From: Telluribacter humicola
GTDB taxonomy: Bacteria > Bacteroidota > Bacteroidia > Cytophagales > Spirosomataceae
DNA: 64,000 nucleotides
Reading direction: 5' to 3'
NCBI RefSeq assembly: GCF_017355935.1
Contig: NZ_JAFIQT010000001.1
Span: 1,116,001 to 1,180,000, forward strand
This document shows positions 1-64,000 of the stretch, one piece after another. Within the stretch, counting starts at the first letter, position 1. Every line of letters starts with the position of its first letter. The translations under genes were made by a program, and so were the position numbers. The notes under the pieces are model-generated. The model saw nothing but the letters and a program-made list of their open reading frames with translations. It was not told the origin of the DNA and ran no database searches.

Positions 1-902
1 TGGTACATGAGATGGCCCACGTACGCCAGCAGCACAGCCTGGATGTACTGTTTGTAGAGTTGCTGAAAACACTCTTCTGGTTTAACCCTGCCTTCTACTA
101 CTACCGCAACGCCATCGCCCTCAATCATGAATTCTTGGCTGATGCATCCGTGCTGGCTGCCTGTCAGGATGTACCCTCTTACCAGCACCTCCTGCTCGAG
201 AAGGTACTGGGGCCGGTTGCTCAGCCCTTTATCAGCAAGTTCAACTATTCATTCACCAAAAAGCGATTCGTCATGATGAACAAGCATACTTCCCGTAGCC
301 GCGCCCTGCTGGCTCAGTTGTCCGTTCTGCCCTTGTTAGTGGTACTGTTTTTCGCATGCAGTGATTTTTCCGTAGCTCAGGTACCACCACCGCCTCCTCC
401 GGTTCCCGCACCGATAGGTCAGTTAAGCTCTGCTGATTTGGTGAAGGAGTATAATGAGTTGGTAGAAAAGTACATAGATAGGGATAAGTTTAACTATGTC
501 AAGATGCCTTCGGCAGCGGATGCGCAGCGAATGGAAGCACTCATCAGTGCCATGAGTAAAGAACAAGTCGCTTCGCTGGAATATATTATCCATACCTCAA
601 AGCCTCTACCCCGAATTACACCCTCGGAGTCAGACTATGAAAAGTACAAAGATTCGAAAATGTATGGTGTGTGGATCAATGAAAAGAAGGTACCTAACAG
701 TGAACTTAATAAGTACGAAGCTTCTGATTTCTCGCAGGTTTTTGTGAGTAAACTCTATCCCAATGCGCAAAAAACCATTGGCTATAAGTACAAGTACCAA
801 CTTGATTTGATGACTACGGACTACTATGAAGCCTACCGCAAAGAGACATTGGAGAATCCCAGAAAGTATATTGTTCTTAATAGAAACCGAGATTCAAAGT
901 GA
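1..902 (+). CDS. M56 family (BlaR1/MecR1-type) membrane metallopeptidase, 5' truncated by window edge
   Basis: The reading frame is already open at the left edge. The first codons read V-H-E-M-A-H, an HExxH zinc-binding motif, so the gene starts outside the window and the ATG at position 12 is internal. The following segment, rich in aromatic residues and containing FWFNP and a further E in NHEFLAD, matches the end of the peptidase M56 domain of BlaR1-like sensors. A hydrophobic helix follows about 105-125 codons in, then a proline run (PPPPPP), then a roughly 170-residue soluble tail expected to lie in the periplasm. BlaR1-type proteins usually pair with a BlaI repressor gene just upstream, which cannot be seen here. 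The tail does not look like a penicillin-binding or TonB domain, so its ligand is unknown. The family call rests on HExxH plus topology. Confidence 0.8.
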   Translation, partial: VHEMAHVRQQHSLDVLFVELLKTLFWFNPAFYYYRNAIALNHEFLADASVLAACQDVPSYQHLLLEKVLGPVAQPFISKFNYSFTKKRFVMMNKHTSRSRALLAQLSVLPLLVVLFFACSDFSVAQVPPPPPPVPAPIGQLSSADLVKEYNELVEKYIDRDKFNYVKMPSAADAQRMEALISAMSKEQVASLEYIIHTSKPLPRITPSESDYEKYKDSKMYGVWINEKKVPNSELNKYEASDFSQVFVSKLYPNAQKTIGYKYKYQLDLMTTDYYEAYRKETLENPRKYIVLNRNRDSK

Positions 903-966
903 ATACTGCCACTAGTAATCTGTGTTTCCCTGACCTGACTACATACACACAGTATTATTTTCTTGT

Positions 967-1012
967 AGCGAGCTGGTGAATTAACTAGCTAATTCACCAG
1001 CTCGCTTAATTT
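967..1012. terminator. stem-loop between convergent genes
   Basis: A perfect 17-bp inverted repeat (967-983 with 990-1006) encloses a 6-base loop and is followed by TAATTTTT. It lies between the end of the M56 gene and the end of the leftward barrel gene, so it probably ends transcription of the M56 gene and possibly of both. Confidence 0.85.
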
Positions 1013-1067
1013 TTAAGAAGTATAGGATATGTATCAGTGGAATGAAACGGGTGAAATAGGACCACCT

Positions 1068-1655
1068 TTAGTAAATATTGAAACCGATCAGAACATCAAA
1101 GGCAAGTGAATTTCTTTTTCCTTCGGGTACCTGTACATTTCCGTGCGAAAGCCGTCCCTGAATGTCTACCGTTAAATTCTTTCGCTGCCATAGCTCATAA
1201 CCGGTACTTAACGATGTTTTGAAACCCCGGCTGTGGTACCTGCCTTCACTTTCATCCTTTACATCATAAAAGACGGGATTATCCATGCCCACACCCATTC
1301 CCCCTGTAATCCATAACCTGTCATTGACCCAATATTGGAGGGATGGGAGCAGCCCTTCAAAGCCCCTGAGTCTTTCGCGAGGTGATGTAGCGTTGCCACT
1401 GTACCTGTACGTAGTGACTACCCCCTGAAGTAGAAGCGCCGTTCGGCTGGTAAGCATGGAGCCGATTTTCCAGTTATAGGCCACACCAACCTGAGCCTCA
1501 TTGGGTGTATTCGAAATGGTAGTATGAATAGAGCCCGCTCCGGCTGACACTCCCAATACAAATCCTTTTTTATAGATGGTAGCGTTGTCCTGCCCCAGTG
1601 CCTGCTGGAGGAGAGAAGTAATAACAAGACAGAAAATAAGTACAATAGACCTCAT
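1068..1655 (-). CDS. predicted outer-membrane beta-barrel protein
   Basis: This is a 195-residue protein with a signal peptide (hydrophobic residues 3-20 ending ALGQ). The rest alternates polar and hydrophobic residues with many Gly and aromatics (GVSAGAGS, WITGGMGVGM) and ends in an aromatic residue after FDVLIGFNIY, the usual ending of an outer-membrane barrel strand. No enzymatic motif is seen. A Crp/Fnr-type regulator lies 86 bases upstream on the same strand and could control it. The start ATG precedes the signal peptide directly. The specific function is unknown. Confidence 0.7.
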   Translation of the reverse strand: MRSIVLIFCLVITSLLQQALGQDNATIYKKGFVLGVSAGAGSIHTTISNTPNEAQVGVAYNWKIGSMLTSRTALLLQGVVTTYRYSGNATSPRERLRGFEGLLPSLQYWVNDRLWITGGMGVGMDNPVFYDVKDESEGRYHSRGFKTSLSTGYELWQRKNLTVDIQGRLSHGNVQVPEGKRNSLAFDVLIGFNIY

Positions 1656-1741
1656 CGTATCAAATAGTTATGGGATGATTGATGAGACAAAGGTCCAGGT
1701 GCAGAGGTGAAATAAAGTTACCCTGTGGTAATAAATCCGCC

Positions 1742-2311
1742 CTAGTCAATGTTTTTTCTAATCCGGCTTAAGCTCTGCGTAGTGATACCTAAGTAGGAAG
1801 CTATGTGCTTCTGCGGAGTCCGCTGAATGAGCTTAGGCTGCCGGTCCAGTAGTTGCAGGTACCGCTCCGTCGCGTTCTTCATCAGTAGGTCGATCTGCTG
1901 GTTTTGTTTCTCTACAAACGAAGTCTCGGCGGCGATCAGGAATAGAAGTTGCCCCATAGGGGTTGCTTTTAATTGGTTGATGTTGCCTTTGGAGAGTCTC
2001 AGCATCTCGCTGTTTTCAAGCGAGATGGTTTCGATGGGGGAGGAGAGTCCGGTGTATAGGGACATGGAGTCAGCAAAGAAATCCTCTTCGTACATCAGGT
2101 CAAGGCAGACGTAGTTGTTCTCTTTCCAGATAAATACACCGCCGCTTCCTTTCAGTATGAAGTAGCCATACTTTTCAGTACTTCCACCTGCCTTGATCAC
2201 CTCGTTTTTTCGGAAGCTGACCATCTCACCGTACGAAGCAAATTCCTCCCACGCCGCTAGGGGAGCCTCAAAATATTTATCAAATGAGGATTTTAATCTT
2301 TCTGCTAACAT
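1742..2311 (-). CDS. Crp/Fnr family transcriptional regulator
   Basis: This 189-residue protein has an N-terminal cyclic-nucleotide-binding-like beta-roll (about residues 20-115, with KGSGGVFIW and [10 protein letters not shown]). A C-terminal helix-turn-helix covers about residues 165-188 ([22 protein letters not shown]). There is no cysteine cluster for an Fnr-type iron-sulphur centre, and the beta-roll lacks a clear cAMP-binding RS pair, so the ligand is unclear. Small regulators of this form are common in Bacteroidota and often act on an adjacent gene. Here the adjacent same-strand gene is the beta-barrel protein downstream. Confidence 0.88.
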
Positions 2312-2355
2312 GTGCTAAGGTGGAGTACTATCTATAATTAGCTTTTGTCTTACAG

Positions 2356-2898
2356 CTATCTGCCGAAGAGCTTAGGATAGAAGAAATACGTAGGAAAAAG
2401 AATACATACTATTGCTCCTAGTACCAGAAAGACTGCCAGAGGCCGTTCAACCATTTGTTTTGTTTCAAAATCTAATATTAATCCTTTCTCTGATTCGATC
2501 TGAAATACTTTTGGCTCCCAATCTTCTAATTGCGATTTCTCTATCCAGACTGTAATTGAATCTGCCTGATTCAGTCTTTTTCTTATGATAGAGTATGGCA
2601 CATGTCTGTATTCTGAACCAATGTTTTCCGTTATGGTAAACTTTTTTTTAAACTCATACAAGTAAAAGGTCAGTTCTGCCTCTCGACTTTTAGGTTCTGA
2701 TCTAAATCGCCCTTTACCTAATGTAGTTAATATGTTGATATCGCATGATTCTAAAGTGCCTTTCAGTGGTATTAATGAATTTCTGGGGGTCAAGGAATCT
2801 AAAAGGGAGGGTATTGACAAGCAAAGTAATGTGACTCCTAAAACGTACATTCGTATTAGGTAGCTTCTGGTAACGCTATCTTTTATATTAACTGCCAA
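2356..2898 (-). CDS. hypothetical protein with two membrane segments
   Basis: I do not recognise this 180-residue protein. It has a hydrophobic segment at about residues 17-35 and another at about 153-175, with a roughly 115-residue charged domain between them that probably lies on the outer face. The frame opens with TTG at 2898. The first in-frame ATG is codon 17 (2850), at the beginning of the first membrane segment, so the true start is uncertain. The gene is visibly more AT-rich than its neighbours and sits beside a second AT-rich hypothetical gene. No catalytic motif is seen. Confidence 0.55.
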   Translation of the reverse strand: MAVNIKDSVTRSYLIRMYVLGVTLLCLSIPSLLDSLTPRNSLIPLKGTLESCDINILTTLGKGRFRSEPKSREAELTFYLYEFKKKFTITENIGSEYRHVPYSIIRKRLNQADSITVWIEKSQLEDWEPKVFQIESEKGLILDFETKQMVERPLAVFLVLGAIVCILFPTYFFYPKLFGR

Positions 2899-2990
2899 TT
2901 TAGTGGGGAGTAGGTTGCAATATCGTTATAAGAAAATAGATATGGATATTCTTGCCATTGGGAAGAGGTTAGGAGGCGGATCGCTAACAA

Positions 2991-3665
2991 CTAATTAGAA
3001 TATGCAACCGACCCATCAAAATGCGCTGTGACTGTTTTACTATCGCTTACGGTAAATGAAGCCAGGTCAAGGATTTCACGCTTTGATATGGATTTTCTTT
3101 GCCGCTCAGATAGTCTGTAAGAAGCTACTTTGAATGGATCGTAAATTACAAAGTCTGGATCAAATGCTTTTTGTAAGGTATTAAGGACTAGATTTTCAAT
3201 CTTGTTTCTGCTTGCATGGGTATAGAGGGGGCGGGTAGTCCACTCCAAAAGTTCATTGTAAACCAGTACCACCCTGCCATCCACCAGGGAATAATAACTT
3301 GGAAACCGCGTAAGCGAACTCTTATCAGATAGTGGGTAGCTGCTGGTAGTTAGGGTGAAAGTAGCTACCACCTCTTTGGCGTGTGTATCTAACTGCTGTA
3401 AGGATATAGGTCCGGGAAGAGCGAGTTTGATGCGATCAATGGTAACAAAGCCATAGCCCTTTCCGAAAAGAGCCGAGCTGTCTGATCGTTCCTGAATAAA
3501 CTTCCTTACTTCCCTATATAGTAAAGGATTAGTTCGGAGGTCAATGAAATGGATCTCTAAGCTGTCTGTACGATTAATGATCTTTCCGGGATGGTAGGGA
3601 TCTTCTTGAGCCCATGCGCTGAGGCATAGCAGAGCTAATATGGAGGTGAGGAAGAGGTTTTTCAT
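2991..3665 (-). CDS. hypothetical secreted protein
   Basis: This 224-residue protein begins with a signal peptide (MKNLFLTSILALLCLSAWAQ, probable cleavage after AWA). The mature part is mixed alpha/beta and charged, with a segment (VYNELLEWTTRPLYTH) that gives no family call. There is no membrane anchor after the signal and no lipobox, so it is probably periplasmic. Like the gene downstream it is AT-rich compared with the surrounding genes. The function is unknown. Confidence 0.6.
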   Translation of the reverse strand: MKNLFLTSILALLCLSAWAQEDPYHPGKIINRTDSLEIHFIDLRTNPLLYREVRKFIQERSDSSALFGKGYGFVTIDRIKLALPGPISLQQLDTHAKEVVATFTLTTSSYPLSDKSSLTRFPSYYSLVDGRVVLVYNELLEWTTRPLYTHASRNKIENLVLNTLQKAFDPDFVIYDPFKVASYRLSERQRKSISKREILDLASFTVSDSKTVTAHFDGSVAYSN

Positions 3666-3810
3666 AGAAGTATGATCTATACCATAAACATACTACTCTT
3701 TGTCTCCACGAGCCAAAGAACTAGTTGTTTTTACTTGATAGGCTATGCGCGCCTGTAAGGGTAGTAGTTTGCATCTATGGTCTTTCCCTTATAGCTAAAC
3801 AACTATATAC

Positions 3811-4794
3811 ATGCTTGATACTATCAAATGGGGGATCATCGGGTGCGGCGATGTTACGGAAGTCAAAAGTGGCCCCGCCTTCTCCAGGATACTGGATTCG
3901 GAACTGGTAGCCGTTATGCGCCGTGACGGCGCCAAAGCCGCTGACTATGCCCAACGGCACGGCGTACCTACCTGGTACGACCAGGCCGATGACCTCCTGA
4001 ACGACCCGGAGGTGAATGCCATCTACGTGGCTACCCCACCCGATACGCATAAAGAATATACTTTAAAGGCCCTCCGGCTGGGCAAACCCGTATACGTAGA
4101 AAAACCCATGGCTCTTAATACCGCCGAGTGCGAAGAGATGGTCAGGGTAAGTAAGGAAACCGGTACTCCTCTCTTCGTTGCCTACTACCGTCGGGCCCTC
4201 CCATACTTCCTCAAGATAAAGGAGTTGGTAGAGCAGGGGGTAATAGGGGATGTAAGAATGGTACAGGTTACGGTACATAAGTCTCCCTCCGCGGAAGAAA
4301 CAGCACCCAGCGCGCAACCTAAGTGGCGGGTACTGCCCGAGGTGTCGGGTGGGGGACACTTCCACGACCTGGCTTCTCATCAATTCGATTTTCTGGAATT
4401 TCTGCTGGGATCAATCAGAAAGGCAGAAGGCGTAGCCCGAAATCAGGCCGGGCTCTATCCGGCGGATGATGCCGTGGTGGCTGCCTTTGCGTTCGAATCG
4501 GGCGTAGTGGGTACGGGTAGCTGGTGTTTTACAGTTCCCAAAAATCAGCAGAAGGAAGAAACGTATCTGTTGGGCAGCAAAGGGAAGATTACCTTTTCAT
4601 TCTTTGAGATGGGGAAACTCACCATTGAGACGGAGCAGAATACCGAAGTACTTACCATTGCGGCTCCTGCCCACATTCAGCAACCTCTGATTGAAACGAT
4701 CGTGGCGGCGCTACGTGGTGAGGGTACTTGTCCGAGTACCGGCGAAACGGGTACACGATCCAGTATGATCCTGGATTGGATTACACAGGTGTAG
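3811..4794 (+). CDS. Gfo/Idh/MocA family NAD(P)-dependent oxidoreductase
   Basis: This 327-residue protein has an N-terminal Rossmann fold (GIIGCGDV, about residues 8-15) and the family motif EKP at residues 97-99, whose Lys is the usual catalytic and cofactor residue. The C-terminal domain contains GGGHFHDLASHQFD, matching the conserved region with the catalytic His. These enzymes oxidise or reduce sugars, inositols and similar polyols. The specific substrate cannot be read from the sequence. There is no signal peptide, so it is cytoplasmic. It stands alone between leftward genes and ends at a stem-loop near 4890. Unlike the second family member at 51403, it keeps EKP. Confidence 0.9.
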   Translation: MLDTIKWGIIGCGDVTEVKSGPAFSRILDSELVAVMRRDGAKAADYAQRHGVPTWYDQADDLLNDPEVNAIYVATPPDTHKEYTLKALRLGKPVYVEKPMALNTAECEEMVRVSKETGTPLFVAYYRRALPYFLKIKELVEQGVIGDVRMVQVTVHKSPSAEETAPSAQPKWRVLPEVSGGGHFHDLASHQFDFLEFLLGSIRKAEGVARNQAGLYPADDAVVAAFAFESGVVGTGSWCFTVPKNQQKEETYLLGSKGKITFSFFEMGKLTIETEQNTEVLTIAAPAHIQQPLIETIVAALRGEGTCPSTGETGTRSSMILDWITQV

Positions 4795-4888
4795 GTGTAT
4801 TCTATACATCTGCTAATCAGAAACTTTATCTAGCACAGATATACAATGCGTTTGTGAAAGGCTGGTCTAACACGAAGGAGGTACCATA

Positions 4889-4928
4889 ATAAAAAAGGAA
4901 GAGTTTAACCACTCCTCCTTTTTTATAG
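4889..4928. terminator. stem-loop terminator between convergent genes
   Basis: An A-rich left arm with GGAAGAGT pairs with ACTCCTCC (one mismatch) around a short loop and is followed by TTTTTTAT. The arm composition is A-run/T-run, so it can act in both directions, ending the oxidoreductase gene and the leftward lipoprotein gene. Confidence 0.75.
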
Positions 4929-4947
4929 TCTTCTTTACCTTAAGCTT

Positions 4948-6033
4948 TTAATAGCTATATACTGTTTTACTATAATTCATGATCTGGCCGTTGTTGTTCC
5001 GGATTTTTGTGGTCACTTCCGTTACATAGCCATCTGCATCGTATGTATATACATTTAGCAATTTTTCACCGCCTTCCCAGCCTTCGGCTACTACATTGTT
5101 TTTAGAATTATGTTCAAAATACAGGCTAGGCATTTTTATTATTGCGTAGGGGTTAATGTTCAAGTCGTACTGGAAGCTTTTACGTGTTGTTGTGTAACCA
5201 GGAATTATAGTTATTTCCTCAACCCGGTTACCACCGACGTACTTGAGCTCTATCCGGGAGCCATTGAGATCAGTGGCGTTCTTACCCATCAACATCACTA
5301 TGCCTTCACTGGTATACTTATTGGTGTAAATATGGTTTTCAGTAAGGTAATGGTATTTTGATTCAATAATACGCCCCTTATTATCAAATGTATAGGCATT
5401 ATGAGACCAAACAATGCCATCCTTTTTATAGGTGCTGTTAACCCAAAGTTCGTTACCTTCTTGAAGGAATATATCACTGCTGCCTGAACGTAATACCCCA
5501 TCGCTGGGATCTGGAGCATAAGCATGTACCTCATTGATGCGGCCCTGATCATCGTAGATAAATTGCTTTTTGGCACTTAACCGGGCAGTCCCATTTACAA
5601 AGCTATATTCGCTTACCCATTGCAATTTTTTAGCTTCTTTACGGCCGCCCAGCTGGTAGAGGGAGCCTTCGGTAGCTTCGGCCTTATTCACTATCTTTTC
5701 ATCAGTGACACCCCACTTTTGCAGCTTCAGGCCGTAGCGTGAGGCCTGTTTAGGGAGGTATATAACCTGTGTACCGGCATTTAGCGTTGTATCTTTTTGT
5801 TGTGCCACTCCCCTGGCGTCCCAGGTAGTAATGGTAACAGTAGCGGGAATACTGTCATACACCACATCACCAACGGTTATGACCGCTTTTACGTGGATGG
5901 GGAAATAGCCTTCTTCTGGTTGTGGCACAGACACCGGTGGCTTTGGTTGTAACAGGTCATCATTCTTACAGGCCGTCGCTAAAATAGCTACTACTGATAA
6001 TTGCATGACAGCGCTTGCTAATCTTCTTTTCAT
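4948..6033 (-). CDS. hypothetical lipoprotein with YD-like repeats
   Basis: The frame could open at 6096, but the ATG at 6033 begins a proper lipoprotein signal (MKRRLASAV... then a lipobox ending ATAC, Cys at residue 22 of that form), so I use it; the protein is then 361 residues. The mature part starts with a proline-rich linker and a domain with many beta strands. The second half carries repeats of the type 'Y D D x G R I' (IYDDQGRINEV, TFDNKGRIIES, TYDADGYVTEV), a weak form of the YD/RHS-like motif common in Bacteroidota surface lipoproteins. The function is unknown. It is probably anchored in the outer membrane. Confidence 0.65.
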   Translation of the reverse strand: MKRRLASAVMQLSVVAILATACKNDDLLQPKPPVSVPQPEEGYFPIHVKAVITVGDVVYDSIPATVTITTWDARGVAQQKDTTLNAGTQVIYLPKQASRYGLKLQKWGVTDEKIVNKAEATEGSLYQLGGRKEAKKLQWVSEYSFVNGTARLSAKKQFIYDDQGRINEVHAYAPDPSDGVLRSGSSDIFLQEGNELWVNSTYKKDGIVWSHNAYTFDNKGRIIESKYHYLTENHIYTNKYTSEGIVMLMGKNATDLNGSRIELKYVGGNRVEEITIIPGYTTTRKSFQYDLNINPYAIIKMPSLYFEHNSKNNVVAEGWEGGEKLLNVYTYDADGYVTEVTTKIRNNNGQIMNYSKTVYSY

Positions 6034-6302
6034 TTTTGGGTTTAACTGTTGAATATGGCTAATTGACAGGTGCAAAAATGGGTAATGAGCAAGCAATAAA
6101 AGTCTGACTTATCACTGAAGCGTCTTTTTAGCGGTCTGAACCGTAGGTTTTTTTCAATTGAAGAGCTAACGGTGTACGGATAGAAATCTGCATGAGAGGT
6201 AAGTGTGCTATAAGAAGAGCACTCAATGTAGGAATTCCTTCTCGTGATCTGTGTACCTACATACCATGGAGATAGATTAAAAATTAGTCATCAAATAAAT
6301 AG

Positions 6303-7124
6303 CTAAGGGCTTGCGAGTAGCTTTTTGATTAGCTGCGTTGTTTGAGTATGCGTTAGAATGGTTTCGTGGGTTGATCCTGGTAAGGCTACAAACCAGTCGC
6401 TGGAGTCTAAATAGGCTTTGAGCTTATGAGCGGTACTGTTTGGGTTATCGGTACTGATGACGACAACCGGACTTGGCGCTTTTTGTACGTCCTCTTCGGT
6501 GGGAAAGACAAAACCATTCACAGACGGGAATGGATAGTAAAGCAGATCAGTAAAACGGTCGCTAAAGTCACCACCGGCTGAGGCCGGATCAATCAGCAGA
6601 GTGAATTTAGGTCGGTTTGCAGACGCCAAATGGGCCGCCACCCTGCCTCCTAACGAGTACCCACAAATGACAATATCGGCTTCCCGATACCGATGTTTTA
6701 AGGTGTCATAAACCGTCTGGGCATCGCTATAGAAATTGGCTAAGCTGAGAGGGCCTTTACTTTTACCATGCTGCCGATAATCGGTTATTAATACATCATA
6801 ACCAGATTGCAGAAAAGTAGGAGCCATGTGACCCCAGTTTGCTAATGTTCCCCCATTCCCTTTCCAGAAACAAACTACTCCTTTTGCTTTTGGTACCTTG
6901 AAGAGTATGGCATTCAACAGGCCACCCCGTGGAGTTTGGAAATTGAATTCCTCTGTATCCTGTGGGAAGTTGTACTTGAAATCACTCGGAAGCGATGTCG
7001 ACCTGTACCGGGCGGTCTGTTGATCTTTATTCGCATAAAGCCATACATAGACATCAATATAGCATAGCAAGATTATCAAAAGCCCTGCCCAGAGCCACCT
7101 GATTTCTATCTTTTTAGCTGACAT
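6303..7124 (-). CDS. membrane-anchored alpha/beta hydrolase
   Basis: This 273-residue protein has an N-terminal membrane anchor (about residues 10-30) followed by an alpha/beta-hydrolase domain. The nucleophile elbow GYSLGG places Ser at 157. A likely acid is Asp226 (STDNPNS), and the His is at 253 (GSTHE). A WKGNGG segment at about 88-92 corresponds to the oxyanion-hole loop, and TDYRQHGKS matches the serine aminopeptidase S33/'BAAT-like' group. The substrate is unknown; esterase, lipase or peptidase are all possible. It is transcribed alone. Confidence 0.85.
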   Translation of the reverse strand: MSAKKIEIRWLWAGLLIILLCYIDVYVWLYANKDQQTARYRSTSLPSDFKYNFPQDTEEFNFQTPRGGLLNAILFKVPKAKGVVCFWKGNGGTLANWGHMAPTFLQSGYDVLITDYRQHGKSKGPLSLANFYSDAQTVYDTLKHRYREADIVICGYSLGGRVAAHLASANRPKFTLLIDPASAGGDFSDRFTDLLYYPFPSVNGFVFPTEEDVQKAPSPVVVISTDNPNSTAHKLKAYLDSSDWFVALPGSTHETILTHTQTTQLIKKLLASP

Positions 7125-7294
7125 TCTCCTTCGATTTAAATAGCATCAAAATTAGAGTGCTGTCTGCTAAGTACCTACTTAATAAAAGTTAAATAGTATT
7201 GTGTAATAAGGGGTGTCATAGTTACTGCTGCCACAGACCTTCCTCTCTGGCCTGTGTCTCCACCTTGCGTAGATACACAGCTGAGGTATCTCTC

Positions 7295-7554
7295 TTAAAA
7301 AAAACTCGAACCCGTAGGCCGTGTTCCCACATGCCCTACCCAGTACTCCTCTCTCGCCAGTTTAAAACTACCAAAACCTCCTAAGCCCACACCTCGCACC
7401 TCCTGCATGATACGGGCCATATCTGCCTTAATGGCGTCGGGCACATGCAGTAGGCTATTTCTTCTGCTGATACAAAGACCTGGATAGGTTTGATCTCTTC
7501 TGGTGTTTTGAAGGGGAACATCCCGGAAATAGGCAGTAGAATGGTTAGAATCAT
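7295..7554 (-). pseudogene. frameshifted remnant of a small secreted protein
   Basis: Reading the minus strand from an ATG at 7554 gives a signal-like start (MILTILLPISGMFPF) and continues KTPEEIKPIQVFVSAEE before going out of frame. A second frame, shifted by one base, continues with PDAIKADMARIMQEVRG, then GLGGFGSFKLAREEYWVG, and stops at 7295-7297. Both halves have protein-like composition and abut at about 7430-7460, which is best explained by a single-base frameshift in a gene of about 85 codons. I do not recognise the family. The gap between the hydrolase gene and the J-domain gene is otherwise empty. Confidence 0.5.
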
Positions 7555-7588
7555 TATTTTTGTATAGATCTCAACTACATAGTGAGGC

Positions 7589-8782
7589 TTGTATCCTGGC
7601 TGCCATCAATCAGACCAAGCCCCAAAGGATGTATCAGCTATTCACCCGAGGGCAATAACAAATCTGAATTATGAAGAAAGAACTGATAAACAAAAAGCAG
7701 TCCTCCGATCGCGGTTGCAACTGAAATACGAAAAGCTTTTGAAGGATATTGAGGCAAACAAAGTATTGCAGCAGAATATGGAAGAGGGCATAAAAACCGT
7801 CATGCCCCGGATTGAAAACGAACTGAGTCCTCTGATTGACCAAAAAAATAAGCTGTTCAGACAGCGTTTACTTCGCCTTGACGAGTTAGCCACCGAACTG
7901 GGCGTTGGAAAACTAAATAAAGACTGGTTTGAACCCTACATGGTGGAACAAACGAGTATCCTGATGCAGCAAAACGGATATGGGGACGCCGAACTAAAAG
8001 CTATTTTTGAAAAATACAGCAGAGAACCCCTCCTTCCCAGTGATGACGAACTGGCTGACTACGCCCAAAAGGTTAAAGACGAGTTTGGGATAGAGATGAA
8101 TATCAAAGAAATGATGGAGAAGGGATTGGAAACCTACTTGCGGGAAAATAAGGACGAGTTTCAACAGAAAATTTCGGAAAAATGGGAGGAGCAGGAGGCC
8201 GAAGATATTCGAAACTATGACCCGGCTACTAAACAGAAGGTAAGCAAGCAAGACCGGGTGCTTATGCAGGATGCCAAGACTATATATATGCGCCTAGTAA
8301 AGAAGTACCATCCAGACCGCGAACTCGACGAAGCCCTCAAAGTCCGGTATACAGATATAATTCAACAGGTTACGACGGCCTATAAGAGCAATGATTTTCT
8401 GACGCTTCTTAAGCTGCAAATCGAACACCTTGATGAAAAAGAGGCCGACGCCACTTTCCTGGCCGAAGATATGCTCAAACGTTACAACAAAATTCTCCAG
8501 AAGCAATTGAACGTAATAAAGGAGGAAGTTGATTTTATGAAATACAGCAGTATGGGGCTTTTCGATGAATTTTTTGACCGAAACCATCAGTTTAGTAAAA
8601 GTAAGTTTACCCGCTATAAAAAGAAGCTGAAAGAAGAAATTGCCGACATGGAGGAAGACATTCAAGCCTCCTATAAGCGAAAAAAGGGGTGGTTTAAGGA
8701 GTGGATCAGGGAAATCAAAATGTACCAGCAGGAGGTACTGATTCAAGAAACCATGCTGCGGTTTTACAGTTTTGAGGAATAA
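7589..8782 (+). CDS. J-domain-like coiled-coil protein
   Basis: This is a 397-residue, highly charged protein without signal peptide. Predicted coiled-coil stretches flank a J-like segment at about residues 226-275 whose core is LVKKYHPDRE, with HPD at 241-243, the tripeptide that stimulates DnaK/Hsp70 ATPase activity. In canonical DnaJ the J-domain is N-terminal; here it lies in the second half, as in the plasmid/phage-type and hypothetical 'J domain-containing' proteins. The frame opens with TTG at 7589 and has no ATG for about 60 codons. An out-of-frame ATG at 7671 starts MKKELINKK, so the true N-terminus may involve a frameshift. It is probably a cytoplasmic co-chaperone, but this is an inference from HPD alone. 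Confidence 0.6.
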   Translation: MYPGCHQSDQAPKDVSAIHPRAITNLNYEERTDKQKAVLRSRLQLKYEKLLKDIEANKVLQQNMEEGIKTVMPRIENELSPLIDQKNKLFRQRLLRLDELATELGVGKLNKDWFEPYMVEQTSILMQQNGYGDAELKAIFEKYSREPLLPSDDELADYAQKVKDEFGIEMNIKEMMEKGLETYLRENKDEFQQKISEKWEEQEAEDIRNYDPATKQKVSKQDRVLMQDAKTIYMRLVKKYHPDRELDEALKVRYTDIIQQVTTAYKSNDFLTLLKLQIEHLDEKEADATFLAEDMLKRYNKILQKQLNVIKEEVDFMKYSSMGLFDEFFDRNHQFSKSKFTRYKKKLKEEIADMEEDIQASYKRKKGWFKEWIREIKMYQQEVLIQETMLRFYSFEE

Positions 8783-9023
8783 GGTTTACTAAAAAGCAAG
8801 TCATCCAATGCGAAGGGCAATGATTCGGTCTTATTTTCAATCGGATTGCCTCAGTCGTACCACCTGCCGGTGAAGGATGTGGTCAGCTGGACTCGCCTTA
8901 GTTTGGCGGTTTGGGAACTATCCACTGGCGAGGGTCACGAACTGAGCTGACAGTATGTTCTGGTAAAGCTGTTCCATGGCCCGTGTCTCCCCAGGCCTTT
9001 GCGCAATACAGCAAACAACAACC

Positions 9024-11126
9024 TTAGCTAATCCGGCTCCAGTTGGTCTCGGCGTGGCGGAGGTTGTCCAGGTGTGAGCGGATGGGATCGTGCTGAGGTA
9101 GTACCAGTTCCGGGTCCTGGTCGAGGATGGCTTCGGCGGAGGCGCGGGCGGCTTTGAGTATCTCGCCGTCCTTGGCCAGGTCAGCGATGAGGAAGTCCAT
9201 GATACCACTCTGCTGGGTGCCCGAAAGGTCACCGGGTCCGCGTAGCTCGAGGTCTACCTCGGCTATTTCGAAGCCGTTGTTGGTACGGCACATGGTTTCG
9301 AGGCGCTTCTTGGTTTCCTTGCTCAGCTTGAAGTCCGTCATCAGGATACAGTACGACTGCTCAGCTCCCCGGCCTACGCGGCCACGCAACTGGTGGAGCT
9401 GCGCCAGTCCGAAGCGCTCGGCATTTTCAATCACCATCACCGACGCGTTGGGTACGTTTACCCCTACTTCTATCACCGTAGTAGCGACCATGATCTTGGT
9501 TTCCTGGCGGAGAAAGCGGGCCATTTCGTACTCCTTATCCTTAGGTTTCATTTTGCCGTGCAGGATGCTGAGAGGTACCTCGGGAAAGGAGCGCGATACA
9601 CTCTCATAGCCATCCATCAGGTCTTTCAGGTCCATCTTCTCCGATTCCTCGATGAGCGGGTAAACGATATATACCTGCCGTCCTTTGGCGATCTCCTCTT
9701 TTAGAAATCCGAATAGCGTAGCACGGTGGGCGTCGTAGCGGTGGACGGTCTTGATGGGTTTACGTCCGGCGGGTAGCTCGTCTATGACCGATATATCCAG
9801 GTCGCCGTAGAGGGTCATGGCCAGCGTACGTGGGATGGGCGTAGCCGTCATAACCAGTACGTGCGGATTGACGCGCTCATTTTTAGCCCACAGCCGGGCC
9901 CGCTGGGCTACCCCGAAGCGATGCTGCTCATCGATGATACAAAGACCGAGGTTCTGGAACTGGACCACATCTTCGAGCAGGGCGTGGGTACCTACGATGA
10001 TCTGCATAGAGCCGTCCTGCAACTGCTCGTGTATGGCGTCCCGTTCCTTTTTGCGGCTGGAGCCGGTGAGTTTGCCGATGTTGAGGCCTAACAGGTCCGC
10101 GAATTCTTTAAGACCATTGTAGTGTTGGTCAGCCAGGATTTCGGTAGGCGCCATCAGGCAGGCCTGCGCACCACTGTCGATAGCCATCAGCATGGTAATA
10201 AAGGCTACAATGGTTTTGCCCGAACCCACGTCACCCTGTAGGAGTCGGTTCATCTGCTTACCGGTCTTGAGGTCATCCCGGATTTCACGCAGTACCTTCT
10301 TCTGGGCGTTGGTCAGCTCAAAAGGCAGGTGGTTGTCGTAGAAGTCGCGCAGGAGGGCAACGTGCGTGAATATTTGTCCGGGAAACTCATTCTTCTGTAG
10401 GAGCTTGTTCTTGATGAGCCGGAGCTGGTTGTAAAAAAGCTCCTCAAACTTGAGACGTCGCTGTGCCTGGGTCAGGTGCGCCTGGCTCTGCGGCAGGTGG
10501 ATGTTCCAGAGGGCGTCGGCTTTGCCGATGAGCCGGTATTGCTGGCGGAGCGACTCCGGGAGCGTCTCGCGGATGTGGGGCGTCGCTAGCTCGAGCAACG
10601 TGCGGATCATCTTGCCAATGGCGCGGCTGTCTACAAACCGTTTGCGGAGCTTGTCCGTGAGCGGGTACACCGGCTGGAAAAAACCTCCGGCCTCGTTCTC
10701 GGGAGTAAGCAGTTCTATCTCGGGGTGGGTGATGCTGTACTTACCCCCAAAAAAGGCGGGCTTGCCGTACACGACGTACTCAGCATTGCGGCGCAGGATC
10801 TTCTCAAACCAGGTGATGCCCTGAAACCAGACCAGTTCCAGCACACCGGTGCCATCCATAAACTGCCCTACGAGTCGCTTCTTAGCGCCTTCACCTATGA
10901 TCTCCCAGTCTTTTAGCCGTCCCTTGACCTGAGCGCCCGGAAGTAGCTCAGTTAGTTCGCTGATCCGGTAAAAGCGCGTGCGGTCCTCGTGACGAAACGG
11001 GTAGTACTGCAGCAGGTCTCCATAGTTGAAGATGTTGATTTCCTTGTTGATCAGGGTAGCGCGCTGTGGTCCTACACCTTTCAGGAATTCAATTTTAGTG
11101 TCGAAGAAGTTGTTACGTTCGGTCAT
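9024..11126 (-). CDS. recG: ATP-dependent DNA helicase RecG
   Basis: This 700-residue protein has the RecG domain order: an N-terminal wedge/OB-fold region (about 1-270), a DEAD-like helicase core with Walker A GDVGSGKT at 298-305, DEQH at 399-402 and TATPIPRTL at 427-435, then helicase domain 2 with QLRGRVGRG at 579-587 and the RecG-type C-terminal tail. RecG remodels stalled forks and branches Holliday junctions. The length is typical. It forms a single-gene leftward unit. The 240 bases downstream hold no clear gene. Confidence 0.97.
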   Translation of the reverse strand: MTERNNFFDTKIEFLKGVGPQRATLINKEINIFNYGDLLQYYPFRHEDRTRFYRISELTELLPGAQVKGRLKDWEIIGEGAKKRLVGQFMDGTGVLELVWFQGITWFEKILRRNAEYVVYGKPAFFGGKYSITHPEIELLTPENEAGGFFQPVYPLTDKLRKRFVDSRAIGKMIRTLLELATPHIRETLPESLRQQYRLIGKADALWNIHLPQSQAHLTQAQRRLKFEELFYNQLRLIKNKLLQKNEFPGQIFTHVALLRDFYDNHLPFELTNAQKKVLREIRDDLKTGKQMNRLLQGDVGSGKTIVAFITMLMAIDSGAQACLMAPTEILADQHYNGLKEFADLLGLNIGKLTGSSRKKERDAIHEQLQDGSMQIIVGTHALLEDVVQFQNLGLCIIDEQHRFGVAQRARLWAKNERVNPHVLVMTATPIPRTLAMTLYGDLDISVIDELPAGRKPIKTVHRYDAHRATLFGFLKEEIAKGRQVYIVYPLIEESEKMDLKDLMDGYESVSRSFPEVPLSILHGKMKPKDKEYEMARFLRQETKIMVATTVIEVGVNVPNASVMVIENAERFGLAQLHQLRGRVGRGAEQSYCILMTDFKLSKETKKRLETMCRTNNGFEIAEVDLELRGPGDLSGTQQSGIMDFLIADLAKDGEILKAARASAEAILDQDPELVLPQHDPIRSHLDNLRHAETNWSRIS

Positions 11127-11263
11127 TCGCTTTACGATGCTCCTTCTTCAAAAGTACATAAATCTGCTCAAATAGCGTCTATATCCCGGTAGTTTTAGGT
11201 AGTGTTACCGCTCGATTTTATCCTATTGATTATGTGTATGTTTTTAATTTATAAGATTTGATA

Positions 11264-11293
11264 TTGTGCAGGTCAAACAAGTTTTTAGATTTG
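11264..11293 (+). promoter_or_regulatory. Bacteroidota-type promoter for the DUF2911 gene
   Basis: TTG at 11264-11266, a 19-base spacer and TAGATTTG at 11286-11293 fit the Bacteroidota consensus TTG-N19/20-TAnnTTTG exactly. The start codon follows 46 bases downstream. Confidence 0.75.
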
Positions 11294-11339
11294 CGGACGT
11301 TTTCTACACGATTATCAACTATCATTCCAATCTACTAGT

Positions 11340-11852
11340 ATGAAAAAGACTATCTTGACTCTGTTCCTTACCCTTGTTGCCTTTGCCTGGGCTACTGCAC
11401 AGGAGGCTAAACCCAGCCCACGTGTAACTGCCGAAGGCAAAAATGTAAGCGTTATGTACGGACAGCCTTCCAAGCGCGGACGTACCTTGTTTGGTGCAGA
11501 TGGTAGCGGCAGCCTGGAGCCTTACGGCAAAGTATGGCGGACCGGTGCCAACGAAGCTACCGAGATTACTTTCAAGAAGGATGGAACATTTGGTGGCAAG
11601 CCTGTAAAGGCCGGTACCTACACGTTATTCTCTGTGCCAGGTGACAAAGAGTGGACTGTGATCCTGAACAGCGAGCGCAAGCAGTGGGGCGCTTACAACT
11701 ACGACAAGATCAAAGACAAAGACGTATTGTCAGTAACAGTACCTACCAAGAAGTACAGTAACTCAGCTGAGAAGCTGAATTTTAACGTAAAGGATAATGC
11801 GCTGGATTTTCAGTGGGACAATACCGGCTTCTCGGTACCTATGAAGTTCTAA
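11340..11852 (+). CDS. DUF2911 family secreted protein
   Basis: This 170-residue protein has a clear signal peptide (MKKTILTLFLTLVAFAWATAQ). The mature part follows the DUF2911 pattern: an early SPRV...V.YGQPSKRGRTLFG segment, then YGKVWRTGANEAT, then GGKPVKAGTYTLFSVPG and a C-terminal strand with NW/KF-like ending. The family is common in Bacteroidota and Planctomycetes periplasm, and its biochemical role is not established. It has its own promoter at 11264-11293 and its own terminator. Confidence 0.9.
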   Translation: MKKTILTLFLTLVAFAWATAQEAKPSPRVTAEGKNVSVMYGQPSKRGRTLFGADGSGSLEPYGKVWRTGANEATEITFKKDGTFGGKPVKAGTYTLFSVPGDKEWTVILNSERKQWGAYNYDKIKDKDVLSVTVPTKKYSNSAEKLNFNVKDNALDFQWDNTGFSVPMKF

Positions 11853-11877
11853 GCGAAATAGTTATTGCTTAATAAAG

Positions 11878-11916
11878 AGCGCGCCCCGGACCTGATTCGG
11901 GGCGCGCTTGTTTTAA
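11878..11916. terminator. GC-rich terminator hairpin
   Basis: A GC-rich stem (AGCGCGCCCC with GGGGCGCGCT) around a short loop is followed by TTGTTTT. It lies 26 bases after the DUF2911 stop codon and just before the end of the convergent leftward gene. Confidence 0.9.
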
Positions 11917-11928
11917 AGATCAACAAAT

Positions 11929-12405
11929 TTATTTCTGCTGTTCCAAAAGAATAAGGGCGTCGCGGTTGCGGAGCCACACAGCTTGGCCGAGCTGGCTATT
12001 GGCCTGCATAGTTAGGGTAGAGGATACCAGTCCGGTACCCAGAGATATCCAGAAGAACGTCTTGACATTGTTACGGTTGCCGGTCACGAGGGAGTAGATA
12101 GAACCGGCCGATCCGGCCAGTGATATCACCGTGGCGATGTTACGCATCCGACGCGAGCGCAGGTACAGCTGCATACCTCCCTGCGATATCACAAACTCCC
12201 GCTTAAGCTGCTGATGTCCACTATACAGCGTATTGTTTTTGACGTAACGGTTAGGACCCATCAGGTAGATGGTTTCGCGGTCGTACCACTGGCGTACCCG
12301 GGCCATATCGGAGGTTCCTGACTGGATGGTTCCGGACTGGTTAATTTGAGCCTGACTTGTACTATATAGGCACAGAAGCAATGAGAATAGTATACAATAG
12401 CGCAT
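11929..12405 (-). CDS. hypothetical membrane protein with signal peptide
   Basis: This 158-residue protein begins with a signal peptide (MRYCILFSLLLCLYSTSQAQ). A polar region contains a basic motif (YLRSRRMRN) and is followed by two hydrophobic stretches at about residues 92-108 and 117-135, each rich in Gly and Ser. The family is not recognised. Similar short 'signal peptide plus two helices' proteins are common in Cytophagales. It lies 28 bases downstream of the DgkA-like gene and is probably cotranscribed with it. Confidence 0.6.
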   Translation of the reverse strand: MRYCILFSLLLCLYSTSQAQINQSGTIQSGTSDMARVRQWYDRETIYLMGPNRYVKNNTLYSGHQQLKREFVISQGGMQLYLRSRRMRNIATVISLAGSAGSIYSLVTGNRNNVKTFFWISLGTGLVSSTLTMQANSQLGQAVWLRNRDALILLEQQK

Positions 12406-12433
12406 AGCAGGGCTTTGAATTTACAGTAGGTAC

Positions 12434-12814
12434 TTAGAGAAAAAAGGCCAGTAGCTTAGGCACAAAAACCAAACTGCCCACTATGACCGCCGACAAGGCT
12501 ACCATCAGTACCCCACCGGCCGCTAGATCTTTCACCGCTTTGATAGTAGGGTGGTAGTCAGGCGAAACCAGATCTGCCAGTTTTTCGAATGCGGTGTTGA
12601 ATGCCTCTGCCATCCATACGAGGCCAATGTGGGTGATGATAAGTCCCCATTCGGCAATGGATATCTCAAAAAAGAAGCCGAGCAGAATAACTGCTACGGC
12701 TGCCAATAAGTGAATGCGGGCGTTATTCTCATACCTGAACAGACTTACCATACCTTCTCCGGCGTATCTGAAACTCCGTAGGGCTTTTTGTATATCAATG
12801 GGACGCTGACTCAT
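12434..12814 (-). CDS. dgkA: diacylglycerol/undecaprenol kinase family protein
   Basis: This 126-residue integral membrane protein has the DgkA-type topology: an amphipathic N-terminus, then three hydrophobic helices. The conserved motif EAFNTAFEKLAD at about residues 69-80 contains the catalytic Glu and Asn, and KAVKDLAAG follows at about 92-100. Gram-positive-type members phosphorylate undecaprenol and E. coli DgkA phosphorylates diacylglycerol. The sequence does not decide which applies. In either case it recycles lipid carriers at the inner membrane. Confidence 0.92.
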   Translation of the reverse strand: MSQRPIDIQKALRSFRYAGEGMVSLFRYENNARIHLLAAVAVILLGFFFEISIAEWGLIITHIGLVWMAEAFNTAFEKLADLVSPDYHPTIKAVKDLAAGGVLMVALSAVIVGSLVFVPKLLAFFL

Positions 12815-12886
12815 GAGTATGTACTTGCATTAGGTATAGCACGCAAAATACAACAACACGGGCACGAATAACAAAGGAGAGAGTAG

Positions 12887-13795
12887 CTATTTCTTCTTGG
12901 TGAAGTCTTTCATCATTGCCCATTCGCGTCCGGCTACTTTAGACTTAAAGGTTTCGAGACAGCCCCGGTCCTGTAAAGTAATGTAGCAGGTCTTGCCATT
13001 ACGGCCTCCGAAGCAGATGTTGGATACCTTCTTGCCAATGGTCGGAATGGTACGCAGCAGTTTACCCTGCGGGGATACTATGGCTACCTCTCCCTTGCCG
13101 TGGCGGGCTATGTATAGGTTTCCTTCCACGTCACAGCGCATACCGTCCATCCCACCATCCTCAAATTTTGTGAGAAGGCGCTTGTTGGACAGAGTACCAT
13201 CCGGAGCCAGATCAAAGGCCCACACATTGCGCTGTACACTTTCGTTAACGTACAGGGTCTTCTCGTCCGGGCTGACCTCTATGCCGTTAGTCGTACCCAT
13301 ATTTTCCGCCACCAGGCGTGCTTTGCCTTCGGGCGATACGTGCCATACCTGTCCGGTACTTTCTTTCCAGTTGGGGTCGGAGCAGAAGATGTGTCCGCTG
13401 CGCGTGATGGCCAGATCATTGGGCTGGTTCATGCGGGGCTCATGTACAAATACCGTCACCTGACGGGTATTGAGGTCGGCTTTAAGAACATTATGACCGG
13501 TAAAGTCGGCTATATAGAAGGTCGTGGCATCGCCAAAGCGGATACCGTTGCCGGTACTGCCTTTGGGTAGGGTGATGAAGAAACTGGTGCGTCCACGGGG
13601 GCTAATCTGAGCGATGGTACCATCCTGCGCGAAGTTAACGGCATAGATATTTCCATCGGCATCAACCGCGGGACCTTCGCAGTTTTCTGTAAATTCCTCC
13701 TCTGCTGTAAACGTTTTAGTGACGGCTTGGGCCATGATGAGGCTCGAACTAAATGATAAAGTCAGTAAAAGGATAGCTAATAGGCGCGTAAGCAT
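12887..13795 (-). CDS. SMP-30/gluconolactonase/LRE family secreted protein
   Basis: This 302-residue protein has a signal peptide (about residues 1-22) and a six-bladed propeller. Metal-site positions of the SMP-30 family can be seen: Glu in TENCEGP, Asn/Asp in MNQPNDLAI, Asn in GTTNGIEVS, and Asp in GGMDGMRCD. The repeat strands GNIYAVNF, HIFCSDPN, KTLYVNES and NLYIARHG mark the blades. The likely role is hydrolysis of aldonolactones or a related lactone in the periplasm. The substrate is not determined. It stands 72 bases upstream of the DgkA gene on the same strand. Confidence 0.88.
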   Translation of the reverse strand: MLTRLLAILLLTLSFSSSLIMAQAVTKTFTAEEEFTENCEGPAVDADGNIYAVNFAQDGTIAQISPRGRTSFFITLPKGSTGNGIRFGDATTFYIADFTGHNVLKADLNTRQVTVFVHEPRMNQPNDLAITRSGHIFCSDPNWKESTGQVWHVSPEGKARLVAENMGTTNGIEVSPDEKTLYVNESVQRNVWAFDLAPDGTLSNKRLLTKFEDGGMDGMRCDVEGNLYIARHGKGEVAIVSPQGKLLRTIPTIGKKVSNICFGGRNGKTCYITLQDRGCLETFKSKVAGREWAMMKDFTKKK

Positions 13796-13899
13796 TAGAT
13801 AGCGGGGAGTGGGTTGAATACTGAGATATAGGACTCCAAGGTAACGAGTAATGCCGAAAAGGCAAAAGTCAGGGGTGACTTATTCATAAGAGGTCAGAA

Positions 13900-13927
13900 G
13901 TAAAAAGCCGGAGTGTTGGCTCCGGCT
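13900..13927 (-). terminator. terminator of the redoxin gene
   Basis: The 8-bp stem AGCCGGAG/CTCCGGCT (13906-13913 with 13920-13927) is followed, reading leftward, by TTTTTA. It lies 21 bases after the redoxin stop codon. Confidence 0.82.
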
Positions 13928-13948
13928 GTATAATATAGTTGATCTTAT

Positions 13949-14671
13949 TTACATTTCCCGCCACTTGATAGCGCACCCAATGGCCTTGGTAGTCGTAATC
14001 ACGACGGGCTTGCTGACCAGCAGATTAGACACGGCGTCGTCTACATAGCGTTTGGTAACACCCGCCGGATCCTGTGGGTTGTCGTCAATGGTACCCAGAT
14101 ACTGTACCGTAAACTTACCTCCTCCGGCGTGTTTGAGCACAAATACCTGTGGCGTACGGCTAGCGCCGAATGCCTGTGCTACCACCTGCTTTTCATCCGA
14201 CAGGAAGGGGTAGGTATAGCCCTTCGTACGGGCCCGGTACTGCATCTGATCAAAGTTATCGTCGGGGTAGGAGGCAGGGTCACTGGGATTGATCGCCAGT
14301 ACCGGATAGCCCTGTGTATTAAACTTGCGGTCCAGTGCTATGATACGCTCTTCGTATGCCTTGGAAAACGGGCAGTGATTACTCTGAAAAACTATGATCA
14401 CGCCTTTCTGGCTGGTAAAGTCGGAGAGAGAAATCATCCGGCCATCCACGTTTTTGAGGCGGAAGTTATTTACCACGTCACCTACCTGGTAGCCGTCGGG
14501 CTGAACAACCCCGGCACTAAAGTCGGGATATAGCCCTCTGGGCAGCAGCTTCGAAGCTGAGGTAACTACCACTGCCGATTTGGCCAGAGCCAACCCGCTC
14601 AGAGCTGTTCCGGTGAGCAGGGCAATAGTCAGCCAGAAGGGTACCTTTATTTTACTTCTATTTGTTTCCAT
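13949..14671 (-). CDS. thioredoxin-fold (redoxin/AhpC-TSA-like) membrane-anchored protein
   Basis: I take the ATG at 14671 as the start because the longer frame would begin at TTG (14695) inside the preceding gene; the protein is then 240 residues. It has an N-terminal signal/anchor (about 8-30) and a thioredoxin-like domain. The active-site position reads SNHCPFSK, with only one Cys, so it resembles a peroxiredoxin or CPxS-type redoxin rather than a CxxC thioredoxin. The cis-Pro region is SRTPQVFVL. The upstream gene, 14 bases away, encodes a CxxC thioredoxin, so the two may act together in periplasmic redox reactions. Confidence 0.82.
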   Translation of the reverse strand: METNRSKIKVPFWLTIALLTGTALSGLALAKSAVVVTSASKLLPRGLYPDFSAGVVQPDGYQVGDVVNNFRLKNVDGRMISLSDFTSQKGVIIVFQSNHCPFSKAYEERIIALDRKFNTQGYPVLAINPSDPASYPDDNFDQMQYRARTKGYTYPFLSDEKQVVAQAFGASRTPQVFVLKHAGGGKFTVQYLGTIDDNPQDPAGVTKRYVDDAVSNLLVSKPVVITTTKAIGCAIKWREM

Positions 14672-14684
14672 TTGATAGGATGTA

Positions 14685-15242
14685 TTAGTATTCAATAAAA
14701 TAGCTCAGTTCCCGTGCCAACGTTTCGTAATCTAATGCTTTTTCAAAAAACATACGTCGCGGACGGGCCGAATTTATTATCAACGTAGCCGGTAAGGCAC
14801 CTGACCAGGAGGCATCTACCCGCTCAATCCAACTATTCGCATCCGGTTCATTTAATAGCCAAACCGTGTTCTTAAGTTTCATTTTATTAACAAAAGGAAT
14901 GACCCGGTCTTCTATATCCTTTGCAAAATCCATGCTAACTAATAAAACCCTGACTTTATGGCGGCCATAGTCCTCCCGAATCTGCTCAAAGTGAGGCAAT
15001 TCGGCCACGCAGGGACGGCACCAGGTAGCCCAGAAATTTATGATATACGTTGTGTCGGTGGAATTGTTCAGGAGCGTATCCAGAGCAGCCCATTTGACTT
15101 TGGGAACAGGTGTGGACAAGAGACCGGCTGTTGCCAGTGTATCGGCAGCCAGAGGCTCCGTTAAGGGCTCCTTTTCGACCGGTGCCTGAGCCAGCGCGGT
15201 TGAAAAGGCTGCCACTAAATATACAAACAATAATTTTCTCAT
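14685..15242 (-). CDS. TlpA-like thioredoxin family protein
   Basis: The longest frame starts at 15362 but the ATG at 15242 begins a proper signal peptide (MRKLLFVYLVAAFSTALAQA), so I use it (185 residues). The thioredoxin domain has WATWCRPC (CxxC active site) and a cis-Pro segment GALPATLIIN. This matches TlpA/ResA-like periplasmic thiol-disulphide oxidoreductases. It reduces or isomerises disulphides or supports cytochrome c assembly; the sequence does not say which. It is directly followed by the single-Cys redoxin gene. Confidence 0.9.
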   Translation of the reverse strand: MRKLLFVYLVAAFSTALAQAPVEKEPLTEPLAADTLATAGLLSTPVPKVKWAALDTLLNNSTDTTYIINFWATWCRPCVAELPHFEQIREDYGRHKVRVLLVSMDFAKDIEDRVIPFVNKMKLKNTVWLLNEPDANSWIERVDASWSGALPATLIINSARPRRMFFEKALDYETLARELSYFIEY

Positions 15243-15380
15243 TTGAGTGTCACACTGGGTATAGACAGCCCACCTACCTGTTTCCCCTACGCTTCGGCTT
15301 CTGTCTTTTCTAAGTACTACGAAAATACGTAAATAGTGGCGGTTAATTGCGCTGAGAATCAAAATATTTGGAAGGTATCA

Positions 15381-15411
15381 TTGCTATTCTATCGGCAGGT
15401 AACTATCTTTG
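15381..15411 (+). promoter_or_regulatory. Bacteroidota-type promoter of rplU-rpmA
   Basis: TTG at 15381-15383 and TATCTTTG at 15404-15411 with a 20-base spacer match the Bacteroidota consensus. It lies 40 bases upstream of the rplU start codon. Confidence 0.85.
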
Positions 15412-15450
15412 CACCTCATTTTGAAAAAATAGTTTAACTAGTTAAGAATC

Positions 15451-15762
15451 ATGTACGCAATCGTAGAGATCGCAGGGCAGCAATTTAAAGTTGAAAAGGG
15501 CCGCGAAATCTTCACGCATAGGCTTGAAGGTGACGTGGACGCTGCACTTGTGTTTGACAAAGTCCTCCTGGTAGATAACGGAGGCGATGTACAGATCGGA
15601 GCACCTTCAGTAGGTGGAGCTTCGATAAATGCAACCATCGTAGAACACCTCCGTGGTGAGAAGGTGATCGTTTTCAAGAAGAAGCGCCGTAAGGGCTATC
15701 GTGTTAGAAACGGACACCGTCAGTACCTGACCCGGATTCGTATCGACGAGATCAAGCTCTAA
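15451..15762 (+). CDS. rplU: 50S ribosomal protein L21
   Basis: This 103-residue protein matches L21 in length and sequence. The MYAIVEIAGQQFKVEKG start is diagnostic, and KKKRRKGYRVRNGHRQ near the C-terminus is the L21 signature. It binds 23S rRNA. It is followed by rpmA, the usual pair, and has its own promoter. Confidence 0.99.
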   Translation: MYAIVEIAGQQFKVEKGREIFTHRLEGDVDAALVFDKVLLVDNGGDVQIGAPSVGGASINATIVEHLRGEKVIVFKKKRRKGYRVRNGHRQYLTRIRIDEIKL

Positions 15763-15861
15763 TCAAGGGCGGTGCGTTTGGTCAGTAACGATTGCGTGAA
15801 GACCATTTGCCGAGAGTAAAGAGTTAAAATTTTACAAAAACATTATAACTATTCGAACATC

Positions 15862-16143
15862 ATGGCACACAAGAAAGGTGTAGGTAGCTCGAAAAACGGT
15901 CGTGAATCAGAAAGCAAACGCCTTGGCGTAAAACTGTTCGGTGGACAGGTTGCCAAAGCGGGTAATATTATCGTGCGTCAGCGTGGTACTAAGCACAACC
16001 CAGGTCGTAACGTGGGTGTGGGACGTGACCACACACTGTTCGCTCTGGCTGATGGACACGTAGTTTTCCGTAAGACACGCGACAACAAGTCGTACGTTCA
16101 CATTGAGCCAATCCAGGCTCAGCCGGTTCAGGCCGAAGCTTAA
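15862..16143 (+). CDS. rpmA: 50S ribosomal protein L27
   Basis: This 93-residue protein begins [16 protein letters not shown] and contains [15 protein letters not shown], both typical of L27. The N-terminus reaches the peptidyl-transferase centre. It lacks the N-terminal extension seen in Firmicutes that is cleaved by a dedicated protease. It follows rplU by 99 bases and ends with a C-terminal Gln/Ala-rich tail. Confidence 0.99.
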
Positions 16144-16197
16144 TCCGTAGAATCTTATCGGTGGTACTCGTACTGCCGGTACATACGATACACTGCA

Positions 16198-16229
16198 CAG
16201 CCCGCCCTTCCGGCGGGCTGTTGCTTTTT
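16198..16229 (+). terminator. terminator of rplU-rpmA
   Basis: The 9-bp stem CAGCCCGCC/GGCGGGCTG (16198-16206 with 16212-16220) is followed by TTGCTTTTT. Confidence 0.9.
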
Positions 16230-16350
16230 AAAAGGAAAACAGTTTGTGGTAAACCAAAAATTTTTTTTTTATGTTCTGGGAGGGATGGAGTGAATACTTC
16301 TCTACTAAATCCCGCTCCTGTCGTAACCCAATAGCTACTATCTAACTACC

Positions 16351-16947
16351 ATGTTAAAGCGACCTGTTTATATCTATACTGAGCTGAGCCCTAATCCCAA
16401 CTCCATGAAGTTTGTACTGAACTTCATGCTGGCACCTGATGGGCTATCATTTGATTATCCCAACCTGGAGGCTGCGCTGGAAGAAGGAAAAGCTTCTCCA
16501 CTGGCGGGTGACCTGTTCCAGTTCCCGTACGTTCAGCGCGTGTTTATCGCCAGCAACTTCATTACTATCACCAAAGATGAAGAAACGCTGTGGGAAGAGG
16601 TACTTAAGGATACCAAGCAGTTCCTGAAGATATACTTTGAAGAAAACCAGCCGGTATTTGAGCAGCGTACTATCGATAAGAATACGATCATCGTAGACGC
16701 CAACGATTCTGAAACCGTACAGAAGATCAAGACCGTACTGGACCAGTACGTGCGTCCGGCGGTAGAGTCCGACGGTGGTGCTATTAGTTTCCACTCGTTC
16801 GACGAAGAGTCGGGGGCAGTGAAGGTGTTGCTGCAGGGTTCATGCAGTGGCTGTCCGTCGTCAACCCTTACGCTGAAAGCAGGTATCGAGAACCTGCTGA
16901 CCCGTATGGTACCTAACGTGAAAGAAGTTGTAGCGGAAGGGGTGTAG
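16351..16947 (+). CDS. NifU family iron-sulphur scaffold protein (Nfu)
   Basis: This 198-residue protein has an N-terminal Nfu_N domain (about 1-100, with TELSPNPNSMKFVLN) and a C-terminal NifU-like domain with the cluster-binding CxxC in GSCSGCPSS near residue 168. Nfu proteins carry Fe-S clusters to target enzymes. The length and two-domain order are standard for Bacteroidota Nfu. It is a single-gene unit, ending at the bidirectional terminator at 17003. Confidence 0.95.
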   Translation: MLKRPVYIYTELSPNPNSMKFVLNFMLAPDGLSFDYPNLEAALEEGKASPLAGDLFQFPYVQRVFIASNFITITKDEETLWEEVLKDTKQFLKIYFEENQPVFEQRTIDKNTIIVDANDSETVQKIKTVLDQYVRPAVESDGGAISFHSFDEESGAVKVLLQGSCSGCPSSTLTLKAGIENLLTRMVPNVKEVVAEGV

Positions 16948-16980
16948 CTTTTTAGCTGTTAGGAGTTAGTGATTAGCTTT
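16945..16980. repeat. degenerate TAGCTnnTAG-type repeat tract
   Basis: The bases after the nfu stop carry TAGCTTTTTAGCTGTTAGG followed by AGTTAGTGATTAGC, a member of the TAGCT/AGTTAG low-complexity tracts that recur near gene ends and starts in this window (see the 42823 and 51368 copies, in the opposite orientation). Confidence 0.55.
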
Positions 16981-17002
16981 CTGATAAAATCAATTTATAA
17001 AA

Positions 17003-17045
17003 CAAAACGAGGCTGCTCTATTAAGGGCAGCCTCGTTTTGTTTTA
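17003..17045. terminator. bidirectional terminator
   Basis: A perfect 14-bp stem (17003-17016 with 17027-17040) has A-run and T-run arms (CAAAACGAGG/CCTCGTTTTG) and serves the convergent nfu and gliding-type genes. Confidence 0.92.
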
Positions 17046-19448
17046 CCTGAATATTGTGACGCTGCCGCTTCGGGAGGGAATCCGGTCATTAAATTTAATA
17101 ACATAATAGTAGGTAGCAGCAGGGAGCTCTTTCCCTTCATAAAGGCCATCCCACTCCCCTGGGTATCCTACCGACCGGAATACCCGGCTGCCCCAGCGGT
17201 TAAATATCTCAACTTCACAGTCTGGATAGGCAGCTATATCGGCAAGTTGCCAGGTATCATTTACGCCGTCGCCATTGGGAGTGAACCCATTAGGTATGGT
17301 GACCAGCGGCAGTACCTCTATCGTGATCTCATCTTCATTATAACATCCATCAGCCGTAGATACCCGCAGGCGGTACGTGGTGGTTGAGGTAGGGGTGGCG
17401 GTGGGCTGCGCAATGGTTGGATCGTCCAGCCCTTCGGGCGGGCTCCAGCTATACGTAGCCCCCTCAGTGACGGAACTGCGGATTAATACGCTACTACCCG
17501 CCAGTATGGATTTACCACTAGCAAGCTGAACCCGCGGCGCCTGTACTACTTCGGCTGTGCGGGTGGCAGAGCGGGTACAGCCGTTGGTGCTGGTATAAAG
17601 GTAGGTAATCAGGTGCAAGCCCGCACCGGCTTTCATAGGTTCAAAAGTAGTACCAGCTACGCCCTTGCCCGAAAATACCCCACCGGCCGGACTCGCTACC
17701 AGGGGCACGTTGGCGTTGGCCAGACCACATAGAGCCGGGATAGAATCAAAAGCAATTTTGGGTACCGGATTCATGCGAATAGGCAACGAATCGGATGTAC
17801 TTGAGCATCCGGTAGCGGTGTCAATCACGTCAACCTTATATATACCACCGGTATGTACATAGAGGGTAGAGGTGATGGGAAACTGGAGAGGTGTGTTGTT
17901 GCGGAACCAGACGTAGCTCAGGCCTGAGCTCTGACTGGTCTGCAGGCGCAGGCTGTCGCCTTCACAAAACTCTGTGGCGGTGTGTATGAGCTGCGCATTG
18001 GGGCGGTTCTTATAGCTAACCTGTACAGTATCAGAGCCCGTGCAGGTCGAGGTGCTGCTTTTTACCTGTATCACATAGGTGCCTTCCAGCTTTACATCCG
18101 CTAGCGTAGTGCTGGTAGCATTGGGTATGGGCTGTCCGTCTCTCTGCCAGCGTACCTGCCAGTCTGGCGCTCCCCCCTGGGCTGTGAGTGTTACGGCTAC
18201 GCCTTCGCATATACTGGCAGTTGGGCCGGGTTGGATTACAGGCTCAGGCTGGGGACGGTACTTTATCTCAATTTTCTCACCCATCGCCCTGGCAAATCCA
18301 CAGCGGTTGGCGTAGGTCTTGATGACATTGTAGACTCCTTCCTGGGTGATAGAGATGGATGGCTTGGTACTGCGCTCTAGGTTAACGCCATTGCGCTGCC
18401 ACTGATACGCCCAGGCCGGATCAGGATCTGCTTCCAGAAATAGGGTATCACCCCGGCAAATACCTACTTCAAGGGCCTCATCACCTTCCTGAGTAGTGTA
18501 GCCCGGAGGAGGGGTGAATGTGGTCAGGCTAACCGGTGTAGGGTTCTCGTCGGGGCAGTCGATGACCAGGAGTTGGTAGTCGCGGTGTACCTCGCCAATC
18601 TTACGACCTTTTCGGTACTCTTCGGCTACGACTCTGTACACAAAGAGGCCAGCCTGGGTGGGAGTAAGACTAATAGTACCGGTGGCTTGCTCTACCTTCA
18701 GCGACGGATTACCGGGTATGACTTTAGAAAGTCCGTATCCGCTTGACCACTCTGCCCGAGGATAAGGACCAGTAGTAGCGGGGGCCACCGGATCAATGGG
18801 AAAGGGCGCACGTGTACTGCTGAAAGGTACTTCCAGTCGGTACCGCAGTTCGTCACCGTCGGCATCCGTAGCTCCTCCTTCAAACTGGTACGGATTGTTA
18901 AGGCATAGAATCTCCCCATTGGCCGAATTGAAAACCGGAGAGCTGTTAGGAGTCTGTAAGGATGGAAATTCCGCATAGAGTACCATGGAAGCCGAGCCGG
19001 CTCCTTTGATATTCGCGACGGAGCTATTAAGGCAGCAGCGTTCCCATGCTATGTAGTAGCCGTCGGTGTCATTGTACTGACTGGCTGTGAGACGGACGTC
19101 CGCCGTGAATGTAACAACGTTGATCTCTAAGTTGCGGGAGCGGGCACAGCCCGGATTAGTAAATGCCAGTGGCTCCTTACTGATACGTTTCAGGCGAAGG
19201 TCCTGCTGGCGGGCATTGTCTCGCTTGCGAAAGAAAGAAACGGTAACTTCTTCCTGGTCCGGATTGGGGTCACTGCTGTTAGCGTCGTAGTAGAGCACCA
19301 CACTGACGGTGTAGAGGCCGCTTTGTCCCTGCTTTGGAGAAAAGATCAGGTTTCCACCTAGGATATGGGATGCATGAGCTACCGAAGCGATCAGCCCAAA
19401 TATGCAGAAGGCTATGAAGCTAATCCACCTATTCCTTTTCGTCATCAT
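17043..19448 (-). CDS. gliding-motility-type surface protein with T9SS type B sorting domain
   Basis: This 801-residue protein has a signal peptide (about 1-26), then several Ig/PKD-like domains. A final domain holds FTPNGDGVNDTW, then NRWGSRVF and a long aromatic tail (YYYVIKFND...), the CHU_C/type B sorting signature of the type IX secretion system. It is therefore exported across the outer membrane. It has many Cys and Thr/Ser/Pro-rich linkers. Such proteins are adhesins or motility-associated. It has no enzyme motif. It is a single-gene leftward unit. Confidence 0.93.
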   Translation of the reverse strand: MMTKRNRWISFIAFCIFGLIASVAHASHILGGNLIFSPKQGQSGLYTVSVVLYYDANSSDPNPDQEEVTVSFFRKRDNARQQDLRLKRISKEPLAFTNPGCARSRNLEINVVTFTADVRLTASQYNDTDGYYIAWERCCLNSSVANIKGAGSASMVLYAEFPSLQTPNSSPVFNSANGEILCLNNPYQFEGGATDADGDELRYRLEVPFSSTRAPFPIDPVAPATTGPYPRAEWSSGYGLSKVIPGNPSLKVEQATGTISLTPTQAGLFVYRVVAEEYRKGRKIGEVHRDYQLLVIDCPDENPTPVSLTTFTPPPGYTTQEGDEALEVGICRGDTLFLEADPDPAWAYQWQRNGVNLERSTKPSISITQEGVYNVIKTYANRCGFARAMGEKIEIKYRPQPEPVIQPGPTASICEGVAVTLTAQGGAPDWQVRWQRDGQPIPNATSTTLADVKLEGTYVIQVKSSTSTCTGSDTVQVSYKNRPNAQLIHTATEFCEGDSLRLQTSQSSGLSYVWFRNNTPLQFPITSTLYVHTGGIYKVDVIDTATGCSSTSDSLPIRMNPVPKIAFDSIPALCGLANANVPLVASPAGGVFSGKGVAGTTFEPMKAGAGLHLITYLYTSTNGCTRSATRTAEVVQAPRVQLASGKSILAGSSVLIRSSVTEGATYSWSPPEGLDDPTIAQPTATPTSTTTYRLRVSTADGCYNEDEITIEVLPLVTIPNGFTPNGDGVNDTWQLADIAAYPDCEVEIFNRWGSRVFRSVGYPGEWDGLYEGKELPAATYYYVIKFNDRIPSRSGSVTIFR

Positions 19449-19966
19449 CTGCTGGTTATTCGTCTACAGGCGTTCGCAATAATAGTGCCATTTCGGCTTT
19501 GTTACTACTACGGATAGTCCGGAGAGGCCTTTTTGACGTGGTTACTTCGTGAACGGTTGGTTACTACCTGGTCACCACTCCCCCTGGGGACATGACTTAA
19601 TTTCTATAAGACTGCAAGGTTTTTAGCTGGAAGAATTTCAAAAGGTGTATCTTTGGCGACAGATAGTATGCTTGCATACCTACTAGTACATAAGCAAGCA
19701 GGTAGCTGATACCGGAACTTAAGACAATTGCAGGCCCATATCAGATCATAAGTGAGCTTTTTGGTATTGTAATTGCAGCCAGCTGGTATATACAGGAGCG
19801 AAAAGTAGAGGCTGACAGAGGTAAGAGGCAGCAATCAACGAATATAAAGTGACGGTAGTAGTAGAATACTCTACCAGAGCTCAAGATAAATAACTTCAAC
19901 AACTAAGAACCAAAACAATGGAAATAGGTCCTGCCAATTGGCGGGACCTTATTTTTTGTGCCCTAC
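19449..19966. other. 518-base intergenic region
   Basis: I see no gene here. It contains the upstream region of the T9SS type B gene and, at its right end, a stem-loop (19927-19948) with a T run on the plus strand. A 76-codon leftward frame at 19604-19834 lacks a credible start or composition. Confidence 0.4.
19927..19957. terminator. stem-loop with T run on plus strand
   Basis: GGTCCTGCC pairs with GGCGGGACC (one G-U pair, loop AATT) and is followed by TTATTTTTTG on the plus strand. Its position just beyond the DUF389 stop suggests it ends that leftward gene, but the better T run faces the other way. Confidence 0.65.
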
Positions 19967-21361
19967 TTACTGCATCACCAGCCTTAGTTTCTGGGTCTTG
20001 GTTCTGACTTTCAGCCACTCTTCAATCCGCTTTATTTCGGCAGTTGTGGGTCGGCGGCTGAATCGGGCGTAAGCCAGGAAAGCTGTATCGGGCTTCATGG
20101 TTTCGAGATTATACACCGGAGAAGACGAAAGTGAAAACTCCGCCAGACCCGGATGCTGTATCTTCAACTCCTTTCCTATATCAGCCGACTGGGAGTTGAG
20201 TGTCCGGTAGCGTAGTACTTCGTCTTCCAGCAATGAAATACGCGCATTCTTGTCACGGATCACATCTTCATTCTTGCGGTACAAGTCCTCAAGTATACCC
20301 GTCCTGAGCTGCTGGTTTAGCTCCTGGATGCTCTTCGCGTTAAGTTCGTTGTAGTTCTGTCGTATGATCAGGTTTGTTTTGTTGAGGCCGTACACAGGCA
20401 GGCGCTGACTCAGGTAGCTGATCCGGGAGCTATCGAGTGTCTGGCCGATACAGGTTACTACGATCCGGGATGTATCGGGCTTGTAGACCAGCTGCTGACT
20501 GATGATTTGCGTCGTGCTATAATTCATCTCTCTTTCCAAGAAGTTACGGGCCTTGCGCTCGAACAGGCTGCGCTGTACAACGTTGTAGGCAATCACTACG
20601 CTCGGAAGCATGGTCGCAATAGCCACCACCGCCACCGTATACCGTACCCGTAGCCCCGTGCGATCGTCTACGTATTGCTTGGGGGTATACCCCAGGTACC
20701 TTACTATCACAACCGTGGCAAGGGTTATAAAAACGCAGTTGATAAAGAACAGATAAAAAGCCCCGAAGAAGAAATTCCATTGGGAAGTGGCCAGGCCGTA
20801 GCCAGCCGTACAGAGCGGCGGCATCAGGGCCGTAGCAATGGCCACACCCGGTATGGCATTGCCTTTCTCGGCCCGGGTACTGGCTATAATACCGGCAAAT
20901 CCTCCGAAAAGCGCGATCATTACATCCCATAGGGTAGGGGTGGTACGGGCAAGTATTTCGGTCTGGGCGTCGCTGAGTGGGGTGATCAAAAAATAAATGG
21001 TAGAGGTAATCACGCTGATGACCATCGCAATACTAAGGTTCTTGAGCGCTTTCCGGATAAGCTCCATATCAAAGATTCCGATTCCCAGCCCCAGTCCCAT
21101 GATTGGACCCATCAGTGGGGATATCAGCATAGCTCCTATGATGACCGCCGTGGAGTTGACATTCAGACCAATAGAGGCGATGAATATAGCACAGATAAGT
21201 ACCCACAAATTGGTACCTCTAAACACTACACCTTTATTTATGTCTTCTATGGTATGCTCTTCTTCTGCTTTACCTTCGTCGAGGTTAAAGATGTACACCA
21301 GGAAGTTTTTAACTTGTCGTACAAAGTCAGGCGTATGGAAATGGGAGGAGGTTTTCTTCAT
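19967..21361 (-). CDS. DUF389 family membrane protein
   Basis: This 464-residue protein has a cytoplasmic N-terminus, then about six to eight hydrophobic helices between residues 50 and 265, including the Gly-rich stretch AVIIGAMLISPLMGPIMGLG that marks DUF389. The C-terminal 200 residues are soluble and partly coiled-coil. The family function is not known; some members are described as stress-related or transport-like. It is divergent from the Na+/H+ antiporter at 21454, with 92 bases between the start codons. Confidence 0.9.
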   Translation of the reverse strand: MKKTSSHFHTPDFVRQVKNFLVYIFNLDEGKAEEEHTIEDINKGVVFRGTNLWVLICAIFIASIGLNVNSTAVIIGAMLISPLMGPIMGLGLGIGIFDMELIRKALKNLSIAMVISVITSTIYFLITPLSDAQTEILARTTPTLWDVMIALFGGFAGIIASTRAEKGNAIPGVAIATALMPPLCTAGYGLATSQWNFFFGAFYLFFINCVFITLATVVIVRYLGYTPKQYVDDRTGLRVRYTVAVVAIATMLPSVVIAYNVVQRSLFERKARNFLEREMNYSTTQIISQQLVYKPDTSRIVVTCIGQTLDSSRISYLSQRLPVYGLNKTNLIIRQNYNELNAKSIQELNQQLRTGILEDLYRKNEDVIRDKNARISLLEDEVLRYRTLNSQSADIGKELKIQHPGLAEFSLSSSPVYNLETMKPDTAFLAYARFSRRPTTAEIKRIEEWLKVRTKTQKLRLVMQ

Positions 21362-21453
21362 TACTGGTAACAGGAGGGTAGTAGGTCAAAGATAAATGGT
21401 ATATTTGATTTATACAGGCAACCCTATATCCTTCTAATAAACGTACATCATTT

Positions 21454-22701
21454 ATGGATTTATTTAGTGTTATTGCTATTCTTACCACAGTCTGTGCCTT
21501 ATTTGCCTACGTTAATTTCCGATTTGTAAAGCTGCCTACCACTATTGGGCTCATGCTCATCGCCTTACTGTTTTCGATCGTCCTGCTGCTGATCGGGCGA
21601 ATAAGCCCCGAGCTACTGGCAAATATAAAGGGCTGGGTCAGCGGAATAGATTTTTCGGAAGTACTGCTGGAGGTACTCCTGAGTTTCCTGCTGTTTGCGG
21701 GGGCGTTGCATACCGATATGGATCTGCTGAGGGAGCAGCGGTGGTCAATTCTAAGCTTTTCCACAATTGGTGTACTACTCTCCACCTTTTTGGTGGCAGG
21801 GATGTTCTACTACATACTTAATGCGCTCAACTACAGCGTGCCTTTCATCCATTGCCTGCTGCTGGGTGCACTCATTTCGCCTACCGATCCGATAGCCGTA
21901 CTGGGTATACTCAAACAAGCCAAAGTACCCAAGAGCCTGGAAATCGTAATTACGGGGGAATCACTCTTTAATGATGGGGTCGGAGTAGTCGTGTTCCTGA
22001 CCATTCTGCAGATTGCTACCCTGGGAGTCGACGAAGTAACACCCGGCGAAGTAGCGTTGCTATTCGGTGAAGAAGTAGGCGGGGGCCTCTTGCTGGGCCT
22101 GGGCCTGGGCTATATTACCTACTACCTGATGCGATCCATCGATCACTACCAGACGGAGGTACTGCTCTCGCTGGCCTTGGTAATGGGTGGGTACGCGCTG
22201 GCTACGGCCCTGCACTTCTCAGGTCCCCTGGCGGTAGTCGTAGCGGGCCTTTTTATCGGTAACCGCGGGCGGGCCGAAGCCATGTCCGAAGAAACCGTAG
22301 AGTACCTGGATAAATTCTGGGAGCTGGTGGATGAGCTGCTCAACGCGCTGCTGTTCGTCCTGATCGGACTGGAAATCGTAATTATTTCATTCCTGGATGA
22401 GTACTGGCTGCCGGGTCTGATTGGTATATTTATTGCCTTGTTGGGGCGCTTCATATCCGTATTGGTACCCGTGCTGATGCTCCGCCGGGCTGTCAACTTT
22501 ATGCCCCGTACCCCCATGATCATGACCTGGGGAGGGCTACGTGGTGGTATATCCATAGCGTTGGCCCTGTCTCTGCCGGAGGCCATGAATAAGGAGATCA
22601 TCCTGTCTATTACCTATTGTATAGTCGTATTCTCCATCCTGATACAAGGACTTACTCTGGGGCCTCTGGTAAAGAGGGTGAAGGAGCAGTATGGACTCTA
22701 A
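21454..22701 (+). CDS. Na+/H+ antiporter (CPA1, NhaP-type)
   Basis: This 415-residue membrane protein has about twelve hydrophobic helices. It carries SPTDP at residues 142-146 and GESLFNDG at 168-175, the conserved CPA1 ion-binding motifs, where Asp174 is the key residue. WGGLRGG at about 355-361 is the usual Arg-containing loop. It exchanges Na+ or K+ for H+ at the inner membrane. It lacks a long C-terminal regulatory domain, which is normal for short NhaP proteins. It is divergent from the DUF389 gene. Confidence 0.93.
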   Translation: MDLFSVIAILTTVCALFAYVNFRFVKLPTTIGLMLIALLFSIVLLLIGRISPELLANIKGWVSGIDFSEVLLEVLLSFLLFAGALHTDMDLLREQRWSILSFSTIGVLLSTFLVAGMFYYILNALNYSVPFIHCLLLGALISPTDPIAVLGILKQAKVPKSLEIVITGESLFNDGVGVVVFLTILQIATLGVDEVTPGEVALLFGEEVGGGLLLGLGLGYITYYLMRSIDHYQTEVLLSLALVMGGYALATALHFSGPLAVVVAGLFIGNRGRAEAMSEETVEYLDKFWELVDELLNALLFVLIGLEIVIISFLDEYWLPGLIGIFIALLGRFISVLVPVLMLRRAVNFMPRTPMIMTWGGLRGGISIALALSLPEAMNKEIILSITYCIVVFSILIQGLTLGPLVKRVKEQYGL

Positions 22702-22739
22702 ATCTGGCTTTATTGTAATTCAGCTGGTATAATAATGAA

Positions 22740-22771
22740 GAAAGCCCGTCATTGCTGTACGGGCTTTCTGA
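22740..22771. terminator. terminator hairpin
   Basis: GAAAGCCCGT (22740-22749) pairs with ACGGGCTTTC (22759-22768), with A-run and T-run arms. It lies between the antiporter gene and the convergent barrel gene. Confidence 0.88.
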
Positions 22772-22807
22772 TTCAAGAGGAGGAGTTATAACGTAGGAAT
22801 AGCACTA

Positions 22808-23533
22808 TTAAAAAAGAATGCTGAGGCCACCACCCACATTCAGGAGCCCTACCGGCTGACTGGATGGCAGTACCTCGGTAGTATGCTGCTTGCCAATGGT
22901 GACTTCTTTCGCCAGATTTTCATACTTCAGATCAGCCGTTATATAGTGGGCCGAAGCTTGAGCAGCCAGCCAGCGGTTGAGTTTGTAATGGAGCATTAAT
23001 CCGGCTCCGGCCGCGATAGCCTCCGTATTCTGCGAAGGAGTGATCATGGACAAAGGCAGCTGGGCAAATTCCGTATGTAGTTCGGTACGCGGACTGGTAG
23101 CCAGCGAATAACCGCCGGTTAGTTGGGCATCCAGCATAAAGCGCCCCAGGTTAAACGTCAGCATTGGGCCTACCATCAGTGTCTGGAGGGAACAGTCGGA
23201 GGCCCTGGCTTCCCAGGTGTTGATCTCTACTCCGGTAGTCGTAGTGGAGGCTAGAAGTACATCCTTACGGATCGTGTTGGTGGTATAGGAGTAGGTTGTG
23301 ACAACACCCAGGTGGCGTCCCAGCCGGTACCCGACCGAAGCCTGAGCACTCTTACCGTACCCCATCATCTTTTCATTATTTTTGCCAAAAGGGGACAGGG
23401 TAGGTATACTATATCCTGCGGTAGTACTTACAAAACCTTTATGTTTAAGCAAAGAGAGTATAAAAGACTGCTGGGCATGCGCAGAGCCTGTCACCAGCGC
23501 GGTGACTATCAGACTAAAAAGTAATCGTTTCAT
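22808..23533 (-). CDS. predicted outer-membrane beta-barrel protein
   Basis: This 241-residue protein has a signal peptide (about 1-20, ending SAHAQ). The remainder is made of alternating strands (GYRLGRHLGVVTTYSYTT, LGRFMLDAQLTGGYSLA) and ends VGGGLSILF, with a terminal Phe typical of outer-membrane barrels. There is no clear family. It is a single gene, and its start lies only 76 bases from the divergent gene at 23610. Confidence 0.72.
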   Translation of the reverse strand: MKRLLFSLIVTALVTGSAHAQQSFILSLLKHKGFVSTTAGYSIPTLSPFGKNNEKMMGYGKSAQASVGYRLGRHLGVVTTYSYTTNTIRKDVLLASTTTTGVEINTWEARASDCSLQTLMVGPMLTFNLGRFMLDAQLTGGYSLATSPRTELHTEFAQLPLSMITPSQNTEAIAAGAGLMLHYKLNRWLAAQASAHYITADLKYENLAKEVTIGKQHTTEVLPSSQPVGLLNVGGGLSILF

Positions 23534-23609
23534 TAAGAGTTTATGGGTTTACGAATCAAAACTGGAGCCAACTACCGTGCCAAATTTGTGCAGTCTGTAA
23601 GGAGATAGT

Positions 23610-24683
23610 ATGTTAAAAGAGCTAATCACTAAAATTTCTTCTCTGCAATCGGTGGGACAACCCTATTTCCCGCCAGGATTGTTTCCGTCCTACCGTTCCA
23701 ATTCGCTGATCGGGTACCATCGGCCGGATACAACTATGTTTTTTTCGGCTATCACGGCTTTCACGTTGCAGTCTATAAGGAGTAAAGAAGCGGATACTGC
23801 TATCTGGGAGGAGATAGATGCTATTGTGGCCAAAGTAGTGGCTAACTACCCACTGTTTCAGAACAAGGATGGCCTAAAGACCTATAATTTCTGGCAGACG
23901 CGTCCCTCAAAGCACTTTCCTAATGGGTACCTGTTCCGGCACTTCGAGCACTTTCGCATACCTGACGACGTAGACGATACCGCCCTGGCGTACCTAACCA
24001 CGTCACCTACCCCCGAGGAACTACACTGGCTCAAAGAAAAACTCCCCCTGCACGCCAACGGCACCAGGTTGTGGATAAAGAATACCTACCCCGACTACCG
24101 CCGTCTGCGGGCCTACTCCACCTGGTTCGGCAAGAACATGTACATTGAATTTGATGCCTGTGTACTTAGTAACCTGCTTTACTGTATATTCAAATACCAG
24201 TTGCCTCTCAACCAGCACGACGAAGACAGCCTCACCTATATCCGCTCCGTCATCGAAACAGACCGGTACCTGACTGAGCCCTTCCGCTGTGCTCACCAGT
24301 ACCCCCGCACGCCCCTGATCATCTACCATGTGGTACGGCTCCTGGCCGCCTTTGATCCTCCCCAGTTGCATTCGGTACGGGATAAGCTGATCCGGGATAC
24401 TACTGCCCTTTTACAGAAAGCCGATCATCCCATGGATCGGGTTATACTGGCTATTTCGCTGCTACGGCTGGGTGAGCGGCCGGCGCGTATTCCGATAGAA
24501 AACTACACCGCAGCAGACTTTAAAGGCTTCTATTTTTTTATAGCCGGGTTGCTGACCGCCTATGAGCATCCGCTGCTGTACCGGCTGGCCATTCACCCGC
24601 TCATGCACATGCACTGGATATGCGAGGCCCACAACTGGACGCTCCTGGCCGAGTACCAGTGCCTGTGGGAGACAGGATTATAG
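23610..24683 (+). CDS. hypothetical helical protein with a DVDDTA motif (terpene-cyclase-like?)
   Basis: This 357-residue protein without signal peptide is rich in aromatic and His residues and looks all-helical. It contains DVDDTA at residues 120-125, identical to the acidic DxDDTA motif of squalene-hopene cyclase and class II diterpene cyclases. The length would fit a single alpha/alpha barrel domain. Clear QW repeats are not visible, so the family is not established. An alternative is a prenyltransferase-fold protein, or a chance motif. The gene is divergent from the barrel gene and about 135 bases before the PD40 gene. Confidence 0.5.
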   Translation: MLKELITKISSLQSVGQPYFPPGLFPSYRSNSLIGYHRPDTTMFFSAITAFTLQSIRSKEADTAIWEEIDAIVAKVVANYPLFQNKDGLKTYNFWQTRPSKHFPNGYLFRHFEHFRIPDDVDDTALAYLTTSPTPEELHWLKEKLPLHANGTRLWIKNTYPDYRRLRAYSTWFGKNMYIEFDACVLSNLLYCIFKYQLPLNQHDEDSLTYIRSVIETDRYLTEPFRCAHQYPRTPLIIYHVVRLLAAFDPPQLHSVRDKLIRDTTALLQKADHPMDRVILAISLLRLGERPARIPIENYTAADFKGFYFFIAGLLTAYEHPLLYRLAIHPLMHMHWICEAHNWTLLAEYQCLWETGL

Positions 24684-24819
24684 CTTGTGGATAAGTAGTT
24701 CAATCTAAGTAGTTTGTTGGCTTAAAAAGCATCGGCAGGAAGCTATTGGCTGGGTCTTTAGGGTAGAAGAAGGTACACAACTGCATTTATACATCTGATA
24801 AATCAAATCAGACCAATCT

Positions 24820-26379
24820 ATGAAAGCAGTATTAAAAAGAATATTTTGTGCAGTAGCCTTCTTCGCGGCTTCCGCCAGTTCGGTATGGGCTCAGCAGGCC
24901 CAACTGGGACTGTTTGAGGGGCAGGCAGATGTAGGAAAAGTGAAATTGAAAGGCTCCGCCAGCTACAACCCCGCTGATCAAACCTACACCCTCACCGGTG
25001 CCGGTACCAATATGTGGTTCGGGGCGGATGAGTACTTTATGGTATGGAAAAAGATGAGCGGCGACTTTATCCTCCGGGCCGATGCTGAACTGCTTGGCAA
25101 AGGCGTAGATCCGCACCGCAAGGTAGGCTGGATCATTCGGACCAGCCTTGATTCCAACTCTACCCATATCAATGCTGCCGTCCACGGCGATGGACTCACG
25201 GCTCTGCAGTACCGCCGTACTAAGGGCGGTAACACCGAGGAAAAGCGCTCGTCACTGACTGGTGCGGAGGTCATTCAACTGGCCCGTAAGGGAAATAAAT
25301 ATATTATGTCCGTAGCGAAGGACGGAGGTACTTTTGTAAGCGAAGAGGTATCTGACCTTGCCCTGGGCGATGAGGTGTACGTGGGGCTGTTTATCTGCTC
25401 GCATAACCCTGATGTACTGGAGAAGGGTACTTTCCGCAATGTCCGGATCGCGGTTCCGGCCCGGGACAACTTCGTACCCTACCGCGAGTACATCGGCAGT
25501 AACCTCGAGATCATGGACGTGGCTACCGGTCTGCGCCGCATCATCTACCAGTCGCCTGAGTCGCTGCAGGCTCCGAACTGGACACCCGACAATAAGTACC
25601 TGCTCTACAACAGCAAGGGACTGATGTACCGCTACGATATGGCTAAGGGTACCCCCACAGTCCTCAATACCGATTTCGTGACGAACAATAATAATGACCA
25701 CGTACTGTCGTTTGATGGGAAGATGTTGGGCCTCAGCCAGAGCAGCAAGGAAGAAAACAATAAATCCATCGTGTATACGGTACCCGTAACGGGCGGTAAG
25801 CCTAAGAAGATCACGCCCATCGGGCACTCGTACCTGCACGGCTGGTCGCCCGACGGCAAGTGGCTTACCTACACCGCCGAGCGTGACGGAGACTTCAATA
25901 TCTACAAAATACCCTCCAGCGGAGGCAAGCCCGAAGTGCAGCTGACCACCGCCAAAGGCCTTGACGACGGACCCGAGTACAGCCCTGATGGCAAGTATAT
26001 CTACTTCAACTCCACCCGCAGTGGCCTGATGCAGATCTGGCGTATGACGGCTGATGGCAGTGAGCAGGAGCAGATTACCAATGATGAGTTCAACAACTGG
26101 TTTCCGCACCCGTCGCCGGATGGTAAGTGGATGGTGATCCTGTCGTTCCTGAAAGATGTGAAGCCGGACGATCACCCTTTTTACCGCCAGGTGTACCTGC
26201 GGCTGATGCCCATGGTGAACGGGAAGCCGGATGTTTCACAGATGAAAGTAGTTGCGTATGTTTACGGTGGACAAGGGACGATCAATACACCCTCATGGTC
26301 GCCGGATAGCAAGAAGATCGCCTTTATCAGCAATACCGACCAGATCGATCGCCTGCGGATAGTACCCAAGAAACAGTAG
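24820..26379 (+). CDS. secreted TolB-like PD40 propeller protein with N-terminal jelly-roll domain
   Basis: This 519-residue protein has a signal peptide (about 1-25). Residues about 30-210 form a beta-sandwich, DUF1349/concanavalin-like, with SGDFILRADAE. From about 225 onward the protein carries WD40-like PD40 repeats such as SPDGKYIYFNSTRSG and SPDGKWLTYTAERDG, which form a TolB-type propeller. It is probably a periplasmic carbohydrate- or protein-binding protein. The isomerase gene follows after 33 bases, so the two form an operon. Confidence 0.85.
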   Translation: MKAVLKRIFCAVAFFAASASSVWAQQAQLGLFEGQADVGKVKLKGSASYNPADQTYTLTGAGTNMWFGADEYFMVWKKMSGDFILRADAELLGKGVDPHRKVGWIIRTSLDSNSTHINAAVHGDGLTALQYRRTKGGNTEEKRSSLTGAEVIQLARKGNKYIMSVAKDGGTFVSEEVSDLALGDEVYVGLFICSHNPDVLEKGTFRNVRIAVPARDNFVPYREYIGSNLEIMDVATGLRRIIYQSPESLQAPNWTPDNKYLLYNSKGLMYRYDMAKGTPTVLNTDFVTNNNNDHVLSFDGKMLGLSQSSKEENNKSIVYTVPVTGGKPKKITPIGHSYLHGWSPDGKWLTYTAERDGDFNIYKIPSSGGKPEVQLTTAKGLDDGPEYSPDGKYIYFNSTRSGLMQIWRMTADGSEQEQITNDEFNNWFPHPSPDGKWMVILSFLKDVKPDDHPFYRQVYLRLMPMVNGKPDVSQMKVVAYVYGGQGTINTPSWSPDSKKIAFISNTDQIDRLRIVPKKQ

Positions 26380-26412
26380 AAACAAGTACCTAACTATATC
26401 AATCAACCAAAA

Positions 26413-27306
26413 ATGACATCATTGAATAAAATCTCTCGTAAGGAGTTTCTCAAAGCTGGTTCGCTGGCCGTAGCTTCTACCCTGCTAACCCGTTTTGACT
26501 CTTTTGCGAAACCCTCCAAGCCGGTTGGTCTGCAGCTGTACACCCTTCGTAACGAACTGGGTAAGGATGTAGAAGGTACCATCAGTAAGGCGGCCCAAAT
26601 TGGCTATAAGGAAGTTGAGCTATTCGGATATGGCAACGGTAAATTCTTCGGCAAGACGCCCAAAGAGTTTGCTGCCCTGCTCAAAGACAACGGATTGAGC
26701 GCCCCCAGCGGTCACTACATGACGGGAAATACTATGCCTAACATGGTAGGTACTCTGTCGAAAGGATGGGAGCAGGCCGTAGAGGATGCAGCTGCCATCG
26801 GTCAGAAGTACATGGTGTGTGCTTTCCTTTTCCCCGAAGAGCGGAAGACGCTGGATCAGTACAAGCAGCACATTGACCTGTTCAATAAAGCGGCCGAGAC
26901 CTGTAAGAAGAGCGGCATCCAGTTTGCCTACCACAACCACGATTTCGAATTCCAGCCTATCGACGGTCAGGTTCCCTACGACCTGATCCTGAAAGGGACC
27001 GATCCTAAGCTGGTGAAAATGGAGCTGGATCTGTACTGGGTTTCTTTTGCAGGTAAAGATCCCGTAGAGCTATTTAAGAAAGATCCGGGTCGCTACCCAC
27101 TTTGGCATATCAAAGACATGGAAAAGAGCGCCGAGCGTGCCTTTGCCGAAGTAGGAACCGGTTCTATCGACTTCCAGCGCCTGTTCAATGCGCAGAAGAC
27201 CGCCGGTCTCAAGCATTTCTTCGTTGAGCAGGACGTTGCCAAGAAGAACCCGCCGCTCAAAGCCATCGAGATCAGCTACAACAACCTGACTAAGCTGAAG
27301 GTGTAG
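26413..27306 (+). CDS. sugar phosphate isomerase/epimerase family protein with Tat-like signal
   Basis: This 297-residue protein has an N-terminal signal (SRKEFLKAGSLAVAST) of the Tat type, with RK in place of RR. An AP-endonuclease-2/xylose-isomerase-like TIM barrel follows, with candidate metal ligands in YHNHDFEF (His174/176), MELDLYW (Glu204, Asp206), WHIKD (His232) and VEQD (Glu272). Exported relatives act on sugars in the periplasm. It follows the PD40 gene as an operon. Substrate and reaction cannot be read from the sequence. Confidence 0.85.
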   Translation: MTSLNKISRKEFLKAGSLAVASTLLTRFDSFAKPSKPVGLQLYTLRNELGKDVEGTISKAAQIGYKEVELFGYGNGKFFGKTPKEFAALLKDNGLSAPSGHYMTGNTMPNMVGTLSKGWEQAVEDAAAIGQKYMVCAFLFPEERKTLDQYKQHIDLFNKAAETCKKSGIQFAYHNHDFEFQPIDGQVPYDLILKGTDPKLVKMELDLYWVSFAGKDPVELFKKDPGRYPLWHIKDMEKSAERAFAEVGTGSIDFQRLFNAQKTAGLKHFFVEQDVAKKNPPLKAIEISYNNLTKLKV

Positions 27307-27342
27307 GTTATAGCTGGTAGCTCTTAGATATCAGCTTTTAGT
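27306..27342. repeat. TAGCTGGTAGC-type tract
   Basis: Immediately after the isomerase stop the bases read TAGCTGGTAGCTCTTAGA then TATCAGCTTTTAG, another member of the recurring TAGCT/TTAG tracts. Confidence 0.5.
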
Positions 27343-27346
27343 TTTA

Positions 27347-27383
27347 GGGCTGCCGTAGTCACTTTGCTACGGCGGCCTTTTTT
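27347..27383 (+). terminator. terminator of the PD40-isomerase operon
   Basis: GGCTGCCGTAG pairs with CTACGGCGGCC (one G-U pair) and is followed by six T residues. Confidence 0.88.
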
Positions 27384-27488
27384 ACCTCACCCCTAACCCC
27401 TCTCCTTTGAGGAGAGGGGAATTTTAAAGCCCTTCTTCTGTAGGAGAAGGGTTGGGACGGTTGGCCGCTGCCACGGTGGCCGCTGCCA
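27384..27488. repeat. REP-like two-hairpin element plus 12-bp direct repeat
   Basis: The element begins CCTCACCCCTAACCCC and contains a perfect 10-bp hairpin (27397-27406 with 27410-27419). A second hairpin with one G-U pair (27430-27439 with 27442-27451) follows and then GTTGGGACGG. The overall form resembles interspersed repeats with CCCCTCTCC...GGAGAGGGG known from many bacteria. Just after it, TGGCCGCTGCCA is repeated directly at 27462-27473 and 27477-27488. It lies between the isomerase terminator and mazG. Confidence 0.7.
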
Positions 27489-27516
27489 TGAGGTATTTTT
27501 TCACGACCTTTGTGCT

Positions 27517-28347
27517 ATGGAAAATAGATTCAATGAACTACCTGAGCGACGTCAGGAACAACTAATGGCTTTTGACCGCTTACTGACGATCATGGATGAG
27601 CTCCGCGAGCAGTGCCCCTGGGACCGTAAGCAGACCATGGATAGCCTGCGTCACCTCACCATCGAAGAGACTTACGAGCTATCGGATGCGATACTGGAGA
27701 ATGATCTACCCGAGGTAAAAAAGGAACTGGGCGACCTGCTCCTGCACATGGTATTCTACGCCAAGATCGGTTCCGAGACGGGTTCCTTTGATATAGCCGA
27801 TGTACTGCACGGCATCAGCGAAAAATTGATTTCCCGTCATCCGCATATCTACGGTGATTCGGAGGGTGGTACTGTGGTGGCTGATACCGCCGAAAAGGTG
27901 AAGCAAAACTGGGAGCAGCTCAAACTCAAAGAAGGAAACCGTTCGGTGCTGTCGGGGGTACCGCAGTCGCTGCCAGCGCTGGTGAAGGCCATGCGTATCC
28001 AGGAAAAGGCCCGGGGCGCGGGATTTGATTGGGACGAGCGGCAGCAGGTGTGGGAGAAGGTTGAGGAAGAAATGCAGGAGTTCAAAGCCCATTTCAACGC
28101 GGATACCGGCGAAGCCATTGATACCAAAGAAGCCGAGGCTGAGTTTGGCGATTTGCTGTTCTCGCTGGTCAACTACGCCCGCTTTGTCGAAATCAATCCC
28201 GAAACGGCACTTGAGCGTACTAATAAGAAGTTTATTAAGCGTTTTCAGTACATGGAGGAACATTCCAAAGCGGACGGTAAAAAGCTGGGTGAGATGACGC
28301 TGGCCGAAATGGACGAGTACTGGAACCGGGCCAAGAAAGAACTGTAA
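27517..28347 (+). CDS. mazG: nucleoside triphosphate pyrophosphohydrolase MazG
   Basis: This 276-residue protein has the duplicated MazG domain: an N-terminal half with CPWDRKQTMDSL and the EExxE metal site EETYELSD (about 50-57), and a C-terminal half with EEEMQEFKAH and EFGDLLFSLVNYAR. It hydrolyses NTPs to NMPs and pyrophosphate and cleans the nucleotide pool. The gene is followed after 3 bases by thiamine pyrophosphokinase, so the two are cotranscribed. Confidence 0.96.
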   Translation: MENRFNELPERRQEQLMAFDRLLTIMDELREQCPWDRKQTMDSLRHLTIEETYELSDAILENDLPEVKKELGDLLLHMVFYAKIGSETGSFDIADVLHGISEKLISRHPHIYGDSEGGTVVADTAEKVKQNWEQLKLKEGNRSVLSGVPQSLPALVKAMRIQEKARGAGFDWDERQQVWEKVEEEMQEFKAHFNADTGEAIDTKEAEAEFGDLLFSLVNYARFVEINPETALERTNKKFIKRFQYMEEHSKADGKKLGEMTLAEMDEYWNRAKKEL

Positions 28348-28350
28348 TCC

Positions 28351-29013
28351 ATGTCTTCTCACCATATTGTACGTGAAAAGCAGGAGCCGGCCCTGATCAT
28401 TGCCAACGGCGAAGCCTGTAGTGAAGAGCTACTGGGACAACTGCTGGAATGGAGCCCTTTCGTGCTGGTGCTGGATCATGCCATCTACCGGGTACTGGAC
28501 CTGGGTATCAAGGTAGATGCCTGGTTGGGTGATTTTGACCAGCGTCACGACTTCGAGGCGGTACGTGAACGGCAGCACCCGCTCGAAATAGTTCATACGC
28601 CCGATCAGGACAAAACCGACTTGGAAAAAGCTATCGAATACCTGATCGGCCGGGGCTTTCCGGCGGCTAATGTAGTGTGGGCCACCGGCCGCCGCGCCGA
28701 CCACGCCATCACCAACATGACCAACCTGGTGCGCTACAAGGAACAGATCCGCCTCGTGATGTTCGACAACTACTCCAAAATCTTTCCGCTGGTAGGTACT
28801 TTTGAGAAGTGGTACACTGCTGGTACGCCTATTTCACTGATTCCGGTTGGACACGTTAACGGCATCTCGACAACTGGCCTCAAGTACAACCTCCACAACG
28901 AATCACTTACCCTTGGCTACCGCTCCGGCAATAGCAACGAGGCCGAAGCCGACGGCTTTGTACGCATCACGGCCCAGGAGGGCGACCTGCTCATCATGGA
29001 GTGCTGGGACTAA
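28351..29013 (+). CDS. thiamine pyrophosphokinase
   Basis: This 220-residue protein has the thiamine diphosphokinase pattern: a GDFD segment (about 55-60, usually GDFDS), DKTDLEKAI at about 90-98, and GRRADHA near 112 (usually GGRxDH). The C-terminal domain is a beta-barrel. It transfers pyrophosphate from ATP to thiamine. The replacement GRRADH is small and does not remove the Asp/His. It is the second gene of the mazG unit. Confidence 0.93.
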   Translation: MSSHHIVREKQEPALIIANGEACSEELLGQLLEWSPFVLVLDHAIYRVLDLGIKVDAWLGDFDQRHDFEAVRERQHPLEIVHTPDQDKTDLEKAIEYLIGRGFPAANVVWATGRRADHAITNMTNLVRYKEQIRLVMFDNYSKIFPLVGTFEKWYTAGTPISLIPVGHVNGISTTGLKYNLHNESLTLGYRSGNSNEAEADGFVRITAQEGDLLIMECWD

Positions 29014-29086
29014 AATTTTTTTTGTATTTAATATGGTTGATGTAGTTTTATAAAATTACAAAAGTCATGGGGAGGGCGCTGCAAAA

Positions 29087-29135
29087 GACACATTTAACCT
29101 CTTAGGCCTAATTGGCCTAAGAGGTTAAATGTGTC
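29087..29135. terminator. perfect 22-bp stem-loop without U tract
   Basis: Positions 29087-29108 and 29114-29135 form a perfect 22-bp inverted repeat with a 5-base loop (TAATT). There is no T run on the right; the left side has a short TTTT when read leftward. It sits between the kinase gene and a secreted hypothetical gene and overlaps the nominal GTG frame start at 29131, which is therefore not used. Confidence 0.6.
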
Positions 29136-29193
29136 CAGTACCGCTACTTCACTAATCCTCTATCCGTTACTATCAATATCAAAAAAACGTACT

Positions 29194-29835
29194 ATGAAAA
29201 AGACCTTTATGGCATTATTTCTTCTATTGGCTACTGTAGCTGTATTTGGGCAAGGAATCCAATATCCTGCGGGAGCTTACATGTCATTTGAAGAAATAAA
29301 ACAAAAGTCTCCAAGTGTCTCAGTAGAACTTGAAGTTGAAAGGAGAACTAACGGGGATATAAAGATGAATGGAGGAAACGATTATAGGCTTTCTAAATCG
29401 GATAATTCAATCCCTAAAAAGTCACTCAAGAAAGATTATTATGGCTATTCAGATGGTGATTCACTTTACATCAACTGTATTCATTATAAGATACAATCCT
29501 GGTATACCCCTGTTCTTAGCGATGGTAAATTTTTGGTGATAAAAGGTGGGATTTCAATGGTACCTAAGATTCAAAAAGCACAGTTAAACAACCAGGTTCA
29601 GCTTGGTCACATGTTTGGCGCTGTTGGAGGTGCAATTCAAGGTGCGAAATTGGCAATGCTTAGGTTTATTTATATAATTGACAAAGAATCAAATCAAATT
29701 ACCCCAGTATCATCCCATCTTTTGAAAGAGCTTTTATCTTCCAGTACTGACCTTTTAGGACAATATGAAGCGGAGAAAGAGCATAACGATCAGGAAGTCT
29801 TCATAAAATATCTGAAACTTCTGAACGAACAATAA
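29194..29835 (+). CDS. hypothetical secreted protein
   Basis: The frame could open at GTG 29131, but that lies in the stem-loop, and the ATG at 29194 starts a good signal peptide (MKKTFMALFLLLATVAVFGQ), so I use it (213 residues). The mature part contains many Lys and Ser, a hydrophobic stretch around GHMFGAVGGAIQGAKLAM, and no motif I recognise. The gene is AT-rich relative to its neighbours, like those at 2356-3665. It is probably a periplasmic protein of unknown function. Confidence 0.6.
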   Translation: MKKTFMALFLLLATVAVFGQGIQYPAGAYMSFEEIKQKSPSVSVELEVERRTNGDIKMNGGNDYRLSKSDNSIPKKSLKKDYYGYSDGDSLYINCIHYKIQSWYTPVLSDGKFLVIKGGISMVPKIQKAQLNNQVQLGHMFGAVGGAIQGAKLAMLRFIYIIDKESNQITPVSSHLLKELLSSSTDLLGQYEAEKEHNDQEVFIKYLKLLNEQ

Positions 29836-29950
29836 AGATGATAACATAAGCTATAAGCAGGCGGGCATATAGTGACAACTAAAACAGGAGTACATGTACC
29901 AATTAAAAAACTGCCTGCGCCAAACTGCTGTCATTAACTTCAACACTTTA

Positions 29951-31141
29951 CTACCATTCCCCCCAGACCCTATACAGCTTTGTCGCTACATCGGTTTGGG
30001 GGAGCAGGTGCAGCCAGGAGGCAATGATAATCAGTAGGGCTAACCAGTGCAGGCGCAGTAGCTTATATTGATTCTCATTTGATTGATTTACCATGCAGCC
30101 CCATAGTAGTAAGAAAGTAAAAGGCGAAAGCAGCCGGTAACCGGGAGGATCGAAGGGACTAACTAGCCGGAGGGCAAAGAGAAAAACCAGGTAGCCCACA
30201 GCCGTCAGCCAGTAGTAGTGTACTGGTGAGGAAGCATCTCGTGGTTCAGGATGCTTTTGCTTCGCTACTTCTTTCGCCATCAGCCCCACCAGGACCACCT
30301 GAATCACCGCTCCCATCCAGAAAAGTACATCACCCGACTCAAACGTAGCATCACGCAGCAGGAACAGTTCGTTGAGTAGCCCCTTGCCAAAGAGTAAGAG
30401 TACCTGACCGACTGATTCACTACCCGATAGCCGGTCGCCCCCGTACCACTGGCCCGACTGCTGGTAGTTAAGCCACAGGTACCCGCCAAAGCCCAGTGCC
30501 CATAGTAGTGATAAAGCCAGAGACTGGTAGCCTCGTCGGCGCTGATGGGTAAAGAGCCAGTAGAGGGCCATACCGGCTGACAATGGTACTATGAATAATC
30601 CAGCGTAACGGACCAGCATCAACGCCAGGCCTAGTGCTAACGTAACCGGGAAGCTTCGATTGTCAGCGAAGAAATGGTAGACCCAGAAAAACAGGAGTGT
30701 CAGAAAAAGTGGCTCCGACCAGGTGTGCGCCCATAGTTTGACGAATGGGCCCAGCAACAGGAGAGCGCCCATCAGCAGGGCCTTGTGTACCCCCCATTTT
30801 TGCTGTACAAAGAAGAGCAGCCCAGCCGACGCGAGTACATTCACCAGCTTGGAAGCCCATAGCACCGGTAGCTGAGTCAGGAAAGCGACAACGGCGATGC
30901 CTAGCGGGTAGCCCATGGGAAAGATACCATTCCAGACTAACTGACCCCCTTCTTCGTACACGTGCCCCTGTCCGTCGAGCAAGTATTGAGCCGAGGTCAG
31001 GTAATAACCCGAGTCAATAGTAGTGAAGTGGTTGGGGTTGAAAAAGGCTAGTAGCAGCACCAAACCTACCTGTCCCACCCAAAGCAGAGGCAGGAGGTAA
31101 CGATCGGTATGCAGTACTTTCTGCGTAGATAGTCCTACCAT
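29951..31141 (-). CDS. polytopic membrane protein, GT-C/glycosyltransferase-like
   Basis: This 396-residue protein has about ten hydrophobic helices. An early luminal loop contains DSGYYLTSAQYLLDGQGH, which matches the first acidic loop of GT-C mannosyltransferases (ArnT/PMT-type, usually with a catalytic DD/DE). This makes a lipid-linked-sugar glycosyltransferase or related flippase-like enzyme likely, but no specific family is secure. It lies 3 bases downstream of the C25 peptidase gene on the same strand, so the two are probably cotranscribed. Confidence 0.7.
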   Translation of the reverse strand: MVGLSTQKVLHTDRYLLPLLWVGQVGLVLLLAFFNPNHFTTIDSGYYLTSAQYLLDGQGHVYEEGGQLVWNGIFPMGYPLGIAVVAFLTQLPVLWASKLVNVLASAGLLFFVQQKWGVHKALLMGALLLLGPFVKLWAHTWSEPLFLTLLFFWVYHFFADNRSFPVTLALGLALMLVRYAGLFIVPLSAGMALYWLFTHQRRRGYQSLALSLLWALGFGGYLWLNYQQSGQWYGGDRLSGSESVGQVLLLFGKGLLNELFLLRDATFESGDVLFWMGAVIQVVLVGLMAKEVAKQKHPEPRDASSPVHYYWLTAVGYLVFLFALRLVSPFDPPGYRLLSPFTFLLLWGCMVNQSNENQYKLLRLHWLALLIIIASWLHLLPQTDVATKLYRVWGEW

Positions 31142-31144
31142 ACG

Positions 31145-34100
31145 CTACTGTTTGATGAGCTTCCCTTTTAGTACTTCGTCCCAGCCTGATCCGGCTACTT
31201 CCATGCGGTACAGGTACAGCCCCGGCGGGAGGTTTTGTACGTCCCATAGCAGCTCATTCAGTCCCAGGTGAGGCTCCTGTTCCAGCGTCGCTACCTGTCG
31301 TCCGCCTACGTCTGTGATGTGGATGCGCCAGTGCTCAGGGGCCTGCGACCCTTCCAGTTCAATCTGAAACTTCACCCAGAGGAGAGCCGGCACGGGCGAT
31401 ACCGTAGTGCTGACAACGCGGGTCGTATCACTGACCCGGAACGCTACTCTGTAGGGAGCGGCTATGTTGCCAGTTAGGTCAGTAGCTTCCGCGTGCAGAA
31501 TGTAATTTCCGGGCAGTAGCGGACTGCCCGGCCTTAGCTGTAGGGTATAGTTTTGAGTGGGCGTCTCGGACCATTGGGCCTGGCGGAGCCACAGGCGCTT
31601 ATAGCCACAGGTAGTACAGTCTCCCTGAAGCCATAGCTGGATATTAGAGGTATCCCGGCGGAGTAGCGTCTTATTTTCATCGAGAACTCGTAAGGTAAAT
31701 ACAGGTTGAGGCGATACGGCTTCCCCAGAGGTAGTACGTCGCCCATCCACCAGCACATCCAGTACCGGAGGCGTATGATCGGGAACTACGGTAAACTGAA
31801 CATCGGCGGAGTTATTAGAATAGACCTGCTCTTGCTGGCGTAGCTCATTAAAACGGACCTGCACCCGGTTCAGCCCGGCTTTGCCCAGGGTGTTGATTAC
31901 AGGCTTGATGGATATTGTCGTATTGGCGGGGACAGGAGCGATCGGGTACTGTTGTTCCTCGCTACCGGCAGGACTATGCTGCCGGACCACCACAACCAGC
32001 GAATCCCGGAAAGCCATTTCTGTTACATTCTGAAAAAAGATTTCTGGCTGCACCGTCTCCCCTTCGGGTACCTGAGTAGCAGGAGTACTTTTTATGTAGG
32101 CAACACCTTCCGGTAGAGCAGAGGAGACTGGTGCCTGTGGATTAAAAATAAAACTACGGGGAAGCGATGGCTGCTCCCCCGCTATGTACACCCGCCAGTA
32201 AATGGTTCGGGGGCCTTCACCGGCTATTCTGATAGGTAATAGAGCCTGCACCTCCCGACTCCGTACAGTATCCCGCTGTAAGGAGGTAGACGTAAAAGCA
32301 GGAGAAGTATCCCATTCAAACACTACGTTATGACCGGCAGGTTGGTAAGGTACCTGAGCGACTAGGTTGATGGTAGGCGTGCCCATCGTAGCATTAGCGG
32401 CCGGTAGCAGCGGCATGGCTCTTCCTTCGGCTATGTAGATATCAGCAGTCAGGCGATTGTTTCTTTTGTCTTCTTCATTGATCCGATTCTGCGGGTCTAG
32501 TACCAGTTCCCACTGCTCATCACCTCCCTGGGCATTTTGTAGTCTGGGGACGTACAGCGTAAGGGTATCGTAAATAGCTACGGCCGGGCGAACAAAGGTG
32601 TATTCACCGATAGGAGCGTTGTTCCTGATCCGTCTGATTCGCAGGGTATAGGGGGTATCGTTGAAGCGGCCGTGGTTAGATACCACCGCCTGCACCTGTA
32701 GGGAATCACTGATGGCGTTGGGAGTACTGCCATTGGGGCTACTGACCTCCAGAGTACCATTCCGCCAGGCGTAGTCTGGGAGCCGGGCCGGGAACAGCCG
32801 GATGGCCGGGTCGCCCTGTAGCGTCATTTGCTGTACAGTAGCCCGGGCAAACTCTGACTGATCATCATGTATCATCCTTCGGATCGCCTCCTGTTGTATG
32901 GTACCAAACGGCTGACTGACGTACACTGGATCCGCCAGTACCTCATAGAAGGTACTGGTGTAGGCCATCAGGTTGAAGGAGCGGCCATTGTGCGTATGGG
33001 CTACAAACAATACGGCCCCCCGTTCGGGAGCATTGACCCAACGGGTACTGGTCGTGGTAGGGCCAAAGTAGAAGTTTCCCAGCGCACAGCCATTCATCAG
33101 TACAGCCGGATAGCGGTCTTTGTTGCGGTAACCCAGGGCGTCATTGGTGGGGTCACCCAGCTCAATATCCGTCACATCCAGACTTGAATGACCAAACATC
33201 GTCATCAGAGCTACTCCTTCGTTGACGTATTTTTGGAGGTCCAGTTTCTCCACGGGTTCATCTGTTTGTTTGGATAGCGTTTGCACAATGGGGCCGAGGT
33301 AGCTGCTATCTACAGTATGTTTGAAATGGTCTACATAGCCACGGAAGCGGGATAGCTCCGGTACGGTGCGTCCGCCGCTCAGGTGCAGGACATTCTTCCG
33401 CCAGGGAGCCAGGGCGGGTTGGGCTTCGTGCTGCTTTACTTTTTGCAGATAATCCCACACGGTACGTCCGGTAGAGGCCTGCAGTCGGCCAACGGGTACC
33501 AGTGGTACATCGGCGGGGGCGCCATTCAACCCCATACTAAGCGCTATATCTGAGCCGGGCCATCCAGCCGTAGGTACCATGTCTACGGAGCGGGCATTGG
33601 CCATGTGCCGGGCCGTTTGCGGGTCGCGTGCCTGTCCTATCAGAAACACATGCTGTAGCTTTCCCTTATCGTGCAGCCAGCTAATGAGGCGGCGGATACC
33701 GTGGGGGCCGGGCTCTCCGTAGTTGAACTGGTCAAATACCTGCTGCGCATTAAGTACCAGCGGATGGTACCCACCACCGGCGGCCGAAGCCCGGTAGTCA
33801 GCGTAGGCCTGTACCGCGTCCTGTATACCTGTACCCGATACGGGCTGGCGTAGCAGCGGGTGGGAGATGATCAGGTAGTCTGTACGGGCCGCATCTATCG
33901 CTTTAAAATTGGCTCGCTGTATGCCCGTTGGAGTCAGAGACTGATGGACTGCCAGTACGGTACTACTACCCGCCAATGGTACCTGTACTTCAGTTGCGGT
34001 GGCAGAAGAGGTAAGCAGGCGCGGCTGCGCAGGATTAGAAATATCAACAAAAAGGGGCGAGCCGGAAGCCTTGGCGGTAAGCGTAGTGCTGGTCAGTTCA

Positions 34101-35083
34101 GCCGGGAAGTCCATCCGCTGCTGAGTGGCAGGTAACTGAGCTACTCGTGGGTATTGAATGGACAGGTACCCGACCGATATCTCCTCCCGCTCTTCCTTCG
34201 GGACTACCGATAATACCAAACCCGTAGATGGTACTTCGTTGGCTGGTAAGGTAGTCTTAAAGATCACCGATCCATATTCCTTCCACACGGCTTCTCCCAG
34301 CTTGCGTACCGGATTCTGAGCGGTACCTAGCCAGACTTCGGCCAGATGGTTGTGCGCGGTGTGGCTGGTAATTAGTACTTCTACCTGTACCTGTTGAGAA
34401 GAAGCTCGATTAAGATCGGTAACGGGAAGAGTGAAGGTTTTCCAGGTGTCGGTCTTGAAAAGGGCGCTGGTCCAGCCTTCGCCGTAGTCGTAGGGGGTAA
34501 GGGCCGTGCCATCGTCGTAGCTGCTGCCTTCGGGGTACAGGCGTCCGGCGGGATAGTTCTCTTTAATTACATGTAGCTCCTTCGACAGGTACTCGTTGAG
34601 GGTAGGGGCTGGTGGAGCAGTTGGGGTAGCTTTCGCAATACGGCGTCCGGCTATACCATCTGTACGCCAGGTGAGGAAGTAGGCTGCGGTGTCGGAGTAG
34701 AGGCTGTAGTGTTTGTGAGGCTGGGCGGCCGGAGTAACGTAGAGGAGTGAATCCAGAGCCCCGTCGTTCTTCTCCCCATAAAATTCAATAAAATCGTTCT
34801 CATCCAGGCGTCCGTCGGCTTCGCCGGTTACCTGTATAGCTACTTCCTCGCCACGACGGAACAGCTGCAGCGAGCGGGCCGGTACAGATGCCAGGGAGAT
34901 GCCCGCCCGCTCTATATCGGCAGGGGAGAGGCGGTACCAGCCGGTCTGGACTACGGGTATACGCAGGTAGGTCTGCTGCGGATTGATCCATTCGTTACCG
35001 TAGCGGGGCTGGGCCAGGAGGCTTGCGGTAACAAACAGCAGTAGGGTGATGAAAAGAGACGTGCGTACAAGGTGTGGCATCAT
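31145..35083 (-). CDS. C25-family (gingipain-like) cysteine peptidase with T9SS C-terminal domain
   Basis: This 1312-residue secreted protein has a signal peptide (about 1-25) and an N-terminal beta-rich region. A C25 peptidase domain covers about residues 400-775, with catalytic His632 in TMFGHSS and Cys666 in LMNGCALGN. Several Ig/CARDB-like domains follow, and a C-terminal T9SS type A sorting domain (about 1235-1312, ending LPPGLYLYRMEVAG...LKGKLIKQ) marks export by the type IX system. PorU, the T9SS sortase, is also a C25 protein, but it is not exported by its own CTD; the CTD here argues for a cargo peptidase, with PorU as the alternative. Confidence 0.9.
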   Translation of the reverse strand: MMPHLVRTSLFITLLLFVTASLLAQPRYGNEWINPQQTYLRIPVVQTGWYRLSPADIERAGISLASVPARSLQLFRRGEEVAIQVTGEADGRLDENDFIEFYGEKNDGALDSLLYVTPAAQPHKHYSLYSDTAAYFLTWRTDGIAGRRIAKATPTAPPAPTLNEYLSKELHVIKENYPAGRLYPEGSSYDDGTALTPYDYGEGWTSALFKTDTWKTFTLPVTDLNRASSQQVQVEVLITSHTAHNHLAEVWLGTAQNPVRKLGEAVWKEYGSVIFKTTLPANEVPSTGLVLSVVPKEEREEISVGYLSIQYPRVAQLPATQQRMDFPAELTSTTLTAKASGSPLFVDISNPAQPRLLTSSATATEVQVPLAGSSTVLAVHQSLTPTGIQRANFKAIDAARTDYLIISHPLLRQPVSGTGIQDAVQAYADYRASAAGGGYHPLVLNAQQVFDQFNYGEPGPHGIRRLISWLHDKGKLQHVFLIGQARDPQTARHMANARSVDMVPTAGWPGSDIALSMGLNGAPADVPLVPVGRLQASTGRTVWDYLQKVKQHEAQPALAPWRKNVLHLSGGRTVPELSRFRGYVDHFKHTVDSSYLGPIVQTLSKQTDEPVEKLDLQKYVNEGVALMTMFGHSSLDVTDIELGDPTNDALGYRNKDRYPAVLMNGCALGNFYFGPTTTSTRWVNAPERGAVLFVAHTHNGRSFNLMAYTSTFYEVLADPVYVSQPFGTIQQEAIRRMIHDDQSEFARATVQQMTLQGDPAIRLFPARLPDYAWRNGTLEVSSPNGSTPNAISDSLQVQAVVSNHGRFNDTPYTLRIRRIRNNAPIGEYTFVRPAVAIYDTLTLYVPRLQNAQGGDEQWELVLDPQNRINEEDKRNNRLTADIYIAEGRAMPLLPAANATMGTPTINLVAQVPYQPAGHNVVFEWDTSPAFTSTSLQRDTVRSREVQALLPIRIAGEGPRTIYWRVYIAGEQPSLPRSFIFNPQAPVSSALPEGVAYIKSTPATQVPEGETVQPEIFFQNVTEMAFRDSLVVVVRQHSPAGSEEQQYPIAPVPANTTISIKPVINTLGKAGLNRVQVRFNELRQQEQVYSNNSADVQFTVVPDHTPPVLDVLVDGRRTTSGEAVSPQPVFTLRVLDENKTLLRRDTSNIQLWLQGDCTTCGYKRLWLRQAQWSETPTQNYTLQLRPGSPLLPGNYILHAEATDLTGNIAAPYRVAFRVSDTTRVVSTTVSPVPALLWVKFQIELEGSQAPEHWRIHITDVGGRQVATLEQEPHLGLNELLWDVQNLPPGLYLYRMEVAGSGWDEVLKGKLIKQ

Positions 35084-35130
35084 AGTCCAAAGTATACGAT
35101 AATACTAGTCATAGCTATAGTTGGGCCTGA

Positions 35131-35628
35131 CTATTTTGGGTTTCTCCTGATGTACTGGTTCATGGAGAAAGCGTACGCATGACGATCGTCGGCTTCGTGT
35201 CGCTGCGAGTCGATTAGTTGCCAATCGTCCCAGTTGATCTCCGGAAAGAAAGCGTCCCCATCTACCTTGGCATGAATAATAGAAAGATACAGCTTATCCA
35301 CCCGTGGCAGCAGCTCTTCAAACACATTACTTCCGCCCAGTACAAATACTTCCTCCTCCTCTGCCAGCAGGTCAAAGGCTTCTTCCAGACTATGCGCCTG
35401 TTCAAAGCTTTCGGGCAGCGACAGGTCGGGCTTGGTACTAAGAATCACGTTGCGGTAGGATGAGTGGAGTCCATCCGGCGAATTGAAACTCTTGCGCCCC
35501 ATCAGGAAAGGCTTACCGTGCGTTACTTTTTTAAAATTTTCCCATTCGTCCGGCAGGCTCCAGGGTAAATGGTTATCAGAGCCAATGACCCTGTTTTCAC
35601 TCATAGCTACTATGATGGATAGATTCAT
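35131..35628 (-). CDS. folA: dihydrofolate reductase
   Basis: This 165-residue protein shows the DHFR pattern: ENRVIGSDNHLPWSLPDEW (about 10-28, including the substrate Asp), GRKSFNS for NADPH binding, and FVLGGSNVFEELLP with the glycine pair. It reduces dihydrofolate to tetrahydrofolate. The length is normal for chromosomal enzymes. It is upstream of the C25 peptidase gene, 47 bases away. Confidence 0.97.
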   Translation of the reverse strand: MNLSIIVAMSENRVIGSDNHLPWSLPDEWENFKKVTHGKPFLMGRKSFNSPDGLHSSYRNVILSTKPDLSLPESFEQAHSLEEAFDLLAEEEEVFVLGGSNVFEELLPRVDKLYLSIIHAKVDGDAFFPEINWDDWQLIDSQRHEADDRHAYAFSMNQYIRRNPK

Positions 35629-35771
35629 ATAGGTTGAAGAAGATTCCAGTTAATGTATATATGACTCCAAAAAGCCCTCGTGTGTTAGAAGCAAAATGGC
35701 TGCACCTTCTAATTTGCCATTTATCCTTTAATTTCTTCCGTTCATCCCACACCTAAAAATATTTTAACCTA

Positions 35772-35807
35772 GTACTTTGCATAACAAAGTACCTTTGCAT
35801 ACCTTTG
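35772..35807 (+). promoter_or_regulatory. padR promoter overlapped by a perfect inverted-repeat operator
   Basis: GTACTTTG (35772-35779) and CAAAGTAC (35785-35792) are a perfect 8-bp inverted repeat with a 5-base spacer. The promoter TTG at 35777-35779 and TACCTTTG at 35800-35807 (20-base spacer) overlaps it. A second TACCTTTG copy is at 35790-35797. This is 109 bases before the PadR start codon. Confidence 0.75.
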
Positions 35808-35915
35808 TATTGTCAGTAAGTCAAAAGGCCTTTGACATGCTGACCGCCGGACTACTAAGTGCCGGAGCATCTATTAGCCATGAAAAAAATTTAAAGTTAA
35901 CATTTTGAAAACGAT

Positions 35916-36281
35916 ATGAATATCGAAAATGCTCAAGTGCAGATGCGCAAAGGAATTCTTGAATTCTGCATTCTGCACATCATATCGCGCGGAGAGGTAT
36001 ATGCCTCCGATATGCTGGACGAGCTTACATCGGCCCGCATAATGGTGGTGGAAGGTACCCTGTATCCGTTGCTGACCCGGCTCAAGAACGCCGGCCTTCT
36101 CGACTACAAGTGGGTGGAATCTTCATCGGGACCGCCACGTAAATACTACGTCTTGACTGATAGTGGAAAGCAATTTCTGGACTCTATGCAGGAAACCTGG
36201 CTTGAACTATCTGACTCGGTGCACACGGTGATCAAACGTACCGCCGAAGTACAAGAAAACTCCTCTCCTAATCCTTCCTGA
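35916..36281 (+). CDS. PadR family transcriptional regulator
   Basis: This 121-residue protein is the short PadR form with a winged helix-turn-helix; DELTSARIMVVEGTLYPLLTRLKNAGLL (positions about 31-60) contains the recognition helix and is the PadR signature, and GPPRKYYVLT forms the wing. PadR proteins in Bacteroidota usually repress themselves and an adjacent membrane-protein gene. The inverted repeat at 35772-35792 is the likely operator. The PspC/GIN gene begins 36 bases downstream. Confidence 0.95.
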   Translation: MNIENAQVQMRKGILEFCILHIISRGEVYASDMLDELTSARIMVVEGTLYPLLTRLKNAGLLDYKWVESSSGPPRKYYVLTDSGKQFLDSMQETWLELSDSVHTVIKRTAEVQENSSPNPS

Positions 36282-36317
36282 CTATTGATTTCCTAATGAT
36301 ATATTATCATTTCAATC

Positions 36318-38855
36318 ATGAAAAAGACTATCAGCATAAATATTAGTGGTATCATCTTCTACATTGAAGAGGATGGGTACGACAAACTCAGAAATTACCT
36401 GAATTCAATACAGAAGTACTTCTCTTCCTTCGCCGACAGCAAGGAAATCCTGTCGGATATTGAAGGACGGATCGCCGAGCGGTTTCTGAACAAACAAAAG
36501 AGCGAAAGCAAGCAGGTTATTTCTCTGACCGACGTGGACGAGCTCATTGCCGCCATGGGTACCGTAGCCGACTTTGAGGCTATCGAACAGGCCGAAGACC
36601 TGTTGTCAGAGCCTCTGCAGGCTGCATCCGCCGAAGGACACAGCAGCTATCAGCAGACTCATACTTCCTACGAAGCTCCCCGGACCGAAACACAAACGGG
36701 CACAGCCAGCGCACCTCGTAAGCTGTACCGTGACCTGAAGCGCAAGCTGATCGGTGGTGTAGCCGCCGGACTGGCCCACTATTTCACCGTGGATCCGCTC
36801 TGGGTACGACTAGCCTTTCTGATGGCAGTGATTGGGTTGCCCGCCGGAGCCGGTGCCCTTAATCTGGAAGAAGTATTTGGACCACTCGCGGGTATTGCCG
36901 TTATCTTATACATAGCCATGTGGGTAGCGTTTCCGGGTTCGGCTACGCTGGAAGAAGACGCCCAGATCAAGAAATTCTACCGTGATCCGGACCGTAAGGT
37001 AGTAGGTGGGGTAGCCGCCGGGGTAGCCTCCTACTTTGGAGTGGACCTGGGAGTAGTACGTTTTCTGTGGGTACTGGCTATATTTCTTTTCGGCTTCGGA
37101 TTTCTGCTCTACATTATCCTATGGGTAATATCTCCCGTTGCCAAGACGCTTACTGAAAAGATGGAAATGCAGGGGGAGCCTATTACGCTCTCCAACATTG
37201 AGACGAATATCAAACGTGGTCTGAACCTGAACGAAACTGCCGGACAGGAAAGTACCCTGACCAGACTGCTGCTTTTTCCCTTTCGTGCCATTGCGATCCT
37301 GATCAGCGGACTGGGTAAGATCCTGAAAGGCTTGGGGCCTGTACTACGAATCCTGATCGGGTCACTACTGGTCATGGTGGCCGTAGGTGCACTGATAGGA
37401 CTCATCATCGCCACCACGGTAGGCTTTGGCATGCGCGATATGCTGCCATTCGGCGATATTCCCCCTATGATGATCCTTCGCGAAGTACCGGGTACCATGG
37501 TTCTGTCCCTGGTCTTGCTGACGACGATCCCCTTCATAGTAGTACTATTGCTGGGTCTTACGCTTATTGCCAATCGCCGCATAGCCAGCCCCACGGTATG
37601 GCTGACCCTGGCAGGCCTGTGGGTAGTAGGTATCATAGGCACGGCCGTTACCGGAGGTGTATACCAGGCTAACTTTTCACGTCGGGGCGAATTCAGCCAG
37701 ACCGAATACTATCGGGTACCCAGTGGAGTACTGACCCTGGATGAGCGTGAAAATGACGAAGATGATGACTTTAACTGGGATGTGGACGTAGTACTGGCCG
37801 GGTACGAAGGAGTAGATAGCCTGCGCCTGGAGAAGGAAATGCGTGCCCGTGGCCGTAATACGGAAGAAGCCCGCAAAAATGCTTCGGAGCTGCAGTACAA
37901 TGTAACGCTGCGTGATACGGTACTGCTGTTCGACGAAGAGCCGGTACTGGCTGAGAATAGTCGCTTTCGGGGGCAGGATATGACGGCTACGCTCTTTATC
38001 CCGTATGATCGCCCCTTCGCTATGACGCGCTCCTTTTATTACAGCAAGCTGTCCGGCCGGAGCTTTCAGGGCAACCGGTATAACATTCAGTGGCGCGATG
38101 ATACTGAAAGTCAGTGGCGCACCCTGCGCTGGGTAATGCGTCGTGACTCAGGACTGGTGTGCCTCAACATGCCTGCCGACTGGCTGACCGAGGATGATAG
38201 AGGAGGTGATGATGAAGGCTATACCTACAATAGTGATGACGATGACAACAGCGTTAGCCTGGGTGAGCGTGGCAAGTACATCAAGCAGTTTGAGGCCCGT
38301 GACTTTGAAGGTGTAGAGCTGGGCGGAGCTTATGCCGTGGATATCCGTCAGGGGCAAGAGTTCAGCGTCAGAGCGGATGGTGAAGAAGAGGATATTGACA
38401 ATCTTAAAGTATCTGTGCGTGATGGTGTCCTGCATGTGGAGCGCCCTTCAAACTTTAACCTCTTCAACGGACGGTCGCAGCGGGTTGGTCTGGTGATTAC
38501 CATGCCGGCTCTCAAAACCCTTGATCTGTCAGGTGCCAACAAAACGAGGGTATCGGGCTTTACGGGAGGTACTACTAATTTGAATGTAGAGGTGTCAGGG
38601 GCTTCGGTCACCGAGATAGACGTAGCGGTAAGCAAAGTAGATGTTGAAGTAGCGGGTGCCTCTAAAGTTATCCTGAAAGGGAGCGCCAACGAACTCAACG
38701 CGGATCTGTCGGGCGCCTGTCGCCTCAACGCCACCGGTATGCAGATAAACTCAGCCGATGTAGAGGCGTCGGGTGCGAGCAGAGCGGAACTGGGAAGAGT
38801 ACAGAACCTCCGGAAAAGTGCCACCGGAGCCAGCAAGATTGAAGCATATCAGTAA
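36318..38855 (+). CDS. membrane protein with two PspC domains and a C-terminal GIN (DUF2807) domain
   Basis: This 845-residue protein starts with a roughly 130-residue N-terminal region. Two PspC domains follow, at about 133-207 (YRDLKRKLIGGVAAG) and 218-275 (YRDPDRKVVGGVAAG). Further hydrophobic helices lie to about residue 445, and the large exterior part ends in a GIN/DUF2807 beta-solenoid-like domain at about 660-845, with repeated GAS/GA motifs. It is in an operon-like position with PadR. PspC is an envelope-stress protein; the GIN domain probably binds the outer face. The fusion of PspC twice with GIN in one protein is worth noting. Confidence 0.9.
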   Translation: MKKTISINISGIIFYIEEDGYDKLRNYLNSIQKYFSSFADSKEILSDIEGRIAERFLNKQKSESKQVISLTDVDELIAAMGTVADFEAIEQAEDLLSEPLQAASAEGHSSYQQTHTSYEAPRTETQTGTASAPRKLYRDLKRKLIGGVAAGLAHYFTVDPLWVRLAFLMAVIGLPAGAGALNLEEVFGPLAGIAVILYIAMWVAFPGSATLEEDAQIKKFYRDPDRKVVGGVAAGVASYFGVDLGVVRFLWVLAIFLFGFGFLLYIILWVISPVAKTLTEKMEMQGEPITLSNIETNIKRGLNLNETAGQESTLTRLLLFPFRAIAILISGLGKILKGLGPVLRILIGSLLVMVAVGALIGLIIATTVGFGMRDMLPFGDIPPMMILREVPGTMVLSLVLLTTIPFIVVLLLGLTLIANRRIASPTVWLTLAGLWVVGIIGTAVTGGVYQANFSRRGEFSQTEYYRVPSGVLTLDERENDEDDDFNWDVDVVLAGYEGVDSLRLEKEMRARGRNTEEARKNASELQYNVTLRDTVLLFDEEPVLAENSRFRGQDMTATLFIPYDRPFAMTRSFYYSKLSGRSFQGNRYNIQWRDDTESQWRTLRWVMRRDSGLVCLNMPADWLTEDDRGGDDEGYTYNSDDDDNSVSLGERGKYIKQFEARDFEGVELGGAYAVDIRQGQEFSVRADGEEEDIDNLKVSVRDGVLHVERPSNFNLFNGRSQRVGLVITMPALKTLDLSGANKTRVSGFTGGTTNLNVEVSGASVTEIDVAVSKVDVEVAGASKVILKGSANELNADLSGACRLNATGMQINSADVEASGASRAELGRVQNLRKSATGASKIEAYQ

Positions 38856-38923
38856 AAAATAGCGGGTACATGCAACCTTAGCGAAGGTTCTGCCATCTAT
38901 TAAGCAAACAAAACTAATTGGTC

Positions 38924-39616
38924 ATGAAAAAAGCATTATTAATCTGCGTAGTATGGATAGCATCGGTAGCACTGGCTATGGCCGCCGACGAAACCCGTAC
39001 CTTCAATCTTTCCAACTTTTCAAAACTTTCGATGGGGAGTGCCTACCGCATTCAGGTGAAGCAGGGGAGTTCATTCAGCGTGACGGCTACCGGTGAAAAG
39101 CAGGATCTGGATGATCTGGATGCCAAAGTATCAAACGGTACGCTCATGATCCGCTATAAGCAGGAGAAATGGAAAAACCGTCGTGAGCAGGTGCATATCA
39201 ATATCACCATGCCCTCTCTGGACGCAGTAGACTTCTCGGGAGCCTGCGTAGCCAACGTAACCGGATTTGACAGTAATAAAAATATGGATATTGAAGTTTC
39301 CGGCGCTTCCAAAGTAACCATGGATGTAACAGCTCCTAAAGTACAGCTGGAACTGTCAGGGGCTTCAGTACTGACCCTGAATGGTAAAGCCGAAGTGCTG
39401 AATGGAGAGTTATCAGGAGCTTCCGTATTCCGGGGAAACAGCTTTCCGGTGCGGGAAGCCAACCTAGGTGCTTCCGGAGCTAGTAAGGCATCGGTAGTGG
39501 CCAACTCTTCACTCACGGCCGACGCCAGTGGGGCCAGCAGTATCAGCTATGCCGGTAATGCCAAGGAGGTACGCTCCAATACTTCCGGAGCCAGCTCTAT
39601 CCGACGTGTGAATTAA
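38924..39616 (+). CDS. secreted GIN-domain (DUF2807) protein
   Basis: The frame could open at TTG 38918, but the ATG at 38924 starts the signal peptide (MKKALLICVVWIASVALAMA), so I use it (230 residues). Nearly all the mature part is a GIN/DUF2807 domain with repeated 'SGAS' motifs (VSGASKVTMD, LSGASVLTLN, SGASVFRG, SGASKASVV, SGASSISYA, SGASSIRR), homologous to the C-terminal domain of the neighbouring protein. It is periplasmic or outer-surface. It ends at the palindrome at 39636. Confidence 0.92.
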   Translation: MKKALLICVVWIASVALAMAADETRTFNLSNFSKLSMGSAYRIQVKQGSSFSVTATGEKQDLDDLDAKVSNGTLMIRYKQEKWKNRREQVHINITMPSLDAVDFSGACVANVTGFDSNKNMDIEVSGASKVTMDVTAPKVQLELSGASVLTLNGKAEVLNGELSGASVFRGNSFPVREANLGASGASKASVVANSSLTADASGASSISYAGNAKEVRSNTSGASSIRRVN

Positions 39617-39635
39617 CTTATTAATACATAGCTTA

Positions 39636-39677
39636 CCAACAGGAAGAGCCGGGGCATGCCCCGGCTCTTCCTGTTGG
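39636..39677. terminator. 42-nt perfect palindrome between convergent genes
   Basis: Positions 39636-39677 form a perfect 42-nt palindrome with no loop bases. Neither side has a T tract of more than two. It lies between the GIN gene and the convergent sigma factor gene. It probably folds as a stem in both transcripts. Confidence 0.7.
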
Positions 39678-39694
39678 AGGATAGTCTGCTTCGG

Positions 39695-40240
39695 TTAATA
39701 CTGAACCACAAAATATCCCCTCAAATCCTGTATAGCTGTCCGGATGCGTGACTTAATAGTACCCAGCGGCAGACAGAGCTCCTGCGAAACTTCTTCATGG
39801 GTATACCCCTGAAAATACACCATGTCCAGCAGTAGTTTCCGCTCAGGGCGTAGCTGACCTACCAGGTCACGCAGGTCGAAGGTGTAAGGTTGGGGCTGGT
39901 AGGTAGCAATCTGAACGTAAGTGGAGTCCAGTCCGTCTAACTGATTTCCCCTTCTGTTATCTACACGTAACATATCGATAGCCGTGTTACGGGCAATATT
40001 CAACATCCAGGTAAACAGACTTCCTTTTTCACTGTTGTAGGATCTGATATTTTTCCAGATCTTCAGAAATGTCTCCTGCATAGCATCTTCTGCCTTATTT
40101 TCATCCCGTATAATTTTACAAATTATACTATACAGACATCCCGAATAGTGATCGTACAAGTATTCAAACGCTTGCCGCTCATTACGTTGCAGTGAGGCTA
40201 TTAGTTCAGGTTCTGAATAGGAGAATAGTTTTGTAGCCAT
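39695..40240 (-). CDS. ECF-type sigma-70 family RNA polymerase sigma factor
   Basis: I use the ATG at 40240 (181 residues) because it begins the usual MATKLFSYSEPEL start; the frame extends to 40303. Region 2 contains AFEYLYDHYSG, DEDKAED-like DENKAEDAMQETF and the DNA-melting segment NIARNTAIDMLR. Region 4 contains LLDMVYFQGYTHEEVSQEL and GTIKSRI. Sigma region 3 is absent, as in ECF factors. No anti-sigma gene is next to it on either side. The regulatory partner is therefore unknown. Confidence 0.92.
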   Translation of the reverse strand: MATKLFSYSEPELIASLQRNERQAFEYLYDHYSGCLYSIICKIIRDENKAEDAMQETFLKIWKNIRSYNSEKGSLFTWMLNIARNTAIDMLRVDNRRGNQLDGLDSTYVQIATYQPQPYTFDLRDLVGQLRPERKLLLDMVYFQGYTHEEVSQELCLPLGTIKSRIRTAIQDLRGYFVVQY

Positions 40241-40498
40241 TGACTCTGAATTTTCTGTAGGTGTGTATATGCTAATCTTAACTTTGTTTCTTTCGCACAG
40301 CAATTAGGCACTACATCCTGTAATCTACTGAAGATATAGTTAAGGTGGTTCTGATATATCTTTTTGTCAACTACATGTATAAGTCAGATGTTATGAATAA
40401 TTAAATAAATCTTAAAAGATTAATATTCAGCTAATTCTGATCTTTTTTTTGTGTCTGGTGGTTACAAGACAGGAGAGGAGCAGTGACAGGTGGATCGG

Positions 40499-40711
40499 CT
40501 ACTCAGCCCGTTCTACTTCACTTTTTAGCTTGAGTACCTGCGTACCATCCTCCTGTTCGATCAGAACCGCCGGATCGCTTTGGGTACCGTTGCGTTTTAC
40601 GGTAGTGCCTTTGATCTTTTTTTCTACCTCCGCTTTACGTAGCTCCTTTATCTTCCCTTCGGCATATCCGTTTCCCCACTTCCAGCGGACTTTAGTACCC
40701 TTCCGTATCAT
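40499..40711 (-). CDS. small Hva1/TUDOR-like domain protein
   Basis: This 70-residue protein follows the family pattern IRKGTKVRWKWGNGYAEGKI, then TVKRNG and DPAVLIEQEDGTQVLKLKSEVE, matching the hypervirulence-associated TUDOR domain family (DUF2945). The family's role is not established; the fold suggests binding of RNA or protein. It is a short single gene, transcribed leftward. Confidence 0.85.
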   Translation of the reverse strand: MIRKGTKVRWKWGNGYAEGKIKELRKAEVEKKIKGTTVKRNGTQSDPAVLIEQEDGTQVLKLKSEVERAE

Positions 40712-40992
40712 ATTTGTTAAGGTTTTGTAAGCTCTTGCTATGGTTTATTGGCTACATTTGGCCGGATTATAGGCACTGCCTCAGTCAGCTACCTGTTATA
40801 TAAGCAGCAGGTAGGCAGATATTATTCTCTATAAAATGCTGCCAGACAATATAATAGCCCTACGGCAGGTAAATCCGCAGGTGTGTGAGTAGAACTATGG
40901 GCAGTATGGGAATTAATCCAGATGAGGTGGAGGATTGTGTAACTAAACTTCCACAAAATAGGGTGTCGCTTTTTTAATTTACTATTGCTACT

Positions 40993-41511
40993 ATGCTCAA
41001 ACCTAAATTTGCCTACGAGTCAGAGGTAACGATGACCGAGATGGTACTTCCCAACGATACCAATACCCTCAACAACCTCATGGGCGGTCGTCTACTGCAC
41101 TGGATGGATATCTGTGCGGCTATCTCGGCCCAGAAACACTCCAATCGCATCGTCGTGACGGCTTCAGTTGATAACGTGTCTTTCTCCGAACCTATAAAGC
41201 TGGGGAATATTGTAACCATGAAGGCCAAGGTAACACGGGCCTTCAATTCTTCCATGGAGGTGTACATAGAGGTATGGGCGGAGGATATACCTGCGGGCAG
41301 GCGTATGAGTACCAACCGCGCCTTCTATACCTTCGTAGCCGTAGATCAGAATGGACGCCCCATAGAAGTACCTGAGCTGAAGGCTGAAACCGACGAGGAG
41401 AAAGACCTGTACGCTAGTGCCCTGCGTCGACGTCAGCTGCGTCTGGTCCTGGCTGGCCGTATGAATCCGCAGGATGCTACGGAGCTGAAAGCCCTTTTCG
41501 AAATGGAGTAG
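40993..41511 (+). CDS. acyl-CoA thioesterase, hotdog fold (YciA-like)
   Basis: This 172-residue protein matches the cytosolic hotdog thioesterases: NNLMGGRLLHWMD with the catalytic Asp in the LHWMD segment, then SVDNVSFSEPIKLGN, typical of YciA/BACH. It hydrolyses acyl-CoA to acid and CoA. It has no signal peptide. The start codon follows an AT-rich spacer. It is a single gene convergent with the DUF2064 gene. Confidence 0.92.
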   Translation: MLKPKFAYESEVTMTEMVLPNDTNTLNNLMGGRLLHWMDICAAISAQKHSNRIVVTASVDNVSFSEPIKLGNIVTMKAKVTRAFNSSMEVYIEVWAEDIPAGRRMSTNRAFYTFVAVDQNGRPIEVPELKAETDEEKDLYASALRRRQLRLVLAGRMNPQDATELKALFEME

Positions 41512-41538
41512 CCTCTATGGAATAGCCCCTATGGAATG

Positions 41539-42150
41539 TCAGGAGCGGCTGAGGAGCCGCTCTTTAGCCTGTAGGTAGTCATCCCACTCATCTATGTCGG
41601 AGAGCGTTTCCAGGAGCTGGTACCGGATGCCTTGCTGCTGGAGTCTGGATACCGTCTGGTCAAGTAGCTCCGGCTGGCTCCATGGCATATCGTTAAACAA
41701 GGTTTTGTGGAGCCGGGTCATGCCCAATAGGTAATACCCTCCGTCGGTAGAGGGACCCAGTACTACCTCAGTACTCTGGAGGGCATCCAAGGCTTGTTGC
41801 AGGTGATGTGAGCGGAGGTCCAGGCAGTCGCTGCCGATAATAACTACCTGCTCGGCTCCCGCCGCAAACTGCTCCCGAAAGGCCTCCTGCATCCTGAGGC
41901 CCAGATCGCCCTCCGTTTGCAGGGCTTTGTTATAGCCATTCCACAGGTCATCATCATTTATAAAATCACCATAGTACACCGTGCGGCGCAGGTCAGCCGG
42001 GGGGAGAGCATCCGTGATGCTGCGGGTGTAGTCCAGCAGCTCGCGGTACACTTCTACGGCTTGTGTGTGGCCTACGGTTTTGGCCACCCGGGTTTTAACT
42101 TTTCCTTCGATTGGGTTTTTTACAAAAATAATCAGGGCGTTGAGCGGCAT
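41539..42150 (-). CDS. DUF2064/TIGR04282-type glycosyltransferase-like protein
   Basis: This 203-residue protein shows the DUF2064 pattern: LIIFVKNPIEGKVKTRVAKTVG at the N-terminus, GSDCLDL (about 108-114, the DxD-like centre), and GPSTDGGYYLLGM, typical of the NTP-transferase-like fold. TIGR04282 members are described in arsenosugar biosynthesis, but many lie outside such loci, and I see no arsenic genes here. The exact reaction is not established. Confidence 0.85.
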   Translation of the reverse strand: MPLNALIIFVKNPIEGKVKTRVAKTVGHTQAVEVYRELLDYTRSITDALPPADLRRTVYYGDFINDDDLWNGYNKALQTEGDLGLRMQEAFREQFAAGAEQVVIIGSDCLDLRSHHLQQALDALQSTEVVLGPSTDGGYYLLGMTRLHKTLFNDMPWSQPELLDQTVSRLQQQGIRYQLLETLSDIDEWDDYLQAKERLLSRS

Positions 42151-42173
42151 ATTTTGGTAATTTTGCGGACTGG

Positions 42174-42228
42174 TAGCTATTAGTAGGTAGTTGTTAGCAA
42201 TTAGCTCAAATAGCTACCTTATTTCTAA
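42174..42228. repeat. TAGCT/TTAG repeat tract downstream of the RidA-side boundary
   Basis: The bases upstream of the DUF2064 start read AGCTATTAGTAGGTAGTTG, then TTAGCAATTAGCTCAAATAGCTACC, a degenerate tract of the recurring kind. It is followed at 42318-42350 by ACTAACTGCTAATACCTAA, then TTCTAACAGCTCC, immediately before RidA. Confidence 0.5.
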
Positions 42229-42351
42229 CAAGCTGTTTATAAATAGTTTTTAATATAGTAGTGGAAACAACTTCTAAATCTATTTGTAGAACTATTATTG
42301 CAACTAAAAATCAACATACTAACTGCTAATACCTAAATTCTAACAGCTCCT

Positions 42352-42720
42352 ATGGCAAAAGAGATCATATTTTCGGAAAAAGCCCCGGCCCCAATCGGCC
42401 CCTACAGCCAAGCCGTAAAAGCCAATGGCGTCCTGTACGTATCCGGTCAGATCGCTCTTGAACTGGCTACCGGCGGTGATGTACAAGCCGAAGCCCGCAA
42501 GGTAATGGAAAACATCGGACATATCCTGCAGGCTGCCGGACTGGACTACTCCAACATAGTAAAGTCGAGTATTTTTCTGAAGAATATGGATGATTTTGCA
42601 GCCATCAATGAGGTATACGGCAGTTTCTTTACCAGTGAGCCTCCTGCCCGTGAAACGGTACAGGTAGCCCGCCTGCCTAAGGATGTCAACGTAGAGATCT
42701 CGGTAATAGCCGTTGAGTAA
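42352..42720 (+). CDS. ridA: RidA family protein (enamine/imine deaminase)
   Basis: This 122-residue protein follows the RidA pattern. APIGPYSQA is at residues 14-21 and YVSGQIAL at 29-36. The catalytic Arg is R100 in PPARETVQV, and Glu115 is in VEISVIAVE. It hydrolyses reactive enamine/imine intermediates released by PLP enzymes. The length is that of the family. It is followed by gltX. Confidence 0.95.
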   Translation: MAKEIIFSEKAPAPIGPYSQAVKANGVLYVSGQIALELATGGDVQAEARKVMENIGHILQAAGLDYSNIVKSSIFLKNMDDFAAINEVYGSFFTSEPPARETVQVARLPKDVNVEISVIAVE

Positions 42721-42822
42721 CTACCTCCGGTACCGTCCATTCATAACTTACCTTTAAATAAATATAGTAGGATGTTAACTATACGGTTCAGGAATGACCC
42801 CCATCTGAGCTAATAACTAACT

Positions 42823-42840
42823 CCTAATAGCTAACAGCTA
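42823..42840. repeat. 18-nt repeat unit, copy A
   Basis: CCTAATAGCTAACAGCTA occurs here, 6 bases before the gltX start codon, and is identical to the copy at 51368-51385 upstream of another start codon. Confidence 0.75.
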
Positions 42841-42846
42841 TAACCA

Positions 42847-44382
42847 ATGAGTCAACCAAACGTTAGAGTACGATTTGCCCCCAGCCCAACCGGAGCGCTA
42901 CACATAGGTGGTGTCCGGACGGCCCTTTATAACTACCTGTATGCCCGTCAGCAAGGCGGTCAGATGTTGCTCCGGATCGAAGATACCGACCAGAACCGCT
43001 ACGTACCTGGTGCGGAGGAGTACATTCTGCAAGCACTGGAATGGGTTGGTATTCAAATTGACGAAGGCCCGCAGCAGGGTGGTCCGCACGCGCCGTACCG
43101 CCAGTCGGAGCGTAAGGAGATGTACCGCGAGTACGCCGAGCGGCTGATCCGGGAGGGCAAAGCCTACTATGCCTTTGATACCGCCGATGAGCTGGACGCC
43201 ATGCGTAAGCGCCTGGAAGCGGCCAATGTACCCGCCGCGCAGTACAACGCCATTACGCGCCTGCAGATGAAAAACTCGCTGACGCTCCCGGCCGAAGAAA
43301 CCAGGCAGCACCTTGAAAGCGGTGAACCCTACGTAATCCGTATCAAGGTACAGCCCAAGGAGGATATTCGCTTCAACGACCTCATCCGGGGCTGGGTAGC
43401 GGTACACTCCTCACAGATTGATGATAAGGTACTTCTCAAGTCGGACGGTATGCCTACCTACCACCTGGCCAACATCGTCGATGACCACCTGATGGGCATA
43501 ACCCACGTGATCCGGGGTGAAGAGTGGCTGCCTTCGGCGCCACTGCACGTACTGCTGTACCGGTACCTGGGTTGGGCCGATACCATGCCGCAGTTTGCGC
43601 ACCTGCCCCTGCTGCTCAAGCCCGACGGCAACGGTAAGCTGTCCAAGCGCGATGCCGATGCGGGAGGCTTTCCGATATTCCCTTTGGAGTGGACCGACCC
43701 TAAGTCCGGCGAGAAAGCACTTGGCTTCCGGGAAGAAGGCTACCTGCCCGAGGCTACGACCAACTTCCTGGCCTTCCTGGGTTGGAATCCGGGTACCGAA
43801 CAGGAGCTATTCACCATGGACGAACTGATCCAGGCGTTCAGCTTTGACCGGGTACACAAGGCGGGAGCCCGCTTTGACATACAGAAGGGCAACTGGTACA
43901 ATCAGCAGTACCTCAAGCAGCAGGATGACGCTGCGCTGGCCCGTGAAATCCAGCCGCTATTCACTAGCAAAGGCATCCAGATCACCGACGAGCAGGCTAC
44001 CAAGATTGTGCACCTGCTCAAAGAGCGCGTCCACTTTGCTAAGGAGATTGTGGATGAGTCGGCCTTCCTGTTTAGTTCGCCCGAGAGCTACGATGAAGCC
44101 GTCGTATCCAAGCGCTGGAACGAAGAGGCGTTACGCGCCATCGGTGGTTTTCGCGATGCGCTGAGTACCTACGATGGAGACTTCACCGCTGATAATATCA
44201 AGGAGGTACTGCACCATACGCTGGAAAGCCTGGGTATCAAAGCGGGTAAAGTGATGCAGGCCCTGCGCCTGGCCCTCACCGGAGTAGGAGCCGGCCCCGA
44301 CCTGATGATTACGATGGAGATTCTGGGTAAAGAGGAGGTGATCAAGCGTCTTCAGAACGCCATTGATCGTCTGCCTGCTTAA
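42847..44382 (+). CDS. gltX: glutamyl-tRNA synthetase
   Basis: This 511-residue class I synthetase has the HIGH-like motif ALHIGG (residues 17-22) and the KMSKS-like motif KLSKR at 264-268. The catalytic Rossmann half contains APSPTG, and the C-terminal helical bundle recognises the anticodon. It charges tRNA-Glu and, in organisms without GlnRS, tRNA-Gln as well. The length is standard. Confidence 0.97.
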   Translation: MSQPNVRVRFAPSPTGALHIGGVRTALYNYLYARQQGGQMLLRIEDTDQNRYVPGAEEYILQALEWVGIQIDEGPQQGGPHAPYRQSERKEMYREYAERLIREGKAYYAFDTADELDAMRKRLEAANVPAAQYNAITRLQMKNSLTLPAEETRQHLESGEPYVIRIKVQPKEDIRFNDLIRGWVAVHSSQIDDKVLLKSDGMPTYHLANIVDDHLMGITHVIRGEEWLPSAPLHVLLYRYLGWADTMPQFAHLPLLLKPDGNGKLSKRDADAGGFPIFPLEWTDPKSGEKALGFREEGYLPEATTNFLAFLGWNPGTEQELFTMDELIQAFSFDRVHKAGARFDIQKGNWYNQQYLKQQDDAALAREIQPLFTSKGIQITDEQATKIVHLLKERVHFAKEIVDESAFLFSSPESYDEAVVSKRWNEEALRAIGGFRDALSTYDGDFTADNIKEVLHHTLESLGIKAGKVMQALRLALTGVGAGPDLMITMEILGKEEVIKRLQNAIDRLPA

Positions 44383-44405
44383 AGAAAGCTAGTTTAGATT
44401 ATAGA

Positions 44406-44437
44406 ACAAAGGCCCGGACTTGTCCGGGCCTTTGTCA
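44406..44437 (+). terminator. gltX terminator
   Basis: CAAAGGCCCGGA pairs with TCCGGGCCTTTG around a short loop and is followed by TCATTA. Confidence 0.85.
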
Positions 44438-44558
44438 TTAAGAGCCAGGCTCTGTGTAAACTACCTCTGATTATGTAGTAATGAAGAGGATGATCTTGTA
44501 TAGCAGCCTAATGGAGTCACTTTAAATAGGCAGGGATATAAAATAATTTAATTGATAC

Positions 44559-44936
44559 CTATAATTCATATTTTTGATATTTCATTTCTTCGTTGCACGC
44601 CAGATGAGTCGGGAGCTTACATACCAAAGGCATAAGGCTGTACCTGCTATAGGTACCTGCTATAGCTAGATGATACAGTAGTATAACCCACCAAATTAAC
44701 TGATCTAATTCCCGACTGAACAGCAAGTCGACTATTCCTTTTATGGGAAGGAATAGTAGTACGGACATTAGTATATAAACAATAATCAGGACAGGGAATG
44801 AGATAAATGAAATGAGGATGAGTGTAATGGCTTTTCTCTTTGTCTTTTTAAAGAATAGTAAGGGAACGCCAATGATTACTGCCATAATGCACAGCAGCGT
44901 ATAGAGGATTGCTCCAAGAAAGGGACTAATTATCAT
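44559..44936 (-). CDS. hypothetical membrane protein
   Basis: This 125-residue protein has three or four hydrophobic helices (about residues 5-28, 38-60, 68-90) and a short polar C-terminus ending in YQKYEL. No family is recognised. It is AT-rich relative to the synthetase gene next to it and lies just upstream of the lipoprotein gene in the leftward direction. Confidence 0.45.
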   Translation of the reverse strand: MIISPFLGAILYTLLCIMAVIIGVPLLFFKKTKRKAITLILISFISFPVLIIVYILMSVLLFLPIKGIVDLLFSRELDQLIWWVILLYHLAIAGTYSRYSLMPLVCKLPTHLACNEEMKYQKYEL

Positions 44937-45066
44937 AATACAGGGCTTAATGCTACAAAATTGTAAATTCCTAGTCTAATCCTTTCCTATGATGTTCTAT
45001 CTGAGTCGAAACTCATCTCCATTACAAAAACATGCTAATAGTAGTTGAGAAGGAATTATAAGGCAT

Positions 45067-45495
45067 TTAATCAGTTTCAATGGAAAAATCACGAGCTATT
45101 CCCTTATCATCAAACTTGATGATAAGCATTGTAGGATCCATAAGGCCGTCTTCCACCCTATATTTCAGTACTGTATCAGGTTGTGAATGCGTGCGAAAGA
45201 ATTCATTTATGGCATCTGTTCTTTCATCAGTACTACTATAAATACTTGTATTCAAAATTGAGTCAGGTACAGTCATGCCTTTCGGAAGATTTGGTATTAC
45301 GCCCTCATAAAAAGGTTTACCTAACAGATTCACAATCCGCTGCCTGCTTAACCCTGGCTGCAAATGATGCTTTACAAATTCATACATCATTTTGGCCCTT
45401 GGACTGTAGTTGTACTCTTGCTCTTCCTCATCATTAGAGCAAGCTGTGAGTAATAGGGCTAGTAGTAGTAAGTAGTTAAATAAATATCTTTTCAT
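45067..45495 (-). CDS. hypothetical lipoprotein
   Basis: This 142-residue protein has a lipoprotein signal with lipobox ending LTAC (Cys19). The mature part contains LSRQRIVNLLGKPFYEG, resembling the SmpA/OmlA-type motif of short outer-membrane lipoproteins, although the identity is weak. The function is unknown. The gene is AT-rich. Confidence 0.6.
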   Translation of the reverse strand: MKRYLFNYLLLLALLLTACSNDEEEQEYNYSPRAKMMYEFVKHHLQPGLSRQRIVNLLGKPFYEGVIPNLPKGMTVPDSILNTSIYSSTDERTDAINEFFRTHSQPDTVLKYRVEDGLMDPTMLIIKFDDKGIARDFSIETD

Positions 45496-45687
45496 ACAAG
45501 GGAGTGGCTGCTGCTGTAAACTAAAGCCAAAATAAGGCCAATGCCAAAGGGAGAGTGGCCGCCTGGGAATAACTGATAGCTGTTGCTGTTGATAATCAGT
45601 TCGATTTGTCGCTGGTAGTTAATTATGATTTTATCCAACGGTATGAATTAGGTCTGGGGGGAGGAGAGAGGCCGCAGTGTCTCCTTG

Positions 45688-46791
45688 TTACTTCAGGGTA
45701 GTTAATCGATAGCTGGTACTGCGTCCGCCGGATTCCTCCTTTACCAATACCTCCTGCTCTACCAGTGCCTGTATGTCGCGAAGAGCTGTATCCTGTGAGC
45801 ACTTAGCGATTTTAGCCCATTTAGAAGTAGTAAGCTTTCCTTCAAACCCATCGAGTAGTTTGTTGAGCATATATTTTTGTCGGCTATTGATTTCTTTCTC
45901 TTCCCAGAGAGTCCAGTACCTGGACTTGTTGATAACAGTCGCAAGTACGTCCTCAGTAGCCGTAAGGGCTCTGTCGAAGCAGGTCAGAAACCAGTGCAGC
46001 CAACCCGTAATATCAAGATCTCCTTTCTGTGTCTTTTCCAGGATGGTGTAGTAGGCATTACGTTCCTGCCTGATCTGAGCTGACATACTATAAAATCGCT
46101 GCGAACTCCCATCCGACCGCGCCAGTAACATATCGGCCAGGGTACGGGCGATACGTCCGTTACCATCTTCGAAAGGGTGAATGGTAACAAACCGCAGGTG
46201 CGCTATGGCAGCTTTCAGAACCAGGTCCAGGTTTTGTTCTTCGTTAAACCAGGTAATAAATTGCTCCATTTCCGCAGGAACATATTCCGAAGGTGGAGCC
46301 TGAAAATGTACCTTTTCCCTACCCAGCGCTCCGGATACTACCTGCATGGGGCCGGTGGAGTCATCGCGCCATCGGCCTACGTTTATTCTATACATACCGC
46401 TCCAGCCGCCCGGAAACAGAGCGGCATGCCAGCCGAACAGACGCTCCTGGTTTATTGGCTCATTGAAACGTTGGGTCGCATCCAGCAGCATTTCGACTAC
46501 GCCATCTACGTGCCGGTCGGCTGGAATTAGTCCCCCAATGTCCATACCCAGCTTTCGGGCAATGGAGGAACGTACCTGGTCGGGGGCAAGTATTTCTCCC
46601 TCAATCTCACTGGTTTTTATGACTTCGAGAGTTAGCGTTTGCAAAACGGCCTCATCCCGTAGCGAAAAGCCCAGACTCTCCATTCGCCCTACTAGCTTTC
46701 CCTGCTTATGCCGGACTGCCGCCAAAAGCTGGCCTAAGGCTTGGCAGTCCCATTGGAAAAGTGGCCAGTTTGCTCTCTGGTAGATATACAT
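45688..46791 (-). CDS. Fic family AMPylase-like protein with C-terminal winged helix
   Basis: This 367-residue protein has the Fic motif HPFEDGNGRIAR at 205-216. Catalytic His205 and Asn211 are present. An N-terminal Fic_N/DUF4172-type domain carries the inhibitory motif TSEIEG (60-65), so this is a class II Fic protein with N-terminal autoinhibition. The last ~60 residues (KWAKIAKCSQDTALRDIQAL) look like a winged helix-turn-helix. It has no signal peptide. Some Fic proteins transfer AMP to target proteins; the target here is not known. Its promoter region carries three half-sites. Confidence 0.92.
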   Translation of the reverse strand: MYIYQRANWPLFQWDCQALGQLLAAVRHKQGKLVGRMESLGFSLRDEAVLQTLTLEVIKTSEIEGEILAPDQVRSSIARKLGMDIGGLIPADRHVDGVVEMLLDATQRFNEPINQERLFGWHAALFPGGWSGMYRINVGRWRDDSTGPMQVVSGALGREKVHFQAPPSEYVPAEMEQFITWFNEEQNLDLVLKAAIAHLRFVTIHPFEDGNGRIARTLADMLLARSDGSSQRFYSMSAQIRQERNAYYTILEKTQKGDLDITGWLHWFLTCFDRALTATEDVLATVINKSRYWTLWEEKEINSRQKYMLNKLLDGFEGKLTTSKWAKIAKCSQDTALRDIQALVEQEVLVKEESGGRSTSYRLTTLK

Positions 46792-46795
46792 AGCT

Positions 46796-46838
46796 ATTCA
46801 CCGTATATTTTGCGGTGAATATAGCTTTTATTCACCGC
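46796..46838 (-). promoter_or_regulatory. three-half-site operator upstream of the fic gene
   Basis: ATTCACCG (46796-46803), GCGGTGAAT (46812-46820) and ATTCACCGC (46830-46838) are alternately oriented half-sites. The right pair is a perfect 9-bp inverted repeat with a 9-base spacer, and the left pair matches over 8 bp with a 9-base spacer. The first half-site lies 5 bases before the fic start codon (46791). It would overlap the promoter or the leader of the fic mRNA. Confidence 0.7.
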
Positions 46839-47150
46839 ATAGTCAAAGGCCGGGTTACGATTTATAGATGTCCGTAAACTATACCTTAGCTGTCCTTCGA
46901 GCCCACCCATCTGCCGCAGTGGCGACTACCCGATCGCTAATCACTCCTTAGCTTCCCCAACCATCCGCCTACCCAAAATAACCAGGTATAGGTCCGTAGA
47001 ACCGTTTACTGAAATCGGATTGCCATTCGGCTCGGGGGGATGTACTTTCGTAAAGGGTGGCAGGTTTTTTTTATAGGTAACTACCAACATAGGTACTTAC
47101 ATTTGGGTGAAGTACTTCATTCAGCTTGAAACCACTTAACAGCAACGATT
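46839..47150. other. 312-base intergenic region
   Basis: Besides the operator to the left, the region holds a probable promoter at 47020-47050 for the small gene that follows. I see no gene or other structure. Confidence 0.5.
47020..47050 (+). promoter_or_regulatory. promoter of the small charged-protein gene
   Basis: TTG (47020-47022), 20-base spacer and TACTTTCG (47043-47050; one mismatch to TAnnTTTG). The 14-mer ATGTACTTTCGTAA at 47040-47053 also occurs at 57806-57819 upstream of the histidine kinase gene. Confidence 0.55.
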
Positions 47151-47399
47151 ATGGCTAAGAAAAAGCAGAACGATCCTGATAAAAACGAGAACGAAAAGCC
47201 AAGGGTGCACAAAGACCTGGAAGGATTTGATATCCAGATCAACACCTTTGGCGAGATCAACACCAGCTACGATATGGATAAGATCAATGAGTTTCTGAAC
47301 AAAAATGTAGACGACAAGAAACTCCGGGATCGGGACGATATACCCGGCCGCAAAACGCGGAAATCAAAGCGCAAGGCTGATGAGGATGAAGAAGAGTAG
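47151..47399 (+). CDS. small highly charged hypothetical protein
   Basis: This 82-residue protein starts MAKKKQNDPDKNENEK, has a middle segment with a regular pattern (DIQINTFGEINTSYDMDKINEFLN) and ends RKTRKSKRKADEDEEE. The N- and C-termini are strongly charged and probably disordered. Proteins of this form are conserved in Cytophagales. The function is unknown. It is followed after 51 bases by the AIM24 gene, so the two may be cotranscribed. Confidence 0.7.
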   Translation: MAKKKQNDPDKNENEKPRVHKDLEGFDIQINTFGEINTSYDMDKINEFLNKNVDDKKLRDRDDIPGRKTRKSKRKADEDEEE

Positions 47400-47450
47400 G
47401 ATTTAAATAGAAGTAGCTTCCAGACTATAAACCACTAACCTAGTATACGA

Positions 47451-48230
47451 ATGACCTCACACGAGATTGACTACAAAATAATCGGAGAAGATATCCAGAT
47501 CGTAGAGATAGAGCTGGACCCTAACGAAACCGTGATCGCCGAAGCCGGTGCCATGCTGTTTATGGAAGATGGCATCCAGTTTGAAACCAAGATGGGCGAC
47601 GGCTCACAGGCCAACCAGAGTATCCTGGGTAAAGTATTCCAGGCGGGTAGCCGCCTGCTGACGGGTGAGTCGCTGTTTATGACGCACTTTACCAACCGGG
47701 GGTACGGCAAGCGGAAGGTAGCCTTTTCGGCGCCCTATCCGGGTACGGTCATGCCCATTGACCTGAGCAAGATCTACGGCAATGAGCTGATCGTGCAGAA
47801 GGATGGCTTCCTATGCGCGGCCATGGGTACCAGCATGAAGATCCACTTCAACCAGCGTATCGGTTCGGGTATGTTTGGCGGCGAAGGATTTATCCTGCAG
47901 AAGCTCCGTGGCGACGGAATGGCTTTTGTTCACGCGGGTGGGGTAGTGATCGAACGCCAGCTCAACAACGAAACCCTGCGGGTAGATACCGGCTGCGTAG
48001 TAGCCTTTGAACCCTCACTAAACTTCGATATTCAGCGCTCAGGTGGCCTCAAATCCATGGTGTTTGGTGGGGAAGGTATGTTCCTGGCCACGCTACGCGG
48101 AACCGGCCGCTGCTGGATCCAGTCGATGCCAATCTCCAAACTAATCGATCGCCTGGCCGTGGGTGGAGCCAACTCCCGCAAAGAAAGCGGATCAGTACTG
48201 GGTGGACTGGGCAACTTATTTGAAGAGTAA
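47451..48230 (+). CDS. AIM24 (TIGR00266) family protein
   Basis: This 259-residue protein is rich in Gly and beta strands with a repeated strand order. Typical AIM24 segments are [30 protein letters not shown] and [16 protein letters not shown]. The last part ends with a short Gly/Ser-rich tail. The family is widespread and its biochemical role is not established; mitochondrial AIM24 affects membrane structure. The start ATG precedes TSHEIDYKI. Confidence 0.93.
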
Positions 48231-48251
48231 TACCAATCCTTGTATTTCCTG

Positions 48252-48305
48252 ACAGAATCCCCGGAGAGTAGTCATGCAGGCTGCTTCCGGGGATTCTGTT
48301 TGTTA
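48252..48305 (+). terminator. terminator of the small-protein/AIM24 unit
   Basis: A perfect 14-bp stem (ACAGAATCCCCGGA at 48252-48265 with 48286-48299) with a 20-base loop is followed by TTTGTTA. Confidence 0.85.
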
Positions 48306-48450
48306 TGCTCTGCTTCTAAATTTTAGGGCTCACCACATCCATACTACCAGGATATGCGTATGTTGTACATAGAATGTTAGACTGTGGGAGAAAAAAAGTA
48401 GTTTTATCTCCCGTATTTTAAAAATTTGATTTGCTATCTGAAAAAATACC

Positions 48451-49221
48451 ATGAACAATCTCACTAAATTACTTTTTGGCGCTTTTACGCTATTTCTGAT
48501 CGCCTGTGGCACCTCGGCCCCTGCGTCGGATTCCGCACCGACCGATGTCAGCCACGCCATCTGGGACCGGCTCCTGAAAAAGCACGTTGATAATAAAGGT
48601 ATGGTAGATTATGCGGCCTTTAAGCAGGACCGCGCGGAGCTAAAAAAGTACCTGGACCAGCTTAGTAAGAATGCTCCCAACGAAAAGACATGGAGCAAGG
48701 ATGAGCAGCTGGCTTACTGGATCAACGCTTATAACGCCTATACCATTGACCTGATCCTGGAGCACTACCCCCTGAAAAGCATTAAGGATATAGGGTCAAC
48801 GATTAAGATTCCTTTCGTTAATACTCCTTGGGATATCAAGTTTATAGAAATAGGAGGGCAGAAACTGGACCTCAACAACATTGAGCACGGCATCATCCGG
48901 AAGAAATTTAATGATCCACGTATTCATTTTGCACTGGTGTGCGCGGCGGTATCCTGCCCGCCCCTGCGCAACGAAGCCTTTACGCCCAAAGACCTGGACA
49001 AGCAACTCGACGATCAGGGGAAGCGCTTCCTGAACGACCCGAAGAAGAACATAGTCTCTCAGAATAAAGCCAGCCTGTCCAAGATATTTGACTGGTACGG
49101 AGGCGACTTCAAAGGCGGCATGTCCCTAAGAGAATGGGTCAACAAGTACGCCAATACTGACCTGAAAGAAGGAGGCTCTATATCCTATATGGATTATAAC
49201 TGGGCGCTTAATCAGCAATAA
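48451..49221 (+). CDS. DUF547 lipoprotein
   Basis: This 256-residue protein has a lipoprotein signal with lipobox ending LIAC (Cys19). The DUF547 domain is recognised by GMVDYAAF, AYWINAYNAYTIDLIL and VCAAVSCPPLRNEAF. The conserved Cys and Asn/Tyr residues are present. The family is common in Bacteroidota and cyanobacteria; the function is not established, although the domain shares a papain-like transglutaminase fold in some analyses. It is a single gene. Confidence 0.9.
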   Translation: MNNLTKLLFGAFTLFLIACGTSAPASDSAPTDVSHAIWDRLLKKHVDNKGMVDYAAFKQDRAELKKYLDQLSKNAPNEKTWSKDEQLAYWINAYNAYTIDLILEHYPLKSIKDIGSTIKIPFVNTPWDIKFIEIGGQKLDLNNIEHGIIRKKFNDPRIHFALVCAAVSCPPLRNEAFTPKDLDKQLDDQGKRFLNDPKKNIVSQNKASLSKIFDWYGGDFKGGMSLREWVNKYANTDLKEGGSISYMDYNWALNQQ

Positions 49222-49258
49222 CCTAAATTTTATCCACATCCATTAGCCCCACATAGGC

Positions 49259-50131
49259 CTATACAGGTATGGTGTAGGCCTTCTTATATTCACGCGGTGT
49301 CTGACCCGTAATGCGCTTAAAATGCCGGTTGAAGTTGGACAAGGTATCAAAGCCGCTTTCGTAGGCAATTTGTGAAATACTCCACTTATCTTCCAGCAGT
49401 AGCTTGCAGGACTGCCCGATCCGGATCTCGCTCACAAAGTCGGTAAATGTCTTGTTGGCGCGGGTCTTGAAGTAACGGCAAAAGGCGGCTTCGCTCATAC
49501 CGGCCAGCGAGGCCACTTCGGTGAGCCGGATCTCCTGCCGGAAGTTCTGCATCACGTAGTCGTGTACCTTCTGCATCCGCTCGGTTTCGGATACTTTATG
49601 CGTATTGACATAGCCATAGCTGGTAATAGGAGTGCCTTCCACACTATGTGCCAGTTCGTCGAGCAGGGCCAGGAGCCGAAGTATCCGCTGCAGACCATCT
49701 AGGTGGAGCAGCTCCTGCAGTTCGGTCCGGATGCGTTGCCGAGCGGTACCTACGTACTGAATCCCCCGCTTTGACTCTTCCAGAATCTGCCCGATGGGGT
49801 GCATTTCGGGGCGGTCAAAAAACTCTTTCCCCAGAAAATCTTCCTGAAAGTACAGGACTATGCCGTGCGTAGTCAGATCGATCCCTTCTTCAAAGTACCA
49901 GGCATCGCTGCGCCAGAGGTGAGGTACATTAGGCCCCAGAAACACCGTATCGCCCGGCTCAAAAGGCGTAATAGAGTCACCAATAAACCGGGTACCCGTG
50001 CCCTCCATGACCGTAAAGAGCTGGTAGTGGGGGTGAAAGTGCCAGTTGGGGTCAAAATGGCGCTCCCGGAGCTCCTGAACGGTAAATGATCGGACCTGGC
50101 TTTCTATGGTTTTGCGTAGCGCGGACTTCAT
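49259..50131 (-). CDS. AraC family transcriptional regulator
   Basis: This 290-residue protein has an N-terminal cupin-like domain (HFHPHYQLF, PGDTVFLGPNVPH) and a C-terminal pair of helix-turn-helix motifs (EVASLAGMSEAAFCRYFK, ISQIAYESGFDTLSNFNRHFK) of the AraC/XylS family. The cupin domain normally senses a sugar. It lies divergently from the isomerase gene at 50440 with 308 bases between the starts, so it probably regulates the carbohydrate unit to the right. Confidence 0.94.
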   Translation of the reverse strand: MKSALRKTIESQVRSFTVQELRERHFDPNWHFHPHYQLFTVMEGTGTRFIGDSITPFEPGDTVFLGPNVPHLWRSDAWYFEEGIDLTTHGIVLYFQEDFLGKEFFDRPEMHPIGQILEESKRGIQYVGTARQRIRTELQELLHLDGLQRILRLLALLDELAHSVEGTPITSYGYVNTHKVSETERMQKVHDYVMQNFRQEIRLTEVASLAGMSEAAFCRYFKTRANKTFTDFVSEIRIGQSCKLLLEDKWSISQIAYESGFDTLSNFNRHFKRITGQTPREYKKAYTIPV

Positions 50132-50439
50132 CTGGCTAAATTTTATCTAAAAAATTGGCGATTCTTCTACATAAAGTCAAAATACAGTCAGAACTAATCA
50201 ATACCAGAAAAGTTTCTGGTATTTTTTTATCGTAAAATTGTACTCTGCTTCTGGTAGCTGTTAGGGGCCGGGTAGTTAGCGTTGGCTTTTACTACTCAAT
50301 CATGGGTAACAACCTGGCAGTACCATAACTAACTCAGGATAGATGATCTACTGAGATGACGAAGAAAGAGGAGTAATGCACGTAATGACTATCAGATAAA
50401 ACTTATCAGCTAACCCCTGATACCTACTAGCTACTACTA
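50132..50439. other. 308-base divergent promoter region
   Basis: It separates the AraC gene (left) and the isomerase gene (right). It holds TAGCT/CTAA tracts (for example 50405-50438) and AT-rich stretches suited to two divergent promoters. I could not make out a clear AraC site. Confidence 0.5.
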
Positions 50440-51291
50440 ATGAAATACAGCATGAACCTCCTCCTGTGGGGAACCCAGGTGGATGAAAGTCTCTTTCCTA
50501 CCCTTGATCTTATAAAAGAAATTGGCTTTGAAGGGGTAGAGGTACCCATCTTTAACCCGAACCCGGATGCCTGGCACAGCTGGCGCAAAAAGCTCGACGA
50601 TCTGGGCCTGCACCGCGAAGCCGATACTTTCTGCGGCGCCGACACCAACCTGATTAGTCTGGATGTGGCCGTGCGTGACCATGCTCTTGAGTACCTGAAG
50701 CGCTGCGTGGACTGTGCCGTTGTACTGGGAGCTAGCAAGCTCATGGGACCTTACCACTCGGCACTGGGATTATTCACCGGAGGCGCGGCCACTACGGATG
50801 AGTGGAAGTATGGGGTAGAAGGCATCCAGAAACTGGCTGACTATGCCCAGAATCAGGGTATTGTACTAGGTATGGAGTACCTCAACCGCTTCGAGATGTA
50901 CCTGACGAGCTGCGGCGACGAGTTGACCCGCTTCGTGGATGAGGTCAACCACCCCAACTGCCAGATCATGTTTGATACCTTCCACGCCAACATCGAAGAG
51001 AAAAACATTGGTGACGCCATCCGGAAGATGGGCGACCGCATCGCTTTCATCCAGCTTTCGGAAAATGACCGCTCTACGCCGGGTAAAGGCAATGTAGACT
51101 GGGATGGAGTATTCAAGGCCATTGGTGATATCAACTACGACGGCTGGCTAAGCATTGAAGCATTTAGCCAAAAACTACCTGCCGCTAATATCTGGCGTAA
51201 GATGTTCGACTCGGAAGAGCAGCTCATGCGTGACGGCCTGGCCTTTATTAAGCAAAAGGTCAGTGAGCACCTATCAGTGGCCAGTGTGTAG
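50440..51291 (+). CDS. sugar isomerase/epimerase (tagatose/psicose 3-epimerase-like) with an altered metal ligand
   Basis: This 283-residue TIM-barrel protein follows the D-tagatose 3-epimerase pattern. The four metal-ligand positions align with the known spacing, E146, D179 (MFDTFHANIEE), position 205, and E240. Position 205 is Gln in IQLSEN, where the family normally has His. A second Glu (E152 in NRFE) is present. It has no signal peptide. It may act on keto-sugars made by the oxidoreductase that follows. The Gln substitution makes activity uncertain. Confidence 0.85.
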   Translation: MKYSMNLLLWGTQVDESLFPTLDLIKEIGFEGVEVPIFNPNPDAWHSWRKKLDDLGLHREADTFCGADTNLISLDVAVRDHALEYLKRCVDCAVVLGASKLMGPYHSALGLFTGGAATTDEWKYGVEGIQKLADYAQNQGIVLGMEYLNRFEMYLTSCGDELTRFVDEVNHPNCQIMFDTFHANIEEKNIGDAIRKMGDRIAFIQLSENDRSTPGKGNVDWDGVFKAIGDINYDGWLSIEAFSQKLPAANIWRKMFDSEEQLMRDGLAFIKQKVSEHLSVASV

Positions 51292-51367
51292 ATAAGATTG
51301 AATGAGGGAATGAGTGAGTGGCTGAGGTACATTGCTCTTTTCACAACCAGATTCGGAATTATTAAAA

Positions 51368-51385
51368 CCTAATAGCTAACAGCTA
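51368..51385. repeat. 18-nt repeat unit, copy B
   Basis: CCTAATAGCTAACAGCTA here is identical to the copy at 42823-42840 and again precedes a start codon (51403) by a short distance. Confidence 0.75.
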
Positions 51386-51402
51386 ATACCTATTAACTAC
51401 TA

Positions 51403-52524
51403 ATGAAAAAGATCAACATAGCCATCGTAGGACTTGGCTTTGGGGCAGAGTTTATCCCCATTTATCAGCGTCACCCCAATGCCAACATGTACGCCATCTG
51501 TCAGCGGACCCAGTCAAAACTGGATGCCGTAGGTGACGAATTTGGTGTGGAAGTACGTTACACCGACTACGATGAGCTACTGAAAGACCCTAACGTAGAC
51601 GCCGTACATATCAACTCACCCATCCCCAACCACGCCGAGCAAACCCTGAAAGCCCTGCGGGCAGGTAAGCACGTAGCCTGTACAGTACCTATGGCTACCT
51701 CCGTGGAGGACTGTATGGAGATCGTGAAGGTATGTAAGGAAACGGGCCTGAAGTACATGATGATGGAAACCGTGGTATACGCCCGCGAATTCCTGTTTGC
51801 CAAAGAACTATACGAAAAAGGAGAACTTGGTAAGGTTCAGTTCCTGAAAGCAAGCCACCAGCAGGATATGGACGGCTGGCCTGACTACTGGCCGGGTCTG
51901 CCTCCCATGCACTACGCTACCCACTGCGTAGGTCCCGTGGCCGGTCTGCTGAAGCTGGAAGCGGAGTACGTATCCTGCTTCGGCTCGGGTACTATCCGTG
52001 AAGAGCTGGCCCAGATCCACAACTCACCCTTCGCAGTAGAGTCGGCGCACATCAAGTTCAAGGACAGTGACCTGTCGGCTTATGTGTACCGTTCGTTGTT
52101 CGATACGGCCCGCCAGTACCGCGAGAGTTTTGAGGTATACGGCAGCAAGAAGTCTTTCGAGTGGCCTCTGATCGAGGGTGAAGATCCCGTAATCCATACG
52201 GCTAAGAAGCCCGAGCACGAAATACCTGAGCGTGTAAAGACACCAGACTACGCCCACCTGCTGCCCGAAGAGATTCGTCAGTTTACCGGGCATGGGGTAT
52301 ACAACCTGGATGACAACGCCCACCTGTCGTTTGTACAGGGAGCCGGTCACGGTGGTTCGCACCCGCACCTGGCGCACGAGTTCCTGACTGCCCTTGTTGA
52401 AGACCGCGAGCCATTCCCGAATGCCTGGCAGTCGGCTAACTGGACCAGCGTAGGTATCCTGGCGCACGAGTCGGCTATGCAGGGTGGTAAGCTGATCCAG
52501 CTACCTGATTTCAAAAACGCTTAA
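51403..52524 (+). CDS. Gfo/Idh/MocA family oxidoreductase lacking the EKP lysine
   Basis: This 373-residue protein has an N-terminal Rossmann fold with GLGFGAEF (about 10-17) and the usual Idh-type second domain (CVGPVAGLLKLE, HPHLAHEF). Where the family has EKP, this protein has CTVPMATS (Thr94-Val95-Pro96), so the usual Lys is absent. It has no signal. It follows the isomerase gene after 111 bases. It may oxidise a sugar to a keto-sugar or act by a variant mechanism. It ends at the stem-loop at 52533. Confidence 0.85.
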   Translation: MKKINIAIVGLGFGAEFIPIYQRHPNANMYAICQRTQSKLDAVGDEFGVEVRYTDYDELLKDPNVDAVHINSPIPNHAEQTLKALRAGKHVACTVPMATSVEDCMEIVKVCKETGLKYMMMETVVYAREFLFAKELYEKGELGKVQFLKASHQQDMDGWPDYWPGLPPMHYATHCVGPVAGLLKLEAEYVSCFGSGTIREELAQIHNSPFAVESAHIKFKDSDLSAYVYRSLFDTARQYRESFEVYGSKKSFEWPLIEGEDPVIHTAKKPEHEIPERVKTPDYAHLLPEEIRQFTGHGVYNLDDNAHLSFVQGAGHGGSHPHLAHEFLTALVEDREPFPNAWQSANWTSVGILAHESAMQGGKLIQLPDFKNA

Positions 52525-52532
52525 TAGTCCTG

Positions 52533-52563
52533 AGCAACCGGAACGTATGTTCCGGTTGCTCTA
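52533..52563 (+). terminator. terminator of the isomerase-oxidoreductase unit
   Basis: A perfect 12-bp stem (52533-52544 with 52549-52560) with loop GTAT, followed by CTATATCC. The T content is modest. Confidence 0.75.
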
Positions 52564-52880
52564 TATCCTATATCTCTGATATTCAATATGCTTTGGGCAG
52601 GAGAATGTTACCCGGAGATACTTTTGATTTAAGAGAGTGCTTTTAACTCTAGCTACCTGCTCTGCCTTTGGGTAGGGCTTTGGCTCTTAATCCAGTGAAT
52701 ATTAGTACTAACCTCGGCTGAAAGGGCAATAAATAACGGGGCATCAGGGTTGTATCCAGGGCCTTAAAGACTATACACGCCACTATAACTCATTACCTGC
52801 TTCCTTACCCAAAAACGGAAGTACACCACCGGCGAATAGCTGGTATTCTTAATGTAAGCAACAGAAAAACCTAGTTCATA
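52561..52880. other. 320-base intergenic region
   Basis: I see no coding frame and no repeat. It presumably holds the promoter of the large lipoprotein gene that follows. Confidence 0.4.
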
Positions 52881-55800
52881 ATGAAGAAGATTGCTCTATC
52901 TTTTGGATTGATGCTAGCCTCCCTGCTCGTAGGGTGTGCGGTGCAGCAATCCGCAAAAACTGGCAGCATGGCCCAGGAGAAAGCAGTGAAGCCGCGGCGT
53001 TTGGAGGTTCTATTCCTGGGAGATAACGGTCACCACCGTCCCATTGATAGAGTTCCAGCCATCATGGCGGCACTGGGTGCCAAAGGCATCAACTTTACCT
53101 ATACCGACCGCCTTCAGGACCTCAATCCTGAAAACCTTAACAAGTACGACGCGCTGATGCTGTACGCCAACTGGGATTCCATTGGCAATCCGCAGGCGCA
53201 GGCGCTATTGGATTTCGTAGCTTCCGGCAAGGGATTCCTGCCTATCCACTGCGGCTCGTACTGCTTCCGCAACAACGCCGAAGTAGTAAAGCTGATCGGT
53301 GGACAGTTCTGGCGCCATACCTGGGATACTATCCAGCCCGTATGGACCCGGCCTGACCATCCGGCTATCGCGGGTGTAAAGCCTTTCAAAACCGTTGACG
53401 AAACCTACCTGCACACTCAGCTTCAGCCTGATAACGTGGTCCTGACGGAGCGGATCATTGGTGCTGACCAGGCCAAAGACAAGCCCGGACAAACGAAGGA
53501 GCCTTATACATGGGTACGTACGCACGGAAAAGGTCGCGTATTCTATACAGCCTACGGCCACGATGAGCGTACTTGGGGACAGCCTGAGTTTCATAATCTG
53601 ATTGAAAAAGGAATCCTGTGGGCGGTGAATGACGAAGCTCGTAAAGCACACGAGGCCCTTAAGCCACAGCCATTTGCCTACCGCGAGGCTAAGCTGCCTA
53701 ACTACGAGCAGCGTCCCGGTCCTCAGTTGCAGCAGTTGCCTCTCTCACCTGAGGAGTCGGTGAAGCACATCCAGATACCCGTTGACTTTACCCTGGAAGT
53801 ATTCGCGCACGAGCCGGATGTTGTTCACCCTATCGCGATGTCGTGGGATGAGCGTGGCCGCTTGTACGTACTTATTACCAAAGACTACCCCAACGAGCGC
53901 AAGGATACTGGCGGTAGCGACTACATCCTGATCTGTGAAGATACCAACAAGGATGGCAAGGCCGACAAATTCACCCGCTTCGCCGAAGGGCTAAGCGTAC
54001 CGACAGGTATGGTATTCGCTAATGACGGATTGATTGTATCACAGGCTCCGCACATGCTGTTCCTGAAGGATACCAACGGCGACGATAAGGCGGACGAAAA
54101 GAAGATTCTGTTCAGCGGCTTTGGTACCTTCGATACCCACGCCGGACCTTCTAACCTGCACTATGGCTTCGACAACTGGATCTATGGTTCGGTAGGATAC
54201 TCGGGCTTCAAGGGCAAGTTTGGCGACAAAGATTCACTCAACTTCGGACAGGCGCTGTTCCGTTTCCGTCCCGACGGTTCGGATATGGAACTGATGACGC
54301 GTACTTCCAACAATACCTGGGGACTAGGCTTCAACGAAGCTGGTGATCTCTTTGGCTCTACGGCTAACAACTCGCACGGCTGGTACATGGCTATTCCGCA
54401 CCGCTACTTCGGCGAGAGCCGCGTAGACAACGGTAGCCGCAGCACAGATACGCACAAGGATATGAAGCCTATCACGCCTAAAGTACGTCAGGTGGATGTA
54501 TTTGGCGGGTTCACGGCGGCGGCTGGTCATAACTTCTATACCGCCCGCGCATTCCCTAAGAAGTACTGGAATACCGTAGCCTTTGTATCAGAGCCTACGG
54601 GACACATTCTGCACCAGAACATAATGGTGAAAAATGGTACTGACTACGAAGATACCGATGGCTTCAACCTCCTGGCTGGAGCCGACGAGTGGGTATCCCC
54701 TGTATTTGCGGAGGTAGGTCCCGACGGAGCCGTATGGGTAGCTGACTGGTATAGCTTTATTATCCAGCACAACCCAACGCCTAAAGGCTTTGACAATGGT
54801 AAGGGTAACGCCTACGACACTGACCTGCGTGACTACACCCACGGACGTCTGTACCGCATCGCGTACAAAGGAGCCCCCGCCTATACCCCGATCATGCTGA
54901 GCAAGAGCCGTCCTGAAGAGCTGGTAGCTACGCTGAAAAATACGAATATGTTCTGGCGTCGTCACGCCCAGCGCCTGCTGGTAGAGCGCGGCAACACCGA
55001 TGTAGTACCGCAGCTGGTGGCTCTGGTAAAAGATAACTCCGTAGACGAAATAGGCTTGAACCCGGCAGCTATCCACGCTCTGTGGACCCTGCAGGGACTG
55101 GGAGCGTTGAAAGGACAGGACAACGAAGCCCTGAAAGCGGCTACGGCGGCCCTGAAGCACCCAAGCTCGGCCGTTCGCAAAACGGCTGTACAAGTACTAC
55201 CTCGCAATGCCGCTACGGCACAAGCTCTGATGCAGGCCAATGCCCTTAGCGATAAGGAGCCTCTGGTAGTACTGAATACGCTGCTGGCCTTTACCGAAAC
55301 ACCGCTGACTCCTGCCATTGAGAAAGCCGTACTGGCCCGGATGGAGCAGTCGACCGAAGCGGATGACCGCTGGATGCCGGATGTATTTGCGGTAGCCATG
55401 AATTCCCACGGAGGTAAGCTACGTCAGCAGTACCTGGCTGGCCGTAAAGCCAAGGCTTCTCAGGCAAGCAGCCAGAAAGCTTCGGCCAAGGCAGGTATGG
55501 ATCACAGCAAGATGGATCACTCTGCTCACCAGGCTAATAAGCCTGCGGCAAGTCTGGTACAAGGCAGTGCTGAGTTGGCTATTACCAACATCACCATTGA
55601 GCCAGGCCACCCGTATGTACGTGAGTACGCCCGTGTCGTAGTAGAGATCACCAACCAGGGTAGTGTAGCAGTACCTGCTGATGTAGTACCCGTGGTGAAT
55701 GTAGAAGTACGCGGCGGCGGATTGAACATCAACTACATCAGCAAGAACCTGAACAAGGGTATCGCTCCGGGTGAGACTATCAAGCTTTCCGAAGGAAATA

Positions 55801-56648
55801 ACGGTCCATGGCGGGCTAACTTCGGCTTTACTGCCGAGCAGGCCGGTAAAGTACAGGTAACAGCCGTGATTGACCTGGATAACGTAGTAGCCGAAAAAGA
55901 TGAGAACCGCAACAACCGCCTCTCCAAGAGCTTTGACGTACGTCGTCTCGACAAGTTGTCAGACTTTGCTCTCGAGCGCACCGCCCGCAGCTATGCTTCT
56001 TACGCCTCGGCTGATTCGGTACTGGCTCTCCTGAATACCGCGCAGGCACTCGATGCCGACGGAAGACTGGCCATAGTGAAAGGAGTAGTAGGAGGCTGGA
56101 ATGTGAAGCGTAAGGAAGTAGGTACAGAGGCAGCGCGCACCATGCTGGCCAGCCTCAAGAAAGAACTACCTGACGATCTGAGCCAGCGCATGAGCGGCCT
56201 TCTGGAATCATTCGGCATAAAAGATGATGTAGCCTCTGACCCGAATACACAGGTGGTACACATCAAGGCCGTACGTGAGGAAATGAAGTTTGACAAAACA
56301 GCATTTACGGTAGTGGCTGGCAAGCCCGTGGAAGTGGTTTTCGAAAATCCTGATGCCATGCAGCACAACTTTGTGCTGGGTAAGCCAAAGACGCTGGAAA
56401 TAATCGGAGCGGCTGCTGACAAGATGATCACGGCTAAGGATGGTGCTGAGAAGAACTACGTGCCTTCTATACCGCAGATCATTGCGGCTACGCCACTGGT
56501 AAATCCCGATCAGACCTACCGTTTGAAGTTCATGGCTCCTTCCGAGCCGGGCAGTTACCCATTTGTGTGTACATTCCCTGGTCACTGGCGCCTGATGAAA
56601 GGTGTTATGACCGTCACCAAAGAGCAGGCTATGAATACTTCGAAATAG
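52881..56648 (+). CDS. large lipoprotein: ThuA domain, propeller, HEAT/CARDB and C-terminal azurin-like copper domain
   Basis: This 1255-residue protein has a lipobox with Cys19 (LVGC). A ThuA-like trehalose-utilization domain follows (about 40-250). A beta-propeller of the PVC/heme-type family covers about 290-660 (DTNKDGKADKFTRFAEGL, WVADWYSFIIQH), then HEAT-like repeats (about 675-860). A Met/His-rich linker MDHSKMDHSAH is at 873-883, a CARDB-like domain at about 890-1010, and a final cupredoxin at 1125-1255. Its ligands His1162, Cys1230, His1235 and Met1239 have the azurin spacing C-x4-H-x3-M. The protein probably works at the outer membrane as an electron-transfer-linked sugar oxidation enzyme. 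Confidence 0.88.
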   Translation: MKKIALSFGLMLASLLVGCAVQQSAKTGSMAQEKAVKPRRLEVLFLGDNGHHRPIDRVPAIMAALGAKGINFTYTDRLQDLNPENLNKYDALMLYANWDSIGNPQAQALLDFVASGKGFLPIHCGSYCFRNNAEVVKLIGGQFWRHTWDTIQPVWTRPDHPAIAGVKPFKTVDETYLHTQLQPDNVVLTERIIGADQAKDKPGQTKEPYTWVRTHGKGRVFYTAYGHDERTWGQPEFHNLIEKGILWAVNDEARKAHEALKPQPFAYREAKLPNYEQRPGPQLQQLPLSPEESVKHIQIPVDFTLEVFAHEPDVVHPIAMSWDERGRLYVLITKDYPNERKDTGGSDYILICEDTNKDGKADKFTRFAEGLSVPTGMVFANDGLIVSQAPHMLFLKDTNGDDKADEKKILFSGFGTFDTHAGPSNLHYGFDNWIYGSVGYSGFKGKFGDKDSLNFGQALFRFRPDGSDMELMTRTSNNTWGLGFNEAGDLFGSTANNSHGWYMAIPHRYFGESRVDNGSRSTDTHKDMKPITPKVRQVDVFGGFTAAAGHNFYTARAFPKKYWNTVAFVSEPTGHILHQNIMVKNGTDYEDTDGFNLLAGADEWVSPVFAEVGPDGAVWVADWYSFIIQHNPTPKGFDNGKGNAYDTDLRDYTHGRLYRIAYKGAPAYTPIMLSKSRPEELVATLKNTNMFWRRHAQRLLVERGNTDVVPQLVALVKDNSVDEIGLNPAAIHALWTLQGLGALKGQDNEALKAATAALKHPSSAVRKTAVQVLPRNAATAQALMQANALSDKEPLVVLNTLLAFTETPLTPAIEKAVLARMEQSTEADDRWMPDVFAVAMNSHGGKLRQQYLAGRKAKASQASSQKASAKAGMDHSKMDHSAHQANKPAASLVQGSAELAITNITIEPGHPYVREYARVVVEITNQGSVAVPADVVPVVNVEVRGGGLNINYISKNLNKGIAPGETIKLSEGNNGPWRANFGFTAEQAGKVQVTAVIDLDNVVAEKDENRNNRLSKSFDVRRLDKLSDFALERTARSYASYASADSVLALLNTAQALDADGRLAIVKGVVGGWNVKRKEVGTEAARTMLASLKKELPDDLSQRMSGLLESFGIKDDVASDPNTQVVHIKAVREEMKFDKTAFTVVAGKPVEVVFENPDAMQHNFVLGKPKTLEIIGAAADKMITAKDGAEKNYVPSIPQIIAATPLVNPDQTYRLKFMAPSEPGSYPFVCTFPGHWRLMKGVMTVTKEQAMNTSK

Positions 56649-56682
56649 TATAAGTAGTATATAAATTCAATCGTTTGGACAG

Positions 56683-56724
56683 CTCCCGCTTTCGCTCATT
56701 TTGGGTAGAGGCGGGAGTTTTTTT
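56683..56724 (+). terminator. terminator of the large lipoprotein gene
   Basis: CTCCCGC (56683-56689) pairs with GCGGGAG (56711-56717) around a 21-base loop and is followed by TTTTTTT. It lies before the GH43 start codon, showing that the nominal frame start at 56675 is not used. Confidence 0.8.
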
Positions 56725-56755
56725 ATTTAATTACATATATACACTACGAAACCCC

Positions 56756-57736
56756 ATGAGGAAGCTTTACGCCCTAACTCTGCTGCTTCTTGTAGCCGCG
56801 GGTACCCTGAGGGCCCAGTCTACCGCCATACCTGTCCATGATCCGGTGATGATTAAGCAGGATAGCCTGTACTACCTGTTCTGTACGGGCCGTGGCATTG
56901 CTGTCTGGTCTTCGCCCGATATGAAAGAGTGGAAGAAGGAAAAACCCGTATTCGAAGAAGCACCGGACTGGGCTGTGAAGGCGGTACCGGGCTTCCAGCG
57001 CAACCACATCTGGGCACCGGATATCTCATACCACAATGGTACCTATTACCTGTACTACTCTATATCGTCTTTTGGTAAGAATGGCTCCTGCATTGGTCTT
57101 GCCACCAACAAGACCCTGCACCCTGATAGTCCCGACTACCGCTGGATAGACCATGGTAAGGTCGTGGAATCGGTACCCGGCCGGGACAACTGGAACGCCA
57201 TTGACCCGAACCTGATCCGGGATGAGGAGGGGACGCCGTGGCTGGCTTTTGGCTCTTTCTGGGATGGACTCAAGCTGGTAAAGCTGACGGACAATGCCCG
57301 GGCCATTGCTACCGATCCGCAGCGCTGGTATACGCTGGCCAGTCGCAGAGCCAAGAGCCCTACGGACTCCCTTGCTGGGAACACCGCCATTGAAGCCCCA
57401 TTTATATTCAAGAAGGGCAACTACTACTACCTCTTCGCATCGATAGACTTTTGTTGTAAGGGAGAAAACAGTACCTATAAAATGATTGTCGGGCGCTCAG
57501 AGAAGCTAACCGGCCCCTACCTTGACAAAGCCGGAGTTGAAATGACCAAAAGCGGAGGTACCCCGCTCCTGCAGGGCAACAAAGACTGGCATGGTGTAGG
57601 GCACAATGCCGTATCTACCTTTGATGGAGCAGACTACCTGATCTTCCACGGGTACGACGCCCAGGACAAGGGGCGCTCCAAGCTACGGATCGAGCAATTA
57701 AGCTGGGACGAAGCGCAGTGGCCGGTAGTGAAGTAG
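56756..57736 (+). CDS. glycoside hydrolase family 43 protein (arabinanase-like)
   Basis: The frame opens at 56675, within a terminator, so I use the ATG at 56756, which starts a signal peptide (MRKLYALTLLLLVAAGTLRA); the protein is 326 residues. The five-bladed propeller fold of GH43 is seen, with Asp29 (HDPVM), Asp150 (AIDPN) and Glu213 (AIEAPF) as the likely catalytic base, pKa modulator and acid. It is closest to arabinan endo-1,5-alpha-L-arabinanases in pattern. It is secreted or periplasmic. Confidence 0.9.
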   Translation: MRKLYALTLLLLVAAGTLRAQSTAIPVHDPVMIKQDSLYYLFCTGRGIAVWSSPDMKEWKKEKPVFEEAPDWAVKAVPGFQRNHIWAPDISYHNGTYYLYYSISSFGKNGSCIGLATNKTLHPDSPDYRWIDHGKVVESVPGRDNWNAIDPNLIRDEEGTPWLAFGSFWDGLKLVKLTDNARAIATDPQRWYTLASRRAKSPTDSLAGNTAIEAPFIFKKGNYYYLFASIDFCCKGENSTYKMIVGRSEKLTGPYLDKAGVEMTKSGGTPLLQGNKDWHGVGHNAVSTFDGADYLIFHGYDAQDKGRSKLRIEQLSWDEAQWPVVK

Positions 57737-57782
57737 CTGATACATAGCTGACTTATGACGTACACTAAGTGTGGATGGGGGC

Positions 57783-57816
57783 TTGTCAGGAATGTCGGAA
57801 GTAATATGTACTTTCG
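57783..57816 (+). promoter_or_regulatory. possible promoter of the histidine kinase gene
   Basis: TTG at 57783-57785, a 23-base spacer (at the long end), TACTTTCG at 57809-57816. The 14-mer ATGTACTTTCGTAA overlaps it and occurs also at 47040-47053. Confidence 0.45.
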
Positions 57817-57848
57817 TAACTTTATATGAAAGCTCGTATCCCTTGCTC

Positions 57849-58985
57849 ATGAATCAGCTAACTGATTTTTTCTCTAAATTATTCAGTACCTCCGACTGGC
57901 CTCCGCGCTGGTACTGTGGTACCTGGTCAGATTTTCACGGCTGGCTTTATATTATTTCAGATCTTACCATCTGGCTGGCTTACATGTGCATACCTGTTAT
58001 TTTACTACGATTTGTCATAGTAAAGCGTGGGGTGCCGCTTAGAGGCGTATTTTGGTTATTTGGGGCGTTTATCCTGCTCTGTGGCCTTACCCATTTAATT
58101 GATGCCGTCATATTCTGGGTGCCTATTTACCGGATCAGCGCTTTGATTCGTTTTCTGACTGGTGTGGTATCTATCGGGACGGTAATTGCCATGATAAAAT
58201 ACTTTAATGATGCCGTAGGTCTGCGGACTTCCCAGGAGTATGAGTACGAGCTGAAGTACCGCCAGAAAGCCATGCAGGCACTGGAGCGGTCCAATGAAGA
58301 GCTGAAGCAGTTTGCTTACGTAGCCTCGCATGACCTGCAGTCGCCTCTGAAAACCATTGAAGGGTACCTGGGACTGCTGGAAAGTAAATACAAATCAGAA
58401 CTGGATGAGTCAGGACAGAAGATAATACAGACTACCGCTAACTCTGCTCACCGGATGCGTGACCTGATCAATGACTTGCTGGAGTTTTCGCAGGTAGGAC
58501 TGGGGCAGGATCTGACGAATGTGGATCTGAATAATGTACTGGGCGAAGCACTCGAGGAGATGGAGCAGGAAATAAATGAAAACAAGGCGGATATTACCGT
58601 CGGTAAGCTCCCCCAACTGCGGGCTTCACGGACAGATATGAAAAGAGTTTTTCAAAATCTGATATCTAATTCTATAAAGTATAGTCGCAAAGGGATACGT
58701 CCCGAAATCCATATATCTGTTCGTGAGAAAGCTTTTGAGTGGGTATTTTCGGTAAGTGACAACGGAATCGGTATTGACGAGTTATACTTTGAAAAAATAT
58801 TTCAGGTATTCCAAAGGTTACATGCACGCAATGAATACCCCGGTACGGGCGTTGGATTAGCAACGTGCAAAAAGATTGTCGAAACTCATAACGGCAAAAT
58901 TTGGTTAAATAGTGAACCAGGGAAGGGAAGTACTTTTCATTTCACAATTCCCAAAGACCTTAAAACAATACATGACTACGAATAA
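57849..58985 (+). CDS. sensor histidine kinase with ethylene-receptor-like membrane domain
   Basis: I use the ATG at 57849 because it precedes the membrane domain directly (378 residues); the frame extends to 57771. Three helices cover about residues 33-115. Their signature residues Asp38, Tyr45, Ile48, Pro49, Cys78 and His82 match the plant ETR1 ethylene-binding residues (D25, Y32, I35, P36, C65, H69) with identical spacing. The Cys and His coordinate Cu(I) in ETR1. A short linker is followed by the HisKA domain (H161 in VASHDLQSPL) and HATPase_c (NLISNSIKYS, DNGIGID, GTGVGLATCKK). The response regulator overlaps the stop codon by 14 bases. Confidence 0.9.
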   Translation: MNQLTDFFSKLFSTSDWPPRWYCGTWSDFHGWLYIISDLTIWLAYMCIPVILLRFVIVKRGVPLRGVFWLFGAFILLCGLTHLIDAVIFWVPIYRISALIRFLTGVVSIGTVIAMIKYFNDAVGLRTSQEYEYELKYRQKAMQALERSNEELKQFAYVASHDLQSPLKTIEGYLGLLESKYKSELDESGQKIIQTTANSAHRMRDLINDLLEFSQVGLGQDLTNVDLNNVLGEALEEMEQEINENKADITVGKLPQLRASRTDMKRVFQNLISNSIKYSRKGIRPEIHISVREKAFEWVFSVSDNGIGIDELYFEKIFQVFQRLHARNEYPGTGVGLATCKKIVETHNGKIWLNSEPGKGSTFHFTIPKDLKTIHDYE

Positions 58986-59400
58986 CAAACTGAGGTGTGT
59001 CCTGTTAGTGGATGATGACCCGGACGATAACTTCCTGCATCAGATCGTGATCAAAGAAAGCGGGATGAGTCCAAAGGTAGTAGTCGCTGAAAATGGCGAG
59101 GTGGCCTGGCATTATCTGACTACTTCCTGCCAAAAGACTGAATTCGATAAGCCGGATGTGATCTTTCTGGACATTAATATGCCCCGTATGAATGGCTTTG
59201 AGTTTTTGTCTTTGTACAAGACGCTGGCGGATGATCTGCGTGCAGGTACTAAAGTAGTCATTCTGTCTACTTCCTCTCATCCGCATGATTACGAAAAGGC
59301 TCTGTCCATATTCCCGGAGATACATTACCGGACCAAGCCCCTTACCGAAGAAATGCTCCTGAATATCCTGAACGGAGAGTCTTCGTTTTCAAACGTGTAG
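58972..59400 (+). CDS. response regulator, REC domain only
   Basis: I use the ATG at 58972, which overlaps the kinase stop by 14 bases, because the frame upstream lies within the kinase. The 142-residue protein is a stand-alone REC domain: VDDDPDD at the N-terminus (acidic pocket), phospho-acceptor Asp67 in VIFLDINMPRMNG, Thr/Ser at 100-101, and Lys122 in YRTKPLT. It has no output domain, so it is a CheY/Rcp1-type partner for the kinase. Confidence 0.93.
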   Translation: MTTNNKLRCVLLVDDDPDDNFLHQIVIKESGMSPKVVVAENGEVAWHYLTTSCQKTEFDKPDVIFLDINMPRMNGFEFLSLYKTLADDLRAGTKVVILSTSSHPHDYEKALSIFPEIHYRTKPLTEEMLLNILNGESSFSNV

Positions 59401-59433
59401 GTAAATAAAGAGCATCTAATCATTAACTATATC

Positions 59434-59466
59434 AAAAAGGAGCCCGCATGCGGGCTCCTTTTTTAG
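59434..59466. terminator. terminator of the kinase-regulator pair
   Basis: A perfect 30-nt palindrome (59434-59463) with A- and T-run ends is followed by another T. It is shared with the convergent MOSC gene. Confidence 0.93.
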
Positions 59467-59972
59467 CTTTTATCCTTTACTACCTCCACCGGATCACCTA
59501 CGCGTATATTCCCTTCGTGTAGTACCCTGGCCGTAATGCCGCCGTGCTGTCGCATGGCATTGTAGCCTCCGGTACCCAGTAGTTCCTCCATACGGCTGCA
59601 GGGGTGGCATTCGCCGGTGTATTCCAGTACAGCTTCCCCGATCCGGAATGTCTTATCCTTCAGGGCCAGCAGGTTTATTCCTTTGACGACCAGGTTACGT
59701 CGAACCAGCGCCGGGTCCAGGCTGTCCATACCCATGTAAGAGGCAATGGCCAGCAGGTGTTCGGCCTGGATGAGCGTGACCTGGCGCTTGCTATCCGGGC
59801 GGCCCTTGTACCGGTCGCCATCCAGACCGGTGCCAATGCGGGCGTAGGTCTGCTCAATGGTATTGACGGGCTGCCGCTGGGCCGGACGCACCCCCATCCA
59901 GACTACGCGCCCAGGCTGGGCGTACTGCTGCATGAGCTGGTATAAGGGGGAGGACTCGGGCAGATTGGCCAT
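59463..59972 (-). CDS. MOSC domain-containing protein
   Basis: The frame extends to 60026, but the ATG at 59972 directly follows the end of the DUF3500 gene and begins MANLPESSPLY, so I use it (169 residues). The MOSC signature is seen in GECHPCSRMEELLG with the conserved Cys and in NLVVKGINLLALKDKTFRIG. MOSC domains are found in molybdenum cofactor sulphurases and in YiiM-type proteins. The partner is not determined. It is in an operon with the DUF3500 gene, with a gap of only 4 bases. Confidence 0.93.
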   Translation of the reverse strand: MANLPESSPLYQLMQQYAQPGRVVWMGVRPAQRQPVNTIEQTYARIGTGLDGDRYKGRPDSKRQVTLIQAEHLLAIASYMGMDSLDPALVRRNLVVKGINLLALKDKTFRIGEAVLEYTGECHPCSRMEELLGTGGYNAMRQHGGITARVLHEGNIRVGDPVEVVKDKS

Positions 59973-59976
59973 AGGA

Positions 59977-61080
59977 TTATTTTTTGTGCTGGGCTTCGTA
60001 GTGCTGGCGCAGCAGATCATCCCCAAAGTCGTTGGTCAGATCGCGCACTACGGTATGAACATGGTTAGCGTTATCCTGCGTATTGTCAAACTCAATCAGG
60101 AGCGTAGGGCCGTGAATACGGTAGTAATGGCCCTGGCCTTTTCCCTTGATGGGTTCGGTATCACCGATCCAGGCGAAGTAGATGTTGTCCATGCCTGCTT
60201 TTTTGAGCTGTTCCATTTGCTGATTTTTCAGCGTAACGTGGTAGCGGTTGAGGTAGGTACCAATGAGTTGACGGAATAGCTCCTGCTGCGCAGCGGTCAT
60301 GTCCTTCATAGCAACGCCCTCAAAGTTTGATAGCTTGCCCGCTGTGCGGTCATTGGCAGTAAACATTTCCCAGGGCGACTTATTACCCAGAATTACCTGT
60401 TGCCGCTGTGCGTCGGTCAGTGAGTTTAGGAGCTGAAAGCCCAGATCTTCCTCTTCTTTCAGGACCCGACGGCCTTTCTGAGGCATATCTACCAGCACAT
60501 GGCCCGGGTTGGAGCCTAAAAAGCTGGGCGTGTAGCTGAGTTGGCCGGTTACGGAAGAGAAGTGCAGCGATATATGGTGGCCTTCGATACGCCAGCTCCA
60601 GGGCTCTTTGCCGCCCGGCGTACCAAATACCAGAAACGAGTAGTTCTCGGGGTCGCGGCGGGTGTCATTGGGCGGACGATTCTCTACAACCCGCAGTACA
60701 TTTTCGAGGTCTATGATTTCATTAACCTTGCGGTAGCCTTCGTCGCTCATCATGACTTTTACCATACCCATAGCCGCGGTACGCTGTTTGTCGGTCATGT
60801 GCTTCAGGGCCAGTCCTTTTCGCTCGCGGGGGACAAAGTGCCAGTCAAACCGCAGGGGATCTTCAAAGGCCAGTTGGGTCTGCTTGATCTGACCAGCATC
60901 CAGTGTACCCAGAAAAGCTTTGACCGCTTTGGTCATCTGCTGAGTAAGCGTCTCCTTCTTGCTGGGAGTATCCACTCCGGGAATATCCATTCGGGGAGCC
61001 GCTTTTACCAGACAGATAGGTGCTACGAGCAGCAGAAGCAGGATGCGTGAAAATAGAGTGACTAAGGTAAGATTGCGCAT
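59977..61080 (-). CDS. DUF3500 domain-containing secreted protein
   Basis: This 367-residue protein has a signal peptide (about 1-27). The DUF3500 domain follows, recognised by WHFVPRERKGLALKHM, YSFLVFGTPGG, WSWRIEGHHISLHFS and IHGPTLLIEFDNTQDNANHVH near the C-terminus. The function of the family is not known. It precedes the MOSC gene and follows the DUF1080 gene on the same strand. Confidence 0.93.
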   Translation of the reverse strand: MRNLTLVTLFSRILLLLLVAPICLVKAAPRMDIPGVDTPSKKETLTQQMTKAVKAFLGTLDAGQIKQTQLAFEDPLRFDWHFVPRERKGLALKHMTDKQRTAAMGMVKVMMSDEGYRKVNEIIDLENVLRVVENRPPNDTRRDPENYSFLVFGTPGGKEPWSWRIEGHHISLHFSSVTGQLSYTPSFLGSNPGHVLVDMPQKGRRVLKEEEDLGFQLLNSLTDAQRQQVILGNKSPWEMFTANDRTAGKLSNFEGVAMKDMTAAQQELFRQLIGTYLNRYHVTLKNQQMEQLKKAGMDNIYFAWIGDTEPIKGKGQGHYYRIHGPTLLIEFDNTQDNANHVHTVVRDLTNDFGDDLLRQHYEAQHKK

Positions 61081-61141
61081 AGGTCAGGGAAGTTAGGGAA
61101 ATAACAGCTAGTACCGTGTAGACTAACCACGGTTTAATAAA

Positions 61142-61828
61142 TTAAAGAGTGCGTATCCGGATGTTACGGTACCAGGCTTCGTCACCGTGGTCCTGCAGGG
61201 CTATATGGCCCTTGGCATGTGGCTGGGCGTAGGGCCAACTGGCAAATTTACTCTTAGCTACGGTAGCTTTCCAGGCGTCAGAGCCGTATTCGTATTCAAC
61301 CACTTTCTCACCATTTAGCCAGTGTTCTACGTGTTTATCTTTTACAATAATGCGCCCTTTGTTCCACTGGCCGGCGGGTTTGGCTACCTGTTTGGCGGGA
61401 GCGTACATATCATAGTTAGCTCCGGTCTTTTGCTTATCGTTGATCTTTACCATCTTGCCGCCATCGTTGAAAGGCGGGTACCCTTCATCGTCAATGACCT
61501 GGTACTCCGGGCCTGAGTAGTAGGTTGGGTTTTTGGCGTCTTCAGTGACTTTATAAATAACTCCACTATTACCCTTGGGAGCTACCCTGAATTCAAACTC
61601 CAGTTCAAAATCTTCGTATTGCTCATTTGACACCAGGTCTCCGCTACCGCCGTGGGTCATGAGAGATTCTCCCATCACCATCCAGCCCTTTACCCCGCCA
61701 TCCTGCTGGTAGCTGTGCCAGCCTTTGAGTGACTTACTGTCGAACAGGCTTTGCCATTTACCGGGCTTCTGCGCCCAGACCGCCCCGTTTAGAAGACAGG
61801 CTAAGACCAGTAGATAGTATTGATTCAT
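61142..61828 (-). CDS. DUF1080 (3-keto-disaccharide hydrolase-type) secreted protein
   Basis: The frame opens at 61849, but the ATG at 61828 begins MNQYYLLVLACLLNGAVWAQ, a proper signal, so I use it (228 residues); either is possible. The beta-sandwich contains SLKGWHSYQQDGG, FELEFEFRVAPKGNSGVIYKV and HIALQDHGDEAWYRNIRIR, the DUF1080 (PF06439) pattern. Family members cleave 3-keto-glycosides. It lies 62 bases from the DUF3500 gene and probably shares its transcript. It fits with the keto-sugar genes at 50440-57736. Confidence 0.92.
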   Translation of the reverse strand: MNQYYLLVLACLLNGAVWAQKPGKWQSLFDSKSLKGWHSYQQDGGVKGWMVMGESLMTHGGSGDLVSNEQYEDFELEFEFRVAPKGNSGVIYKVTEDAKNPTYYSGPEYQVIDDEGYPPFNDGGKMVKINDKQKTGANYDMYAPAKQVAKPAGQWNKGRIIVKDKHVEHWLNGEKVVEYEYGSDAWKATVAKSKFASWPYAQPHAKGHIALQDHGDEAWYRNIRIRTL

Positions 61829-62090
61829 GAGGTTGATTGATAGGGACATTGTACATAATAATGTATCGTGTCAAAAGGAAGCTTCTGCCTGATTATACTG
61901 TTCAGGCTACGCCTGATAGCTGGTGCTGCTGACGCTGGTAAGCTCATGAAAAGCTTAGATTCTGGTTATTTAGTAAGCAATGTCTTAGAAGATTCCGCAT
62001 CTGAGTACTTATTTCCTCATCGCTGACTTTGCCTTTCTGCCTATACGGGTTGGTTTGATTTTTTTCGGAATTATCGGGAGAATATAAGAT

Positions 62091-62606
62091 ATGAAGCGTA
62101 TGAAAAAGATAACCTTACGAGCAGGAATGTTTATGTTCCTCACTCTGGGAGGGCTATTTACAAGCTGTAACTCAGGAGTAAAAAATGAAAGAGAAGAGCT
62201 AGCCGAAGCCCAGCAAGAGGCACTCGAAACAACCGATGAAGCCTATGATGAGCTAAGAAATGCTGATGAAAGAGAAGATATTGCTGAAGTCCGGGATGAA
62301 CTGAAAGAGGCAAAAGCCAATCTGTCGGAGAAGCAGCGGTCCTATGTAGAGAAGATGCGCGACCGCCAGGAGAAAATCCAGAAACGGCTTTCCATGATGG
62401 ATTCTAAAATAGCTTCGAGCAGCGGAGATACAAAAGATAAATGGGTTGAGCGACGTACCAAGCTCATGAGAGAGCGGGACCTGCTCCAGGCAAATCTGCT
62501 GGAAATGCAGCAACCCATGACCAGCGAGCAAATGGTAAGCGTAGAGAAGCAGATTGATGAGCTATTGAAGGCCATAGATACCGAACTAGCCACGAATACG
62601 AAGTAG
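62091..62606 (+). CDS. hypothetical coiled-coil lipoprotein
   Basis: This 171-residue protein has a lipoprotein signal with lipobox ending FTSC (Cys26). The mature part is strongly charged and helical with heptad-like spacing (for example EELAEAQQEALETTDEAYDEL and EKMRDRQEKIQKRLSMMDSK), so it is predicted to form a long coiled coil. It has no catalytic motif. It could be an envelope-associated structural or regulatory protein. It stands alone on the plus strand. Confidence 0.7.
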   Translation: MKRMKKITLRAGMFMFLTLGGLFTSCNSGVKNEREELAEAQQEALETTDEAYDELRNADEREDIAEVRDELKEAKANLSEKQRSYVEKMRDRQEKIQKRLSMMDSKIASSSGDTKDKWVERRTKLMRERDLLQANLLEMQQPMTSEQMVSVEKQIDELLKAIDTELATNTK

Positions 62607-62675
62607 CTATAAGTAGTATTATAATCTCGAAAGTACAAGTAGTTTCATATATCCACACCTAAGTAGTTAGAGTAG

Positions 62676-62706
62676 CAGGGGGAGCCATTTGGCTCCCCCT
62701 GTTTAT
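62676..62706 (+). terminator. terminator of the coiled-coil lipoprotein gene
   Basis: The stem CAGGGGGAGCC/GGCTCCCCCTG (62676-62686 with 62691-62701) is followed by TTTATT. Confidence 0.88.
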
Positions 62707-62724
62707 TGTAGTAGTACCTTAAGA

Positions 62725-63291
62725 TTAGGTCAGTCGTCGGGAGATCAGCGTCCGGACCAGCTCATAGAAGGGGTAAGGCTGCATGGTACGCCAGTTGTCC
62801 AGGTGTAGGGTGCCGCCAAAGTTCAGGTAGTAGTCCAGGCGATAACGCTTCCACTCGTGCTCCACATGGTCACGGAAGCCTACGGCCGCAATCCAGCCAT
62901 CCTCCACATCCTCAAACCACTCCGCATAGTACTCATCGTCGGACCCGTGGAAGTTCATTATGTTTTCGCCGATCAGGATAAACTGGTTGATACCTGCCGC
63001 CACCAATTCGTCTACTACGTTCCGCTTGAAGTACATGATATCGTTGTGGAGAGTATCGTTCCATTCACCAAACAGCTCTATCACCGCAAATCTCCGGTCG
63101 TAATCCGCAAAAAGTATCTTTACATACAGCGTTTCGGAGCCAATGGTATCCCAAAGGGGATGTATATAGTACCCATAGATGTCGTTCTCGTAGTAGTTAA
63201 GGTTATACTCCCGACCATAGAAGGGCGATCTTCGGTCCCGACTGGATTCATAGTGTTTTTCCCAGTTATAAAAGGGCTCTATTTCTTGCAT
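62725..63291 (-). CDS. hypothetical protein, acidic and aromatic-rich
   Basis: This 188-residue protein has no signal peptide or membrane segment. It is rich in Tyr, Asp and Trp with an alternation of aromatic and acidic residues (NYYENDIYGYYIH, WFEDVEDGWIAAV). It is reminiscent of a conserved Bacteroidota hypothetical family, but I cannot name it. The sequence does not show an active site. Upstream it has a palindrome at 63341-63360. Confidence 0.6.
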   Translation of the reverse strand: MQEIEPFYNWEKHYESSRDRRSPFYGREYNLNYYENDIYGYYIHPLWDTIGSETLYVKILFADYDRRFAVIELFGEWNDTLHNDIMYFKRNVVDELVAAGINQFILIGENIMNFHGSDDEYYAEWFEDVEDGWIAAVGFRDHVEHEWKRYRLDYYLNFGGTLHLDNWRTMQPYPFYELVRTLISRRLT

Positions 63292-63332
63292 ATTAACATC
63301 AATTCTTTTCAGTTAAAGATACAATCGCATAA

Positions 63333-63360
63333 CAAAAAACATTCCCGCCGCGGCGGGAAT
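63333..63360 (-). terminator. palindrome with leftward T run
   Basis: The 20-nt palindrome ATTCCCGCCGCGGCGGGAAT (63341-63360) is followed, read leftward, by GTTTTTTGTT. It would terminate a leftward transcript from the 63361-63579 region, for which I see no gene. Confidence 0.65.
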
Positions 63361-63579
63361 AGAACCCCGTTTCTTCCTCCTGATTTTTACTTCTGAAACG
63401 GGTGTCAAAAAGGGAGCTACTACCTGAGTGATAGCGCAAAGGTACTTGTAGGTCAACCTGTTACCATTCAATAAGATTGTTGGTAACTGAACTGGATATA
63501 TCTGTATATTTAGGTAGTTATTGAGGAGCTGCTTCCTGAATGCCTGTACCAGAGTGTGGAACAACTAAACCTGTAGATT

Positions 63580-63852
63580 ATGCCAAAGTATATTATTGAA
63601 CGCGAAGTAGAAGGGGTGGGCAAATCGTCGACCGAGCAGCTGAAAGCTGTTTCAGAGACTTCCTGTGGAGTACTAAACAAGATGGGACCCGAGATCCAGT
63701 GGCTGCAAAGCTACGTGACGGGCGATAAGATCTACTGCGTGTACATCGCACCTAACGAAGAGATGATTCGCGAACATGCCCGACAAGGTGGGTTTCCGGC
63801 TAACGCGGTAAGTGAGGTAGTGACTATTATTGATCCGACTACTGCCGAGTAA
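63580..63852 (+). CDS. DUF4242 (nickel-binding-like) protein
   Basis: This 90-residue protein matches the DUF4242 pattern: KYIIEREVEGVG at the start, WLQSYVTGDKIYCVYIAPNEEMIREHARQGGFP in the middle, and VVTIIDPTTAE at the end. The family is small and cytoplasmic; some members are annotated as nickel-binding, which I cannot confirm. It stands alone, ending at the stem-loop 63893-63927. Confidence 0.88.
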   Translation: MPKYIIEREVEGVGKSSTEQLKAVSETSCGVLNKMGPEIQWLQSYVTGDKIYCVYIAPNEEMIREHARQGGFPANAVSEVVTIIDPTTAE

Positions 63853-63892
63853 AGCCGGTTCTTCCCTTGGATGAGGAATGACAGCTACTAAG

Positions 63893-63927
63893 AGCCCAAT
63901 CAACCGGCCACTCCGGTTGATTGGGCT
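63893..63927. terminator. bidirectional-type stem-loop
   Basis: A perfect 15-bp inverted repeat (63893-63907 with 63913-63927) with loop CCACT lies between the DUF4242 gene and the glutamate dehydrogenase end. It has no long T run. Confidence 0.7.
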
Positions 63928-63941
63928 ACGCTATTTCATGG

Positions 63942-64000
63942 TTATACTACTCCCTGAGCCATCATGGCATCAGCTACTTTTACAAACCCGCCCAGGTTGG
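63942..64000 (-). CDS. gdhA: NADP-type glutamate dehydrogenase, C-terminal end only
   Basis: Reading the minus strand from the right edge gives N-L-G-G-F-V-K-V-A-D-A-M-M-A-Q-G-V-V then stop (63942-63944). This matches the conserved C-terminus of GdhA (NIAGFVKVADAM.AQGVV). Only about 19 codons are present, so the rest lies beyond the window. The enzyme makes glutamate from 2-oxoglutarate and ammonium. Confidence 0.8.
   Translation of the reverse strand, partial: NLGGFVKVADAMMAQGVV

Follow-up and report, generated by a model that had tools for sequence, protein, structure and literature searches.

The window, a stretch of 64,000 nucleotides from Telluribacter humicola (contig NZ_JAFIQT010000001.1, positions 1,116,001 to 1,180,000), carries on its forward strand a gene for a sensor histidine kinase of 378 amino acids (57849..58985; ATG at 57849, TAA at 58983-58985). 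Its open reading frame and Pfam matches define an ethylene-binding-type membrane domain, ETR1_N (PF25487; residues 30-123, 57936..58217; E 1.3e-30, 106 bits against a cut-off of 27), followed by HisKA (residues 152-216, 58302..58496; 8.7e-14) and HATPase_c (residues 262-370, 58632..58958; 2.6e-28). Given these three matches, the identity of the ETR1_N domain is far beyond chance, and they bear out both the HisKA/HATPase kinase that the initial annotation had read in the remainder of the protein and the ethylene-binding domain for which it had proposed an HMM check. Within the H box, H161 is probably the residue that accepts the phosphate. Neither PAS nor GAF was found in the kinase (Pfam scan, E 0.001), and no receiver is fused to it. 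The adjoining gene encodes a REC-only response regulator of 142 amino acids (58972..59400, +; ATG at 58972; Pfam Response_reg 4.3e-15), and the overlap of 14 bases with the kinase stop that had been described for it is present at 58972-58985. Its likely phospho-acceptor is D67, and its relatives with solved structures include RCP1, RcpA and RcpB. The REC gene is followed by a hairpin resembling an intrinsic terminator, with a 13-pair stem and then a T run (59434..59463, +); shuffles gave an expectation of 1.7 terminator-like sites for the stretch and three were seen, and promoter-like sites near the pair were at chance level (3 against 3.2 expected).

Upstream of the pair are genes for a GH43 enzyme and a large protein of 1255 amino acids, and downstream, on the opposite strand, those for MOSC, DUF3500 and 3-keto-disaccharide hydrolase proteins; we see no reason to link these neighbours with the kinase and its partner. 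The large protein (52881-56648 of the window) combines ThuA with DUF7133, classed by NCBIfam as a PVC-type heme-binding family, and with a copper domain of the azurin/plastocyanin type. Its azurin-like end is the copper-type domain nearest to the pair, and no copper-resistance protein was found by Pfam among the five neighbours scanned. At E 1e-5, REC was matched 33 times in the Telluribacter genome, in 31 cases within frames shorter than 200 amino acids, and a search with a kinase query placed a kinase directly upstream in 8 of 30 fetched REC loci, the window locus included. Thus, the REC-only partner is not special in this genome.

In the membrane domain, the codons of D38 (57960), Y45 (57981), I48 (57990) and P49 (57993; all within 57960..57995, +) align with ETR1 D25, Y32, I35 and P36, and those of I75 (58071), C78 (58080) and H82 (58092; within 58071..58094, +) with I62, C65 and H69. 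All of these except I75 had been named in the initial annotation, and we reproduced their positions as well as the spacings of 7, 4, 29 and 4. With I75, which had been missed, the window kinase possesses all seven residues that we take to be required for binding in ETR1 (D25, Y32, I35, P36, I62, C65 and H69). Likewise overlooked was a conservative change to Arg at the position of ETR1 Lys91 (R101, 58149..58151, +), a residue of helix 3 that is the partner of D25 and stands outside the set of seven. The check made on the ETR1 reference letters covered the published residues, which fall at their published numbers. Ethylene binding has been tied to “seven conserved amino acids”, and K91 is cited there as a lysine with a part in ETR1 receptor output (PMC11819568). 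The three-helix domain of ETR1 has been modelled with copper near C65 and H69 (PMC6586836), and the site has been placed at Asp25, Cys65 and His69 (PMC12643061). Exchange of the conserved membrane-domain Asp for Asn cuts affinity about 100-fold, natural variants of it exist, and in an AlphaFold model it forms a salt bridge with a conserved Lys (PMC13012798).

For the membrane domain of the window kinase, AlphaFold (mean pLDDT 88.7, pTM 0.75; alignment of 15 sequences, including 14 viral-contig relatives) predicted helices at residues 3-11, 28-58, 65-87 and 94-134, the last three of them long. Judging by the spacing, D38 and Y45 (7 apart) would share one helix face, and so would C78 and H82 (4 apart). 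A single-sequence AlphaFold run of the whole kinase (pLDDT 48.8) was set aside. A sequence search at E 1 yielded no relative whose structure has been solved, and a fold search with the model gave no PDB match at E 0.001. Against a viral library, the top match of the fold search was a protein of 289 residues (E 1.1e-3), equal in length to a Maribacter phage protein discussed below; a phage holin in fourth place was not significant (E 0.55).

Across the family of the window genome the domain is common, a point that the initial annotation had missed. PF25487 was detected in 19 of 59 near relatives (18 above the cut-off), 80 of 222 family genomes and 21 of 395 genomes of a phylum sample, where all three counts include the window genome and the first two also a decayed copy in the sister species G001. 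It further occurred in 28 of 398 genomes (27 above the cut-off) from the phylum of a Solimicrobium genome, presumably Pseudomonadota, and in 12 of 247 from the phylum of a Pyrinomonadaceae genome, presumably Acidobacteriota, and the 14 control genomes were free of it in each of the five surveys. Plasmids carry it as well (18 of 72,556 records, among them Azospirillum, Novosphingobium, Blastomonas and cyanobacteria). Loci in this survey were taken from the best matches only. One genome of the Pyrinomonadaceae-phylum survey (G1384) has four separate ETR1_N matches (E 2e-37 to 5e-12), and a split receptor was seen at L062:4033-6054 (-), with the domain as a separate frame of 193 amino acids followed by a separate PAS-kinase of 477. 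For the scan of genome contigs, the ETR1_N domain alone would have served better than the whole kinase, which returned 11 loci that all matched solely beyond residue 128, outside ETR1_N. The named loci nearest by kinase were from Bacteroidetes, Saprospiraceae and Sphingobacteriia, and ETR1_N was absent from all five genomes searched among the 11. Many proteobacteria and cyanobacteria have been described as having predicted genes for the domain, joined to diverse output domains (PMC7700396), and putative receptors are mentioned for “other bacterial phyla” (PMC11819568); ethylene receptors of Bacteroidota did not appear in the titles and abstract starts of the best matches in the open-licence literature surveyed.

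We placed the window kinase in a tree of 108 rows, from which columns 25 and 91 were left out and which has few columns and 53 of 105 inner branches drawn open. Its branch (SH-aLRT 98) comprises 45 rows, all of the window's phylum, and together with a stop-cut copy outside the tree (L006) gives 46 places. All seven site residues are found in 42 of them, the incomplete ones having Phe at 32, Ser at 25, Asn at 25 and the stop-cut frame, respectively. Arg occupies the ETR1-91 position in 43 places (Leu, Leu and Lys in the remainder), and two stretches before helix 1, RWxCGxW and FHGWLYI, are invariant in 10 aligned branch members. A REC frame directly follows the kinase in 35 of the 46 places and is not adjacent in 11, with fewer than 370 bases to inspect at L077 and L089; REC was also absent from the longer stretches inspected for L030 (L108) and L073 (L104).

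There are signs of decay in close relatives. The sister species G001, a member of the same genus, has the kinase only as a degraded remnant beside an intact REC gene, another point absent from the initial annotation. The adjoining frames of 353 and 1257 amino acids and the REC gene are in place, and the remnant (L064:5429-5930) matches the window only in stretches corresponding to 58051-58192 and from 58756 onward, and its 502 bases contain 13, 8 and 7 stops in the respective reading frames of that strand. The REC proteins of the two species are identical at 129 of 142 residues, and their dN/dS of 0.057 implies that REC was kept by selection over most of the divergence; possibly it serves some function apart from this kinase. 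The copy in G009 has one in-frame TGA in helix 1 (L006:1537-1539), due to either decay or sequencing error. Considering the decayed kinase with its retained REC in G001 and the in-frame stop in G009, sensing seems to be dispensable in some lineages.

Two sets of relatives, both rarer than the window pair, depart from its architecture. In three genomes from two families (G240 and G426, one genus of f53; G468 of f74), a single frame combines HMA, E1-E2_ATPase, HAD hydrolase, ETR1_N, PAS, HisKA and HATPase_c (L066:4440-9038 (+), L067:6889-11487 (-) and L103:5936-10180 (-)). These fusions measure 1532 amino acids from the first start codon in G240 and G426 and 1414 as a stop-to-stop frame in G468, and the pump parts of G240 and G468 contain GMTC/GITC and CPC motifs, which we take to mark copper pumps. 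All three carry Asn at ETR1 position 25 and Asp at position 91. Directly downstream of the G240 fusion is a REC-only gene and after that a hybrid kinase, with cytochrome bd genes on the upstream side; in the class of G240 the domain was found in 6 of 245 genomes, three of them those with the fusions. Plant receptors are supplied with copper by carriers that include the P-type ATPase RAN1 (PMC6656775, PMC5400275), and the titles and abstract starts of the best matches in the literature surveyed contained no fusion of pump, ethylene domain and kinase. The fusion suggests that copper loading and the ethylene-receptor domain belong together, and its occurrence in three genomes agrees with a general involvement of the module with copper.

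The second set is viral. An alignment of five canonical domains retrieved relatives in 14 IMG/VR contigs and one of the window type added another (L166), which together with a Maribacter phage protein (8 of 50,697 phage records) makes 16 loci: L166:2947-3642, L200-L213 around position 3000 and L168:2390-3259. Scans with the window domain alone found no relative in viral contigs and no phage record at E 0.01, and L167 was dropped as its match covered 13 residues only. The proteins are 122-289 amino acids long (those of L202 and L203 are identical), and no kinase match at E 1e-3 was found in the 16 ethylene-domain frames. Cys and His are kept in all 16, and all eight proteins scanned (L166, L168, L201, L202, L207, L208, L212 and L213) passed the ETR1_N cut-off. 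Neighbours were scanned for all of the 15 viral contigs except L203, L206 and L209, and 9 contigs have one of phage type: a portal beside L166, a RusA-like resolvase beside L200, an integrase beside L210, tail proteins near L202, L204, L208 and L213, endolysins near L208, L210 and L212, a GH108 lysozyme near L208 and L211, and GH25 near L202. The scanned neighbours of L201, L205 and L207 had no named phage function. Lysis-type genes lie within about 2.2 kb in 6 of the 16 loci (L202, L208, L210, L211, L212 and the Maribacter phage Colly_1, where an annotated amidase adjoins the ethylene-domain gene). Based on place and number of helices, a role of the viral proteins as holins would be a guess. 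A term search did not find “ethylene” in the main text of the Maribacter phage paper (PMC8776804), nor were phage ethylene receptors seen in the titles and abstract starts of the literature surveyed.

ETR1 positions 25 and 91 appear to vary together. In 108 rows, retained from 119 distinct ones (ETR1 included) after dropping 11 in which Cys, His or the residue at 25 or 91 is missing, Lys or Arg stands at 91 in 97 of 100 with Asp at 25 and in none of the eight without it; one dropped row that has neither Cys nor His (L163) pairs Asn with Arg. The tree shows only six changes at position 25, and its supported branches yield just two pairs that are independent (median p 0.5). The viral loci have Lys or Arg in 6 of 7 cases with Asp, and Arg in 1 of 9 without it (L166, which breaks the rule). 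Because of the few independent changes on the tree and the exception of L166, we treat this covariation as a lead and not as a result.

Starting from the observed residues, domains, predicted fold, gene coupling and conservation of the module in the family, we consider it reasonably probable that the pair is a two-component system in which a putative Cu(I) site senses ethylene or another small olefin and signals via H161 to D67 of REC. The membrane domain would fold as a three-helix ethylene-binding module with Cu(I) held by C78 and H82. Ethylene or a similar small olefin might bind to the copper and shift the helices, which would alter autophosphorylation of H161, and the phosphate might then be passed to the REC-only protein of the overlapping gene, at D67; lacking an output domain, this partner presumably acts through protein contact. 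In ETR1, ethylene is reported to inhibit kinase activity, and the same has been predicted for AzoEtr1 of Azospirillum brasilense (PMC11819568). The pair is a genuine and probably functional member of a known family, and the initial annotation's reading of an ethylene-receptor-type kinase with a REC-only partner is supported by the features testable in the sequence and by the design of AzoEtr1. Counted against this reading are the Arg at the K91 position, the missing equivalents of the N-terminal Cys4 and Cys6 of ETR1, the decay in G001 and G009 and the 11 of 46 branch places without REC.

Short membrane domains are common in kinases, and an ordinary three-helix sensor kinase might resemble the receptors by chance; the probability of this is practically negligible, as it is refuted by the Pfam match (E 1.3e-30, with a bit score some four times the cut-off) and by the way the sequence aligns cleanly with proteins from cyanobacterial and Azospirillum plasmids. 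The Cu(I) site might also be real but respond to copper itself or to another copper ligand such as CO, with the kinase reporting copper status. The Cys/His pair is indeed the most durable feature, being conserved in 16 of 16 viral-contig and phage loci, several of which lack D25, P36 or K91, and three relatives have the module fused to a copper-type P-type ATPase. We nevertheless regard such a copper signal as rather unlikely for the window kinase, which also retains D38, Y45, I48 and P49 and has no copper-resistance protein among its five scanned neighbours, and ethylene binding has been reported for SynEtr1 and AzoEtr1, the bacterial relatives that were tested (PMC11819568). That gas binding has been lost or altered, leaving a kinase that is constitutive or answers another membrane signal, might be read from the change of Lys91 to Arg in nearly the whole branch and from the sister species, where the kinase decayed and the well-conserved REC remained. 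However, the seven binding residues persist in the window and in 42 of the 46 branch places, and we hold this loss to be quite improbable.

If sensing of ethylene by the pair proves true, a family with the domain in 80 of 222 genomes would be able to detect ethylene, which is both a plant hormone and a gas in soil, and a minimal kinase of 378 residues would be easy to express and dissect. The relatives, pump fusions and viral forms alike, matter more than the window pair itself, and the kinase-free viral versions that keep Cys and His separate copper holding from kinase signalling. We tentatively raise the possibility, itself doubtful, that the ethylene-receptor domain is a portable Cu(I) module wider than ethylene signalling. 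It would comprise the Asp-Arg branch, the pump-fused relatives of the same phylum (counterparts of the separate plant proteins RAN1 and ETR1 in one chain, with the acid moved from helix 1 to helix 3, Asn25 and Asp91) and the kinase-free phage forms, near lysis genes in several cases, which are possibly copper- or gas-gated holins or membrane switches.

Compared with known receptors, the A. brasilense plasmid protein L071, presumably AzoEtr1, shares all seven site residues with the window kinase and is 34% identical to it in the membrane domain. AzoEtr1 and AzoRRetr1 are the nearest tested design, as the kinase is followed, with a small start/stop overlap, by a REC-only neighbour of 135 amino acids, an order, partner and overlap common to both pairs; AzoEtr1 binds ethylene, which lowers biofilm formation there, and its disruption results in constitutive ethylene responses (PMC11819568). 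In AzoEtr1 a PAS separates the membrane domain from the kinase and the ETR1-91 position is Lys, in contrast to the window kinase with its Arg and no PAS. The finding in the window is real and its reading sound, and its kind is already known, since the same kinase/REC design has been published for AzoEtr1. By description, SynEtr1 of Synechocystis is likewise a bacterial ethylene receptor kinase with phosphotransfer to a response regulator, but it is also light-sensing and its regulator slr1213 activates small-RNA transcription, whereas the window REC is without an output domain (PMC11819568). Plant ETR1 shares the seven binding residues and a three-helix membrane domain, predicted by AlphaFold for the window and modelled for ETR1 (PMC6586836); unlike the window kinase, it has GAF, a fused receiver, Lys91 and the N-terminal Cys4/Cys6 pair, where C23 is the sole Cys before helix 1 in the window. 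Finally, the window REC is related to RCP1, RcpA and RcpB and thereby resembles the Rcp1-like REC-only regulators of bacterial phytochromes, while its partner kinase, according to Pfam, is not a phytochrome.
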